From: an uncultured Comamonas sp.
GTDB lineage: Bacteria; Pseudomonadota; Gammaproteobacteria; Burkholderiales; Burkholderiaceae_C
DNA length: 64,000 nucleotides
NCBI GenBank assembly: GCA_947306475.1
Contig: CAMZGS010000009.1
Coordinates: 1-64,000, forward strand
Direction: 5' to 3'
The notes below the pieces were generated by a model that saw nothing but the letters and a program-made list of their open reading frames with translations, was not told the origin of the DNA and did not search any database. Both the position numbers and the translations under genes were made by a program. Positions 1 to 64,000 of the stretch are shown piece after piece; position 1 is the first letter of the stretch; every line of letters starts with the position of its first letter.

Positions 1-62
1 TTGCTATCCGTGAAGGTGGCCGCACTGTGGGCGCCGGCGTGGTTGCCAAGATCCTCGATTAA
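1..62 (+). CDS. tuf: Elongation factor Tu, C-terminal fragment (5' truncated by window)
   Basis: Reads AIREGGRTVGAGVVAKILD-stop, the EF-Tu C-terminus; followed by tRNA-Trp and secE as expected. Confidence 0.95.
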   Translation, partial: AIREGGRTVGAGVVAKILD

Positions 63-73
63 TTTTCGGGTTT

Positions 74-149
74 AGGGGTATAGCTCAATTGGCAGAGCGT
101 CGGTCTCCAAAACCGAAGGTTGTAGGTTCGATTCCTACTGCCCCTGCCA
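74..149 (+). tRNA. tRNA-Trp (anticodon CCA)
   Basis: Cloverleaf: acceptor AGGGGTA/TGCCCCT, anticodon loop tctCCAaa, T-arm GGTTCGATTCC, encoded CCA end. Confidence 0.97.
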
Positions 150-239
150 CCACTTGAAGTGGTTAGTACTCCCAAGCCCGCCCCTCTGGCGGGCTTCGGT
201 GTCTGTAGGTGGAGCGCCTGCAGCAACAGAATGTGAAAT

Positions 240-623
240 ATGGCTACATCTCAGGTTGAAACAGTAAGTACGGGTGCCGATAAGGCCAAACTGGCTGCAG
301 CCGTTTTACTGGTTGTGGCGGCCGTTGCTGCTTTTTATGCTCTTGCCAAGCAGGGTGCGCTGATCCAGTGGGGTGCACTTGTGTTGGGCTTGGTGGTTGC
401 GGGCGCAGTGTTCCTGCTGTCGGAGCAGGGCAGGCAGTTGATTGGCTTTTCCAAGGATTCTTGGAAAGAGGTAAAGAAGGTCGTCTGGCCAACGCGCAAG
501 GAAAGCGTTCAGATGACCCTGTATGTCTTTGCCTTTGCGGTTGTCATGGCGCTATTTTTGTGGCTGACAGATAAGACGCTGGAGTGGCTGCTGTACGACG
601 TGATTCTGGGTTGGAGAGGCTAA
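240..623 (+). CDS. secE: Preprotein translocase subunit SecE
   Basis: ORF 127 aa with SecE-like C-terminus ([45 protein letters not shown]); upstream of nusG. Confidence 0.96.
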
Positions 624-625
624 TG

Positions 626-1216
626 ATGGATGCAATCGAAACGGGTGCTGGCGGCGGCGAAGGCTTGGCTGCATCGACCAATCCTGATATGCGCTGGTAC
701 ATCGTGCATGCCTACTCGGGCATGGAAAAGGCGGTCGAGCGCAATATTACCGAGCGCATCCAGCGTTTGGGCATGCGGGAAAAATTTGGGCGCATTCTCG
801 TTCCCACCGAGGAGGTGGTTGAGATGCGCAATGGCAAGCGCAAGACTACGGAGCGCCGCCTTTTCCCGGGGTATGTCTTTGTCGAAATGGTGATGGATGA
901 CGACACCTGGCACCTGGTGAAGCACACCAGCAAGGTGACGGGTTTTGTGGGCGGTGCCAAGAATCGGCCTGTCCCCATTTCAGAGACTGAAATCCAGAAG
1001 ATCGTTGATCAGGTGCAAGAGGGCTCGGACAGGCCGCGTCACAAGATTGAGTTCATGGTGGGCGAGTTGGTTCGTGTCAAGGAAGGACCGTTCACCGACT
1101 TCAACGGGACCGTCGAAGAGGTCAATTACGAGAAGAGCCGCTTGCGGGTGTCGGTGGCTATTTTCGGTCGCTCCACACCGGTTGAGCTGGAGTTCTCCCA
1201 AGTGGAGAAGACCTGA
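626..1216 (+). CDS. nusG: Transcription termination/antitermination protein NusG
   Basis: [20 protein letters not shown]...FPGYVFVEM...[13 protein letters not shown]; start at 623 or 626, overlapping the secE stop. Confidence 0.96.
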
Positions 1217-1361
1217 AGTTCGTTGAGTTTTTGAAGGTCGGGCGCGCTGTGCCCGGCGTTCCCCTTACACGCTTTACGGACTTGCGTGTTGAAAAAGTCC
1301 TGAACCCCGGGGAGCCCTTTGCGACCAGATGCTAGGGCGTTATACCCGTAAGGAGCTCGTT

Positions 1362-1793
1362 ATGGCGAAAAAAATCGTCGGCTTCATCAAGCTGCAAGTG
1401 CCAGCTGGTAAGGCCAATCCATCCCCCCCGATCGGTCCTGCTCTGGGCCAGCGCGGTTTGAACATCATGGAGTTCTGCAAGGCTTTCAATGCCCAGACCC
1501 AAGGTATCGAGCCGGGTTTGCCTCTGCCTGTGGTGATCACGGCATTTGCAGATAAGAGCTTCACCTTCGTCATCAAGTCGCCTCCGGCTGCCGTGTTGAT
1601 CAAGAAGGCTGCCAAGCTGGAAAAGGGTTCTGCAAACCCTCTGAAGGCCAAGGTTGGCAAGATCACCCGTGAGCAGCTGGAAGAAATTGCCAAGACCAAG
1701 CTCAAGGATATGACCGCTGCCGACATGGATGCTGCCGTGCGTACGCTGGCTGGCTCGGCTCGTTCCATGGGTGTGATTGTGGAGGGTGTGTAA
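1362..1793 (+). CDS. rplK: 50S ribosomal protein L11
   Basis: [43 protein letters not shown]. Confidence 0.98.
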
Positions 1794-1794
1794 C

Positions 1795-2490
1795 ATGGCC
1801 AAATTGACCAAAAAGCAAAAAGCCCTCCAGGGCAAGGTGGATGCTACTCGCCTGTATCCCTTCACTGAAGCTGTGGCTTTGGTCAAGGAAGCTGCCACTG
1901 CCAAGTTCGATGAGTCCATCGACGTGGCTGTGCAGCTGGGTGTGGATGCCCGTAAGTCGGATCAGGTGGTGCGTGGTGCAGTTGTGCTGCCCCATGGTAC
2001 CGGTAAGACCACCCGCGTGGCCGTGTTTGCTCAGGGTGCCAAGGCTGAGGAGGCCAAGGCAGCTGGTGCCGACATCGTTGGCATGGACGATCTGGCTGCG
2101 ATGGTCAAGGCTGGTGACATGCCCTTTGATGTGGTGATTGCCGCCCCCGATGCTATGCGCGTGGTTGGTACTTTGGGTCAGATCCTGGGTCCCCGTGGCC
2201 TGATGCCCAACCCCAAGGTGGGTACCGTGACTCCCGATGTTGCTACCGCGGTGAAGAACGCCAAGGCTGGTCAGGTGCAGTTCCGCGTTGACAAGGCCGG
2301 TATTGTGCACAGCACCATTGGCCGTCGTTCGTTCGAGGATGCCAAGCTGCAGGAGAACCTGGCAGCGCTGGTGGATGCCCTGAACAAGGCCAAGCCCGCA
2401 ACCAGCAAGGGTCAGTATCTGCGCAAGGTGGCAATTTCTTCCACCATGGGCGTGGGTGTCCGCGTCGATACGCAGACCATCTCGGCGTAA
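1795..2490 (+). CDS. rplA: 50S ribosomal protein L1
   Basis: [16 protein letters not shown]...[15 protein letters not shown]; start taken at 1795 rather than the ORF-track 1777. Confidence 0.98.
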
Positions 2491-2494
2491 TTTG

Positions 2495-2734
2495 CTAGAA
2501 TCCCCGGTTCTCTGGAACGAGAGCCGAACGTGGTGGGCTGCGCACTCGTGCGCAGGCCATCCAAGACCGCTGGTGTGCAGTGCTCTGGCTCTGCACTTAA
2601 TGTTCGTTCAGCCAGCGTAGATGGCGAACCCGCTGCAGATGGAAGTGTTCACTTTTCCTCTAACAGTTGGTCGCTGCAAACCCAAGAGCGCGTATGGATG
2701 AGCTTTCGGAAGTACGCATACGAAGGAGTAGACC
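2495..2734 (+). promoter_or_regulatory. rplJ leader region (candidate L10 leader / autoregulatory RNA)
   Basis: About 240 nt spacer before rplJ with stems GGTTCTC/GAGAGCC and TGGGCTGCGCA-CTCG-TGCGCAGGCCA (2534-2559); position matches known L10 leaders. Confidence 0.55.
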
Positions 2735-3241
2735 TTGAGTCTGAATCGCAGTGAGAAAGAAGCGGTCATCAATGAAGTGACCAGCCTCGCCGCTAAAGCT
2801 CAAACGCTTGTGATCGCGGAATACCGCGGCATCACGGTCGCCGATATGACCAAACTGCGTGCCGACGCTCGCAGCAAGGGTGTGAGCCTGAGTGTTCTGA
2901 AGAACACCCTGGCCCGCCGTGCTGTGGCTGGTAGCCAGTTTGAAGTGGTGGCCGACCAGATGACCGGTCCGCTGGTCTATGGCTTCTCTGAAGACGCTGT
3001 GGCTGCTGCCAAGGTGGTGGCCGACTTCGCGAAAACCAACGACAAGCTGGTGATCCGCGGTGGTGCGTTTGCAGGCAAGGCCCTGGACGTCAACGGCGTG
3101 AAGGAGCTGGCCAACATTCCCCCGAAAGAAGTGCTGCTGGCACAGCTGTGCGGCTTGCTCAAGTCCCCCATCTCCCGCACTGCGGTGGTGCTGGGCGCTT
3201 TGGCGGCCAAAAAGGGCGAAGGCGAAACTGCTGCTGCTTAA
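2735..3241 (+). CDS. rplJ: 50S ribosomal protein L10 (TTG start)
   Basis: (M)[44 protein letters not shown] start preceded by GAAGGAGTAGACC. Confidence 0.96.
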
Positions 3242-3287
3242 ACGTAGAGCGCGGCAAAACTTATACCAATCTTGTTAGGAAATCAAA

Positions 3288-3668
3288 ATGGCATTCGATA
3301 AAGACGCATTCTTGACCGCTCTGGACAGCATGACCGTCCTGGAACTGAACGACCTGGTCAAGGCAATTGAAGAGAAGTTCGGCGTGAGCGCTGCTGCCAT
3401 GGCAGCTCCCGCTGCTGCCGGTGGTGCCGCTGCTGGTGGCGCTGCTGCTGAAGAGAAGACCGACTTTGACGTGGTGCTGCAAGACGCTGGCTCCAACAAG
3501 GTGGCCGTGATCAAGGCAGTGCGTGAAATCACCGGCCTGGGCCTGAAGGAAGCCAAGGACCTGGTGGACGGCGCTCCCAAGACCGTGAAGGAAGCTGCTC
3601 CCAAGGCTGATGCTGAAGCTGCTGTGAAGAAGCTGACCGAAGCTGGTGCCAAGGCTGAACTCAAGTAA
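3288..3668 (+). CDS. rplL: 50S ribosomal protein L7/L12
   Basis: [36 protein letters not shown]...[20 protein letters not shown]. Confidence 0.98.
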
Positions 3669-3681
3669 TTGAGCATTCTTT

Positions 3682-3720
3682 CCTAAGGCTGGAGAGCTCG
3701 CGAGGGCCTCCAGCCTTTGG
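3682..3720 (+). promoter_or_regulatory. rplL-rpoB intergenic hairpin with GCGA tetraloop (attenuator or RNA processing candidate)
   Basis: CCTAAGGCTGGAG(A)GCTC-GCGA-GGGCCTCCAGCCTTTGG, about 17 bp stem, no following U-tract. Confidence 0.7.
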
Positions 3721-3948
3721 CGCCTGTGCGATATGCGTTAGAGCGCACAAGAAAACCCAGCGCGCTGGTCTTTCTCGTGTCTTCTGACAACCCGACAGCA
3801 GAAGATGCCTTGGCTCGGGCGATGTGCAATGCATCGCCGTCTGCCATTGGTTGGTAGTGGCCAACCGCCAAGCCGGCAAAAGTAGCGCCCACTTTTGCCG
3901 GGCAGTGTCGCCCCAGACCCAGGACTCATGTCTTTGCCCGGAGATCTC

Positions 3949-8061
<4,113 letters not shown>

Positions 8062-8076
8062 GGCTTAACAAAAGTG

Positions 8077-8152
8077 AGCGCCTGGCGCTGATAAATAAAG
8101 GGTTTGCGATAGTTTTCTATCGTAAATCCTTATAAATAAAGCGCTGACAGCT
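8077..8152 (+). repeat. rpoB-rpoC intergenic hairpin built from a dispersed-repeat copy plus a degenerate inverted partner
   Basis: Outer arms AGCGCCTGGCGCT/AGCGCTGACAGCT; inner stem AAGGGTTTGCGATAG-TTTT-CTATCGTAAATCCTT, 15 bp with G-U pairs; symmetric about 8114.5. Confidence 0.8.
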
Positions 8153-8175
8153 ATAGTTTTTGAGGAAAGAGTTAC

Positions 8176-12387
<4,212 letters not shown>

Positions 12388-12397
12388 GCCAGTAAGC

Positions 12398-12439
12398 TGT
12401 ACGCTCTGCACCCGCCCGCATGGGTTGGTGCGGCGTACA
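12398..12439 (+). other. Stem-loop preceding the rpoC terminator
   Basis: TGTACGC...GCGTACA outer stem with nested GCACC/GGTGC and CCC-GCAT-GGG. Confidence 0.65.
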
Positions 12440-12451
12440 CCGGACTTTCGC

Positions 12452-12495
12452 CACCCCCTGCAGGCCCGGTCTGCAGGGGGTGTTTTGATTTTGAT
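12452..12495 (+). terminator. Intrinsic terminator of the rpoBC operon
   Basis: CACCCCCTGCAG-GCCCGGT-CTGCAGGGGGTG followed by TTTTGATTTT. Confidence 0.9.
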
Positions 12496-12504
12496 AAAAA
12501 AGTG

Positions 12505-12538
12505 GTTCTAGCCCTTGTGTAGCAAGCGGTTATAGCTA
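12505..12538 (+). repeat. Dispersed intergenic repeat copy
   Basis: gttCTAGCCCTTGTGTAGCAAGCGGTTATAGCTA aligns with the core CTTATCCAGCAAGCGCTGACAGCTAT. Confidence 0.6.
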
Positions 12539-12559
12539 CTGTTTTTAAAAGGGCGTGCG

Positions 12560-13183
12560 ATGAAAGCGATGTGGGCCGATGCCTTGGCACTGGGCTGGTG
12601 GTCGTTGGTGCTGTTTGTGCTGTTGTGCTGGTGCCTGGGCGCCTACCGGCGCTTCAAGCGCCTGCGCGCCCAGGTGCGCACGGCCTTTGCGCCGGTGGAC
12701 GAGCAGCTGCAGAACGCCGTGCGCTGGCTGCAGGGCCTGCCGGCCCAGGCCCAGGTGCCAACAGCGGCGCAGGCAGCCTTTCAGGCGCTGCAGCCCACGG
12801 CCGATTTGCTGGTCGTGGCCCTGACGCAGGCACGTACCAACCCGCTCAACGCAGCGGCGCTGGCCCAGCTCGACGGCATCTGGCAAAGCCTGCAGGCTGC
12901 CTGGCAGGCCTATGCCCACACCGCCTCCAGTGCTGTGGAGCAGCCGGTGGCGGCGCCCTCTGCGCAGGAGGCGTCCCTGCCCGCCGGTGCCATGTCCTGG
13001 ATGGCGCAGACCAGCGCTGCCTGGAGTGAGCAGCATGCCGTCCTGCTGCACCGCATGCAGCAGTTCAACCATGCCGTGCAGGCGTACAACGATGCGCTGG
13101 TGCTGCCCCCGGGCAGTGCGTGGGCCAAACTGCAGGGTCTGCAACCGGCACGCAGCTTCGCGCTTCCCAACGCAGCGCAGTAA
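12560..13183 (+). CDS. Hypothetical protein with N-terminal TM segment; weak LemA-like resemblance
   Basis: 207 aa; hydrophobic N-terminus, then AYRRFKRLRAQVRTAFAPVDEQLQNAVRWLQ. Confidence 0.75.
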   Translation: MKAMWADALALGWWSLVLFVLLCWCLGAYRRFKRLRAQVRTAFAPVDEQLQNAVRWLQGLPAQAQVPTAAQAAFQALQPTADLLVVALTQARTNPLNAAALAQLDGIWQSLQAAWQAYAHTASSAVEQPVAAPSAQEASLPAGAMSWMAQTSAAWSEQHAVLLHRMQQFNHAVQAYNDALVLPPGSAWAKLQGLQPARSFALPNAAQ

Positions 13184-13191
13184 GGGACACC

Positions 13192-14592
13192 ATGTCAACC
13201 ACCTCCACCACCGAATCCTCCCCAGGCAGCGTGGCGCTGCACCAGCAACTGTGGCGCGTGGCGCAAGCCTTGCAAGGCATACGCGACGGGCGCTCCGGCA
13301 CTGCCGTGCTGGAGCAGGTGCCCGCCCACTGGCGCCCCGGTGTGCAAGCGCTGCTGTTTCAGGTGCTGCGCTCCTTGGGGCGGGCCCAGGCCCTGCGTGC
13401 GCTGCTGGCCACCAAAACCCCAGCGCCCGCCGTTGATGCCTTGCTCTGCACCGCCCTGGCGCTGGTGTGGGACAGCGCCCAGGCACCCTACACCCCCTTC
13501 ACCCTGGTCAACCAGGCTGTGGAGGCGGCGCGCCGTCACGGGCTGCAACGTCAGGCAGGTTTCATCAATGCCTGTCTGCGCCGCTTCCTGCGTGAGAGCG
13601 CGGCCCTGGTGGCGCAGACCGATGGCGATGCACAGGCCCGCTACAACCACCCGCGCTGGTGGGTGGACAAACTGCGCCAGCAATACCCCGAACACTGGCA
13701 GGCCATTCTGGAGGCCAACAACCGTCCTGCGCCCATGGCGCTGCGCGTCAATGCCCGCCAATGCCGTGTGGCCGATTACCTGCAGCAGCTGCAGGCGCAA
13801 GGCATCGCCGCCCAGCCCTGGGGTGAGCACGGCGTGCAGCTGGCCCAGCCCCTGCCGGTGCAGCGCCTGCCAGGTTTTGCGCAGGGCATGGTCTCGGTAC
13901 AGGATGGGGCCGCCCAACTGGCAGCGCCCTTGTTGCTGCAGGGGCTGTCACTGCCCGCGCAGGCGCGCATTCTGGATGCCTGCGCTGCCCCTGGTGGCAA
14001 GACTGCACATCTGCTGGAAATGCTGCCCCTCGGCCAGGCCAAGGTGTATGCGCTGGAGGTGGATGCCATCCGCAGCCAGCGCATCACCGAGACCTTGCAG
14101 CGCCTGCATCTGCAAGAAGATGCCCAGGTGCTGGTGGCCGATGCGGCGCAGGTGGATGCCTGGTGGCCGCAAGTGGCTCAAGGCATGCCGGCGGTTGCTG
14201 ACGGTGGCCTGGATGCCATCCTGCTGGATGCCCCGTGTTCAGCGTCCGGCATCGTGCGTCGCCACCCGGATGTACGCTGGCTGCGCCGCCCCAGCGATAT
14301 TGCCCAGCTGGCCCGTCAGCAGGAGCGTCTGTTGCAGGCGCTGTGGCCTTTGCTCAAGCCCGGTGGACGCCTGCTGTACTGCACCTGTTCGGTATTCAAG
14401 GAAGAAGGACAGTGGCAGGTGGAGGCGTTTGTTGCGCGCAACAAAAATGCGCAATACCTGCCAGCCCCGGGACATTTGCTGCCCGGGGCTGCATCCGTGC
14501 CAGACAATCCGTCTGGTGACCACGATGGATTCTTCTACGCCCTGCTGCAGAAAACAAAAGCACCATCTTCAGCCGCCCATGCATGTGGATAG
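13192..14592 (+). CDS. rsmB: 16S rRNA (cytosine-967 C5)-methyltransferase RsmB
   Basis: NusB-like N-terminus; ILDACAAPGGKTAHLLE, LLDAPCSASGIVRRHPDVRWLR, LLYCTCSVFKEE motifs. Confidence 0.94.
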   Translation: MSTTSTTESSPGSVALHQQLWRVAQALQGIRDGRSGTAVLEQVPAHWRPGVQALLFQVLRSLGRAQALRALLATKTPAPAVDALLCTALALVWDSAQAPYTPFTLVNQAVEAARRHGLQRQAGFINACLRRFLRESAALVAQTDGDAQARYNHPRWWVDKLRQQYPEHWQAILEANNRPAPMALRVNARQCRVADYLQQLQAQGIAAQPWGEHGVQLAQPLPVQRLPGFAQGMVSVQDGAAQLAAPLLLQGLSLPAQARILDACAAPGGKTAHLLEMLPLGQAKVYALEVDAIRSQRITETLQRLHLQEDAQVLVADAAQVDAWWPQVAQGMPAVADGGLDAILLDAPCSASGIVRRHPDVRWLRRPSDIAQLARQQERLLQALWPLLKPGGRLLYCTCSVFKEEGQWQVEAFVARNKNAQYLPAPGHLLPGAASVPDNPSGDHDGFFYALLQKTKAPSSAAHACG

Positions 14593-15184
14593 TGCACGTC
14601 GCGCCCTGCTGACGGGGGTGCTGCTGGCTGTCTGCCCGTTTTCCGGCTGGGCGGAGGACGGCGTGCTGCGTCTGCCTGAAGGAGTGCTCCTGCAGCATGA
14701 GGGCGATGAAATCCTGTTGAGCAGCGACCTGCAGTGGCAATTGCCCCCCGTGGTGGAACAGGCCCTGCGCAAGGGGGTGCCTGTGCACTTTGTTGCCGAG
14801 GCCACGGTTCTGCGCAAGCGCTGGTACTGGAGCGATCAGACCCTGCTGGCCGCAACCCGCTACCAGCGCCTGAGCTACCAGGCGCTCACCCGCCGCTGGC
14901 GCCTGCACACGGGCAGCCAGCCATTCGACGGGCTGGGCCTGGGCACGGCCCTGGGCAGTTCGTACGCCGATCTGGATGAGGCCATGGCGGCCTTGAAGCG
15001 CCTGGTGCGCTGGCGTATCGGCACGCGCTCCGAGTTGCCCGAGCGGGGCGAAGTCACCTTGCAATTGCGCTTTCGCGTCGATTTGACGCATCTGCCCCGG
15101 CCGCTGCAAATCGGTGCCCTGGGTCGTTCGGACTGGAATCTGTTGTTCCAGCAGGAGCACGTCCTGCAATTGGAGCGGCTTTGA
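14579..15184 (+). CDS. DUF4390-family exported protein
   Basis: MHVDSARRALLTGVLLAVCPFSGWAEDGVLRL...; located between rsmB and ntrY with coding overlaps on both sides. Confidence 0.85.
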   Translation: MHVDSARRALLTGVLLAVCPFSGWAEDGVLRLPEGVLLQHEGDEILLSSDLQWQLPPVVEQALRKGVPVHFVAEATVLRKRWYWSDQTLLAATRYQRLSYQALTRRWRLHTGSQPFDGLGLGTALGSSYADLDEAMAALKRLVRWRIGTRSELPERGEVTLQLRFRVDLTHLPRPLQIGALGRSDWNLLFQQEHVLQLERL

Positions 15185-17496
15185 TGGGCGCCGCCAACGA
15201 CCACGCCGAGGCCCAGCGTGCCCAGCGCCTGCGCGCCGATGCGCGCTGGGTGGTGGGTGTGGGGGCAGCCGTCATGGCTGCCCTGGGGCTGGTGCTGCTG
15301 TTTCTGCTCACTCTGGCCACCAACAATCGTGAGCTGTACGAACGTTACTACGTCTGGCTCTTTGGCTTGAACGTGCTGGTCGCCGGCCTGCTGTGCGTGG
15401 TCGTGCTGTGGATGGCCGTGCGTTTGGTGGTGCGTCTGCGCCAGCGCAAATTCGGCAGCCGTCTGCTGCTCAAGCTGGCGGCCATGTTTGCTCTGGTAGG
15501 TGTGCTGCCCGGGGTGCTGGTGTATGTGGTGTCGTACCAGTTTGTTGCGCGCTCCATCGAGAGCTGGTTCGATGTCAAGGTCGAGGGCGCCCTCACGGCA
15601 GGGGTGAACCTGGCCAGCGTCACCCTGGATGTCATGGCCAACGACATGGCCAGCAATGCGCGCAACGCCAGCATGCAGCTGGCCGACGTCTCCGATGCCG
15701 CCGCCGGCGTGCTGCTGGAGCGCGTGCGCGAGCAGCTGGGTGCCACCGATGTGGTGCTCTGGAACAGCGCCGGGGTGGCCGTGGCCTCTGCCGGGGCGTC
15801 GCAGCTGGACCTGGCGCCAGAGCGCCCCGGCACCCAGGTGCTGCGCGGATTGCGCAACAGCCCGCGCCCCCTCACCACCATCGAGGGACTGGACGACGAC
15901 TGGGCTGCTCCCATCAACCCGGACGACGTGCGTGTGCGCATCCTGCTGGCCGTGCCCAGCACCCGATTGGGCCTGTTCACCGATGGACGCTTTCTGCAAG
16001 CCACCATTCCCCTGCCGTCCACACTGGTCAGCAACGCCCTGGCCGTGCAGGAAGCGCATCGCGAGTACCAGGAGCGTGCGCTGGCCCGCGAGGGACTGCG
16101 GCGCATGTACATCGGCACGCTCACGCTGAGTCTGTTTCTGGCGGTATTTGGCGCAGTGTTGCTGGCCGTGCTGTTTGGCAACCAACTGGCACAGCCCCTG
16201 CTGCTGCTGGCACAGGGCGTGCGCGATGTGGCACGGGGGGATCTGACGCCCAAGGCCGTTTCCTCGGCACGTGATGAGATTGGCGGGTTGACGCGCTCGT
16301 TTGCGCTCATGACCCAGCAGCTGCTGGAGGCGCGTCAGGCTGTCGATCGCGGGGTCGAGGAAATCCAGGCGGCCCGTACCAATTTGCAAACCATTTTGGA
16401 CAACCTTACCGCCGGGGTGCTGGTACTGGATGCACAGTGGCAGGTGCTGATCAGCAACCCGGGTGCCCAGCGCATCCTGCATCTGCCGCAGCCGCACGAC
16501 GGGCAAGGCCTGCGCTTGGGCGAAGTGCCTCACCTGAGCGGCTTTGCCGCCATGGTTGCCGAACAGTTCACCCTGTTCCTGGCCTCGCGGCCCGAGACCG
16601 GGCAAACGCGCTGGCAGCAGGTGTGGGAGCTGTCCGCCCAGCAACTGGAGGATGCCGTGGCCGGTGAAGTGCCGCAGGACAAGACCACCCTGGTGGTGCG
16701 TGGCGCCATCCTGCCGCACGACCAGCGCCTGGTGGTGTTTGACGACATCTCGGAAATCGTCTCGGCCCAGCGCTCCCAGGCCTGGGCCGAGGTTGCGCGT
16801 CGGGTGGCGCATGAAATCAAGAACCCGCTCACCCCGATCCAGCTGTCGGCAGAGCGGCTGGCCCTGCGTCTGGCCGACAAGCTGGCCCCGCAGGATCAGG
16901 CGCTGCTCAACAAATCGGTGAAGACCATTGTGGAGCAGGTGGCCGCCATGCTGCGTCTGGTCAACGAGTTTCGTGATTACGCACGGCTGCCGGCGGCGGT
17001 GCTCAAGCCCCTGGATGTCAACGCACTGGTGCAGGATGTGCTCCAGCTGTACAACGAAGACAGCGTGCTGGTGCCCGTGCAGGCGCAACTGGATCCGGCC
17101 TGTCCGCTGATTGCAGCCGACGCCGGGCAGCTGCGCCAGGTGCTGCACAACCTGGTCCAGAACGCACAGGATGCCAGCCTGCAACGCGCCCAGGTCGAGG
17201 GCGTGCCTCCTGCGCCCGTGCGCCTGAGTACGCACTGGATGGAGTCGGCCCGCCGCGTGCGTCTGACCGTGGCCGACAGTGGTCCAGGTTTTTCCGATGC
17301 CATCATCCAGCGGGCATTCGAGCCGTACGTCACCACCAAGGCCAAGGGCACCGGACTGGGGTTGGCCGTGGTCAAAAAGATTGCCGATGAGCACGGCGCG
17401 CGCATCGATTTGAGCAATCGCATCGAGGCGGGTACGGTACAAGGGGCGCAAGTGTCGCTATCATTTGCCCCAGACAACAACACAAGGCTGCCGTGA
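15184..17496 (+). CDS. ntrY: Nitrogen regulation sensor histidine kinase NtrY-like
   Basis: N-terminal TM helices, HAMP/PAS regions, H-box RRVAHEIKNPLTPIQLSAERL, ATPase motifs; followed by ntrX. Confidence 0.9.
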   Translation: MGAANDHAEAQRAQRLRADARWVVGVGAAVMAALGLVLLFLLTLATNNRELYERYYVWLFGLNVLVAGLLCVVVLWMAVRLVVRLRQRKFGSRLLLKLAAMFALVGVLPGVLVYVVSYQFVARSIESWFDVKVEGALTAGVNLASVTLDVMANDMASNARNASMQLADVSDAAAGVLLERVREQLGATDVVLWNSAGVAVASAGASQLDLAPERPGTQVLRGLRNSPRPLTTIEGLDDDWAAPINPDDVRVRILLAVPSTRLGLFTDGRFLQATIPLPSTLVSNALAVQEAHREYQERALAREGLRRMYIGTLTLSLFLAVFGAVLLAVLFGNQLAQPLLLLAQGVRDVARGDLTPKAVSSARDEIGGLTRSFALMTQQLLEARQAVDRGVEEIQAARTNLQTILDNLTAGVLVLDAQWQVLISNPGAQRILHLPQPHDGQGLRLGEVPHLSGFAAMVAEQFTLFLASRPETGQTRWQQVWELSAQQLEDAVAGEVPQDKTTLVVRGAILPHDQRLVVFDDISEIVSAQRSQAWAEVARRVAHEIKNPLTPIQLSAERLALRLADKLAPQDQALLNKSVKTIVEQVAAMLRLVNEFRDYARLPAAVLKPLDVNALVQDVLQLYNEDSVLVPVQAQLDPACPLIAADAGQLRQVLHNLVQNAQDASLQRAQVEGVPPAPVRLSTHWMESARRVRLTVADSGPGFSDAIIQRAFEPYVTTKAKGTGLGLAVVKKIADEHGARIDLSNRIEAGTVQGAQVSLSFAPDNNTRLP

Positions 17497-17528
17497 GGGG
17501 CGGAACCGCATTCAAAGTTTTTTGAGAC

Positions 17529-18200
17529 ATGGCAAACATATTGGTGGTGGATGACGAGCTCGGCATACGGGATCTGTTGTCGGAAATCCTGAACGATGAA
17601 GGTCACAGCGTGGATCTGGCAGAAAACGCAACCCAGGCCCGCGCAGCCCGGGCAGCGACGGTGTATGACCTGGTGCTTCTGGATATCTGGATGCCCGATA
17701 CCGATGGCGTCTCCTTGCTGAAGGAGTGGGCAGCATCCGGCCTGCTGACCATGCCGGTGATCATGATGAGTGGTCACGCCACCATCGAGACCGCCGTGGA
17801 GGCCACGCGCATTGGCGCCATGTCCTTCCTGGAAAAGCCCATCACCATGCAGAAGCTGCTCAAGGCTGTGGAGCAGGGCCTGAGCAAGAACGCCGAGCAA
17901 AGCGCCAAGGCGGCGGCCTGTCAGGCCAGCGGCCGTTTCGTGCGCAACATGGACGACGCTGCCTCTTACAACGACTCCTACGAAACGCTGGACACCACCT
18001 CTGCGCACCAGGGCTTCGATCTGGACCGTCCTCTGCGCGAAGCGCGCGACGGTTTTGAGAAGGCCTACTTCGAGTTCCACCTCGCACGCGAGGGCGGCTC
18101 CATGACACGCGTGGCTGAAAAGACCGGCCTGGAGCGCACCCACCTCTACCGCAAGCTGCGCCAGCTCGGAGTGGATCTGGGGCGCAGCAGAAAAAATTGA
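17529..18200 (+). CDS. ntrX: Response regulator NtrX-like (receiver plus Fis-type HTH)
   Basis: MANILVVDDELGIRDLLSEILNDEGH...LVLLDIWMPDTDGV; C-terminal TGLERTHLYRKLRQLGVDLGR; no AAA+ domain. Confidence 0.88.
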   Translation: MANILVVDDELGIRDLLSEILNDEGHSVDLAENATQARAARAATVYDLVLLDIWMPDTDGVSLLKEWAASGLLTMPVIMMSGHATIETAVEATRIGAMSFLEKPITMQKLLKAVEQGLSKNAEQSAKAAACQASGRFVRNMDDAASYNDSYETLDTTSAHQGFDLDRPLREARDGFEKAYFEFHLAREGGSMTRVAEKTGLERTHLYRKLRQLGVDLGRSRKN

Positions 18201-18284
18201 GCACCAGCACCCCAACTTGCCAAAATTGGCAAAAAGTATGCTTATAATCATGGCTTCACTGCATGCGATACACAACGCTGCAAT

Positions 18285-18360
18285 GGCCCGGTAGCTCAGT
18301 TGGTAGAGCAGCGGATTGAAAATCCGCGTGTCGGCGGTTCGATCCCGTCCCAGGCCACCA
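18285..18360 (+). tRNA. tRNA-Phe (anticodon GAA)
   Basis: GGCCCGGTAGCTCAGTTGGTAGAGCAGCGGATTGAAAATCCGC...TTCGATCCCGTCCCAGGCCACCA; encoded CCA. Confidence 0.96.
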
Positions 18361-18365
18361 AATTC

Positions 18366-18404
18366 AAGGCCCTTGATCGGAAACGTCAAGGGCCTTTCTG
18401 TTTT
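18366..18404 (+). terminator. Intrinsic terminator after tRNA-Phe
   Basis: AAGGCCCTTGA...TCAAGGGCCTT followed by TCTGTTTT. Confidence 0.88.
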
Positions 18405-18589
18405 CCAGCCCTCCGGGAGGCCGGACAGCATGCCGGCCTTGCCGACATTGGGTAATATGCTCTGTAAAAAATAGCTGTATCCGAAGAGCTGCTTTCAATT
18501 TAAGAATAAAAAGTATTTGAAATCCATAATTAAAGAGCGCAATAAGCTCTTAATTTCATAGTAAGCCATCGTCGCCCGAACGCCGGGCA

Positions 18590-18620
18590 CAAAAAAGCCG
18601 CCTTCCAGTGAGGCGGCCTG
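18590..18620 (-). terminator. Intrinsic terminator of the usp gene
   Basis: On the minus strand CAGGCCGCC-TCACTGGAA-GGCGGCTTTTTT. Confidence 0.88.
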
Positions 18621-18641
18621 CTCAGGAGCGCTGTGGGTCGA

Positions 18642-19127
18642 TCAGGACACGTCGGTGTTGTCCAACGCGCACTGCGTGGCTTCATCTTCTTCCTGGTCCT
18701 TGACGACCAGCACCGGCAGCGTGGCGCGGTTGAGGACGGCTTGCGAGACGGAGCCGATGAAAGCGCGGCGGATGGCGCCCATGCCGCGGGCGCCGACGAT
18801 GAGCATGCAGGCGCCGAGGCTCTCGGCCATGTCCAGCAGCACGGTGCCGGGGTCGCCGAGCACGACTTCGGTGCTGTAGGTCAGGCCGGCTTCGTCCAGC
18901 AGGGCGGTGGCCGGGGCCATCAGGTGTTCGCCGGCGGCGGTGGCGGCTTCGGCGATGGCGTCGGCATCCTGCGTGGCCAGCTCCAGCAGGCTGGCCGGCT
19001 CCTGCACGTGCACCAGCGCAATGTGGGCCCTGAGGCCGTTCTGCACCAGTGCCATGCCACGGCGCACGGCTTGCAGGGAGGTGGGGGAGCCATCAACGGC
19101 GATGACGATGGTGGTGGTGTTGTCCAT
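18642..19127 (-). CDS. Universal stress protein (UspA family)
   Basis: MDNTTTIVIAVDGSPTSLQAVRRGMALV...LIVGARGMGAIRRAFIGSVSQAVLNRATLPVLVVK. Confidence 0.93.
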   Translation of the reverse strand: MDNTTTIVIAVDGSPTSLQAVRRGMALVQNGLRAHIALVHVQEPASLLELATQDADAIAEAATAAGEHLMAPATALLDEAGLTYSTEVVLGDPGTVLLDMAESLGACMLIVGARGMGAIRRAFIGSVSQAVLNRATLPVLVVKDQEEDEATQCALDNTDVS

Positions 19128-19168
19128 GCCAGGGTCCTTCAAGAAAAGTGGGGGTGCGATTTGGGTAG

Positions 19169-20431
<1,263 letters not shown>

Positions 20432-20461
20432 CGCTTGGCTCACCCCTTCCGGAGTTTGTTG

Positions 20462-21916
20462 ATGGTGTTCGAGATTCCCCCAACCTCTGCCGCAGCAACT
20501 CCTCGTCCTTTGTGGCTGGGCATTGGTGGGGTGATGCTGGCGCTGCTGGTTGCCTGTCTGGTCGGCATCCTGAGCCGCATTGGCAACTTCCCGGCGTTCT
20601 GGCCTGCCAATGCGGTGCTGCTGGGGTTGCTGCTGCGCCATGCCCATCTGGCCAGGCGGCCCGTCACCTGGGCCTGCATGTGGCTGGTGTATGTGCTGGC
20701 CGATCTTGTGACCGGCGCCAGCCTGTTTGTGGCGCTGACGCTCAACACCGCTAACATCGTCGGCGTGCTCTGTGGCTGGCTGTTTCTGTACCGGCAGGGC
20801 ATTCAGAAGCAGGGGTTTCAGCGCCAGCGCGCGGTGCTGGTGATGTTTTGCGGCTGCCTGCTGTATGCCGTCAGCAGTGCGCTGGTGGGCACCTGGCCCA
20901 GCCACGTGGCCTTTGGCACGCCGCTGTGGCGCGTGCTGCTGATGTGGATCGCCACGGAGTTCTGCAACTGCGTGCTGGTCTTGCCGGTGATCCTGTCGGC
21001 GCCCCGGGGCTGGGTCTGGCAGTGGAAGAGCCCGGTGAACTTTCACTCCTGGCACTACGTGCTGCCCCTGGGGGCGCTGCTGCTCACGGAGGTGCTGAGT
21101 CGGGTGTTCCATGGCCCGGGTTCGGTGGCCTTTGTGATTCCGTCCCTGGTGTGGTGCGGCCTGGCCTATGGTGTGTTTGCAACGGCGGTGATCAATTTTG
21201 TGTTCGGCATTGCCAAACTGCTGGCCGTGTCGCTGGGTGCCTTGGTGGTGTATTCGCCCGACAACGTGATGGATGTGGCCTCATTCCGCGCGGGGCTGTC
21301 GCTGCTGACGCTGGCGCCCCTGGCGGTGGCCAGCATCCAGGTTCTGCACAACCAGACGTTGCAACGGCTCAAACAGGCCGTGAACCACGATTTTCTGACC
21401 GGGGCGCTGGCTCGGCGTGCCTTCATGGATCGCGGGCAAAAATTGCTGGCACGCTTGCAGCAGGAAAGCCGCAGCGTGGCGGTGCTGATGGTGGACCTGG
21501 ACCACTTCAAGCAGATCAACGACCGCTTTGGCCACGCGCAAGGCGATGTGGTGTTGCAAAAGTTTGTTGAACTGGGGCACGCTGCGCTGCGCCCGGGGGA
21601 CTTGCTGGGGCGTATGGGCGGTGAGGAGTTTGCCCTGGTGCTGCCCGATGCCGATGCCGAGCAGGCCCAGCGTGTGGGCCAGCGCATCGGAGGCCTGATG
21701 CGTGAACACCCGTTCGAACTGGACGACGGGCAGGTGCTGCACGTGACCGTGAGCATGGGCGTGTGTGCCGTCTCTGCCGGGCAGCGCCCCATTCCGGCGC
21801 TGGAGGTGCTGCTCAGCTGCGCCGACAGGGCGCTCTACCGGGCCAAGGAAAGCGGGCGCGACAGCATCTGCTGCATGCCGCCGCCGCAAGCCGCAGCGCG
21901 GGCGGCTGCGGCCTGA
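20462..21916 (+). CDS. Diguanylate cyclase with MASE1-like membrane sensor domain
   Basis: Multi-TM N-terminus; C-terminal VDLDHFKQINDRFGHAQGD...GRMGGEEFALVLPDA. Confidence 0.9.
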   Translation: MVFEIPPTSAAATPRPLWLGIGGVMLALLVACLVGILSRIGNFPAFWPANAVLLGLLLRHAHLARRPVTWACMWLVYVLADLVTGASLFVALTLNTANIVGVLCGWLFLYRQGIQKQGFQRQRAVLVMFCGCLLYAVSSALVGTWPSHVAFGTPLWRVLLMWIATEFCNCVLVLPVILSAPRGWVWQWKSPVNFHSWHYVLPLGALLLTEVLSRVFHGPGSVAFVIPSLVWCGLAYGVFATAVINFVFGIAKLLAVSLGALVVYSPDNVMDVASFRAGLSLLTLAPLAVASIQVLHNQTLQRLKQAVNHDFLTGALARRAFMDRGQKLLARLQQESRSVAVLMVDLDHFKQINDRFGHAQGDVVLQKFVELGHAALRPGDLLGRMGGEEFALVLPDADAEQAQRVGQRIGGLMREHPFELDDGQVLHVTVSMGVCAVSAGQRPIPALEVLLSCADRALYRAKESGRDSICCMPPPQAAARAAAA

Positions 21917-21932
21917 CCCTGGTCACACCGAA

Positions 21933-22844
21933 TCAGGCGCTTTTGTCGCTGCGTGACTTGCTGGCAGCCGGCTTTTTGGCAGCGGTGGTGCCGCTGGTCT
22001 TGCGAGCGGTCCTGGTGGCCGGTGCAGCCTTGGCAGCAGGGGCGCCGTCGGCAGCCGGTGTGGCTTTCTTGGCCGCGGTCTTGGTGCCGGCAGGCTTTTT
22101 GACGGCAGCGGGCCTGGTCCTGGCTTCGGCCTTGGGGGTGGAGGCCTTCTGGGCTGCGCGCACCGGGGCGCTGGCCTGGCTGACGGCCTGTTGCATCAGA
22201 TCGCTGGCGGTCTTGACAGCGGCCTTGGTGAAGTCGCTGGCCATGCTGGCCGCTTGCGCCATGGCGGGCAGCTGGGCTGGGTCTTGCAGCGCCTGGGAGG
22301 CGATGGCCTGAAATTGCTGGGTGAGCGCATTCCACCATTGCAGGGCAGCGGTGTTGACGCTGGCTGCTGCGGCGCCGGCAGCGTCTGCGGCGGCTTCGGT
22401 GGCCGAGGCAGCAGCATCCGCCGTGGAGGTGGCAGATTGGGCTGCAGCGGGCTGGGCGGCCGGCTCGGTGCTGGCTGCGGCATCCATGGGCCAGTTGGAG
22501 ACGTTGGCACTGGGTGCTGCCGCCGGGGTGGGGGCGCTGGCGCTGCCAAAGGCCTGGGCAAAGTCGGCCAGGTTGACGTTCATGCCCTTGAGGGTGGAGA
22601 GGGTCATCTTCTGCACCTGCAGCGCCTGCACGGTGGCCGAGAGGGCGCGGCTGTTCTGTTCCAGCCAGAACTGCACGGCCTTGAGCTCTTCGATGCGCTT
22701 GTCGATTTCCTCCACGCTCACGGTGGGCGCGATCCAGCTGGAGAACGGCGGCAAGCTGTTGCTCTGGCCCGCCTGGGTGAGCTGTTGCAGGAAGTCAAAG
22801 CCCGGGATGAATTGGCCAAAGCCAAAGTTCTTGGTGTTGTTCAT
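21933..22844 (-). CDS. phaM: PhaM-family PHA granule regulatory protein with Lys/Ala/Pro-rich C-terminal tail
   Basis: PTVSVEEIDKRIEELKAVQFWLEQNSRALSATVQALQVQKMTLSTLKGMNV; tail AAKKATPAADG...KKPAASKSRSDKSA. Confidence 0.82.
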   Translation of the reverse strand: MNNTKNFGFGQFIPGFDFLQQLTQAGQSNSLPPFSSWIAPTVSVEEIDKRIEELKAVQFWLEQNSRALSATVQALQVQKMTLSTLKGMNVNLADFAQAFGSASAPTPAAAPSANVSNWPMDAAASTEPAAQPAAAQSATSTADAAASATEAAADAAGAAAASVNTAALQWWNALTQQFQAIASQALQDPAQLPAMAQAASMASDFTKAAVKTASDLMQQAVSQASAPVRAAQKASTPKAEARTRPAAVKKPAGTKTAAKKATPAADGAPAAKAAPATRTARKTSGTTAAKKPAASKSRSDKSA

Positions 22845-22938
22845 GGTGTCTCCATATCGATCGGTACGGGGTAGGCGTGCAGCTTAGAGCCGATGACACA
22901 ACCCGGCAAACGGCATATCACGGGTTGTGTCGATGGCC

Positions 22939-23451
22939 TCAATGCTGCATGCCGTGGGCATCGTGTTGATGCTGGTGGTTGGGGTGTTCTGCGCCACGGG
23001 CCGGGCGGGCCAGCTGCTGCACGGGCACTTGCAGGGCCTGCTCCAGGCGTTCGCCCCTGGCGTTGGTGAATTGCAGTGTGACGGGCACCTCGGTGCCGGC
23101 CCGTAGCGGGGCCTTGAGCTGCAGGAACATCAGGTGGTAGCCACCGGGCTTGAGCTCGACGGTCTGCCCGGCGGGCAGCTCCAGGCCGTCGATGGCGCGC
23201 ATGCGCATGACATCGCCTTCCATGACCATTTCGTGGATTTCAGAGTGGGCTGCTGCCGGGGTGCTCACGCCCACCAGACGCAGTGGCTCCTGGGCCGTCA
23301 GGCGCATGAATGCGCCGCTGGCCTGCTGGCCCGGCACGCTGGCACGTGCCCAGGGGGTGTCGATCTGGACGGGGGCATCGGCCCAGGCACTCAGGCTGGC
23401 AGCGGCAAGGGCGGTGGCGGCGAAAAGCGAGCGAAACGACATGTGAGGCAT
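22939..23451 (-). CDS. Periplasmic copper chaperone PCuAC (DUF461) family
   Basis: Signal peptide; ASGAFMRLTAQ...HEMVMEGDVMRMRAIDGLELPAGQTVELKPGGYHLMFLQLK; His/Met-rich tail. Confidence 0.9.
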   Translation of the reverse strand: MPHMSFRSLFAATALAAASLSAWADAPVQIDTPWARASVPGQQASGAFMRLTAQEPLRLVGVSTPAAAHSEIHEMVMEGDVMRMRAIDGLELPAGQTVELKPGGYHLMFLQLKAPLRAGTEVPVTLQFTNARGERLEQALQVPVQQLARPARGAEHPNHQHQHDAHGMQH

Positions 23452-23539
23452 CCTTGTTGAAGCAAAACAGAAACGGGTGTGCATCCATTCTAGGTGTCGC
23501 CACAGCGTCAAAGTTTGATGTGGAGCTATGAAAAACAGG

Positions 23540-23617
23540 AGCTTATGCCGCCTGCCACTACTGAAATTCAAGCTTGTTTTTACCTTGAATCCAGTATCTG
23601 CAAGCGGTGGCAGCTAT
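23540..23617 (+). repeat. Dispersed intergenic repeat, forward copy 23600-23617, with degenerate inverted partner
   Basis: gCAAGCGGTGGCAGCTAT; partner AGCTTATGCCGCCTGCC; inner stem ATTCAAG/CTTGAAT. Confidence 0.6.
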
Positions 23618-23633
23618 GTATTTTGATAAACCC

Positions 23634-25667
23634 TCAGGCCTCCACAGAAAACTCTGCTTGCAAAAAGCGCAGCAGGCCGCTGCTGCGCCGCGTGGGGTTG
23701 GCCACGGCTTCGGCCAGCAGGGCGCTGTGCTGGGTGAGCAGGCTGAAGTGCTCGCGTGCGCGCGTGATGCCGGTATAGACCAGCTCGCGCCCGAGCACGC
23801 CGCCGCTGCGCGCAGGCAGCACCAGGGCGGTGTGGGCAAATTCCGAGCCCTGGCTTTTGTGCACCGTCATGGCAAAGGCGGTTTCCACGTGCGCCAGGCG
23901 GGCCACGCCCACGCTGCGCAACTCGGCGCCATCCAGAAAGTACACCCGCAGCGCATCGCCGCGCACGCTGGGCAGGGCAATGCCGATGTCGCCGTTGAAC
24001 ACGCCCAGCGCCGCGTCGTTGCGCGTGACCATCACCGGGCGGCCCACGTACCACTCGCCACCGGCGGGCAGCAGGCCCTCGGCACGCAGGGCTTTTTCGA
24101 TGGCATTGTTCAGGCCTGCCACACCCCAGTCGCCTTCGCGCACGGCACACAGCAGACGAAAGCGCTCGAACGCCAGCAGCACGCTTTCCACCCAGGCACG
24201 GTGGGCAGCTTCGTCGCCCGCAGGTGGGCGTTTGCCCAGCGTCTGGGCGTAGTCGCGGTAGCTGGCGGTCTGGCCGCGCCCGTGGATGGCCAGACTCCAG
24301 ATGTGCTTGAGGTTGGTGCCGCTGCCGTCGTACAGGCTGCCATCCGTGCAGCTGGCCAGCACGCGCTGCGCGCCAGCGGCATCTCCTGCATTGACGGCGC
24401 GGGCCAGCTGGCCGATGGGGCCGCCAAAGCGGTGGCTGTGGCGCAGCATGATGGTGCGTTGCGCCAGGGCGCTGCCTTGCGCGTCCTGCAGCGCGGCGGG
24501 AATGCTTTGCCCCGCCACGCGCTGGGCGTAGGCCACGCTATCGGGCGTGTAGTGGCCGTCTTCGGCGCTGCGGCACAGGTCGCCCAGCACGGCGCCCGCC
24601 TCCACCGAGGCCAGCTGGTCTTTGTCGCCCAGCACGATCAGGCGCGCCGTGGGCGGCAGCGCTTCCAGCAGGGCGGCCATCATCTCCAGATGCACCATGG
24701 AGGCTTCATCGACGATGAGCACATCCACCTCCAGCGGGTGGTTGCGCTGGTGGCGCCACTGGCGTGTGCCGGGCTGGCTGCCCAGCAGGCTGTGCAGGGT
24801 GCGCGCGGCGCCGGTGCGCTCGACCAGGGCGGGCAGGTCCAGCTCCGGCGCCACCAGGGGGTGCAGTTGCAGCAGCGCCCGGTCGATGGATTGCTTCAGG
24901 CGCGCCGCCGCCTTGCCGGTGGGGGCGGCCAGTGCCACGCGCAGATCGTGCGGCTGGGCGCTGGTGGCCCACAGCAGGGCCAGCAGACGGGCAGCGGTGT
25001 AGGTCTTGCCGGTGCCGGGGCCGCCGGTGATCAGCGTCAGCCGCCCGCGCAGGGCCAGGGCGCAGGCCAGGCGTTGCCAGTCGCAGTCGGGGCGGGCATC
25101 CGCCGACGGGTTGTCGGGGAACAGCCGCTCCAGCCAGGCTGCGGCCTTGGCTTCGTCCACCGGGTCGGTGTGTGCGCAGCGCGCCTGGATGTGCTGCGCC
25201 ACCAGGCGTTCGTGGTGCCAGTAGCGGCGCAGGTAGAGCAGGGGCTGGGGCGAGTCGGCACCGGCCAGCACCATGGGCTGGCCCAGATCGGCATCGCGCC
25301 CGGCCACGCGCACCAGGGGGCTGGTGCGCAGCGCCTCCAGCCATTGGGGCAGGCGGTGTCCGGCAAGCTGCGCCTCCAGTTGTGCCTGGGCGCTGCTTTC
25401 CCAGCCGAGCACGCTGGCAGGTTGGGCCAGCAGGTCGGCCAGTGGCAGGCAGCTGTGGCCGCGCCCTTCCAGGTGCGCCAGCAGGGTGGCAGCCAGCAGC
25501 AGGGCATCGCTGGCCTGGCTTTGGTGGGTGCGCACAAACTGCATCCAGGCCACATCCAGCTGGCGCAGCACGCCCTGGGTCTGCCAGGCGTGCAGTTGTT
25601 CCAGCAGGGGCAGGGGCGCTGCGGCGGTGTCGAACAGGTCGAGAGTGAATGGATCGGCGTGGCTCAT
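23634..25667 (-). CDS. recD: Exodeoxyribonuclease V alpha subunit RecD
   Basis: LITGGPGTGKTYTAARLLALLW, VDVLIVDEASMVHLEMMAALL, VHKSQGSEFAHTALVLP; start MSHADPFTLDLFD overlaps the recB stop. Confidence 0.95.
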   Translation of the reverse strand: MSHADPFTLDLFDTAAAPLPLLEQLHAWQTQGVLRQLDVAWMQFVRTHQSQASDALLLAATLLAHLEGRGHSCLPLADLLAQPASVLGWESSAQAQLEAQLAGHRLPQWLEALRTSPLVRVAGRDADLGQPMVLAGADSPQPLLYLRRYWHHERLVAQHIQARCAHTDPVDEAKAAAWLERLFPDNPSADARPDCDWQRLACALALRGRLTLITGGPGTGKTYTAARLLALLWATSAQPHDLRVALAAPTGKAAARLKQSIDRALLQLHPLVAPELDLPALVERTGAARTLHSLLGSQPGTRQWRHQRNHPLEVDVLIVDEASMVHLEMMAALLEALPPTARLIVLGDKDQLASVEAGAVLGDLCRSAEDGHYTPDSVAYAQRVAGQSIPAALQDAQGSALAQRTIMLRHSHRFGGPIGQLARAVNAGDAAGAQRVLASCTDGSLYDGSGTNLKHIWSLAIHGRGQTASYRDYAQTLGKRPPAGDEAAHRAWVESVLLAFERFRLLCAVREGDWGVAGLNNAIEKALRAEGLLPAGGEWYVGRPVMVTRNDAALGVFNGDIGIALPSVRGDALRVYFLDGAELRSVGVARLAHVETAFAMTVHKSQGSEFAHTALVLPARSGGVLGRELVYTGITRAREHFSLLTQHSALLAEAVANPTRRSSGLLRFLQAEFSVEA

Positions 25668-28600
25668 GCGGCCTCCGCAGGGGTGGTGATCAAGGCGTGC
25701 AGAGCGTCGAGCAGCGGCAGCGGCGCAGCGATGTGGTGCATGCCGCCCGTGCTGCCATCCAGCCCGCGCAGGAAGAAGTACAACGCACCGCCCAGTTGCG
25801 CTTCGGGCCGGTAGGCCGCGCCCAGGCGGGCGTGCAGCAGGCGATGCAGCGCCAGCAGGTACAGCGCGGCCTGTACGTCGTAGCGGTGCGCCAGCATGGC
25901 CTGCTGCAGGGCCGGGGCGTCGTAGGCGCTGGCATCGGGGCCGAGGTGGTTGCTCTTGTAGTCCAGCACCCAGTAGCGCCCCCGGTGGGCAAACACCAGG
26001 TCGGCAAAGCCCATCAGCATGCCGTGCAGCTGGCGCTGGGGGAGCGGTGGGCGTTCCATGCCCGGCAGGATGTGCTGGCGGCACAGGGCATCGACCTGGG
26101 CAGCGGGCAGTTGTGCCAGGGGCAGCCAGAACTCCATCTCGGGCAGCGCGGTGTCGATCTCGGGCAGGCGTGCCTCCAGCACGGGCAGGGGGTGCTGGAC
26201 GATGGCGCTCAGCCACTGCAACACGTCTTCGGTGGCAGTTTCGTCGTAGCCGGCGCGCTGGCAGCGGCGGCGCAGACGTTCCTGCTGCGGCGCATCGAGC
26301 ACAAAACCGGCCTCGCCCAGCCACTGCAACTGGTCGTGCAGGAAGTTGCCCACCAGCGGCCCCCGACCAAAGCGGTGCCATACGGCCTGGCTGGCGCTGG
26401 TGGCGGGGTGGCCAGCGGCTGGAGTGAGTCCGTCATCGCTGGGCAGCACTTCGTCGTCGGCCTGACCAGCCGCCAGCAGCACGGCGTCGCTGGCCACCGG
26501 CATGGCGCGCGTCAGCGCCGAGAAGCTGGCCACGCCCCAGTGGCGGTCGAACTGACCGTCGTAGCGCACCGGCGTTGCCAGCGCCGGGGGCTGTTGGTGG
26601 GCGCGCAGGGGTGTGCAGCTCGTGGCCCAGTCCAGCTCGTGCAGGTGCTGGAGCTGCATGTGCGGGCAGGCGGCGGTGAACTGGCGCAGGGTCTTCTCCC
26701 AGTCGGCAACGCTGCGCGCCTGTGTGCCACCCAGCAGGTAGCCGCTGGCGCCGTGTTCGTTGACGCAATCCTCACTTCTGCCCTGGCGCAGCGCCCCCAG
26801 GCCCAGCCACAGCAGATGGCGCGCGCGGGTCAGCGCCACATAGAACAGGCGCAGGTCTTCGCGCAGGCGTTCCTGGTCGGCCTGGGCCAGCTCTTCGTCG
26901 CTGAAGTCCAGGCGCAGCCTGCCATCGGGCAGGCGTACCCAGGCGGTGTTTTTGCGCGTCTTTCTGGTGAAGCTGCTGCCAAAGGGCAGCATGACGACGG
27001 GGTACTCCAGGCCCTTGCTCTTGTGGATGGTGACGATCTGCACCAGATCGGCATCGCTTTCCAGGCGCAGGGTTTGCGCTTCGCTGTCCTGGCTGGGGTT
27101 GGCGATGTGCTGGGCCAGCCAGCGGATCAGCGCCTGCTCGCCTTCCAGGGTGGCGCTGGCGTTTTGCAGCAGCTCGGCCAGGTGCAGGTAGTTGGTCAGG
27201 CAGCGCTCGCCCTCGCCGCTGTGCGCTTGGGCCAGCCAGCGCGCGGGCAGTTGCAGGCGGTGCAGGCTGGCGCGCAGCATGGCCAGCACGCCCTGGCGCT
27301 GCCACAGCTGGTGCAGCTCGCGCAGCAGCAGGGTGTAGTGGTCGAGCAGTTCATCGTCCTGCGCCAGGCGTTGCAGTTCGGGCAGCGGCAGCGCCAGCAG
27401 GCGCGTGGCCAGCGCGGCGCGCACGGCGCGGGCGTTGAGGGGCTCGGCCACGGCCTTGAGCCAATACAGCAGATCCTGCGCCTGCGCGCTGTCAAAGACG
27501 GAAGAGCGCTCGGACAGATACACCGAGGCCACGCCCCGGCGCTGCAGTTGCTGGCGCACGGCCTGCGCCTCTTTGCCGCTGCGCACCAGCACGGCGATAT
27601 CGCTGGGGCGCAGGCGTGTCAATGTCCCCGTGGGCGTCTGAAAACCCATGCTGGGGTCGTTGAGCCAGAGCACGATGCGCTGCGCGCAGGCCTGGGCGTA
27701 GGTGTGCATCAGGGTGTCTTTGTTCAGCGCACACGGTGCGCCATCGTCGTCCTCGCCCTGGTGCCAGTGGATCTGCATGGCTGGCAGCGGCTGGCCGTTG
27801 GCGCACAGCGCCTGCGCACGGCCATGGGCGCGGGCCTCCAGAAAGGGCAGAGGGTTGTCGCTGCTGCCTTGGCGAAACAAGAAGGCGGCTTGCGGGTGGC
27901 GCTGCTCGGCCAGGGCAAACCAGTGGTTGGTGGCTTCCACCAGCGCCTGGGTGGAGCGGTAGTTGGTGGAGAGCACATAGTGCCGCCCGGTGGTGGCTTG
28001 GCGCGCCTTGAGGTAGCTGTAAATGTCGGCGCCGCGAAAGCCGTAGATCGATTGCTTGGGGTCGCCAATTAACAGCAGCGCGCAATCGGGCGTGGGCTGC
28101 TCGGGCTGGTAGATGTGCTCAAACAGCCGGTATTGCAGCGGCGAGGTGTCCTGAAACTCATCGAGCAGCGCCACCGGGTACTGCTGGCGCAGGCGTTGGC
28201 GCAGCAACGCCCCTTGTGGCCCGGCCAGGGCGGCATCCAGGCGTTGCAGCATGTCGGCAAAGCCAAAGGTGCCTGCTGCGCTTTTGAGCCATTGCAGGCG
28301 CTGGGCCACCTGCTGGCAGGCATGCCAGCGCAGGCGCAGGCCAATGGGGGCGATGGCCTCTAGGGCGCACAGCAAATCCTCCAGCGCTTGTGCTTGCGGC
28401 GGATACTGCACCTGCACATCGCCTTTGCGGGCCTCATCCAAACCGCTGGGAATCAATCGGGTTGCTCCGGTTTTCAGAGCTTCGCGCAGTTGCAGGGTGG
28501 GCGTTTGGGCCCATTTTTCCAATGCACTGAGCCAATTGAGGCAGTTTTTAAGTTGCAGCTTGCGCCCGTCCCAGGCGCTTTTGTTGTTGGCCAGTTCGCC

Positions 28601-29395
28601 CTCAATCCAGGTGCGGTAGTCCTGCGCGCCTTTTTCCCAGCCTTGGGCCAGTTGCTGCAGTTGCTGCTGCTGCTCGGCTTGCCATTGCGGCAGCAGCACG
28701 GCCAGTGGGTCAGGGCTGGGTGCTGTGCCGCTGGTGCTGCCGGGCAGCTCGGCACTGCGCAGTTGCTGCATGTCAGCGAGCAGCCGCTCCACCCCGTCCC
28801 ACTGCGCCAGCACGATGCCCAATAGCCCATCGGGCAGCGGGTAGCACTGCTGGCGCCAGTAGTCGTACACCGCTTCGCGCAGGCGTTCGGCTTCGTCGGG
28901 CTCCAGGGTTTCGTCGAACAGGCAGCCGCTGTCCAGGGCGTGCTCGCGCAGCACGCGCTGGCACCAGGCGTCGATGGTGAAGATGGCCGCATCGTCCATG
29001 CCCTCAGCGGCCAGCGCCAGGCGCCAGGCGGCCTGCTCGCGCGCCTGGGCATCGGGGTAGTCGGCCAGCAGGGATTGCAGGAAAGCATCGCCCTCGGCCT
29101 CGCCACGAAAGCAGGCCACGGCCTGCACCAGGCGCTGGCGGATGCGGTCGGAGAGCTCGCGCGTGGCCGCGCGGGTGAAGGTCATCACCAGGATGTCGGG
29201 CGGCAGCAGCGGGCCAATGGCGCAGTCCTCCTCATCGGCGGGGCGGTGGCCCAAGATGAGGCGCACGTAGAGCGCGGCAATCGTCCAGGTTTTGCCGGTG
29301 CCGGCGCTGGCCTCGATCAGGCGGCTGCCGTGCAGCGGAAAACTGCGCGGGTCGAGCAAATGGGGGGCGGCAGTGGTGGTCATGTGCAAACTCAT
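25664..29395 (-). CDS. recB: Exodeoxyribonuclease V beta subunit RecB
   Basis: [43 protein letters not shown]; C-terminal nuclease [24 protein letters not shown]. Confidence 0.95.
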   Translation of the reverse strand: [1243 protein letters not shown]

Positions 29396-32300
29396 GGCGC
29401 GGTGGAGGCTTCTTGCTGTGCGGCTTGCAGGGCTTGGGCCAGATCGTCCCAGGCGATCCAGTGCACGCAGGCTTCGCCCCAGGCGCACAGCGGTGCGTAC
29501 AGGCGCTGCGCCCAGTGGTCCAGGCGGCCATCGCTGCTCAGGGCGTCAAAGTCGGGGAACAGGCGTGCCCAGGCCATGTGCTCGACCTCGCCGTGGTGGG
29601 CGTGGTCGCCTTTGTTGCCGCCTTCGTAGGCGCTGCGGGCATCGCCATCCTGCACCAGGGCCAGGGCGGTTTTTGGGGGCAGGGGCAGCGCGGTGGCTTG
29701 CCCGGCGTGCCAGGCCTGCAGCACATCGGCCAGGGCCTTGGCGGCGGCTTCGCGTTCCAGGGGGGTGATGTGCAGGCAGCCATCGCGCCCGACGATCCAG
29801 CTGTCGCACGCCAGGCCCGTGGCCGCAGCGGCCAGGCAGCGCAGATAGACGGGCAGCAGCTTGTCCAGGCGCGGCGCATCTTTGCGGGCCACATCGCGCG
29901 CCACCAGTTGCAGCCAGGCGACATGGCTGGTGCGGCGGCGCAACTGGTCCAGCCAGTCCTGCAACTGCAGGCCCTCATGCACAAAGTCCACGGCATGGTG
30001 GGGTGCGCTGTGCGGGTAGTGCTGCAGCAGTTGCTGCCAGGCCTGCATGCCGGGCAGCAGGCTGGCAAGCAGTTGTTGCTGCGCGCGCGTGCCCAGACTG
30101 GCCAGGGGCAGTTGGCCGCTGCGCTGCAGGCGTTGCAGCTCGGCCTGCAACAGCGTGTCCAGCGGCGCATCGGGCTGTTGCTGCCAGTGCCCGCTGACCT
30201 GGGTTTGCACGCTGCTGACCAGCAGGTAGGCATCCAGCCCGGCCAGGGTGAAGCATTCGTCGTCGTCCAGCTGGCTGTCGTCCTCGTCGAACACCACCTG
30301 CAACTGCTGGCGCAAAAAGTGGCGTGCCGGGTTTTGCAGGAACTGCGTCAGCTGTTGCAGGGTGGCGCTGTTGGCGGTATCGGGCGCGGGCAGCGGTGCT
30401 GGGGGGGCGGCTTCTGCGTCGGTCGATTCCACGTGCGCGCTGTGCCACTCGTGGGCGTAGGTGAACAGGGGCGAGCCGACCTCAAAGTAGCGGCGGCTGA
30501 AGGGCTGCAGCGGGTGTTGGTGGCTGCGCTGGGCCACCACGTCGATGCCGGTGTGCTCCTCGTCCTCGGCACGCCAACCACTACGCAGATAGTCCATCAG
30601 CTGCGCCACCAGCACCGAAGGCGGCTGCAGGCTGTTGTCGCGCACATGGTGCCCGGCCCAGCTGATGTAGAGCTGGCGCCGCGCCGAGAGCAGGGCATCG
30701 AGCATCAGCTGGCGGTCGTGGTCGCGCCGGGCACGGTCGCCGGGGCGGTATTGGCCGGGCAGCTGCATCAGGTCCATCGGGGAGCGCGGGCTCTGGCGCG
30801 GGTAGTCGCCCTCGTTCATGCCCAGCAGGCAGACCAGCTCAAACGGAATGGCGCGCATGGGCATGAAGGTGCAGAAGGTGACGCCCCCGCCGCCAAAACG
30901 CTGTTGCAGCGCCGGTTGCTCCAGCGCCTGCAGCCAGGCCGGTTGCACCACGGACAGGGGCAGCGCCTCGTCAAAGCGGGCGTGTTCGCAGGCACGCAAC
31001 CAGTCCTGCAGGGCCTGTTCCAGGCCTTGCAGCACGGCGCGTTCCAGTTCGTCCTGTGGCTCGAACAGGTCGGCCAGCAGCTGGCGCAGGCGTTGGGCCC
31101 AGATCAGCGGGGTGGCCGGTTGCAGCGCTTCTTCCCACCAGGCCAGCAGCCGCTGCAGCAGGGCGGCAAGGATGCCCGCCAGCTCGGCCTCCAGACCGCC
31201 GACTTCGGCAAAGGGTTCGATGTCGTCCCAGGCAGCGCTGCGCGGCAGGCCTTCGGCGTGGATGGGCTGGGCACCGCTGGCGTAGCCCAGCAGCATGCGC
31301 TGCAGACCAAACCAGGCGCTGTTGGTGTCGCCGCAGGCGTCCAGCGCCAGGTGGCGGCGCTGCTCGGCGTTCAATCCCCAGCGGATGCCGGCGGCGGCCA
31401 TCCACTGGCGCAACTGTGGTGCGTCGCTTTCCTGCAGGCCCAGGCGCGCGGCCAGGGCGGGCACGTCCAGCAGGTCGGCCAGCTCGCTGATGCGGCAGCG
31501 CTGCTGGGGCAGGCGCAGCAGCCAGGCCAGGGCCGCCGTCAGCGGGCTGGCGGCGCTGGCGCTCAGGTCGGCAATGGCAAACGGGATGTGGCGGGCATCG
31601 CGTGAGCCGGCGCCGTACTGGCCGAACACGGCACGGATGGCCGGGGCCGCCTGGGCAATGTCGGGCAGCATGACGATGATGTCGCGCGGTTGCAGCGCAG
31701 GCCGGTCGGCCGTGGCCGGTTGCGCCAGCATGCGCAGCAGGTGGTCATGCAGCACTTCCAGCTCGCGCACCAGGCTGTGCGCGCTGTGCAGGACGATGGA
31801 GTCGTCGCTGGCGGCAATGGCATGTTCTGGCCGGGTCTGGCGCGGGTGCTCGGCCACGGGCAGCAGGTCGCGGATGCTGCGCTGCACTTGTTGTAGCAGT
31901 GTCCCCTCGTCAGCAGGCGCTTCATCGTATAGATCCACCATGGAAATGGCTTGCTCCAAGCGGGAGCTGCTCTCAAATTCATCGAGCAGGCGCACATAGT
32001 CGCGGCTTTGTCGTCCCCAGGCCATGAGCAGCGGATGGGCGTGGGCGTGCATGGCCTGCAGCGGAATCTGTGTCAGATCGCGCCCCTGGCGCAGTGGGTG
32101 ACGGCGGCGCTGCTGGCGCAGCAGCTCGCGCCCGTCGATGGCATCCGCCCAGTGAAAGCGGCAGGGGTTGGGCACGGCCAGCACGATCTGGCTGTGGCGC
32201 GACAGGGCCGCCAGAAACTCCAGCATCGACAGTGGCATGTGCGTCAGGCCCAGCAGCAGCACGCGCCGCGCCACGGGCAGGCTGCCCACCGGGGCGGTGT

Positions 32301-32949
32301 TGAGCGTCTCCAGCACCTGCGCGCGCAGTGCCGGGCGGGTGACGGCGCGCTCCTGTGCCGATAGATCGGCCAGCACGGCGCGCCACAGATGCGGCTGCCA
32401 CTCCTGCCCGGCAGGCAGTGGGCGCGCATCCTGGCCTGGCAGGCCGGGCAGTTCATCGCGTCCGGCTTCCCAGGCCAGCAGCCAGTCGCTGCGATAGACC
32501 TGATACTGGTCGAACAGGTCGGCTAGGCGGCTGGCCAGTTGCAGCAGGCGCTGGGGCTGTTCAGGGCGCAGAAAGCGCGCAATCGGCGCAAAAGCCGGGT
32601 CGTCCAGGCAAGCGGGCAGCAGGCGCATCAGGCGCCAGGTCATGGGCTGCTCATCCAGCGGCGAGATGCTGGGCACGCGCTGCACGCCCAAAATCTGGCG
32701 CCAGCTGCGCCACAGAAAGCGCGCCGGCAGCTCCACGCGCGTGGCCGCGCAGATGCCGCTGCGCTGCGCCTGCAGCATCTTGAACCACTCGGCCGTGCCA
32801 TTGCTTTGCACCAGCACCACTTCCTGCTCCAGCGGCGCCAGCGGGTGCGCGCTGCTCCAGTCGATCAGCGCCTGGGCCAGGGTTTCGGCGCAGTTGCCGT
32901 GCAGGGCCAGCAGGCCGGGGGTGATGGGGTGGGACGAGGAAATGCTCAT
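29392..32949 (-). CDS. recC: Exodeoxyribonuclease V gamma subunit RecC
   Basis: 1185 aa in recC-recB-recD order; VELPARFLWRSWRQILG...PFELVCLLGMNEGDYPRQ. Confidence 0.94.
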   Translation of the reverse strand: MSISSSHPITPGLLALHGNCAETLAQALIDWSSAHPLAPLEQEVVLVQSNGTAEWFKMLQAQRSGICAATRVELPARFLWRSWRQILGVQRVPSISPLDEQPMTWRLMRLLPACLDDPAFAPIARFLRPEQPQRLLQLASRLADLFDQYQVYRSDWLLAWEAGRDELPGLPGQDARPLPAGQEWQPHLWRAVLADLSAQERAVTRPALRAQVLETLNTAPVGSLPVARRVLLLGLTHMPLSMLEFLAALSRHSQIVLAVPNPCRFHWADAIDGRELLRQQRRRHPLRQGRDLTQIPLQAMHAHAHPLLMAWGRQSRDYVRLLDEFESSSRLEQAISMVDLYDEAPADEGTLLQQVQRSIRDLLPVAEHPRQTRPEHAIAASDDSIVLHSAHSLVRELEVLHDHLLRMLAQPATADRPALQPRDIIVMLPDIAQAAPAIRAVFGQYGAGSRDARHIPFAIADLSASAASPLTAALAWLLRLPQQRCRISELADLLDVPALAARLGLQESDAPQLRQWMAAAGIRWGLNAEQRRHLALDACGDTNSAWFGLQRMLLGYASGAQPIHAEGLPRSAAWDDIEPFAEVGGLEAELAGILAALLQRLLAWWEEALQPATPLIWAQRLRQLLADLFEPQDELERAVLQGLEQALQDWLRACEHARFDEALPLSVVQPAWLQALEQPALQQRFGGGGVTFCTFMPMRAIPFELVCLLGMNEGDYPRQSPRSPMDLMQLPGQYRPGDRARRDHDRQLMLDALLSARRQLYISWAGHHVRDNSLQPPSVLVAQLMDYLRSGWRAEDEEHTGIDVVAQRSHQHPLQPFSRRYFEVGSPLFTYAHEWHSAHVESTDAEAAPPAPLPAPDTANSATLQQLTQFLQNPARHFLRQQLQVVFDEDDSQLDDDECFTLAGLDAYLLVSSVQTQVSGHWQQQPDAPLDTLLQAELQRLQRSGQLPLASLGTRAQQQLLASLLPGMQAWQQLLQHYPHSAPHHAVDFVHEGLQLQDWLDQLRRRTSHVAWLQLVARDVARKDAPRLDKLLPVYLRCLAAAATGLACDSWIVGRDGCLHITPLEREAAAKALADVLQAWHAGQATALPLPPKTALALVQDGDARSAYEGGNKGDHAHHGEVEHMAWARLFPDFDALSSDGRLDHWAQRLYAPLCAWGEACVHWIAWDDLAQALQAAQQEASTAP

Positions 32950-32980
32950 AGTGCTTGGAATGCAGGGGCTGTGTCACAGC

Positions 32981-33676
32981 TTAACCATCAATGCGGCGCG
33001 ACCAGTCTTCGACCTGACCGCGCTCAAGGCGTGCAGCCAGCATTTTTTGCCATGAAGGTGGCAGTGGCAGGGCTGCGAGGGCCTGTAGTTCGTCACGTTC
33101 GAGACAGCGTTGGTACAGCACCTGCAGCACACGCGTCAGGGGCCAGTCGGGGTAGGGGCGTTCCAGCAAAAGCATAGCGTCACCCGCTTGTACGGTGCCG
33201 CTTTCCTGGACTTTCCAGTACCAACCGGTGCGGCCCGTGGTTTGCACGCGCCGAGCCATGTCGGCACGGCCAAAGCGGGCGTTGAGTTTCCAGCAGGGCT
33301 GCCGGGTTTGCGTGAGCACCAGGGTGCTGCTGCCCAGGCGCACCACATCGCTCAGGCACAGCGTCTGCTCGGTCATGTCGGTGCTGGACAGGTTTTCGCC
33401 AAAGGCCCCGCATTGGCGCAGCACGGGCAGATCACCCAGTTCGGCCTGCCAGGCGGCGTAGTGCTCATGGGGGTAGTGGTGGATGGCCTTGTCGGGGCCG
33501 CCGTGCACTTTGAGGTCGCCCTGCATGTCGCCTTCCAGTCCCAGAGGGCCAGCGTGTACCGGGCCAGCCACGGGGGATTTGGCGATGGCGCTCATGCCAC
33601 CGGGGCGGCCATCGAGGTGCGAGAACGGCTGGGCTGTGCCGCGCAGTACGGTGTGGACAGTGCCAAGAACGGTCAT
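32981..33676 (-). CDS. MOSC domain-containing protein (YiiM-like)
   Basis: GPLGLEGDMQGDLKVHGGPDKAIHHYPHEHYAAWQAEL...GAFGENLS. Confidence 0.9.
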   Translation of the reverse strand: MTVLGTVHTVLRGTAQPFSHLDGRPGGMSAIAKSPVAGPVHAGPLGLEGDMQGDLKVHGGPDKAIHHYPHEHYAAWQAELGDLPVLRQCGAFGENLSSTDMTEQTLCLSDVVRLGSSTLVLTQTRQPCWKLNARFGRADMARRVQTTGRTGWYWKVQESGTVQAGDAMLLLERPYPDWPLTRVLQVLYQRCLERDELQALAALPLPPSWQKMLAARLERGQVEDWSRRIDG

Positions 33677-33918
33677 GGTGTGGTGCGGTGGTGAAAAGAC
33701 AGGCCTGCATCATCGGCGCAAACAGGACGAGCCCCGTAGAATCCCCGGCCATGTGCATGGTCGCCCCAGCAGGGCTTGCCGAGCCGACGAGCTGATTGCT
33801 CCAGATGGCAGGCCGCAGGCGTTCATGGTCCCCTTGCTTGCACAGAGGCTGCCCTGCCGGAAGTGGCATGTCGCGCAGCCCCAAGTCTGTCCTGCCCCTA
33901 AAGCTTTCTTTTTTTATC

Positions 33919-35544
33919 GTGTCCTACGCTTCTGAAACGCGGCGCCGCCGCACCTTTGCCATCATCTCCCACCCGGACGCGGGTAAGACCACGCTGACTG
34001 AAAAATTGCTGCTGTTCTCGGGCGCCATCCAGATCGCCGGTGCGGTGAAGGGCCGCAAGGCGTCGCGCCACGCCACATCCGACTGGATGGAGATTGAAAA
34101 GCAGCGCGGGATTTCCGTGGCCTCGTCGGTGATGCAGATGAGCTACCGCGATCACGTGATCAACCTGCTCGACACCCCCGGTCACAAGGACTTCTCGGAA
34201 GACACCTACCGCGTGCTCACCGCCGTGGACTCGGCGCTGATGGTGATCGACGCGGCCAACGGCGTGGAATCGCAGACCCGCCGCCTGATCGAGGTGTGCC
34301 GCCAGCGCGACACACCCATCATCACCTTTGTGAACAAGATGGACCGCGAGGTGCGCGACCCGCTGGACATCCTGGACGAAGTCGAGCGCGAGCTGGGCAT
34401 GCCTTGCTGTCCCATCACCTGGCCGGTGGGGCAGGGCAAGACCTTTGGCGGGATCATTGATCTGCGCACGCAGAGCATGACGGTGTTCCAGGCAGGTAGC
34501 GAAAAACGCCCGGAAGAGTTCGAAGTCATTCCGCTGAGCGAAAAGGAAACCCTGCGCCAGCGCTTTGGCCGCGCTTTTGACGATGCGCTGGAGAGCATGG
34601 AGCTGGCCGTGGGTGCCTCAGCCGAATGGAACCACGAGCAGTTCCTGGCGGCCAAGCTCACGCCGGTGTTCTTTGGTTCGGGTGTGAACAACTTTGGTGT
34701 GCAGGAAGTGCTCAATGCCGTGGTGGACATGTCGCCCCCGCCCGGCCCGCGTCTGGCCCATCAGGAGGTGAACCGTCAGCGCCAGGAAGTGACCATCAAG
34801 CCTGAAGACAAGGGCTTCTCGGGCGTGGTGTTCAAGGTACAGGCCAACATGGACGCCAACCACCGCGACCGCATCGCCTTCGTGCGCGTGGCTTCGGGCA
34901 AGTACACCCCCGGCATGAAGATGAAGGTGCAGCGCACCGGCAAGGAGCTGCGCCCCACCTCGGTGGTGACCTTCATGTCGCAGCGCCGCGAAGCGGTGGA
35001 CGAGGCCTACGCGGGCGACATCATCGGTTTTACCATCCACGGCGGTGTGCAACTGGGCGACTCGATCACCGACGGACCCAACCTGCAATTCACCGGCCTG
35101 CCGTTCTTTGCGCCCGAGATGTTCATGACCGTGGTACTGAAAAATCCTTTGCGCTCCAAACAGCTGCAACAAGGCTTGATGGAGTTGGGCGAAGAAGGCG
35201 CCATTCAGGTCTTCAAGCCCGATGCCGGCGGCAACATGCTGCTGGGCGCGGTGGGCCAGCTGCAGTTTGAAGTGGTGCAGCACCGCCTGAAAACCGAATA
35301 CGACTGCGACGTGCGTCTGGAAGGCTGCCAGTACACCGGCGCGCGCTGGATCACCGCCGACACCCCCGCCGAACTGCGCCAGTTTGAAGCCGCCTACCCG
35401 CTGCGCCTGGCGCACGATGCGGCCAACACCCTGGCATTTTTGTGCACCAGCCCCTACGACGTGCGCTTGGCGCAGGAGCGTTTTCCCAAGATCCACTTCC
35501 ATCCGCTGCGCGAGCATGCGGGGCTGGAGTTGCAAAGCAGCTGA
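33919..35544 (+). CDS. prfC: Peptide chain release factor 3
   Basis: SYASETRRRRTFAIISHPDAGKTTLTEKLLLFSGAIQIAGAVKGRK; probable GTG start at 33919, upstream ATGs in frame are possible. Confidence 0.93.
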   Translation: MSYASETRRRRTFAIISHPDAGKTTLTEKLLLFSGAIQIAGAVKGRKASRHATSDWMEIEKQRGISVASSVMQMSYRDHVINLLDTPGHKDFSEDTYRVLTAVDSALMVIDAANGVESQTRRLIEVCRQRDTPIITFVNKMDREVRDPLDILDEVERELGMPCCPITWPVGQGKTFGGIIDLRTQSMTVFQAGSEKRPEEFEVIPLSEKETLRQRFGRAFDDALESMELAVGASAEWNHEQFLAAKLTPVFFGSGVNNFGVQEVLNAVVDMSPPPGPRLAHQEVNRQRQEVTIKPEDKGFSGVVFKVQANMDANHRDRIAFVRVASGKYTPGMKMKVQRTGKELRPTSVVTFMSQRREAVDEAYAGDIIGFTIHGGVQLGDSITDGPNLQFTGLPFFAPEMFMTVVLKNPLRSKQLQQGLMELGEEGAIQVFKPDAGGNMLLGAVGQLQFEVVQHRLKTEYDCDVRLEGCQYTGARWITADTPAELRQFEAAYPLRLAHDAANTLAFLCTSPYDVRLAQERFPKIHFHPLREHAGLELQSS

Positions 35545-35572
35545 CCTGTTTGGCTGTTTCTGAAAATTAGTT

Positions 35573-37249
35573 ATGTATGCAAAAGTAGAGTTGTCCAAAA
35601 GTAATTGGCTGTTTTTATGGGCAATTGCTTTTTTCTCGATGTGGATCAGGATGAATTTCCACATTTTTGCAGTGGGTTGGGCAGCGCATGATGATTTGCT
35701 CTTTGTTCAGCTTGCTGCAAATATAGGTATGGGTAATTGGCTGGGTGATTACAGTAACCTTACTCATGCCAAAGGGGTTGGATATTCTATTTTTCTTCTG
35801 ATTAATCATGCTTTGGGTTTGCCGCTGAAGTTTGGCGAGCATGCTGCATATCTGGGGGCTGCTTTTTTTCTGGCTATAACCATGGGGAGATTGTTGCAGT
35901 CTCGGGCGGCGGTTTTTGCATTTTTTGCGGTATTGGCATTGATGCCGACCGTATGGGCTGCAGCGGTTGCGGGTCGAGTTGTGCGTGAGGGTATTTATGT
36001 CACTCAATCGATTCTCATTGTTTCTCTTGGCATCCATTGCTGGATATTAGGTGTAGGCAGAGATTGTTCAGTTGTAGAAAGTTTGAAAAATAATTGGGGC
36101 AAGCTGACGCTCTTAGGTGTTGCAGGTGGATGGTTTTGGATAACCCGAGAAGAGGGTGTCTGGCTATTCCCGGCATTGCTGATATTGATGGGTGGATGGA
36201 TTTGGCAGCAGAAGGCGTACATCCAAAATTGGAAGCCCATCGCTGCTTACTTGCTCTTGCCTCTCGTCAGCGCCTCGGTGGTGGTTGGGGTTGTAAATAC
36301 CATAAATTATTTTGAATATGGGGTTTTTAGAAACAACGATTTCCGCTCTTCAGACTTTAAGTCTGGTTATGGTGCTTTGACCAGAATTCGTCATGACCAG
36401 TGGCAGCGTTACGTCCTCTTTCCTGCCGATGCACGTCAACGTGCGTATGCCATGAGTGCCGCTGCGCGTGAACTGCAGCCGTTTTTTGAGGGGCAGGGGG
36501 CCGCCAATTGGCGCAAAGTGGGATGCGATCAAACCGCGACCCAGGAGTGTCCAGAAATTCTGTCGGGCTGGTTTATGTGGGCGTTGCGAGACGCGGTCGC
36601 CGCAGCAGGCCATTACAAGGATGCGCAAACTGCCAGTGCCTTTTATCAGCGCCTCAGTGCGGAAATTGATGCGGGTTGTCGCCAGCGCCCTGAGGACTGT
36701 CTGCCCAATAGGGCAACGATGTTGCCGCCTTGGCGCAGTGAGTACGTCGGCGATACGCTGAAGGCTTCCTGGGAGGTGTTCAAAACGCTGTCCACTTTTG
36801 GAAACGTACCGCCCCACAAGCTGGCGAGTGTGGGAACGAAGGAGCAGCTTTGGCTTTTCGAAGTGGTGACCAATGGGCCTTTGAGTCCAACGGACCCAGC
36901 GTTATTAAGTCCTGCATCCCCGCGCGATAAGATTCGAGAAAAAATAGCGTTTTGGTTGTTCAAAATCGTCAAGGCGTTTTCTGGAATCGGCTTGCCTTTG
37001 GCCCTGCTTGCCTGGCTGATTTGGTCGATAGTCTGTCTTGTGAAGCGCCAACCACCCAGTGCTGCGTGGATGGTTGCTACTGCACTTTCGGCAGCTATCG
37101 TGACACGGGTTGTCTTACTTGGGTTGCTGGAAGTTACCTCCATGCCCAGCAATAATATGCTGTATCTTTTTCCGGTGGCTCCGTTCTCGTTGGCGATGAT
37201 AGTTTTTATGGTTTTTGCGACGGTTCGTGGGTTAAGTTTTAAAAAATAA
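35573..37249 (+). CDS. Polytopic membrane protein, putative GtrC-like / GT-C-type glycosyltransferase
   Basis: 558 aa, many TM segments, extramembrane loop; AT-richer than neighbours; followed by GT2 and GtrA genes. Confidence 0.6.
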   Translation: MYAKVELSKSNWLFLWAIAFFSMWIRMNFHIFAVGWAAHDDLLFVQLAANIGMGNWLGDYSNLTHAKGVGYSIFLLINHALGLPLKFGEHAAYLGAAFFLAITMGRLLQSRAAVFAFFAVLALMPTVWAAAVAGRVVREGIYVTQSILIVSLGIHCWILGVGRDCSVVESLKNNWGKLTLLGVAGGWFWITREEGVWLFPALLILMGGWIWQQKAYIQNWKPIAAYLLLPLVSASVVVGVVNTINYFEYGVFRNNDFRSSDFKSGYGALTRIRHDQWQRYVLFPADARQRAYAMSAAARELQPFFEGQGAANWRKVGCDQTATQECPEILSGWFMWALRDAVAAAGHYKDAQTASAFYQRLSAEIDAGCRQRPEDCLPNRATMLPPWRSEYVGDTLKASWEVFKTLSTFGNVPPHKLASVGTKEQLWLFEVVTNGPLSPTDPALLSPASPRDKIREKIAFWLFKIVKAFSGIGLPLALLAWLIWSIVCLVKRQPPSAAWMVATALSAAIVTRVVLLGLLEVTSMPSNNMLYLFPVAPFSLAMIVFMVFATVRGLSFKK

Positions 37250-37276
37250 TTCGATTGAATACTTGAAAGAAATTCA

Positions 37277-38431
37277 ATGCAGTTAACTATACTGATGCCC
37301 TGCTTGAACGAAGCGGAAACGCTGGCGACTTGCATTAAAAAAGCCAATAAATGGATAGCAGAATCCGGGGTTGCTGCTGAGGTAGTGATTGCAGATAACG
37401 GAAGCACCGATGGTTCTCAGGATATTGCCCAATCCTTGGGTGCTCGGGTGGTTCCAGTCAAAGAGCGCGGATATGGTGCAGCACTTTTTCACGGCAGCAT
37501 GGCTGCTGCCGGTGAGTGGATCATCATGGGCGACTCGGATGACTCCTACGATTTCAGCAAGCTGGATGCGTTTGTAGAAAAGCTCAAGCAAGGCTACGAC
37601 CTGGTGATGGGTAATCGTTTCCTTGGAGGAATTGCCCCGGGCGCCATGCCTTGGAAAAACAAGTACATTGGCAATCCTGTGCTCACTTGGATTGGTCGGC
37701 TGTTGTTCAAGTGTCCCGCCAAGGATTTTCATTGTGGTCTGCGTGCTTTTAGAAAGGATGCCTTTCTGAAAATGGATTTGCGCACCACAGGCATGGAATA
37801 TGCCTCTGAAATGGTGATCAAGGCCACGCTGTTCAAGATGAAAATCGCAGAAGTGCCGACCACGCTTTCCAAGGATGGGCGCTCGCGTCCTCCACATCTG
37901 CGCCCATGGCGCGATGGCTGGCGTCACTTGCGTTTCATGCTGCTGTTTAGTCCGCGCTGGCTGTTCATCATCCCCGGGCTGACACTGGCTTTGATCAGCT
38001 TGGTGATCTATCTGAGATTGCTTGCCGGACCGTTAAAGATTGGGGAAGTGAGCTTTGATGTGCACACCCTTTTCTTTGCCGGGGCGGGCATCATTCTGGG
38101 TTATCTGTCTTTTTCGTTGGGCGTGGTGGCCCGGATGTTTGGTATTCGAGAGGGCTTGCTCGGGGAGCACGCAGTGCTCGAAAAAGTGCGCACTTCTCCC
38201 GTATTGGAAATAGGCGGCATTGCGGGGTTGGCGCTCATGGTGTTCGGCCTGGTTTCTGGTGGATGTGCTCTTGCAGAGTGGGGGCAACAAAATTTTGGTG
38301 CCTTGTCTTCGCAGGGCCTTTTGCGGCAAGTGAGCTTCTCCACCGTGTTGATCTTGAGCGGTGGTGTGACCCTCATGACATCGCTGCTGATCGGCTTTCT
38401 GGCCTTGCCCACCAAAAATAAAGATCGTTGA
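37277..38431 (+). CDS. Family 2 glycosyltransferase (GtrB / DPM1-like) with C-terminal TM helices
   Basis: MQLTILMPCLNEAETLATCIKKANKW...VVIADNGSTDGS...ERGYGAALFHG...IIMGDSDDSYDF. Confidence 0.9.
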   Translation: MQLTILMPCLNEAETLATCIKKANKWIAESGVAAEVVIADNGSTDGSQDIAQSLGARVVPVKERGYGAALFHGSMAAAGEWIIMGDSDDSYDFSKLDAFVEKLKQGYDLVMGNRFLGGIAPGAMPWKNKYIGNPVLTWIGRLLFKCPAKDFHCGLRAFRKDAFLKMDLRTTGMEYASEMVIKATLFKMKIAEVPTTLSKDGRSRPPHLRPWRDGWRHLRFMLLFSPRWLFIIPGLTLALISLVIYLRLLAGPLKIGEVSFDVHTLFFAGAGIILGYLSFSLGVVARMFGIREGLLGEHAVLEKVRTSPVLEIGGIAGLALMVFGLVSGGCALAEWGQQNFGALSSQGLLRQVSFSTVLILSGGVTLMTSLLIGFLALPTKNKDR

Positions 38432-38437
38432 TTGAGC

Positions 38438-38845
38438 ATGCACATCAGTCGCTCAGTACTGCTGTTCGGCGTCGTAGGCATTGCCGGTTTGCTGGTGGAT
38501 GTGGCTGTGCTGGCGCTCTTGCACCCCTGGCTGGGGGCGTATGGTGCGCGGCTGGTGTCGTTCATGGCGGCGGCCAGCACGACGTGGTGGCTCAACCGCC
38601 AGCTGACGTTTGCCGGTCGCCCGGCGCAGGTGGGGTTGTGGGCCGAGTACGTGCGCTACATCGGCCTGATGTTAGGCGGGGGCTCGGTCAACTATGCGGT
38701 GTATTCGCTGCTGGCCTGGTACTTCCCGCAGACCACGCTGCACCTGTTTGCCTATGTGGCTGCCGGCAGTCTGGCGGGAATGACGGTCAATTATCTGGGT
38801 GCCAGCCGCTGGCTGTACCGCCAGGGCCGCTCACGCCACCCTTGA
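38438..38845 (+). CDS. GtrA-family membrane protein
   Basis: LLFGVVGIAGLLVDVAVLALL...GARLVSFMAAASTTWWLNRQLTF. Confidence 0.88.
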   Translation: MHISRSVLLFGVVGIAGLLVDVAVLALLHPWLGAYGARLVSFMAAASTTWWLNRQLTFAGRPAQVGLWAEYVRYIGLMLGGGSVNYAVYSLLAWYFPQTTLHLFAYVAAGSLAGMTVNYLGASRWLYRQGRSRHP

Positions 38846-39023
38846 GACGTCGTTGCGAAGCCTGGTCGTACCCACTGGCACTGCCTGCGGCTTCGCGCCC
38901 CTGCCGGGGGTGTCCAACCTCTCTTCTGGCTGTTTTGTTATATCGATATGATTATTTGATCCTGGATCAATAGATCATTTCTAGGTACAAACGCGGTCTG
39001 CAAAGATTGTTGACCCGGCCACC

Positions 39024-40808
39024 ATGTACCAATACACCCAATTCGACAAGCAGTTCGTCCTGCTGCGTGCCCAGCAGTTTCGTGACCAGCTCCAGCGCTG
39101 GGAGCGCGGTGAGCTGACCGATGAGCAACTGCTGCCGCTGCGCCTGCAAAACGGCTGGTATGTCCAGCGCTATGCCCCGATGGCGCGCATTGCGGTGCCG
39201 TATGGCGAGATCAGCAGCGCCCAGCTGCGCATGCTGGCGCACATTGCGCGCGAGTACGACCGCCCCGATCCGCAGCTGCTTGAGCGCGCCCAGGCCACCC
39301 AGAATGCGCTGGAAGCGGCCCAGCAGGGCCAGACGCTGGCAGCGCCTGCGCTGCGCTATGGCTATGGCCACTTCACCACGCGCACCAATGTGCAGTTCAA
39401 CTGGATTCCGCTGTCCAAGGCGGCCGATGTGATGGAGCTGCTGGCCAGCGTGTCCATGCACGGCATTCAGACCAGTGGCAACGACATTCGCAACATCAAC
39501 TGCGATGCCTGGGAGGGGATTGCGGAGGACAGCATCATCGACTGCCGCCCGTTTGCCGAGATCACGCGCCAGTGGAGCACGCTGCACCCCGAGTTCACCT
39601 ACCTGCCGCGCAAGTTCAAGATTTCCTTCAACGGCGCAGCCGAGGACCGCGCCGCCCTGCGCTGGTACGACATCGGCCTGCAGGGCACGCGCAATGCTGC
39701 GGGTGAAGTGGGCTTTACGGTGCTGGTGGGTGGCGGCATGGGGCGCACCCCCATCAATGGATCGGTGGTGCGTGAGTTCCTGCCCTGGGCGCAGCTGCTC
39801 AACTACATCGAGGCCATCGTCCGTGTGTACAACGCCTACGGGCGGCGCGACAACAAGTGGAAGGCGCGCATCAAGATGCTGGTCAAGGCCGAGGGCCAGG
39901 CCTTCATCGATGCGGTGGAAAAAGAGTTCCAGGACATTCTGGAAAAGGACGGTGCCCCGCACACCATCACCCAGGCCGAGCTGGATCGCGTCTCCAGCCA
40001 CTTTGTCGTGCCCGACCTCAAGCCGGCCAACCTGCCCAGCAAGGTCGATCCCCAGGGCCAGCTGTACCAGCACTGGCTGCGCCAGAACGTGCGGGGGCAC
40101 AAGCTGCCTGGCATGGCCACGGTGGTGCTGTCCTTCAAGCGCCCCGGTTTTGCGCCGGGCGATGCCGATGCCGACACCATGGAGGCGCTGGCTCAGCTGG
40201 CCGAGCAGTTCTCCGCCGGTGAGGCGCGCCTGACGCGCGAGCAGAACGTGCTGCTGCCCTGGGTGTTCCAGAGCGACCTGCCCGCCTTGTACGAAGCCGC
40301 GCGCAAGCTGGGGCTGGCCAGGCCCAACATCGGGCTGCTGACCGATCTGATTGCCTGCCCGGGCGGCGACTTCTGCTCGCTGGCCAATGCACGCTCGCTG
40401 CACATTGCCGAGGCGGTGTTGCAGCGCTACCAGGACATGGACGAGCTGCTTGACCTGGGCCCCATCGACCTGCACATGAGCGGCTGCATCAACAGCTGCG
40501 GCCACCACCACAGCGGCCACATCGGCATTCTGGGTGTGGATAAGGATGGCAAGGAGTGGTACCAGATCACCCTGGGCGGCTCCGACGGCAGCAAGCTCTC
40601 CGGCCCGGCCACGGGCGGCAAGGTGGTGGGCCCGGCCTTCACGGCCGCCGAAGTGCCCGATGTGATCGAGGCGTTGCTGGACACCTACCGCGAGCTGCGC
40701 CAGGAAGGCGAGCTGTTCATCGACACGCTGCGCCGCATCGGCCACCAGCCGTTCAAGGAGGCCGCACACGCTGCGCGCCATCCCAAAGATGAAGCCCTAG
40801 CCATTTGA
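39024..40808 (+). CDS. cysI: Nitrite/sulfite reductase hemoprotein (assimilatory, CysI-like)
   Basis: IQTSGNDIRNINCDAWEGIAEDS; CPGGDFCSLANARS...SGCINSCGHHHSGHIGILGVDK siroheme/FeS motifs. Confidence 0.92.
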   Translation: MYQYTQFDKQFVLLRAQQFRDQLQRWERGELTDEQLLPLRLQNGWYVQRYAPMARIAVPYGEISSAQLRMLAHIAREYDRPDPQLLERAQATQNALEAAQQGQTLAAPALRYGYGHFTTRTNVQFNWIPLSKAADVMELLASVSMHGIQTSGNDIRNINCDAWEGIAEDSIIDCRPFAEITRQWSTLHPEFTYLPRKFKISFNGAAEDRAALRWYDIGLQGTRNAAGEVGFTVLVGGGMGRTPINGSVVREFLPWAQLLNYIEAIVRVYNAYGRRDNKWKARIKMLVKAEGQAFIDAVEKEFQDILEKDGAPHTITQAELDRVSSHFVVPDLKPANLPSKVDPQGQLYQHWLRQNVRGHKLPGMATVVLSFKRPGFAPGDADADTMEALAQLAEQFSAGEARLTREQNVLLPWVFQSDLPALYEAARKLGLARPNIGLLTDLIACPGGDFCSLANARSLHIAEAVLQRYQDMDELLDLGPIDLHMSGCINSCGHHHSGHIGILGVDKDGKEWYQITLGGSDGSKLSGPATGGKVVGPAFTAAEVPDVIEALLDTYRELRQEGELFIDTLRRIGHQPFKEAAHAARHPKDEALAI

Positions 40809-40822
40809 ACCTCGGCCCCAGG

Positions 40823-41269
40823 ATGACTGCTATGCAAATCATTGCTTACGGCGCAGCACCAGCCAGCGCCAACCCGGAAAAAACCTTGCAGATTGCCAAC
40901 GACGCCGACATCAACGAACTGGTGGCCGGCGGTGCCCTGGAGGGCATTGAGTTGGTGGAGCTGAACTTCCCCAAATTCACCGACGGGCGCGCCTACACCC
41001 AGGCAGTGCTGCTGCGCCGCCGCCACCGCTTTACCGGCGACATCCGCGCCACGGGCGATGTGCTCATCGACCAGCTGGTGCACATGCAGCGCAGCGGCTT
41101 CAGCAGCGCCGTGCTGGCCGAAGGTGTCGATGCCAGCGCCGCGCAGCGTCAGTTCGAGCGCTTTGGCGCCTTCTACCAGGGCGACGTGCTGGAGCAGCGC
41201 CCGCTGTTTGCCCGCCAGGGTGCAGAGCAGGCCGCTACCGCCGCCACTACCGATCAGGAGACCGTATGA
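40823..41269 (+). CDS. DUF934 domain-containing protein of the sulfate assimilation operon
   Basis: VELNFPKFTDGRAYTQAVLLRRRHRFTGDIRATGDVLIDQLVHMQRSGF. Confidence 0.88.
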   Translation: MTAMQIIAYGAAPASANPEKTLQIANDADINELVAGGALEGIELVELNFPKFTDGRAYTQAVLLRRRHRFTGDIRATGDVLIDQLVHMQRSGFSSAVLAEGVDASAAQRQFERFGAFYQGDVLEQRPLFARQGAEQAATAATTDQETV

Positions 41270-41916
41270 GCCAGCAGTCCCCCAACAGCGCCGTGAGCGC
41301 TGCCGAGCTGGCGCGCGTCAATGCCGAGCTGGGCCGCAACGCCGAGGGCCTGGTGGCCTGGGCACTGGGCCTGGGGCAGCGCGCCATCGTGACGACCAAC
41401 TTCCGGCCCTTTGAGGCCGTGATCCTGCACATGGTCACGCGCGTGCAGCCCGATGTGCCAGTGATCTGGATGGACAACGGCTACAACACCGAGGCCACCT
41501 ACCGCTTTGCCGATGAGGTGACCCAGCTGCTGGGCCTGAACCTGAAGATCTACCTGCCCAAGCGCTCGCGCGCGCACCGCGAGGCGGTGGAAGGCCCCAC
41601 CCCGGCGCTGGACGATCCGCGCCACGCCGCCTTTACCGAAGAGGTCAAGCTCGAGCCCTTTGCCCGTGCCCTGCGCGAAACCGCGCCGCAGGTGTGGTTC
41701 ACCGCCCTGCGCGCCACCGACAGCGCCGTGCGCGCGCAGATGGAGCCCGTCAGTATCAACCCCGATGGTCTGATCAAAGTGGCGCCGCTGCTGCACTGGA
41801 GCAGCAAAGACTTGTACGACTACTGCGAAAAGCACAACCTGCCCAACAACTTCGATTACGTCGATCCCACCAAGGGCGAAGAGCAGCGCGAGTGCGGCCT
41901 GCATCTGGCGCACTGA
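41266..41916 (+). CDS. cysH: Phosphoadenylyl/adenylyl sulfate reductase (CysH family)
   Basis: VPVIWMDNGYNTEATYRFADEV...WSSKDLYDYCEKHNLP...GEEQRECGLHLAH. Confidence 0.92.
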   Translation: MSQQSPNSAVSAAELARVNAELGRNAEGLVAWALGLGQRAIVTTNFRPFEAVILHMVTRVQPDVPVIWMDNGYNTEATYRFADEVTQLLGLNLKIYLPKRSRAHREAVEGPTPALDDPRHAAFTEEVKLEPFARALRETAPQVWFTALRATDSAVRAQMEPVSINPDGLIKVAPLLHWSSKDLYDYCEKHNLPNNFDYVDPTKGEEQRECGLHLAH

Positions 41917-41966
41917 GCCGGCGTGCCACCGCCGCTTTTCCACGATCTGATTGTTTGAGTTCCGAC

Positions 41967-42926
41967 ATGAACGCACCTTTACACGCCGGGGCGATCGACC
42001 CGGCACTGCACCCCTCTGCCCTGCAGCATCTGAGCAACACCCACCTGGATGCGCTGGAGGAAGAAACCATCTTCATCCTGCGCGAAGTGGCGGCCAGCTT
42101 TGAGCGCCCGGCGCTGCTGTTTTCGGGCGGCAAGGACTCCCTGGTCATGCTGCACTGCGCTGAAAAGGCCTTTGGCCGTGGCCGCTTGCCGTTTCCGCTG
42201 CTGATGATCGACACCGGGCACAACTTCCCCGAAGTGACGGAATTTCGCGACCAGCGTGCGGCCGAACTGGGCGCCGAGCTGATCGTGCGCAGCGTCGAGG
42301 ACAGCATGGCGCGTGGCACCGTGCGCCTGTCGCGCCCCGACGAGCCGCGCAATGCGCACCAGTCGGTGACGCTGCTCGAAGCCATCGATGAATTCCGCTT
42401 TGACGCCCTGATTGGCGGCGCGCGCCGCGACGAAGAAAAAGCCCGCGCCAAGGAGCGCATCTTTAGCCACCGCGACAGCTTTGGTCAGTGGCAGCCCAAG
42501 GCCCAGCGCCCCGAGCTGTGGACGCTGTTCAACACCCGCTTGGCACCGGGCGAGCACTTCCGCGTCTTCCCCATCAGCAACTGGACCGAGCTGGATGTGT
42601 GGCAGTACATCGCCCGCGAAAACGTCGCCCTGCCCAGCCTGTACTACGCGCACCCGCGCGAAATCGTTGAGCGCCGTGGCCTGCTGGTGCCCGTGACGCC
42701 GCTGACGCCCGTGCAAGACGGTGAAACCGTGCAAACGCGCACCGTGCGCTTTCGCACCCTGGGCGACATCACCTGCACCTGCCCGGTGGAAAGCAACGCG
42801 GCCACGCCCGAAGCCATCGTGCAGGAGACGCTGACCACCGAGATCAGCGAGCGCGGCGCCACGCGCATGGACGACAAGACCAGCGAAGCCTCCATGGAAA
42901 AGCGCAAGAAAGACGGGTACTTCTAA
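41967..42926 (+). CDS. cysD: Sulfate adenylyltransferase subunit 2
   Basis: HLDALEEETIFILREVAASFERPALLFSGGKDSLVMLHCAEKAF. Confidence 0.96.
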   Translation: MNAPLHAGAIDPALHPSALQHLSNTHLDALEEETIFILREVAASFERPALLFSGGKDSLVMLHCAEKAFGRGRLPFPLLMIDTGHNFPEVTEFRDQRAAELGAELIVRSVEDSMARGTVRLSRPDEPRNAHQSVTLLEAIDEFRFDALIGGARRDEEKARAKERIFSHRDSFGQWQPKAQRPELWTLFNTRLAPGEHFRVFPISNWTELDVWQYIARENVALPSLYYAHPREIVERRGLLVPVTPLTPVQDGETVQTRTVRFRTLGDITCTCPVESNAATPEAIVQETLTTEISERGATRMDDKTSEASMEKRKKDGYF

Positions 42927-44323
42927 TGACTGCCACCAACACAGAACAAACCATAGCTGCAACCGCAGGCGCAGCAAGCCAAAACAGCCAAAAAGACCCA
43001 AATTTGCACAACACCGAAGGCCGCGCTGCCGCGCTGCGCTTCATCACCTGCGGCAGCGTCGATGACGGCAAGAGCACCTTGATTGGCCGCCTGCTGGTCG
43101 ATAGCCGCAGCGTGCTGCAAGACCAGATTGCCGGGGTGAGCAAATCCGGCACAGTGGACCTGGCGCAACTCACCGACGGCTTGGCCGCTGAGCGCGAGCA
43201 GGGCATCACCATCGACGTGGCCTGGCGCTATTTCGCCACCGAGGCGCGTAAATTCATCATTGGCGATGCACCCGGCCACGAGCAGTACACGCGCAACATG
43301 GTCACCGCCGCCTCGCAGGCCGATGCCGCCGTGGTGCTGGTCGATGCCACCAAGCTGGACTGGGCCAACCCCCAGCTGCAACTGCTGGCACAAACGCGCC
43401 GCCACAGCCTGCTGGTGCAGCTGCTGCGCGTACCGGCGCTGGTGTTTGCCGTGAACAAGCTCGATGCCGTGGCCGACCCGGCCCTGGCCTTTGCCCACAT
43501 CCAGGCGGCGCTGGAAAAATTCGCTCAGGAAGCAGGCATTCAAGCTGCAGCCACGGTGCCAATCTCGGCCCTCAAGGGCTGGAACGTGGTCACCCCCCAG
43601 CCCGACTGGTGCGGCTACCAAGGCCCCAGTCTGCTGCAACTGCTGGAACAACTGCCCACCACCGAGGACGATACCGACCTGCCCCTGGCCTTTCCGGTGC
43701 AGTGGGTGGAAAAGTTCTCCTCGTCTGCCGACACCTCGCAGGGCCGCCGCATCTTCTGGGGCCGCGTGGCCGCAGGCCAGGTGCAGCCGGGCCAGCAGGT
43801 GCAGGTTTTCCCCAGCGGCCAGCTGGCCACGGTGGCCCAGGTGCTCAACCACGTGCGCCAGCCGCAGACCGTGGGTGCGGGCCTGAGCGCCGGCGTGGTG
43901 CTGGATCGTGAAGTGGATGTCTCGCGCGGCGACTGGCTGCTGGCCGCCCCGCAAGCCGTAGAAGTGGCAGAGGACGACTTCGATACCCCCGCCGCCGTCA
44001 GCCCCTGGCCCAGCCAGAAAACCCTGACCGCCACGGTGGCCTGGATGGACGACGAGCCCCTGGTCGTGGGTCGCGTCTATTGGGCGCTGCATGGCCACCG
44101 CTGGGTCAAGGCCAAGGTGCAAGCCGTGGCGCACCAGCTCGATATCCACACGCTGGCGCAGCAGGCGGCCACCACCCTGGCACCCAACGCCATCGGCCAG
44201 GTGCAACTGCTGCTGCAGGAAGCGCTGCCACTGGCACCATTCCAGCAGGCACGCAAGCTGGGTTCGCTGATCCTGGTGGACACCGCCAGCCACGCCACCG
44301 CTGGCGCAGTGCTGGTGCAGTAA
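42926..44323 (+). CDS. cysN: Sulfate adenylyltransferase subunit 1 (GTPase), no APS kinase fusion
   Basis: LRFITCGSVDDGKSTLIGRLLVDS...EQGITIDVAWRYFATEARKFIIGDAPGHEQYTRNMVT; 465 aa. Confidence 0.96.
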   Translation: MTATNTEQTIAATAGAASQNSQKDPNLHNTEGRAAALRFITCGSVDDGKSTLIGRLLVDSRSVLQDQIAGVSKSGTVDLAQLTDGLAAEREQGITIDVAWRYFATEARKFIIGDAPGHEQYTRNMVTAASQADAAVVLVDATKLDWANPQLQLLAQTRRHSLLVQLLRVPALVFAVNKLDAVADPALAFAHIQAALEKFAQEAGIQAAATVPISALKGWNVVTPQPDWCGYQGPSLLQLLEQLPTTEDDTDLPLAFPVQWVEKFSSSADTSQGRRIFWGRVAAGQVQPGQQVQVFPSGQLATVAQVLNHVRQPQTVGAGLSAGVVLDREVDVSRGDWLLAAPQAVEVAEDDFDTPAAVSPWPSQKTLTATVAWMDDEPLVVGRVYWALHGHRWVKAKVQAVAHQLDIHTLAQQAATTLAPNAIGQVQLLLQEALPLAPFQQARKLGSLILVDTASHATAGAVLVQ

Positions 44324-44440
44324 GCCCCGCCGCGCCCGAGCCTGCGGCGTCATGCGTATGCCGGTCGTGTGGCCGGCGTGCGCTGCTGTGCTGGGTCCGC
44401 CACAGCTGCGGGAGCTGCGGCGCCCGGCACAATGGCATCC

Positions 44441-44902
44441 ATGTCCGATACCCGATCTGCCCCCCTGCCCACCACCAACCCGCTGGGCGCAGCGCCCGAG
44501 GCCCTGGTGCTGTTTGCCCACGGCGCGCGCTCGGCCCGTTGGGCCGAGCCGCTGCACGCCCTGCAGGAAGCGCTGCAGCAGCAAGCTGCCGCGCAGGGCC
44601 GCCGCTGCGTGGTGCGCCTGGCGTTTCTGGAGCTGATGCAGCCCGATCTGCCCCAGGTGCTGGCCGAACTGGCCGATGCCGGCCTGCACGACGTGGCCAT
44701 CTGGCCCGTGTTCTGGGCGGCGGGTGGCCATGTGCTGCGCGATGTGCCCGCCCTCATCGCCCAGGCGCAGCAGCGCGATCCACTGCTGCAGGTGCAGATC
44801 TGGCCGGTGCTCTCGCGCTGGCCGGGGCTGCTCGACTGGCTGGCCGGACAGGTGTTTGCCACCCCTCAGGACACAGCAAGCAAGGGAAGCGTGCAGGGTT
44901 AA
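44441..44902 (+). CDS. CbiX-like sirohydrochlorin chelatase family protein
   Basis: EALVLFAHGARSARWAEPLHALQEAL...RLAFLELMQPDLPQVLAEL; next to siroheme-dependent CysI. Confidence 0.82.
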   Translation: MSDTRSAPLPTTNPLGAAPEALVLFAHGARSARWAEPLHALQEALQQQAAAQGRRCVVRLAFLELMQPDLPQVLAELADAGLHDVAIWPVFWAAGGHVLRDVPALIAQAQQRDPLLQVQIWPVLSRWPGLLDWLAGQVFATPQDTASKGSVQG

Positions 44903-44925
44903 CCCTTGGTTCTTACACTTGCCGG

Positions 44926-44953
44926 CGCCCGCTGCCTGCGGGCGTTGTTTGTT
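44926..44953 (+). terminator. Intrinsic terminator of the cys operon
   Basis: CGCCCGC-TGCCT-GCGGGCG followed by TTGTTTGTTTG. Confidence 0.8.
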
Positions 44954-44965
44954 TGAGGAGCTGTT

Positions 44966-45763
44966 GTGTCTAGCGAATATTTGCGCCCCCTGGCGCAATT
45001 GCCCGTGCCCCCGAACCTGCTGGGGGTGTTGACCGATATCGACGATACCCTGACCACCCAGGGCCAGGTGCCGCCGCCTGTGGTGCAGGCCCTGGGCCGC
45101 CTGCGCGCTGCCGGGTTGAAGGTGGTGCCGATCACCGGGCGCTCGATGGGCTGGAGCGAGCCGCACGCGCTCGACTGGCCGGTGGATGCCATCGTCGCGG
45201 AAAACGGCGCCGCCGCGCTGCGCCGCAATGCACGCGGTGAGCTGGAGCGCCTGTACCAGATCGCCGATCACCAGGTGCGCGCCGCCAATTACGCGCGCAT
45301 GCAGCAGGTGCTGGCGCAGATCGAGGCGCAGGTGCCCGGCGCGCGCCGCTCCGCAGACTCACACGGGCGCGAGTGCGATATCGCCGTGGACCACAGCGAG
45401 CACACCCGGATGGCGCCCGAGCACATGGAAGCCTGCATGGCGCTGATGCGCGCGGCCGGTATGAATGCCACGGTGAGCAGCATCCACATCAACGGCTGGT
45501 ACGGCCAGCACGACAAGCTGCTGGGCGCGCGCTGGATCCTGCGCCAGCTGTTCGATCTGGACCTGGACGCCACCCTGCCACGCTGGATCTACATCGGCGA
45601 TTCGCTCAACGACCAGGTCATGTTCCGCCACCTGCCGCACACCGTGGGCGTGGCCAACATCGCGCGCTTTATGCCGCGCCTGCAGCACCTGCCGCGGTAT
45701 GTGACCCAGGCGGAACGTGGCGCTGGGTTTATCGAGTTGGTGGACCACATTTTGCAAAAATAA
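44966..45763 (+). CDS. HAD-IIB family phosphatase (trehalose/mannosylglycerate phosphatase-like)
   Basis: GVLTDIDDTLTTQGQVPPPVVQALGRLRAAGLKVVPITGRSMGW...YIGDSLNDQVMF. Confidence 0.85.
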   Translation: MSSEYLRPLAQLPVPPNLLGVLTDIDDTLTTQGQVPPPVVQALGRLRAAGLKVVPITGRSMGWSEPHALDWPVDAIVAENGAAALRRNARGELERLYQIADHQVRAANYARMQQVLAQIEAQVPGARRSADSHGRECDIAVDHSEHTRMAPEHMEACMALMRAAGMNATVSSIHINGWYGQHDKLLGARWILRQLFDLDLDATLPRWIYIGDSLNDQVMFRHLPHTVGVANIARFMPRLQHLPRYVTQAERGAGFIELVDHILQK

Positions 45764-45764
45764 G

Positions 45765-45839
45765 AGCTGTACACGCTGGCCAGATAAGGTTTTTAGAACA
45801 AAAGATTTTGTTTTTGATTACTGGCAAGCGTGTGCAGCT
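45765..45839 (+). repeat. Head-to-head inverted pair of dispersed repeat copies forming a long hairpin
   Basis: AGCTGTACACGCTGGCCAG (45765-45783) versus CTGGCAAGCGTGTGCAGCT (45821-45839), 17/19 complementary. Confidence 0.8.
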
Positions 45840-45903
45840 ATATTTTTTGTAATTGTTCCTGTCAAAATGTGTAAAAAATAAGGGTTTACACCAGTAACCT
45901 ACG

Positions 45904-45945
45904 GGTACAACCTCTGCGACATTTTTTTCCATTCTGGGTTGCACC
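45904..45945 (+). promoter_or_regulatory. Candidate PutA operator pair
   Basis: GGTACAACC (45904-45912) and inverted GGTTGCACC (45937-45945) containing GTTGCA, upstream of putA. Confidence 0.5.
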
Positions 45946-45978
45946 TGGCGACCCGTTGTTGTTTTTGGGGTTGTGCTT

Positions 45979-48900
45979 ATGTCCACCACGATAGGAATCA
46001 AAGTCGATGACGCGCTGCGCGAGCGCATTCGCCGTGCGGCGCAGGATGTGGGGCGCACCCCGCATTGGCTGATCAAGCAAGCCGTTGTTCAGTATGTAGA
46101 TGCGCTGGAGCGTGGCTTACCCACGATCCGCGTTGTGTCCACAGAAACGGCAGCAGCAGGCGCCGAGGTGCAGGAGGCATCCGAGGTGCAACCAAGCGCC
46201 AGCACCGAGGTGCAACCCTTCTTGCATTTTGCCCAGTCGGTGCAGCCGCAAACGCCTTTGCGGGCGGCCATCACCGCTGCCTGGCATCGGCCAGAGCCAG
46301 AATGCCTGCCCGCCCTGCTGTCCCTGGCGCGCCCCAGCGATGCCGAGCAAACCAACCAAGTGCGCGAGCTGGCCACGCGCCTGGTGCAGGGCCTGCGCGA
46401 TGCGCCTGCAAGCGGCGGCGTGGCGGCGCTGGTGCAGGAGTTTTCGCTCTCCAGCCAGGAGGGCGTGGCGCTGATGTGTCTGGCCGAGGCGCTGCTGCGC
46501 ATCCCCGATAAGGCCACGCGCGATGCGCTGATCCGCGACAAGATCAGCAAGGGCGATTGGAAGGCGCACGTGGGCCGCTCGCCATCGATGTTTGTCAACG
46601 CCGCCGCCTGGGGGCTGGTGCTGACCGGCAAGCTCACCAGCACCAGCAGCGAAGGCAGCCTGTCTTCGGCGCTGACGCGGGTGATTGGCAAGGGCGGCGA
46701 GCCGTTGATTCGCCAAGGCGTGAATCACGCCATGAAGCTCATGGGCGAGCAGTTCGTTACCGGCCAGAACATTGCCGAGGCGCTGGCCAACAGCCGCCAG
46801 TACGAAAAACAGGGCTTTCGCTACAGCTACGACATGCTGGGCGAGGCTGCCACCACCGAACAGGACGCCCAGCGCTATCTGCAGGCCTACGAGCAGGCCA
46901 TCCACGCCATTGGTGCGGCGTCCAGCGGGCGCGGCATCTTTGAAGGGCCGGGCATCTCCATCAAGCTCTCGGCACTGCACCCGCGCTACCTGCGCGCGCA
47001 GTACGACCGCGTGATGGGCGAGCTGCTGCCGCGCGTGCTGCATCTGGCCGAGCTGGCCAAGCAGTACGACATCGGCATGAACATCGACGCAGAGGAGGCC
47101 GACCGCCTGGAGCTGTCGCTCGATCTGCTCGAAGCGCTGTGCGCTGCGCCCAGCCTCAAGGGCTGGAGCGGCATTGGCTTTGTGGTGCAGGCCTACCAGA
47201 AGCGCTGCCCGCAGGTGATCGACTTCATCATCGACCTGGCACGCCGCAGCCGCCGCCGCCTGATGGTGCGTCTGGTCAAGGGCGCCTACTGGGACAGCGA
47301 GATCAAGCGCGCCCAGCAGGATGGCCTCTCCGGCTACCCGGTGTTCACGCGCAAGGTCTATACCGATGTCAGCTACCTGGCATGCGCGCGCAAGCTGCTG
47401 GAGGCGCCCGACGCTGTCTATCCGCAATTTGCCACGCACAACGCCCAGACCCTGGCCAGCATCTACCACATGGCGCAGACCGTGGGCGGCAGCTACTACA
47501 GCGGGCAGTACGAATTCCAGTGCCTGCACGGCATGGGCGAGCCGCTGTACCAGCAGGTCGTCGGCCTCACGTCCGAGGGCAAGCTGGCACGCCCCTGTCG
47601 CATCTATGCCCCGGTGGGCAGCCACGAAACGCTGCTGGCCTACCTGGTGCGCCGTCTGCTGGAAAACGGCGCCAACACCTCGTTCGTCAACCGCATTGGT
47701 GACCCGAATGTGCCCGTGGCCGAGCTGGTGGCCGACCCGGTGGATGCCACCCTGCGCATCGCCAACCAGGATGGCCGCCTGGGGGCACCGCACCCACGCA
47801 TTCCGCTGCCGGCCAACATGTTTGCCCACCTGGGCGAGCAGGCGCGGCCCAACTCGCGCGGGTTGAATCTGGCGCATGAGCAGCAACTGGCCTCGCTGGC
47901 CGCCGCACTGCTGCACAGCACCACGCAGAACTGGCTGGCCGCGCCGGCCGATGTGCCGCTGCCCTCGGCGCCGGCGCAAACGCCCGGCTGGAGCGCGGTG
48001 CGCAACCCGGCGGAGCTGACGGACATCGTTGGCTGGGTGTACGAGGCCAACGTGGCCCAGGCCGCTGCCGCCGCCCAGCGGGCCGCGCGTGCGGCGCCCA
48101 TCTGGGCCGGCACCCCACCTGCCACCCGGGGCGATGTGCTGGCACGCGCCGCCGACCTGCTGGAGCAGCGCAGCCAGGTGCTGATGGGCCTGATCGTGCG
48201 CGAAGCGGGCAAGACCCTGCCCAATGCCGTGGCCGAGATCCGCGAGGCGGTGGACTTTCTGCGCTACTACGGTGCCCAGGTGGCCGCGCAGTTCGACAAC
48301 GCCCGCGAGCGTCCCCTGGGCGTGATCCTGGCCATCAGCCCCTGGAACTTCCCGCTGGCCATCTTCTGTGGCCAGGTGGCTGCGGCACTGGCTGCCGGCA
48401 ACACCGTGCTGGCCAAGCCGGCCGAGCAAACGGCGCTGACGGCAGCGGCCATGGTGGATGTCCTGTACGAAGCCGGCGTGCCGCGCGATGCACTGCAACT
48501 GGTGCCGGGCCGGGGCGAATCCGTGGGCGCAGCGCTGGTGGCGCATCCGCAGGTGGCAGGGGTGATGTTCACCGGCTCCACCGAGGTGGCACGCATCATT
48601 GCGCGTCAGCTGGCCCAGCGCCTCTCGCCCAGCGGCCAGCCGATTCCGCTGATTGCCGAGACCGGTGGCCAGAACGCCATGATCGTGGACTCGTCCGCGC
48701 TGGCTGAACAGGTGGTGGGCGATGTGCTGGCCTCGGCCTTCGATTCGGCCGGGCAGCGCTGCTCGGCCCTGCGCCTGCTGTGCGTGCAGGAGGATGTGGC
48801 CGAGCGCCAGCTCACCATGCTGCGCGAGGCGTTGCAGGAGTGGACGCTGGGCAACCCCGGTCGCCACAGCACCGATGTCGGCCCGGTGATCGACGAGGAA

Positions 48901-49986
48901 GCGCGCGCCCAGATCGAGGCGCACATTGCCGCCATGCAGCAGGCCGGGCAAAAGGTCACGCGCGTGGAGCGGCGCGACGGCGCCCTCAATGGCTACTTCG
49001 TGGCTCCGGCCATCATCGAAATCGACAGCCCGCGGCGCCTGACGCGCGAGGTGTTCGGCCCGGTGCTGCACGTCGTGCGCTTTGCGCGCGAGCAGCTCGA
49101 TGCGCTGGTGGACGACATCAACGCCAGCGGCTACGGCCTCACTTTTGGCGTGCACAGCCGCATCGATGAAACCATCGAGCGCCTGAGCAGCCGCATCCAG
49201 GCCGGCAACATCTATGTGAACCGCAACGTCATCGGTGCCGTGGTGGGCGTGCAGCCCTTTGGCGGCATGGGGCTGTCGGGCACCGGCCCCAAGGCTGGCG
49301 GACCGCTGTATCTGTACCGCCTGGTGCAGGGGCAGCCCAACACCGCGCTGGCGGCACTGCCGCGCACCGAGGCGCAACAGCCCCAGCCCAGCCTGCAACT
49401 GCTGCACCAGCTGCAGCAGGCCGTGCTGCCGGGGCTGGAGCTGGCGCACACGCGCGCAGCCTGCGATGCGGCGCTGACCGGCGCACGCCTGGGAAGCAGC
49501 GTGCTGCTGCCCGGCCCCACAGGCGAGAGCAACCGTTACCTCCTGCTGCCCCGTGGCCCGGTGTGGGCGCTGCCGTGCACGCCCCTGGGGCTGGTGCACC
49601 AGGTGGCGGCGGCCCTGGCCAGCGGCAATGCCTGCCATGTGGTCTTGCCGGAAGAGGACAATGGCTGCGCCGCCGTGTGGCAGGCGCTGCGCCAGGCACT
49701 GGGCGATGCCGGGGTACCCTGGCTGCACAGCGCCGAGGAGTCCAGCCTGGACGATCCGGCCGCGCCCATGGCCGCGCTGTTGTTCGAGGGCGACGGCGAT
49801 GCCTTGCAGCGCATCAACACCCGAGTGATGGCCCGCGACGGAGCCATCGTGCGTGTCGAGAGTCGCAGCAGCGAGGCGCTGCTCGCCGGGCTGGGCTACG
49901 ACTTGGCAGCCCTGTGTCATGAGCAAGTCATCAGCACCAACACGGCCGCCGCTGGTGGCAATGCCCAGTTGATGACCATGGCCTGA
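45979..49986 (+). CDS. putA: Trifunctional PutA: RHH DNA-binding regulator / proline dehydrogenase / P5C dehydrogenase
   Basis: N-terminal RHH MSTTIGIKVDDALRERIRRAAQDVGRTPHWLIKQAV; PRODH RLVKGAYWDSEIKRAQ; ALDH motifs FTGSTEVARII, FDSAGQRCSALR. Confidence 0.96.
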   Translation: MSTTIGIKVDDALRERIRRAAQDVGRTPHWLIKQAVVQYVDALERGLPTIRVVSTETAAAGAEVQEASEVQPSASTEVQPFLHFAQSVQPQTPLRAAITAAWHRPEPECLPALLSLARPSDAEQTNQVRELATRLVQGLRDAPASGGVAALVQEFSLSSQEGVALMCLAEALLRIPDKATRDALIRDKISKGDWKAHVGRSPSMFVNAAAWGLVLTGKLTSTSSEGSLSSALTRVIGKGGEPLIRQGVNHAMKLMGEQFVTGQNIAEALANSRQYEKQGFRYSYDMLGEAATTEQDAQRYLQAYEQAIHAIGAASSGRGIFEGPGISIKLSALHPRYLRAQYDRVMGELLPRVLHLAELAKQYDIGMNIDAEEADRLELSLDLLEALCAAPSLKGWSGIGFVVQAYQKRCPQVIDFIIDLARRSRRRLMVRLVKGAYWDSEIKRAQQDGLSGYPVFTRKVYTDVSYLACARKLLEAPDAVYPQFATHNAQTLASIYHMAQTVGGSYYSGQYEFQCLHGMGEPLYQQVVGLTSEGKLARPCRIYAPVGSHETLLAYLVRRLLENGANTSFVNRIGDPNVPVAELVADPVDATLRIANQDGRLGAPHPRIPLPANMFAHLGEQARPNSRGLNLAHEQQLASLAAALLHSTTQNWLAAPADVPLPSAPAQTPGWSAVRNPAELTDIVGWVYEANVAQAAAAAQRAARAAPIWAGTPPATRGDVLARAADLLEQRSQVLMGLIVREAGKTLPNAVAEIREAVDFLRYYGAQVAAQFDNARERPLGVILAISPWNFPLAIFCGQVAAALAAGNTVLAKPAEQTALTAAAMVDVLYEAGVPRDALQLVPGRGESVGAALVAHPQVAGVMFTGSTEVARIIARQLAQRLSPSGQPIPLIAETGGQNAMIVDSSALAEQVVGDVLASAFDSAGQRCSALRLLCVQEDVAERQLTMLREALQEWTLGNPGRHSTDVGPVIDEEARAQIEAHIAAMQQAGQKVTRVERRDGALNGYFVAPAIIEIDSPRRLTREVFGPVLHVVRFAREQLDALVDDINASGYGLTFGVHSRIDETIERLSSRIQAGNIYVNRNVIGAVVGVQPFGGMGLSGTGPKAGGPLYLYRLVQGQPNTALAALPRTEAQQPQPSLQLLHQLQQAVLPGLELAHTRAACDAALTGARLGSSVLLPGPTGESNRYLLLPRGPVWALPCTPLGLVHQVAAALASGNACHVVLPEEDNGCAAVWQALRQALGDAGVPWLHSAEESSLDDPAAPMAALLFEGDGDALQRINTRVMARDGAIVRVESRSSEALLAGLGYDLAALCHEQVISTNTAAAGGNAQLMTMA

Positions 49987-49998
49987 AAGCCAACCGGC

Positions 49999-50027
49999 AC
50001 CCGCTTCCACAAGGAGCGGGTTTTTTT
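49999..50027 (+). terminator. Intrinsic terminator of putA
   Basis: ACCCGCT-TCCACAAGG-AGCGGGT followed by TTTTTT. Confidence 0.9.
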
Positions 50028-50034
50028 GCCATAA

Positions 50035-50077
50035 AAGGCGCAAATGCTTATCTGGCAAGCGCTGGCAGCTATCAAAA
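50035..50077 (+). repeat. Dispersed intergenic repeat copy between putA and putP
   Basis: AAGGCGCAAATGCTTATCTGGCAAGCGCTGGCAGCTATCAAAA. Confidence 0.8.
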
Positions 50078-50093
50078 CATGAATGGAGATACC

Positions 50094-51593
50094 ATGCAAC
50101 TCAACTGGAACGACCCAACGGCGATCATGTTTGCCATCTACCTGGTCGCCATGCTGGCCATTGGCTGGCTCGGCTATCTGGGCACCAAGAACCTGTCCGA
50201 CTACATCCTGGGGGGACGCAGTCTGGGCAGTTTTGTGACGGCGCTGTCGGCGGGTGCCTCGGACATGAGCGGCTGGCTGCTGATGGGGCTGCCCGGCGCG
50301 GTGTACGTGGCCGGCCTGTCGGAGTCATGGATTGCGATTGGCCTGTGCGTCGGCGCCTACCTGAACTGGCGCTGGGTGGCGGCGCGCCTGCGCCTGTACA
50401 CCGAGCGCGCGGGCAATGCGCTGACGCTGCCGGACTTTCTCTCCAACCGTTTTGAAGACCACAGCAACGCGCTGCGCATCGTCACGGCGGTGGTGATTCT
50501 GGTGTTCTTCACGCTGTACTGCGCCTCGGGCGTGGTGGCAGGCGCGCGCCTGTTCGAGAACATGTTTGGCATGCCCTACGGCGTGGCGCTGTGGGTGGGC
50601 GCGGCCTGCACCATTGCCTATGTGCTGATTGGCGGCTTTTTGGCGGTGAGCTGGACCGACACCATTCAGGCCTCGCTGATGATCACCGCCTTGTTGTTGG
50701 CGCCGGTGATGGCCTGGCTGGCGGTCTCCAACCAGCTGCAGCAGGGGGTGGATTTGCACACCATCATTGCGCCCGAGCGCTTTGACATGCTGCGCGGCAC
50801 GACCTTTGTCGGCATCGTCTCCCTGCTGGCCTGGGGCCTGGGCTACTTTGGCCAGCCGCACATCCTGGTGCGGTTCATGGCCGCCTCGTCGGTGCAGACC
50901 ATTCCCAATGCCCGGCGCATCAGCATGACCTGGATGGTGCTGTGCCTGGGCGGTGCTGTGGCGGTGGGCATGGTGGGCATTCCCTACTTTGCCCTGAACG
51001 AAGCGGGCGCTGCGGCCGTCAACGCCAACGCCGAGACCGTGTTCATGGAGCTGGCCAAGCAGCTGTTCAACCCCTGGGTGGCTGGTGGCCTGCTGGCCGC
51101 CATCCTGGCTGCGGTGATGAGCACGCTCTCCTGCCAGCTGCTGGTGTGCTCCAGCGCGCTGACCGAAGACATCTACCGCACCTTCCTGCGCAGGAACGCC
51201 AGCCAGCAGGAGCTGGTCTGGGTGGGCCGCGCCATGGTGCTGCTGATTGCGCTGATTGCCATCGGCCTGGCCAGCAACCCCGAATCCAAGGTGCTGGGCA
51301 TGGTCAGCTACGCCTGGGCCGGCTTTGGCGCCGCCTTCGGGCCGGTGATCATCCTGTCGGTGTTCTGGAAGGGCATGACGCGCAACGGCGCCCTGGCCGG
51401 GATCATCGTCGGTGCAGTCACCGTGCTGGTGTGGAAGCAGTTTGGCTGGCTGGGTTTGTATGAAATCGTGCCCGGCTTCATCCTGTGCGCCCTGACGATC
51501 TTCATTGTCAGTCGCCTGGGCACACCCTCTCAGACCATGCTGGCCGCCCACGACGAGGTGGAAAAGGAATTTGCCCGCATCGGCGTGCGGTAA
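50094..51593 (+). CDS. putP: Sodium/proline symporter
   Basis: SSS family; NLSDYILGGRSLGSFVTALSAGASDMSGWLLMGLPGAVY; adjacent to putA. Confidence 0.95.
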   Translation: MQLNWNDPTAIMFAIYLVAMLAIGWLGYLGTKNLSDYILGGRSLGSFVTALSAGASDMSGWLLMGLPGAVYVAGLSESWIAIGLCVGAYLNWRWVAARLRLYTERAGNALTLPDFLSNRFEDHSNALRIVTAVVILVFFTLYCASGVVAGARLFENMFGMPYGVALWVGAACTIAYVLIGGFLAVSWTDTIQASLMITALLLAPVMAWLAVSNQLQQGVDLHTIIAPERFDMLRGTTFVGIVSLLAWGLGYFGQPHILVRFMAASSVQTIPNARRISMTWMVLCLGGAVAVGMVGIPYFALNEAGAAAVNANAETVFMELAKQLFNPWVAGGLLAAILAAVMSTLSCQLLVCSSALTEDIYRTFLRRNASQQELVWVGRAMVLLIALIAIGLASNPESKVLGMVSYAWAGFGAAFGPVIILSVFWKGMTRNGALAGIIVGAVTVLVWKQFGWLGLYEIVPGFILCALTIFIVSRLGTPSQTMLAAHDEVEKEFARIGVR

Positions 51594-51612
51594 GCATTGT
51601 TTCCTGTGTTGC

Positions 51613-51649
51613 AAGGGCGTTGCTGACAGTAAGGACGGCAACGCCCTTT
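51613..51649 (+). terminator. Terminator-like hairpin after putP, possibly bidirectional with the ykgJ-like gene
   Basis: AAGGGCGTTGC...GCAACGCCCTT. Confidence 0.75.
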
Positions 51650-51659
51650 GTCTTGTGGG

Positions 51660-51989
51660 TTACGGCTGCGGTGTGTCCGTATCGGCATCCAGGGCCTGCA
51701 CCTGGGCATCGCACCCGGCGCCTGCGGCAATCCAGCGCCGCGCCAGGCGCACGCGCACCTCGCCCAGCAGGCCCAGGGGCGCCTCGCTGATGGCGCCGCA
51801 CAGGTAGCGCTGCTGTTCCTCGCTCCAGTGCAGCCAATGGCAGGCCCCGCGACGCTTGCGCGACAGCAGCATGCCTATGGGGCAGGGCTCCAGCAGACAG
51901 CACAGCCCGCAGCCATTGCAGGGCGCGCCCACGGGCGGCTTGGGCGGGGCCGCCGGGTGGATCAGGGCGTGGGTGCTGTGGGTGCTCAT
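51660..51989 (-). CDS. YkgJ-family cysteine cluster protein
   Basis: CNGCGLCCLLEPCPIGMLLSRKRRGACHWL...YLCGAI; Zn/Fe-chelating CxxCxxCC pattern. Confidence 0.85.
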   Translation of the reverse strand: MSTHSTHALIHPAAPPKPPVGAPCNGCGLCCLLEPCPIGMLLSRKRRGACHWLHWSEEQQRYLCGAISEAPLGLLGEVRVRLARRWIAAGAGCDAQVQALDADTDTPQP

Positions 51990-52109
51990 ATCGGGCAGCG
52001 ATGCTAAACGCTCACACAGCAAGCGCCCTTGAAATGCCGGGCCGCAGCCCTAATTGCAGCGGCGTTGCCGACGCAGGGTCGGCGCTTTTCTGTTGCTGAC
52101 ATACACCCT

Positions 52110-54062
52110 ATGAGTAAACAAACCCATTCCTTTCAGGCAGAAGTGGCACAGCTGCTGCACCTGGTCACCCATTCGCTGTATTCCAACCCCGAAATTTTCC
52201 TGCGCGAGCTGATCTCCAACGCTTCGGACGCCTGCGACAAGCTGCGCTTTGAGGCCCTGAACGACAGCAGCCTGTACGGCGACCAGCCCAACCTGGAAGT
52301 GCGTCTGTCTTTCGACAAGGACGCCAGGACCATCACCATCACCGACACCGGCATCGGCATGAGCCAGCAGGAGGCCATCGACCACCTGGGCACGATCGCC
52401 AAGAGCGGCACCAAGGCGTTCATGGAGCGTCTCTCCGGCGACCAGAAAGCGGATGCCCAGCTCATCGGCCAGTTTGGCGTGGGTTTTTATTCCGGCTTCA
52501 TCGTGGCCGACAGGATCACCGTCGAATCGCGCCGTGCCGGCCTGCCCGAGACCGAGGCCGTGCGCTGGACCAGCAACGGCACGGGGGATTTCTCGGTCGA
52601 GACCATCACGCGCAAGGAGCGCGGCACCAGCGTCATCCTGCACCTGCGCGAAGACCAGCAGGAGTTCCTGAGCGCCTGGAAGCTCAAGTCCCTGGTGAGC
52701 AAGTATTCCGACCACATCAGCCTGCCCATCCTGATGGAAAAGGAAGAGTGGAAGGACGGCGAAAAAGAGGGTGAGCCCGGCGGCATGGTCAAGACCGGCG
52801 AGTGGGAAACCGTCAACAAGGCCAGCGCCCTGTGGACGCGCCCCAAGAAGGACATCACCACCGAGCAGTACCAGGAGTTCTACAAGTCCATCAGCCACGA
52901 CTACGAAAACCCGCTGGCCTGGGCCCACAACCGCGTCGAAGGCAACACCGAATACACGCAGCTGCTCTACATCCCGGCCAAGGCACCGTTTGACCTGTAC
53001 ACCCGCGACAAGCGCGCAGGCGTCAAGCTCTACGTCAAGCGCGTCTTCATCATGGACGATGCCGAAGCCCTGCTGCCGCAGTACCTGCGCTTTGTCAAAG
53101 GCGTGATCGACTCCAACGACCTGCCCCTGAACGTCAGCCGCGAGCTGCTGCAGGAAAGCCGCGACGTGCGCCTGATCCGCGACGGCTCGGTCAAGCGCGT
53201 GCTGTCCATGCTGGAAGACCTGGCCAAGCACGACAGGCACGAAGCCGCCACCGAAGGTGCCGACGGCGTGACCGACGTGGTCAGCGAAGAGGACAAGGCC
53301 AAGGAAGGCAAGTACACCCAGTTCTACGCCGAGTTCGGTGCCGTGCTCAAGGAAGGCTTGGGCGAAGACTTTGCCAACCGCGAGCGCATCGCCAGGCTGC
53401 TGCGCTTTGCCTCGACCAACAGCGACGCACCCACCGTGAGCCTTGCCGACTACAAGGCACGCATGAAGGAAGGCCAGGAGGCGATCTACTACATCACCGC
53501 CGAGACGCTGGCCGCCGCCAAGAACAGCCCGCAGCTGGAAGTGTTCAAGAAGAAGGGCATCGAAGTGCTGCTCATGACCGACCGGGTCGATGAGTGGGCG
53601 CTCAACTACCTGCACGAGTTCGACGGCACCCCGCTGCAATCGGTGGCCCGTGGCGCCATCGACCTGGGCAAGCTGCAGGATGAGGAAGAGAAGAAGGCCG
53701 CTGAAGAAGCCGCCGAAGCCTTCAAGCCCCTGCTGGCCAAGCTCAAGGAAGCGCTCAAGGACAAGGCCGAGGACGTGCGCGTGACCGCCCGCCTGGTCGA
53801 TTCGCCCGCCTGCCTGGTCGTCAAGGACGGCGACATGAGCAGCCAGATGGCGCGGCTGCTGCGTCAGGCCGGCCAGAGCGTGCCCGTCAGCAAGCCGGTG
53901 CTGGAAGTCAACCCCGAGCACCCGCTGGTCAAGAAGCTCGACGGCAGCGTGCACTTCAACGACCTGGCACACATCCTGTTCGACCAGGCCCTGCTGGCCG
54001 AAGGCGGGCAGCTGGAAGACCCGGCCGCTTACGTCAAGCGCGTCAACGCCCTGCTGGCCTGA
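52110..54062 (+). CDS. htpG: Molecular chaperone HtpG (Hsp90)
   Basis: [50 protein letters not shown]. Confidence 0.97.
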
Positions 54063-54090
54063 TTGGTCCGACTGGCGTTAGCGTCCACAC

Positions 54091-54126
54091 AAAAAACCCT
54101 GCCCAATTGCGGGCAGGGTTTTTTTA
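54091..54126 (+). terminator. Intrinsic terminator of htpG
   Basis: AAAAAACCCTGCCC-AATTGC-GGGCAGGGTTTTTTT. Confidence 0.93.
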
Positions 54127-54147
54127 TGGTCGCGCTCTCATTAAAAG

Positions 54148-54223
54148 AGCTGGTAGCGCTTGCAAGACGTGGATTTCTAGGTATTTTTCCATTGAAATGC
54201 AATCCATTCAAGCGCAAGCAGCT
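54148..54223 (-). repeat. Head-to-head inverted pair of dispersed repeat copies, overlapping the tauE stop codon
   Basis: AGCTGGTAGCGCTTG (54148-54162) versus CAAGCGCAAGCAGCT (54209-54223), 13/15 complementary; inner TGGATT/AATCCA. Confidence 0.78.
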
Positions 54224-54989
54224 ATTGTTTCAGGAAGAACAGCACCGTCATGATCAGCCCGGTGGCCACAATGCCCCAGCGCAGCACCGGCGCAGGCAGC
54301 TTGCGCGCCACGCGCGCGCCGCCGTAGCCGCCGGCGGTGGCCGCCACCATCATCAGGAACGCCAGCTTCCACTCGACGATGCCGCCAGCGGCGTACACCC
54401 CCACGGCAATGGCAGTGAGCAGGGCCGAGACCAGGTTCTTCATGCCATTCATGGCGTTGAGCTGCGTCTGCCCCAGCAGGCCAAACAATGCCAGGCACAG
54501 AATGCCCAGTCCGCCGTTGAAATAGCCGCCATACAGCGCCACGGCCAGCATGCCGATGGCCGCCTTGGTCGTCGATGGCGCGCCGTGCTGCTGGCCGGCG
54601 GCCCAGGCCCGGATCTGCGGACCAAAGGCAAACAGCGCCGTGGCGGCCAGCAGCAGCCAGGGCACGATCTTCTGGAACATCTCGTTGGAAGTGACCAGCA
54701 GCAGCCCCGCACCGGCGGCCCCGCCCAGCAGCGAAAGCACCACCGACTGGCGCATCGTCAGCCCCGGCGGGGCCTGCATGTCCTCGCGAAAGCCCCAGGC
54801 GCCGGCGGCGTAGCCCGGCAGCAGCGCCACCGTGCCGGTGGCATTGGCCACCACTGGCGGCACGCCGGTAAAGACCAGGGCCGGCAGCGTCAGAAAACTG
54901 CCGCCGCCTGCGACGGCATTCAATGCTCCGGCGACAAACGCTGCCACCAGCAGCAGCACCACGTGTTCGATGGGACCAAAGAAATCCAT
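54222..54989 (-). CDS. TauE/SafE family sulfite exporter-like permease
   Basis: DFFGPIEHVVLLLVAAFVAGALNAVAGGGSFLTLPALVFTGVPPVVANATGTVALLPGY. Confidence 0.9.
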   Translation of the reverse strand: MDFFGPIEHVVLLLVAAFVAGALNAVAGGGSFLTLPALVFTGVPPVVANATGTVALLPGYAAGAWGFREDMQAPPGLTMRQSVVLSLLGGAAGAGLLLVTSNEMFQKIVPWLLLAATALFAFGPQIRAWAAGQQHGAPSTTKAAIGMLAVALYGGYFNGGLGILCLALFGLLGQTQLNAMNGMKNLVSALLTAIAVGVYAAGGIVEWKLAFLMMVAATAGGYGGARVARKLPAPVLRWGIVATGLIMTVLFFLKQ

Positions 54990-55230
54990 GTCTGCCCTTT
55001 TTGTTGTGTGTCTGTGGATGCAATCCTGCGCACGCGTCTCCAGTACGTGCGCGGCCCTGCAGTGAGGGTGTGGGTGGGCATCTTAGGTGCAGATGAGCGC
55101 GGTTGCGGCCATTTGCCGCGCCGCAGCCATCGGGCTGGAGGTGAAACAGCTTTTACCTGCGTGGCGGTAGCGCCGGCGCCGATCGGGTCTGGTCACCGCC
55201 GTGGAAGCGAGGAAGCCGCGCGACGCACAA

Positions 55231-55254
55231 ATAATTTATATTTGTATATATTAT
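55231..55254. promoter_or_regulatory. AT-rich palindromic operator candidate between tauE and DUF2892 gene
   Basis: ATAATTTATA-TTTG-TATATATTAT, 9/10 dyad, in a divergent promoter region beside an ArsR-type regulator. Confidence 0.55.
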
Positions 55255-55312
55255 TTAGAATGCTATTGCGTCACGGTGGCGCGTATCTGTTTTTGTTGCA
55301 AGGAGAGAGAGC

Positions 55313-55522
55313 ATGAAAGCCAACATCGGCGGTATCGACCGCATTTTGCGCATCCTGGTGGGCGTGGTGCTGATTGCCCTGGCCGCTACGGGCACCGTCG
55401 GCTGGTGGGGCTGGCTGGGGGTGATTCCGCTGGCCACGGGCCTGGTGCGTTTTTGTCCGCTGTACCCCCTGCTGGGCATCAGCACCTGCCCGCTGAAGCA
55501 GGGAGGCGCTGAGCAGAAATAA
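55313..55522 (+). CDS. DUF2892 (YgaP-type inner membrane) protein
   Basis: MKANIGGIDRILRILVGVVLIALAATG...GWLGVIPLATGLVRFCPLYPLLGISTC. Confidence 0.9.
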   Translation: MKANIGGIDRILRILVGVVLIALAATGTVGWWGWLGVIPLATGLVRFCPLYPLLGISTCPLKQGGAEQK

Positions 55523-55637
55523 GCGGCCAGGACAAGCGGGGAAAACAGGAGGCAAAGCTTGGCCTTATGCGGGACAGAGATTTGTCATGTGGCGTAAGGT
55601 ACTGCCCCCTGAAAACACCTTTGTGAACGTCTGCGTT

Positions 55638-56003
55638 ATGACCGCTGTCACCACCTTGCCCGCCACCGCCACTGAGATGGACATGGATGCCGTGCGCCAG
55701 CACGCGGCCGAGGTGGTGAGCACCCTCAAAGTGCTGGGCAATATCGACCGCCTGATGCTGCTGTGCCAGCTGGTGCAGCAGGAGCGTACGGTGGGCGAGC
55801 TGGAGCAGCTCACCGGCATCACCCAGCCCACGCTGTCGCAGCAACTGGGCGTGCTGCGCCGCGAGGGCGTGGTCGGCACGCGCCGCACGGGCAAGTTCAT
55901 CTGGTACCGGCTGGAAGATGGGCGTACCCTGCAGATCATGCAGGCGCTCTACGCACTGTTTTGTGCGCCTGGGGCGACGGCAGCCCAGTCCGCCGCCGCC
56001 TGA
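55638..56003 (+). CDS. ArsR-family regulator (BigR/YgaV-like)
   Basis: LKVLGNIDRLMLLCQLVQQERTVGELEQLTGITQPTLSQQLGVLRREGVVGTRRTGKFIWYRL...ALFCAP; two Cys in the expected regions. Confidence 0.85.
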   Translation: MTAVTTLPATATEMDMDAVRQHAAEVVSTLKVLGNIDRLMLLCQLVQQERTVGELEQLTGITQPTLSQQLGVLRREGVVGTRRTGKFIWYRLEDGRTLQIMQALYALFCAPGATAAQSAAA

Positions 56004-56029
56004 TATCTCCCAATACTTCCCAGTACTTC

Positions 56030-56494
56030 CTAATCCTTGGCGTAGGGGTCGGCGTAGCCGAGCTCCTGCATGATGGCGGTTTCGTAGTCCTCCATCTCCT
56101 GCGCGTCTTCCTCGCTGGTTTCGTGGTCCCAGCCCTGGGCGTGCAGCGTGCCGTGTACCAGCAGGTGGGCGTAGTGCTCTTCCAGCGTTTTGTTTTGCTC
56201 TTGCGCCTCGCGCGCGACCACCGGGGCGCACAGCACCAGGTCGGCCAGCACCAGCGGCTCCTGCTGGTAGTCGAAGGTGAGCACGTTGGTGGCGTAGTCC
56301 TTGTTGCGGTACTGGGCATTGAGCTGTTGCCCCTCGTCAGCGGCAACGATGCGCACGGTGATTTCGGCATCCAAGCTGAGCGCATGGCGGATCCAGCGCG
56401 TCACGCGGCTGCGCGTGAGCACGGCGCGGTGCGTGGCCACGTCTTCAATATCGCGGCCAAATTGCAGGGAAAGTTGCAGTTGATTTAGAGCCAT
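56030..56494 (-). CDS. ybeY: Endoribonuclease YbeY (rRNA maturation factor)
   Basis: LVHGTLHAQGWDHETSEEDAQEMEDYETAIMQELG. Confidence 0.95.
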   Translation of the reverse strand: MALNQLQLSLQFGRDIEDVATHRAVLTRSRVTRWIRHALSLDAEITVRIVAADEGQQLNAQYRNKDYATNVLTFDYQQEPLVLADLVLCAPVVAREAQEQNKTLEEHYAHLLVHGTLHAQGWDHETSEEDAQEMEDYETAIMQELGYADPYAKD

Positions 56495-56534
56495 TTTGGC
56501 CTCCAGTCCTTACGCAGCAAGCGCGGACAGCTAT
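56494..56534 (-). repeat. Dispersed intergenic repeat copy between phoH and ybeY
   Basis: Plus strand TTTTGGCCTCCAGTCCTTACGCAGCAAGCGCGGACAGCTAT. Confidence 0.82.
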
Positions 56535-56548
56535 AAAAATAAGAAAAA

Positions 56549-57481
56549 TCAGCGGGCTTGGGCATCGTAGGCATCGACAATGCGCGCCACCAACGGGTGG
56601 CGCACCACGTCGGCGCTGGACAGGCGCGTGATGGCAATGCCGCGCACACGCTTGAGCACGCGCTCGGCATCGATCAGGCCGCTCAGGCTGCCCCGGGGCA
56701 GGTCGATCTGGCTGACGTCGCCCGTCACCACCGCCTTGGTGCCAAAGCCGATGCGTGTCAGGAACATCTTCATCTGCTCGGGCGTGGTGTTCTGCGCCTC
56801 GTCCAGGATCACAAAGGCATTGTTGAGCGTGCGCCCGCGCATGAAGGCCAGCGGCGCGATCTCCAGCGTGTTGCGCTCAAAGGCCTTTTGCACCTTCTCG
56901 TAGCCCATCAGCTCGTAGAGCGCGTCGTACAGCGGGCGCAGGTAGGGGTCGACCTTTTGCGTCAGGTCACCCGGCAGAAAGCCCAGGCGCTCGCCCGCCT
57001 CCACCGCCGGGCGGGTGAGCACGATGCGCTGCACGCTGCCTTTTTCCAGGGCATCGACGGCGCAGGCCACGGCCAGATAGGTCTTGCCCGTGCCCGCCGG
57101 GCCAATGCCAAAGGTGATGTCGTGCTGGGCAATGTTGTCTAAGTACAGCGCTTGGTTGGGCGTGCGCGCGCGCAGATTGCCCTTGCGGGTGTGCAGCTCC
57201 AGCGCATCGGGCGCGGCTTGCAGCATGTGGGCGTCGCCCGCCAAGGTGAGCTGCACCATGTCGTCGCTGATGGGGTCGTCGGCCAGTTCGTACAGCGCCT
57301 GCAACACGTCCAGCGCCTGATTGGCCTTGGCCTTGGGGCCGTCGATCTTGAACTGCTCATGGCGGTGGGCAATGCCCACTTGCAGGGCGTTTTCGATGGT
57401 GCGCAGGTGCTGGTCGGCCGGGCCGCACAGATGCGAGAGGCGGGTGTTGTTGTGGGGGGTAAAGGTGTGGCGCAGGATCAC
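56549..57481 (-). CDS. phoH: PhoH-family ATPase
   Basis: QALYLDNIAQHDITFGIGPAGTGKTYLAVACAVDAL...VILDEAQNTTPEQMKMFLTRIG. Confidence 0.93.
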   Translation of the reverse strand: MILRHTFTPHNNTRLSHLCGPADQHLRTIENALQVGIAHRHEQFKIDGPKAKANQALDVLQALYELADDPISDDMVQLTLAGDAHMLQAAPDALELHTRKGNLRARTPNQALYLDNIAQHDITFGIGPAGTGKTYLAVACAVDALEKGSVQRIVLTRPAVEAGERLGFLPGDLTQKVDPYLRPLYDALYELMGYEKVQKAFERNTLEIAPLAFMRGRTLNNAFVILDEAQNTTPEQMKMFLTRIGFGTKAVVTGDVSQIDLPRGSLSGLIDAERVLKRVRGIAITRLSSADVVRHPLVARIVDAYDAQAR

Positions 57482-57569
57482 GCGGATAATTCCCTAAAGG
57501 ACAAAAGCCGCCAAACCCGTGGTCCGTGGCGGCGCTAACAAACAGCCTTGGGGCTGAAAGAGGAAAGCA

Positions 57570-58151
57570 ATGATAGGCAAATTGACTGGCACGCTGGCAG
57601 CCAAGCATCCCCCGGAGGTGATCATCGATTGCCACGGCGTGGGCTACGAGGTGCAGGTGCCCATGGGCACCTTTTACCAGCTGCCCGCTGTGGGCCAAAG
57701 CGTCAGTTTGCTGACGCATTTTGTCGTGCGCGAAGATGCCCAGTTGCTCTATGGTTTTGCCACGGCCCAGGAGCGCCAGACCTTTCGCGAGCTGATCAAG
57801 GTCAGCGGCGTGGGGCCGCGCACGGCGCTGTCCATCCTGTCGGGCCTGAGCGCCGACGATCTGGCCCAGGCGGTGAGCCTGCAGGAAGTGGGGCGTTTGG
57901 TGAAAGTGCCCGGCATCGGCAAAAAAACCGCCGAGCGCCTGCTGCTCGAACTCAAGGGCAAGCTGGGCGATGCCATCAGCGCCGGCAGCAGCGCCCTGCA
58001 GGCCACCAGCGCCGAGCGCGCCGACATCCTGCAAGCGCTGCTGGCGCTGGGCTACAACGACAAGGAGGCCAATGCCGCCCTCAAGGCCCTGCCTGCCGAT
58101 GTGGGCGTGAGCGAGGGCATCAAACTGGCGCTGAAGGCATTGGCTAAATAA
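57570..58151 (+). CDS. ruvA: Holliday junction branch migration protein RuvA
   Basis: [36 protein letters not shown]...[17 protein letters not shown]. Confidence 0.97.
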
Positions 58152-58157
58152 TTTAAG

Positions 58158-58201
58158 CAAAATCGGCCTCAAACCCTTATCCAGCAAGCGCTGACAGCTA
58201 T
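58158..58201 (+). repeat. Dispersed intergenic repeat copy between ruvA and ruvB (best-preserved copy)
   Basis: CAAAATCGGCCTCAAACCCTTATCCAGCAAGCGCTGACAGCTAT. Confidence 0.85.
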
Positions 58202-58215
58202 TTATTCAGGAATTC

Positions 58216-59280
58216 ATGAGCATCCACACCGAAGATTTTGGCCAGGGCCCGGGCAGTGCGCCCGCCCCGGCACAGCGCCTGGTGGCCGCCACCAGCGCCT
58301 CGCGCGGCGAAGAGGCGCTGGAGCGCGCCCTGCGCCCCAAGCTGTTGCAGGACTATGTGGGCCAGAGCAAGGCGCGCGCGCAGTTGGAAATCTTCATCGG
58401 CGCCGCCAAAAAGCGCGCCGAGGCGCTCGATCATGTGCTGCTGTTTGGCCCGCCGGGGCTGGGCAAGACGACGCTGTCGCACATCATCGCCGCCGAGCTG
58501 GGGGTGAACCTGCGCCAGACCAGTGGCCCGGTGCTGGAAAAACCCAAGGATCTGGCCGCGCTGCTTACCGGTCTGGAGGCGGGCGATGTGCTGTTCATCG
58601 ACGAGATCCACCGCCTCTCCCCCGTGGTGGAGGAAATCCTCTACCCCGCGCTGGAGGACTACCAGATCGACATCATGATCGGCGAAGGCCCAGCGGCGCG
58701 CTCGATCAAGCTGGACTTGCAGCCCTTTACCTTGGTGGGGGCCACCACGCGCGCGGGCATGCTCACCAATCCGCTGCGCGACCGCTTTGGCATCGTGGCG
58801 CGGCTGGAGTTTTATACGCCGCAAGAACTCGAGCGCATCGTCACGCGTAGCGCCGGTTTGCTGCATGCGCCCATCGACGAGGCAGGGGCGATGGAGATCG
58901 CCCGGCGCTCGCGCGGCACGCCACGCATTGCCAACCGTCTGCTGCGCCGTGTGCGCGACTTTGCCGATGTGAAGGGCGACGGCACCATCACCCAGGAGAT
59001 TGCCGCGCAGGCGCTGGCCATGCTGGACGTCGATCCCGAAGGCTTTGATGTGATGGACCGCAAGCTGCTCGAAGCCGTGATCCACCGCTTTGATGGCGGG
59101 CCGGTGGGCGTGGACAACATCGCCGCCAGCATTGGCGAGGATGCCGGCACGATTGAAGACGTGATTGAACCCTACCTCATCCAGCAGGGCTATCTGCAAC
59201 GCACCCCGCGCGGGCGCGTGGCCACGCAGGCGGCCTGGCGCCATCTGGGGCTGACGCCGCCCCAGGGCTGGCAGGCGTAG
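58216..59280 (+). CDS. ruvB: Holliday junction branch migration DNA helicase RuvB
   Basis: [19 protein letters not shown]...[24 protein letters not shown]...[11 protein letters not shown]. Confidence 0.97.
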
Positions 59281-59289
59281 CGCGGCTGG

Positions 59290-60033
59290 CTAGGCGGCAG
59301 CGTCCGCGCTGAACCGGCTGAACAGGGCGCAGCGCTGGCTGCCCTCTGCGCCCTGCTTGGCCTGGCACAGGGCGACGTCGGCGTCGTGCAGCATCTGGTC
59401 GATGTTGCGGTAGTGGCGGTGGCCGGGGGTGATGCCGATGCTGACCGGCACCTGCAGCGCGCGCTCGGCAATGTGCATGGGCTGCTGCATGGCGAGCTGG
59501 ATGCGCTGGGCCATGCGCTCGGCAGCCTCGGGCTGGCTGCCGGTGTCGGCCAGGACGACGAATTCATCGCCCGAAATGCGCGCGACCACGTCCGTGGGGC
59601 GCACGCTCTCCAGCAGGCGCTGGGCCAGCTCGTAGAGCACGGCATCGCCCGCCTGGTGGCCCAGGTCGTCGTTGAAGTGCTTGAAGCCGTCGATGTCCAG
59701 ATACAGCAGGGCAAAGCCGCGCTCGGGGTAGCGGCGCAGGCGTGCCAGTGCGCGCTGCAGCTGATCGCGCATGAACAGCAGGTTGGGCAGGGTGGTGAGT
59801 GCATCGTGCATCACCTGGTGCTCCAGCTGGTGCTGGATCTGCTCGCGCATGGCCACCTCGTCCCGCAGCTCCAGGGTGAGGGCGTGGGTATGTTCCTGCA
59901 ACTCGCGCACGGCCGCCTGCAGTTGTGCGACGACATCGGGCGGCACGCCGTATTGCGGCAGGTGCTCGATCAGGTCGATGGCCGAGCTGAGGTCGGAAGT
60001 GGTGCTGTAGGGTTCGTGGGCAGCGTAGCTCAT
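59290..60033 (-). CDS. GGDEF-domain protein (SGDEF variant motif)
   Basis: DALTTLPNLLFMRDQLQRAL...LYLDIDGFKHFNDDLGHQAGD...ARISGDEFVVLAD. Confidence 0.9.
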   Translation of the reverse strand: MSYAAHEPYSTTSDLSSAIDLIEHLPQYGVPPDVVAQLQAAVRELQEHTHALTLELRDEVAMREQIQHQLEHQVMHDALTTLPNLLFMRDQLQRALARLRRYPERGFALLYLDIDGFKHFNDDLGHQAGDAVLYELAQRLLESVRPTDVVARISGDEFVVLADTGSQPEAAERMAQRIQLAMQQPMHIAERALQVPVSIGITPGHRHYRNIDQMLHDADVALCQAKQGAEGSQRCALFSRFSADAAA

Positions 60034-60142
60034 GGGTGGGGCGCGGGCGGGGAGCCTCTGGTTGGGCGTGGTGCGCCGCGTATTGTGTCAGTATGCGCGG
60101 ATTTATCCACCCATTGATTCCACCCATTGAGGAGCCTGCGCC

Positions 60143-60790
60143 ATGCGTGAAATAACGTGTTATCTGGACTTTGCCTCGCCCTATGCGTGGCTGGCGTTTG
60201 CCCAGTTGCCGCAAACGCTGGAAGGGGTGCACTACCACGTGAGCTACCGGCCAGTGCTGCTGGGCGCCTTGCTCAAGCAGTGGGGCAACCCGGGGCCGGC
60301 GGCGATTGCGCCCAAGCGCGCCTGGCTGTATCGCCACGTGAGCTGGCTGGGGCAGCTCCTGGGCGTCGAGCTGCAGATGCCGGCACGTCATCCCTTTTCG
60401 TCGCTGCCCCTGCTGCGGCTGGCGCTGCAATGCAGCCCGGCCAGCGGAGCCGGGGCCGGCACCATCAACCGCTTTGTGGCAGAGACGGTGCTGCGCCATG
60501 TCTGGCAGGGCGGACACGATGCCCTGGACCCGCAGCGACTGGCCGAGCTGGAGCAGCGCCTGCAACCGCAACTGCGCTGCACCCTGGAAGAGGCCAAGGC
60601 GCTGCTGCGCAGCAACACCGAGATGGCGGCCGAGCGTGGCGTGTTCGGCGTGCCCGCGTTCGAGGTCGATGGGCACGTGTTCTGGGGGCTGGACAGCCTG
60701 CCCATGTTGCGGGCCTGTGTGCAGGACGACCCCTGGTTTACCCAGCATTGGCAGGCGCTTGCAAGCGTGGAGCAAGGCTTGGAACGTTGA
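60143..60790 (+). CDS. DsbA-like / 2-hydroxychromene-2-carboxylate isomerase family protein
   Basis: MREITCYLDFASPYAWLAFAQLPQTLEG...FGVPAFEVDGHVFWGLDSLPML. Confidence 0.88.
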   Translation: MREITCYLDFASPYAWLAFAQLPQTLEGVHYHVSYRPVLLGALLKQWGNPGPAAIAPKRAWLYRHVSWLGQLLGVELQMPARHPFSSLPLLRLALQCSPASGAGAGTINRFVAETVLRHVWQGGHDALDPQRLAELEQRLQPQLRCTLEEAKALLRSNTEMAAERGVFGVPAFEVDGHVFWGLDSLPMLRACVQDDPWFTQHWQALASVEQGLER

Positions 60791-60800
60791 ATAGCACGTC

Positions 60801-62294
60801 ATGAGTACCGAAACCGAATCCATACAGCCACTTCCGCCGACAGCGGCCAGCACCGCGCGTGCGCCGCAACTGGAGACCCAGTCGCTGTTGCTGGCGCGCG
60901 TGGATCAGGCCTATCTGCGCCCGGCGCACCGGGTGGCAGCCAGCGCCAGCATTGTCGAGGTGGCACGTGTCTTCAAGACCCAGCGCACCACCAGCGTGCT
61001 GGTGGAAGGCATGGGCGCGCAGGACGGGGTGCAGGGGCTGGGCATCTTCACGGCCACCTCACTGCAGAACGCGGTCCTGGATGGCCGGCCTCTTGACACC
61101 CTGCCCGTGGGGGAGCTGGCCACCACGCCCGTGGTCACCATTGCCGCCAGTGCCACCATCGGCGATGCCATGGCCCTGCTGCTGCGCGAGCGTGTGCACC
61201 GCCTGGTGGTGGTGGACGAGCAGGGTGCCATCCTGGGCTTGCTGCGCGCCCTGGATCTGTTTGGCTTTGTGGCCAACCAGTCGCACCTGGTAGGGGTGCA
61301 GATCGAGCAGGCGCAGGACATTGCGGCCCTGGCACAGGCGGCGCAAAGCATCACGCCGCTGATTGCTGCGCTGCACCGTGGCGGCATGCGCATCGGCCTG
61401 ATGGCGCAGCTGGTGCAGCAGCTCAACACCCGTCTGTTCGAGCGCGCCTGGCACATGGTGGCGCCGCAGGAGTTGCTGGACAACAGCTGCCTGTTCGTCA
61501 TGGGCAGCGAGGGGCGCGGCGAGCAGCTGCTCAAGACCGATCAGGACAACGGCCTGCTGCTGCGCGATGGCTACACCCCGCCGGATGACCTGGCGCAGAT
61601 CTGCCAGCGGTTTTCCGACGTGCTGCACGATTTTGGCTACCCGCCCTGCCCGGGCGGTGTCATGCTCAGCAACCCGGCCTGGCGTGGCAGCGTGGCCGAA
61701 TTCAGCCAGCGCGCGCGCCGTTGGTTGCTGATGCCGCAGGACGACAGCCTGATGCAGCTGGCCATCTTCATCGACGCTCATGCCGTGGCGGGCGACGCCA
61801 GCCTGCTGGCGCAGGTGCGCACCAATCTGCGCGAGGTCACCATCGACAGCGACGTGCAGCTGGCACGTTTTGCCGCACCGGTGCTGGCCTTCGAGAGCAG
61901 CCCCGCCTGGTGGCAGCGCCTGCTGGGGCGTGCGCAGGAGGCGCCGGTGCACGTGAAGAAGGCCGGGCTGTTTCCCATCGTGCATGGCGTGCGCAGTCTG
62001 GCGCTGGCGCATGGCGTGCATGCAGCCAGCACCACCGAGCGCCTGCGCGCTCTGGCGCAGGAGCAGGTGCTGGACGCCGATCTGGCCCAGGCCCTGGAAG
62101 AAAGCCTGCACTTCTTCATGGAGCTGCGCCTGCAGGCGGGGCTGCGTGAGCTGGAGCAGGGCCAGCCCGTCACCGGGCAGGTGGACATGGCAGGCCTGAG
62201 CAGCCTGGAGCGCCAGCTGCTGCACGACACACTGGCCGTGGTGCAGCGCTTCAAGGCCGTGCTGCAGCAGCGCCTGCGGCTGAACGCCGTTTAG
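60801..62294 (+). CDS. CBS-domain DUF294/DUF335 putative nucleotidyltransferase
   Basis: Tandem CBS-like region, then CLFVMGSEGRGEQLLKTDQDNGLLLRDGY nucleotidyltransferase motif. Confidence 0.9.
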   Translation: MSTETESIQPLPPTAASTARAPQLETQSLLLARVDQAYLRPAHRVAASASIVEVARVFKTQRTTSVLVEGMGAQDGVQGLGIFTATSLQNAVLDGRPLDTLPVGELATTPVVTIAASATIGDAMALLLRERVHRLVVVDEQGAILGLLRALDLFGFVANQSHLVGVQIEQAQDIAALAQAAQSITPLIAALHRGGMRIGLMAQLVQQLNTRLFERAWHMVAPQELLDNSCLFVMGSEGRGEQLLKTDQDNGLLLRDGYTPPDDLAQICQRFSDVLHDFGYPPCPGGVMLSNPAWRGSVAEFSQRARRWLLMPQDDSLMQLAIFIDAHAVAGDASLLAQVRTNLREVTIDSDVQLARFAAPVLAFESSPAWWQRLLGRAQEAPVHVKKAGLFPIVHGVRSLALAHGVHAASTTERLRALAQEQVLDADLAQALEESLHFFMELRLQAGLRELEQGQPVTGQVDMAGLSSLERQLLHDTLAVVQRFKAVLQQRLRLNAV

Positions 62295-62302
62295 ATAATC
62301 AG

Positions 62303-62349
62303 CAAAAAGAGAGCCTGAAAGGCTTGCTGGGCAAGCGTTGCAAGCTCAC
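62303..62349 (+). repeat. Degenerate dispersed intergenic repeat copy
   Basis: AAAAAGAGAGCCTGAAAGGCTTGCTGGGCAAGCGTTGCAAGCTCACT; keeps GCTGGGCAAGCGTTGCAAGCT. Confidence 0.5.
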
Positions 62350-62412
62350 TTTTTTGTGGGCTTGCTCACGGCCGGCGGACCAGATATCAGGCCATCAAGG
62401 AGACATAGGACG

Positions 62413-64000
62413 ATGCAGAAGAAATCAGGATGGATGTTGGCCGTCGCAGTGCTTTTTGGGGGCACGGGCGTTGCGCTGGCTCTGCTGTGGGGGCTGTCGT
62501 GGCTGGTGCTGGCGGCCGAGCAGCGCGCGCAGTGGGCGCAGGCCTGGGCCCAGGTGGCACCGCTGTGGTGGCTGGTCTGGGCCGTCGGTGGAGGGGCCCT
62601 GCTGTGGTGCTGGCGGCGCTGGGTATGGCAGCCGCGCCAGGCACTGGCCCGTCTGGCCGAGCAAGGGCGTGTGCTGCTGACGCTGCACGATGCGCCGCCC
62701 CTGGCGCCGCAGCCCGGCCAGATCCAGCCCCTGGCGGAAGTGCTGCAGACGCTGGTGGAGCAGCGCGATGGCCTGCGCCGCGACATGAAGGAAGAAGTGC
62801 GCCGCGCCAGCGGTCGCATGCAGCAGGAAAAAGACCATCTGGCCGCCCTGCTGGCCGAGCTGCAACAGGCCGTGCTGGTGTGCAACCTGGAGGGGCGCAT
62901 CCTGCTGTGCAACCACCTGGCGCGCCAGCAGTGGGGTGCAGGGGCAGTGGGCATTGGCCGCTCGGTGTACGGGTTGCTCGACCGTGCCGTGCTGCTGCAC
63001 GCCCTGCAGGGCATGCAGCAGCGGCTGGAGCGCGCAGCGGTGTATCCGGGGCGGCAATTTGTCACGCACACGCAGGACGGCCACCTGCTGCGCGTGCAGA
63101 TGACGCCGGTGCTGGCGGGCGAGGCCCGGCAGGCCGCTGCGGGAGCACAGCCGGCCGCCATGCCGGAGCTGACCGGCTTCATGCTGCTGCTGGAGGATGT
63201 GACGCACAGCTTTGCCGAAGAGCAGGCGCGTGACAACATGCTGCACAGCATGACCGAGGGCAATCGCGCCAGCCTGGGGGCGCTGCGTGCCGCGCTGGCC
63301 GCGCTGGACCCGCGCAAGGCCCGGCAGCCCGACGTGGCCGACGGGCAGGAGCAGCTTCCGGCCACGCCGATCAGCGCTGTGCAGGAGCGCCTGTGGCAGG
63401 TGGTGCACACCGAGCTGGAGCGTGTGAGCGGGCGCATCGAGGCGCTGGCCCAGCGCATTGCTGCCGACGTGCGCACCCGCTGGCCGCTGGAGAGCATGCT
63501 GGGTCAGGAGCTGCTGGCGGCTGTGCAGCAGCACATGCAGGAGCAGCTGACGCGGCCAGTGACGGCAGACGAGGCGGAAGACGATCTGTGGCTGCGCGTG
63601 GACAGCTATTCCCTGTTGCAGGCGCTGACCTACCTGGGAGAGCGCTTGATCAGCGAATTTGCCGTGCGCAGCCTGCGTCTGCGCCTGCAGCGTGGCGATG
63701 AGCGCTACGCGTATCTGGACCTGGTGTGGGTGGGTCATGCCATGAGCACCGAGACCGTGATGAGCTGGGAGATGGACCCCATGCAGCTGGGGGCCGAGCG
63801 CAGCACCCTGAGCGTGCGCGATGTGGTGCAGCGCCACGGTGGCTCCATGGGGTTTGAGCGCGAGCGCGCCAGCCACCAGGCGTATTTCCGCTTTCAGCTG
63901 CCCCTGGGGGCCGGTCAGTCCACGACGGCAGCACAGGCGCCCGCGCTGCCGCATGTCAGCAGCCGTCCGGAGTTCTACGACTTCGACCTGTTCCAGTACC
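62413..64000 (+). CDS. Membrane PAS-like / degenerate histidine-kinase-like protein, 3' truncated by window (possible exonuclease fusion downstream)
   Basis: Open frame from ATG 62413 to window end: MQKKSGWMLAVAVLFGGTGVALALLWGLSWLVLAAEQ...RHGGSMGFERERASHQAYFRFQLPL...RPEFYDFDLFQY. Confidence 0.78.
   Translation, partial: MQKKSGWMLAVAVLFGGTGVALALLWGLSWLVLAAEQRAQWAQAWAQVAPLWWLVWAVGGGALLWCWRRWVWQPRQALARLAEQGRVLLTLHDAPPLAPQPGQIQPLAEVLQTLVEQRDGLRRDMKEEVRRASGRMQQEKDHLAALLAELQQAVLVCNLEGRILLCNHLARQQWGAGAVGIGRSVYGLLDRAVLLHALQGMQQRLERAAVYPGRQFVTHTQDGHLLRVQMTPVLAGEARQAAAGAQPAAMPELTGFMLLLEDVTHSFAEEQARDNMLHSMTEGNRASLGALRAALAALDPRKARQPDVADGQEQLPATPISAVQERLWQVVHTELERVSGRIEALAQRIAADVRTRWPLESMLGQELLAAVQQHMQEQLTRPVTADEAEDDLWLRVDSYSLLQALTYLGERLISEFAVRSLRLRLQRGDERYAYLDLVWVGHAMSTETVMSWEMDPMQLGAERSTLSVRDVVQRHGGSMGFERERASHQAYFRFQLPLGAGQSTTAAQAPALPHVSSRPEFYDFDLFQY

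Follow-up and report, generated by a model that had tools for sequence, protein, structure and literature searches.

A candidate two-component effector: a membrane-anchored pseudokinase-exonuclease fusion in Comamonas and its relatives

The window analysed here comprises positions 1-64000 of a 152,769-base contig from an uncultured Comamonas sp., and it ends inside a gene whose product combines two transmembrane helices, a PAS domain, a pseudo-histidine-kinase and a DEDDh (DnaQ-type) exonuclease, in that order. Homologues of this fusion usually lie directly behind the genes for an SLC5-type sensor kinase (SLC5-HK) and a single-domain receiver (REC). The explanation that we consider best, at a probability of roughly 0.5, is that the fusion is a membrane-anchored effector of a two-component pathway, in which the phosphorylated receiver would dock on the pseudo-DHp and gate the exonuclease. 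The architecture of the fusion, its pseudokinase status and the gene order around it are well supported.

Architecture of the fusion protein

A single open frame runs from an ATG at position 62413, preceded by a good ribosome-binding site (AAGGAG), to the end of the window and closes at contig position 64623, giving a product of 736 aa (Table 1); the exonuclease end was read from the contig past the window. The two N-terminal membrane segments of the original prediction were recovered as hydrophobic helices both in the sequence and in the structural model. The PAS-like region proposed behind them is weak in the window protein alone (PF00989, E = 0.013-0.03, under the Pfam cut-off) and clear at the level of the family, with PAS_4 matches in 35 of the 54 sequences and E-values down to 7e-9 for PAS models. 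In the homologue alignment, the PAS core belongs to the best-conserved parts of the fusion.

Table 1. Features of the fusion gene and its upstream neighbour (window coordinates)
Feature	Position	Strand	Basis
DUF294a, CBS-DUF294-DUF294_C putative nucleotidyltransferase	60801..62294	+	Pfam; motif
Fusion, window part (aa 1-529 of 736)	62413..64000	+	Frame, translation, Pfam
Two TM helices (~aa 7-32 and ~47-70) with a short loop between	62431..62622	+	Hydrophobicity of sequence, model helices
PAS domain (~aa 142-262)	62836..63198	+	Family-level Pfam matches, model
Pseudo-DHp (~aa 264-352), TEGxRASL replacing the H-box, Glu at the phospho-His position	63202..63468	+	Alignment, PDB profile matches
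Pseudo-CA, ATPase-like (~aa 356-500), lacking N-box, G1 and G2, RHGG...FRFQLPL kept	63478..63912	+	Alignment, profile, fold
Linker motif SRPEFYDFDLF between pseudokinase and exonuclease	63961..63993	+	Near-invariant in homologue alignment

Pfam searches with the window sequence alone returned almost nothing in the kinase-like middle of the protein, and HisKA was weakly matched in 12 of the 54 family members. A 54-sequence profile of this region, on the other hand, retrieved solved sensor kinases (VicK 4i5s, E = 2.3e-15), and the predicted structure (mean pLDDT 89) matched WalK/VicK and LOV-kinase chimeras in Foldseek at 1e-15 to 1e-17, with individual matches at 2e-17 and 1.9e-15. These results show that the region, as modelled, is a genuine PAS-DHp-CA fold, in agreement with the kinase-like reading made from the window alone. 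An active histidine kinase, with HisKA and HATPase_c domains, the H-box His, the N-box Asn and the G1 and G2 boxes, it is not: none of 106 homologues from beta-, gamma- and deltaproteobacteria has an H-box, N-box or G2 box, and one has DxGxG, as a chance match. The pseudo-DHp reads T-E-G-S-R-A-S-L where the usual H-box has T-H-E-L-R-T-P-L, and the position of the phospho-accepting His is occupied by Glu (or Asp) in about nine of ten sequences. The original prediction of a degenerate kinase therefore stands, as the window protein has no H-box, N-box, DxGxG or G2 and keeps the RHGG...FRFxLPL end, and the intact H-box and N/G boxes that it had named as contrary evidence are absent from the homologues. 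Because the catalytic boxes are missing from all 106 of them, the pseudokinase is ancestral, and recent decay of a real kinase was rejected.

Past position 64000 the frame enters an RNase_T domain (PF00929, E = 1.3e-35, aa 548-703 of the fusion), with the motifs DTETTG at aa 550, HNAAFD at aa 633 and RHTALGDA at aa 690. The fusion to a DnaQ-type exonuclease, which had been guessed from the truncated frame together with the first two of these motifs, was thus confirmed at the level of the superfamily. Catalytic residues D550, E552, D638 and H691 are present in 106 of 106 homologues and D696 in 105, and a fold search of the domain matched the PolC, E. coli epsilon and ExoX exonucleases, so that the DEDDh 3'-5' exonuclease of the fusion is, judged by its residues, intact. 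The domain scored under the cut-offs of both the DnaQ equivalog TIGR01406 (125.3 versus 222.7 bits) and the stand-alone exonuclease PRK09145 (NF006601; 76.6 versus 189 bits).

Distribution, gene order and the partner kinase

The distribution of the fusion is patchy but broad. Among the genomes sampled, it was present in 6 of 41 species within the genus, in 32 of 121 genera within the family when partial matches were counted, and in 17 of 212 genera across the phylum. The closest named relatives are from Comamonas, and other named homologues come from Hydrogenophaga, Thauera, Accumulibacter, Colwellia, Wenzhouxiangella, a Pseudomonas and Desulfuromonadales. Assemblies of the six Comamonas species with the fusion measure 2.3-3.2 Mb, and those of most species without it 4-6 Mb. 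In Rubrivivax rivuli and Piscinibacter aquaticus (L118 and L124) the fusion appears split over several frames, as do DUF294a and ActP in L124, suggesting frameshifts or sequencing errors.

When the genes of 80 named loci were clustered, a recurring array was found, in which an SLC5-type kinase is followed by a single-domain REC, the fusion, DUF294, DUF4212 and a VC_2705 symporter, with acs nearby. Among the 59 loci with at least 4 kb of upstream sequence, REC lies directly upstream of the fusion in 42, and kinase and REC are found together upstream in 39. DUF294 and a VC_2705/ActP-type symporter follow often, though not always: DUF294 is adjacent downstream in 30/61 loci, and a symporter lies within 10 kb of the fusion in 28/39 and acs in 16/39. 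In four loci (L069, L073, L081 and L104) the fusion is followed by two DUF294 frames in tandem, which means that DUF294 has in some cases been duplicated or split. Neither kinase nor REC is adjacent in 17 of the 59 loci, the window species and several others among them, and REC is therefore not essential everywhere.

This association was also seen genome-wide in the sample of 121 family genera, which is independent of the named loci. There, 27 of 28 SLC5-HK (Fisher p = 8e-21) and 25 of 25 REC (p = 6e-20) fell in fusion-bearing genomes, p-values that overstate independence since the genomes are related. REC lies about 50 bp upstream of the fusion, with a gap of 29-170 bp in the 22 cases that have both together on one contig. 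In one further genome (G058; C1:2744864-2745355, L050) a run of N breaks the fusion, and 1.8 Mb separate it from the HK-REC pair on the same scaffold, possibly through a scaffolding error.

The N-terminal half of the partner kinase matches the solved kinase chain 10ed_A (E = 8e-78, aa 4-470), which we take to be the CbrA transceptor chain, and its core matches HisKA (E = 2e-19) and HATPase_c (E = 4e-27), with an H-box in 40 of 41 sequences. Although the Pfam SSF model did not reach 0.01 on the divergent SLC5 half, that half and the active core together place the partner among the SLC5/STAC sensor kinases. The partner REC is a single domain of about 124 aa with no output domain, in which the phosphorylation residues D10, D53, T/S83 and K105 are conserved.

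The pseudo-DHp resembles the DHp of these partner kinases specifically. Its profile scored partner-kinase DHps at a median of 37.7 bits (25-46), versus at most 23.6 bits for non-partner kinases from the same organisms or their relatives, and three partner kinases concealed in the background set were ranked as the top three. A chance or generic HisKA likeness was rejected, as the background kinase with the top HisKA score (L147, 88 bits) reached only 4.3 bits against the pseudo-DHp profile. In an unrooted tree the pseudokinases join among the partner kinases on a long branch, and the background kinases stand apart with support of 96/95. These comparisons are most simply read as descent of the pseudokinase from the partner kinase, whose receiver-docking surface it may have kept. 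Comparing paired with mismatched kinase and pseudokinase DHps residue by residue revealed no clear coevolution beyond the shared consensus, and this comparison therefore lends no independent support to the docking that we infer.

The locus in Comamonas

Upstream of the fusion in the window lies DUF294a, in which the nucleotidyltransferase motif is intact (GSEGRGEQ...DQD for GSxGRxE...DxD). The original prediction had called this neighbour a GlnD-like nucleotidyltransferase; its Pfam matches are CBS, DUF294 and DUF294_C only, which makes it a member of the DUF294 family and not GlnD itself. The proposed pairing of DUF294a with the fusion did not survive the neighbourhood analysis, in which the conserved upstream partners are SLC5-HK and REC, and we regard it as secondary. 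In sister Comamonas L052 and L009 a stand-alone exonuclease intervenes between the two genes, and in sister G011 kinase and REC precede the fusion. Just before the fusion in L052, a cNMP-CBS-DUF294 gene (8073-9893) that still has the N-terminal cNMP-binding domain absent from the window DUF294a overlaps a PRK09145 stand-alone exonuclease (9893-10543), which scores 285.5 bits versus the NF006601 cut-off of 189. A stand-alone exonuclease precedes the fusion in three sister Comamonas without HK/REC as well as in L052. The window locus has lost the cNMP domain and the stand-alone exonuclease, and it is because both are missing there that DUF294a adjoins the fusion.

In G011, the one sister species with SLC5-HK and REC directly upstream of the fusion, the kinase is 57% identical to that of L063 and the REC 62% identical to that of L090. 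The window genome and four sister Comamonas have kept the fusion and have no close SLC5-HK or REC genome-wide. Relocation within the window genome, which is 99.9% complete, was considered and rejected; among the matches listed, no SLC5-HK is full-length and no REC exceeds about 40% identity. By this comparison of gene content, kinase and receiver have both been lost in the lineage of the window, and the fusion there would have to rely on PAS or membrane input or on another receiver.

Downstream, a second CBS-CBS-DUF294 gene (L006 4718-6232; contig ~64717-66231) lies on the minus strand, convergent with the fusion, and beyond it are DUF4212 (called by eye from its translation), VC_2705 symporter and ActP genes. 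A convergent DUF294 recurs in Burkholderiales loci L053, L055, L056, L062, L065, L075, L080, L097, L102 and L105.

Proposed mechanism, alternatives and known systems

A nuclease may plausibly be the output of a signalling module. In the reading that we favour, the SLC5 kinase would sense acetate, pyruvate or a related carboxylate and phosphorylate the receiver, which would dock on the pseudo-DHp helices that resemble the kinase's own DHp. Docking and PAS input would then rearrange the coiled-coil dimer and switch the C-terminal exonuclease on or off. The substrate would most likely be RNA or the 3' ends of nucleic acid, in which case the output would be a post-transcriptional adjustment of carbon use, and the exonuclease may also counteract the nearby DUF294 nucleotidyltransferase. 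More tentatively, we propose a widespread, undescribed route for fast post-transcriptional control of carboxylate use, in which a transporter-type kinase would signal through a stand-alone receiver to a degenerate kinase serving as docking platform and gating a membrane-tethered exonuclease.

Several observations weigh against a docking effector. Common descent through duplication, and not a retained ability to bind REC, could explain why pseudo-DHp and partner DHp are alike, and the H-box neighbours that normally contact REC have changed from HELRTP to EGSRAS. The 17/59 loci that lack adjacent kinase and REC also count against it, and would fit a somewhat unlikely alternative in which a signal from the membrane or a metabolite is sensed by the PAS domain and membrane helices, which exert direct control over the exonuclease, the pseudokinase being only a dimerising or nucleotide-sensing spacer while SLC5-HK and REC act elsewhere. 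Retention of the fusion in the window genome and four sister Comamonas and the strong conservation of the PAS core agree with such a receiver-independent sensor; the genome-wide co-occurrence and close spacing with REC in other lineages do not, nor does the specific likeness of the pseudo-DHp to the partner DHp. That likeness, by profile and tree, would also suit a phosphorylation sink or adaptor, in which the pseudo-DHp would bind and sequester REC, or form a heterodimer with the SLC5 kinase, and the membrane-tethered exonuclease would work constitutively as an activity apart. NifL and DivL, unusual proteins of this fold that are both among the fold matches, do act by binding partners, but the strict conservation of the fused exonuclease and linker argues for coupling, and we consider a sink or adaptor improbable.

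Pairing of the exonuclease with DUF294, such that DUF294 adds nucleotides to an RNA 3' end or to a protein and the exonuclease removes them, is compatible with a docking effector, and both can hold; we judge it unlikely. It draws on the DUF294 genes adjacent to the fusion, downstream in the loci counted above and upstream in the Comamonas group, on the intact motif of DUF294a and on the PP_0354/PP_0353 operon of P. putida. However, many loci have no DUF294 nearby, the exonuclease found with cNMP-CBS-DUF294 in sister Comamonas is of another family (PRK09145), and no demonstration of DUF294 activity was found in the literature searched.

The two-component outputs characterised so far are mostly DNA binding, turnover of cyclic dinucleotides or motility. 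If the favoured mechanism is true, control of a nuclease by a receiver through a pseudokinase would add a new output logic to these, and the position of the relatives behind an acetate/carboxylate-type kinase suggests an undescribed pathway that would lead from the sensing of nutrients to the trimming of nucleic acids. A literature search that covered few subscription papers found no description of the fused protein or of the kinase-REC-exonuclease order. These proposals lend themselves to direct testing, since the operons are compact and are found in Betaproteobacteria that can be cultured.

Among known systems, the use of acetate and pyruvate is under the control of the SLC5/STAC kinases CrbS (MxtR) and RpuS (PMC5715377, PMC9100948). 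The partner kinase shares with CrbS/CrbR (MxtR/ErdR), CbrA/CbrB and RpuS/RpuR an SLC5-like half joined to an active HisKA-HATPase core and a setting among acetate/carboxylate transport genes. Unlike these systems, whose regulators activate transcription, the kinase here is followed by a single-domain REC and then by the pseudokinase-exonuclease. The nearest system that has been studied is the P. putida operon PP_0354 (CBS)-PP_0353 (RNase_T family), which is targeted by MxtR/ErdR; growth on pyruvate is impaired in mutants of mxtR, erdR and PP_0353 alike, and cells without PP_0353 grow more slowly on pyruvate but not on acetate (PMC9927547); PA3232-PA3235 are up about 16-fold on propionate (PMC9765439). 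PP_0354-PP_0353 and PA3233-PA3232 resemble the present loci in combining a CBS protein with an RNase_T-family nuclease, as a target of an SLC5-type two-component system linked to pyruvate or acetate. PMC9927547 mentions no TM-PAS-pseudokinase part fused to PP_0353, and the parallel, which bears on our preferred mechanism by analogy, is tempered by the normal growth of the PP_0353 mutant on acetate. If true, the mechanism might explain why an RNase_T protein such as PP_0353, for which no mechanism is known, belongs to an acetate/pyruvate regulon.

For the pseudokinase, the closest full PAS-DHp-CA fold is that of WalK/VicK (YycG), 4i5s by profile and 9a5d by fold, from which the fusion differs in lacking the catalytic residues and in carrying an additional exonuclease domain. 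NifL and DivL have the histidine-kinase fold and act without ordinary histidine phosphotransfer. Both NifL-NifA (9qq6) and DivL (4q20) matched the pseudokinase fold, but neither carries a fused nuclease and their motifs differ from those of the pseudokinase. The exonuclease domain shares the intact DEDDh residues of DnaQ/PolC-type enzymes and is 43-44% identical to the PolC exonuclease 2p1j in the fold match, whereas, unlike them, it is predicted to be membrane-anchored and fused to a signalling module, and it scores under the dnaQ and PolC equivalog cut-offs. It likewise falls outside PRK09145, whose stand-alone members coexist with the fusion in sister Comamonas.
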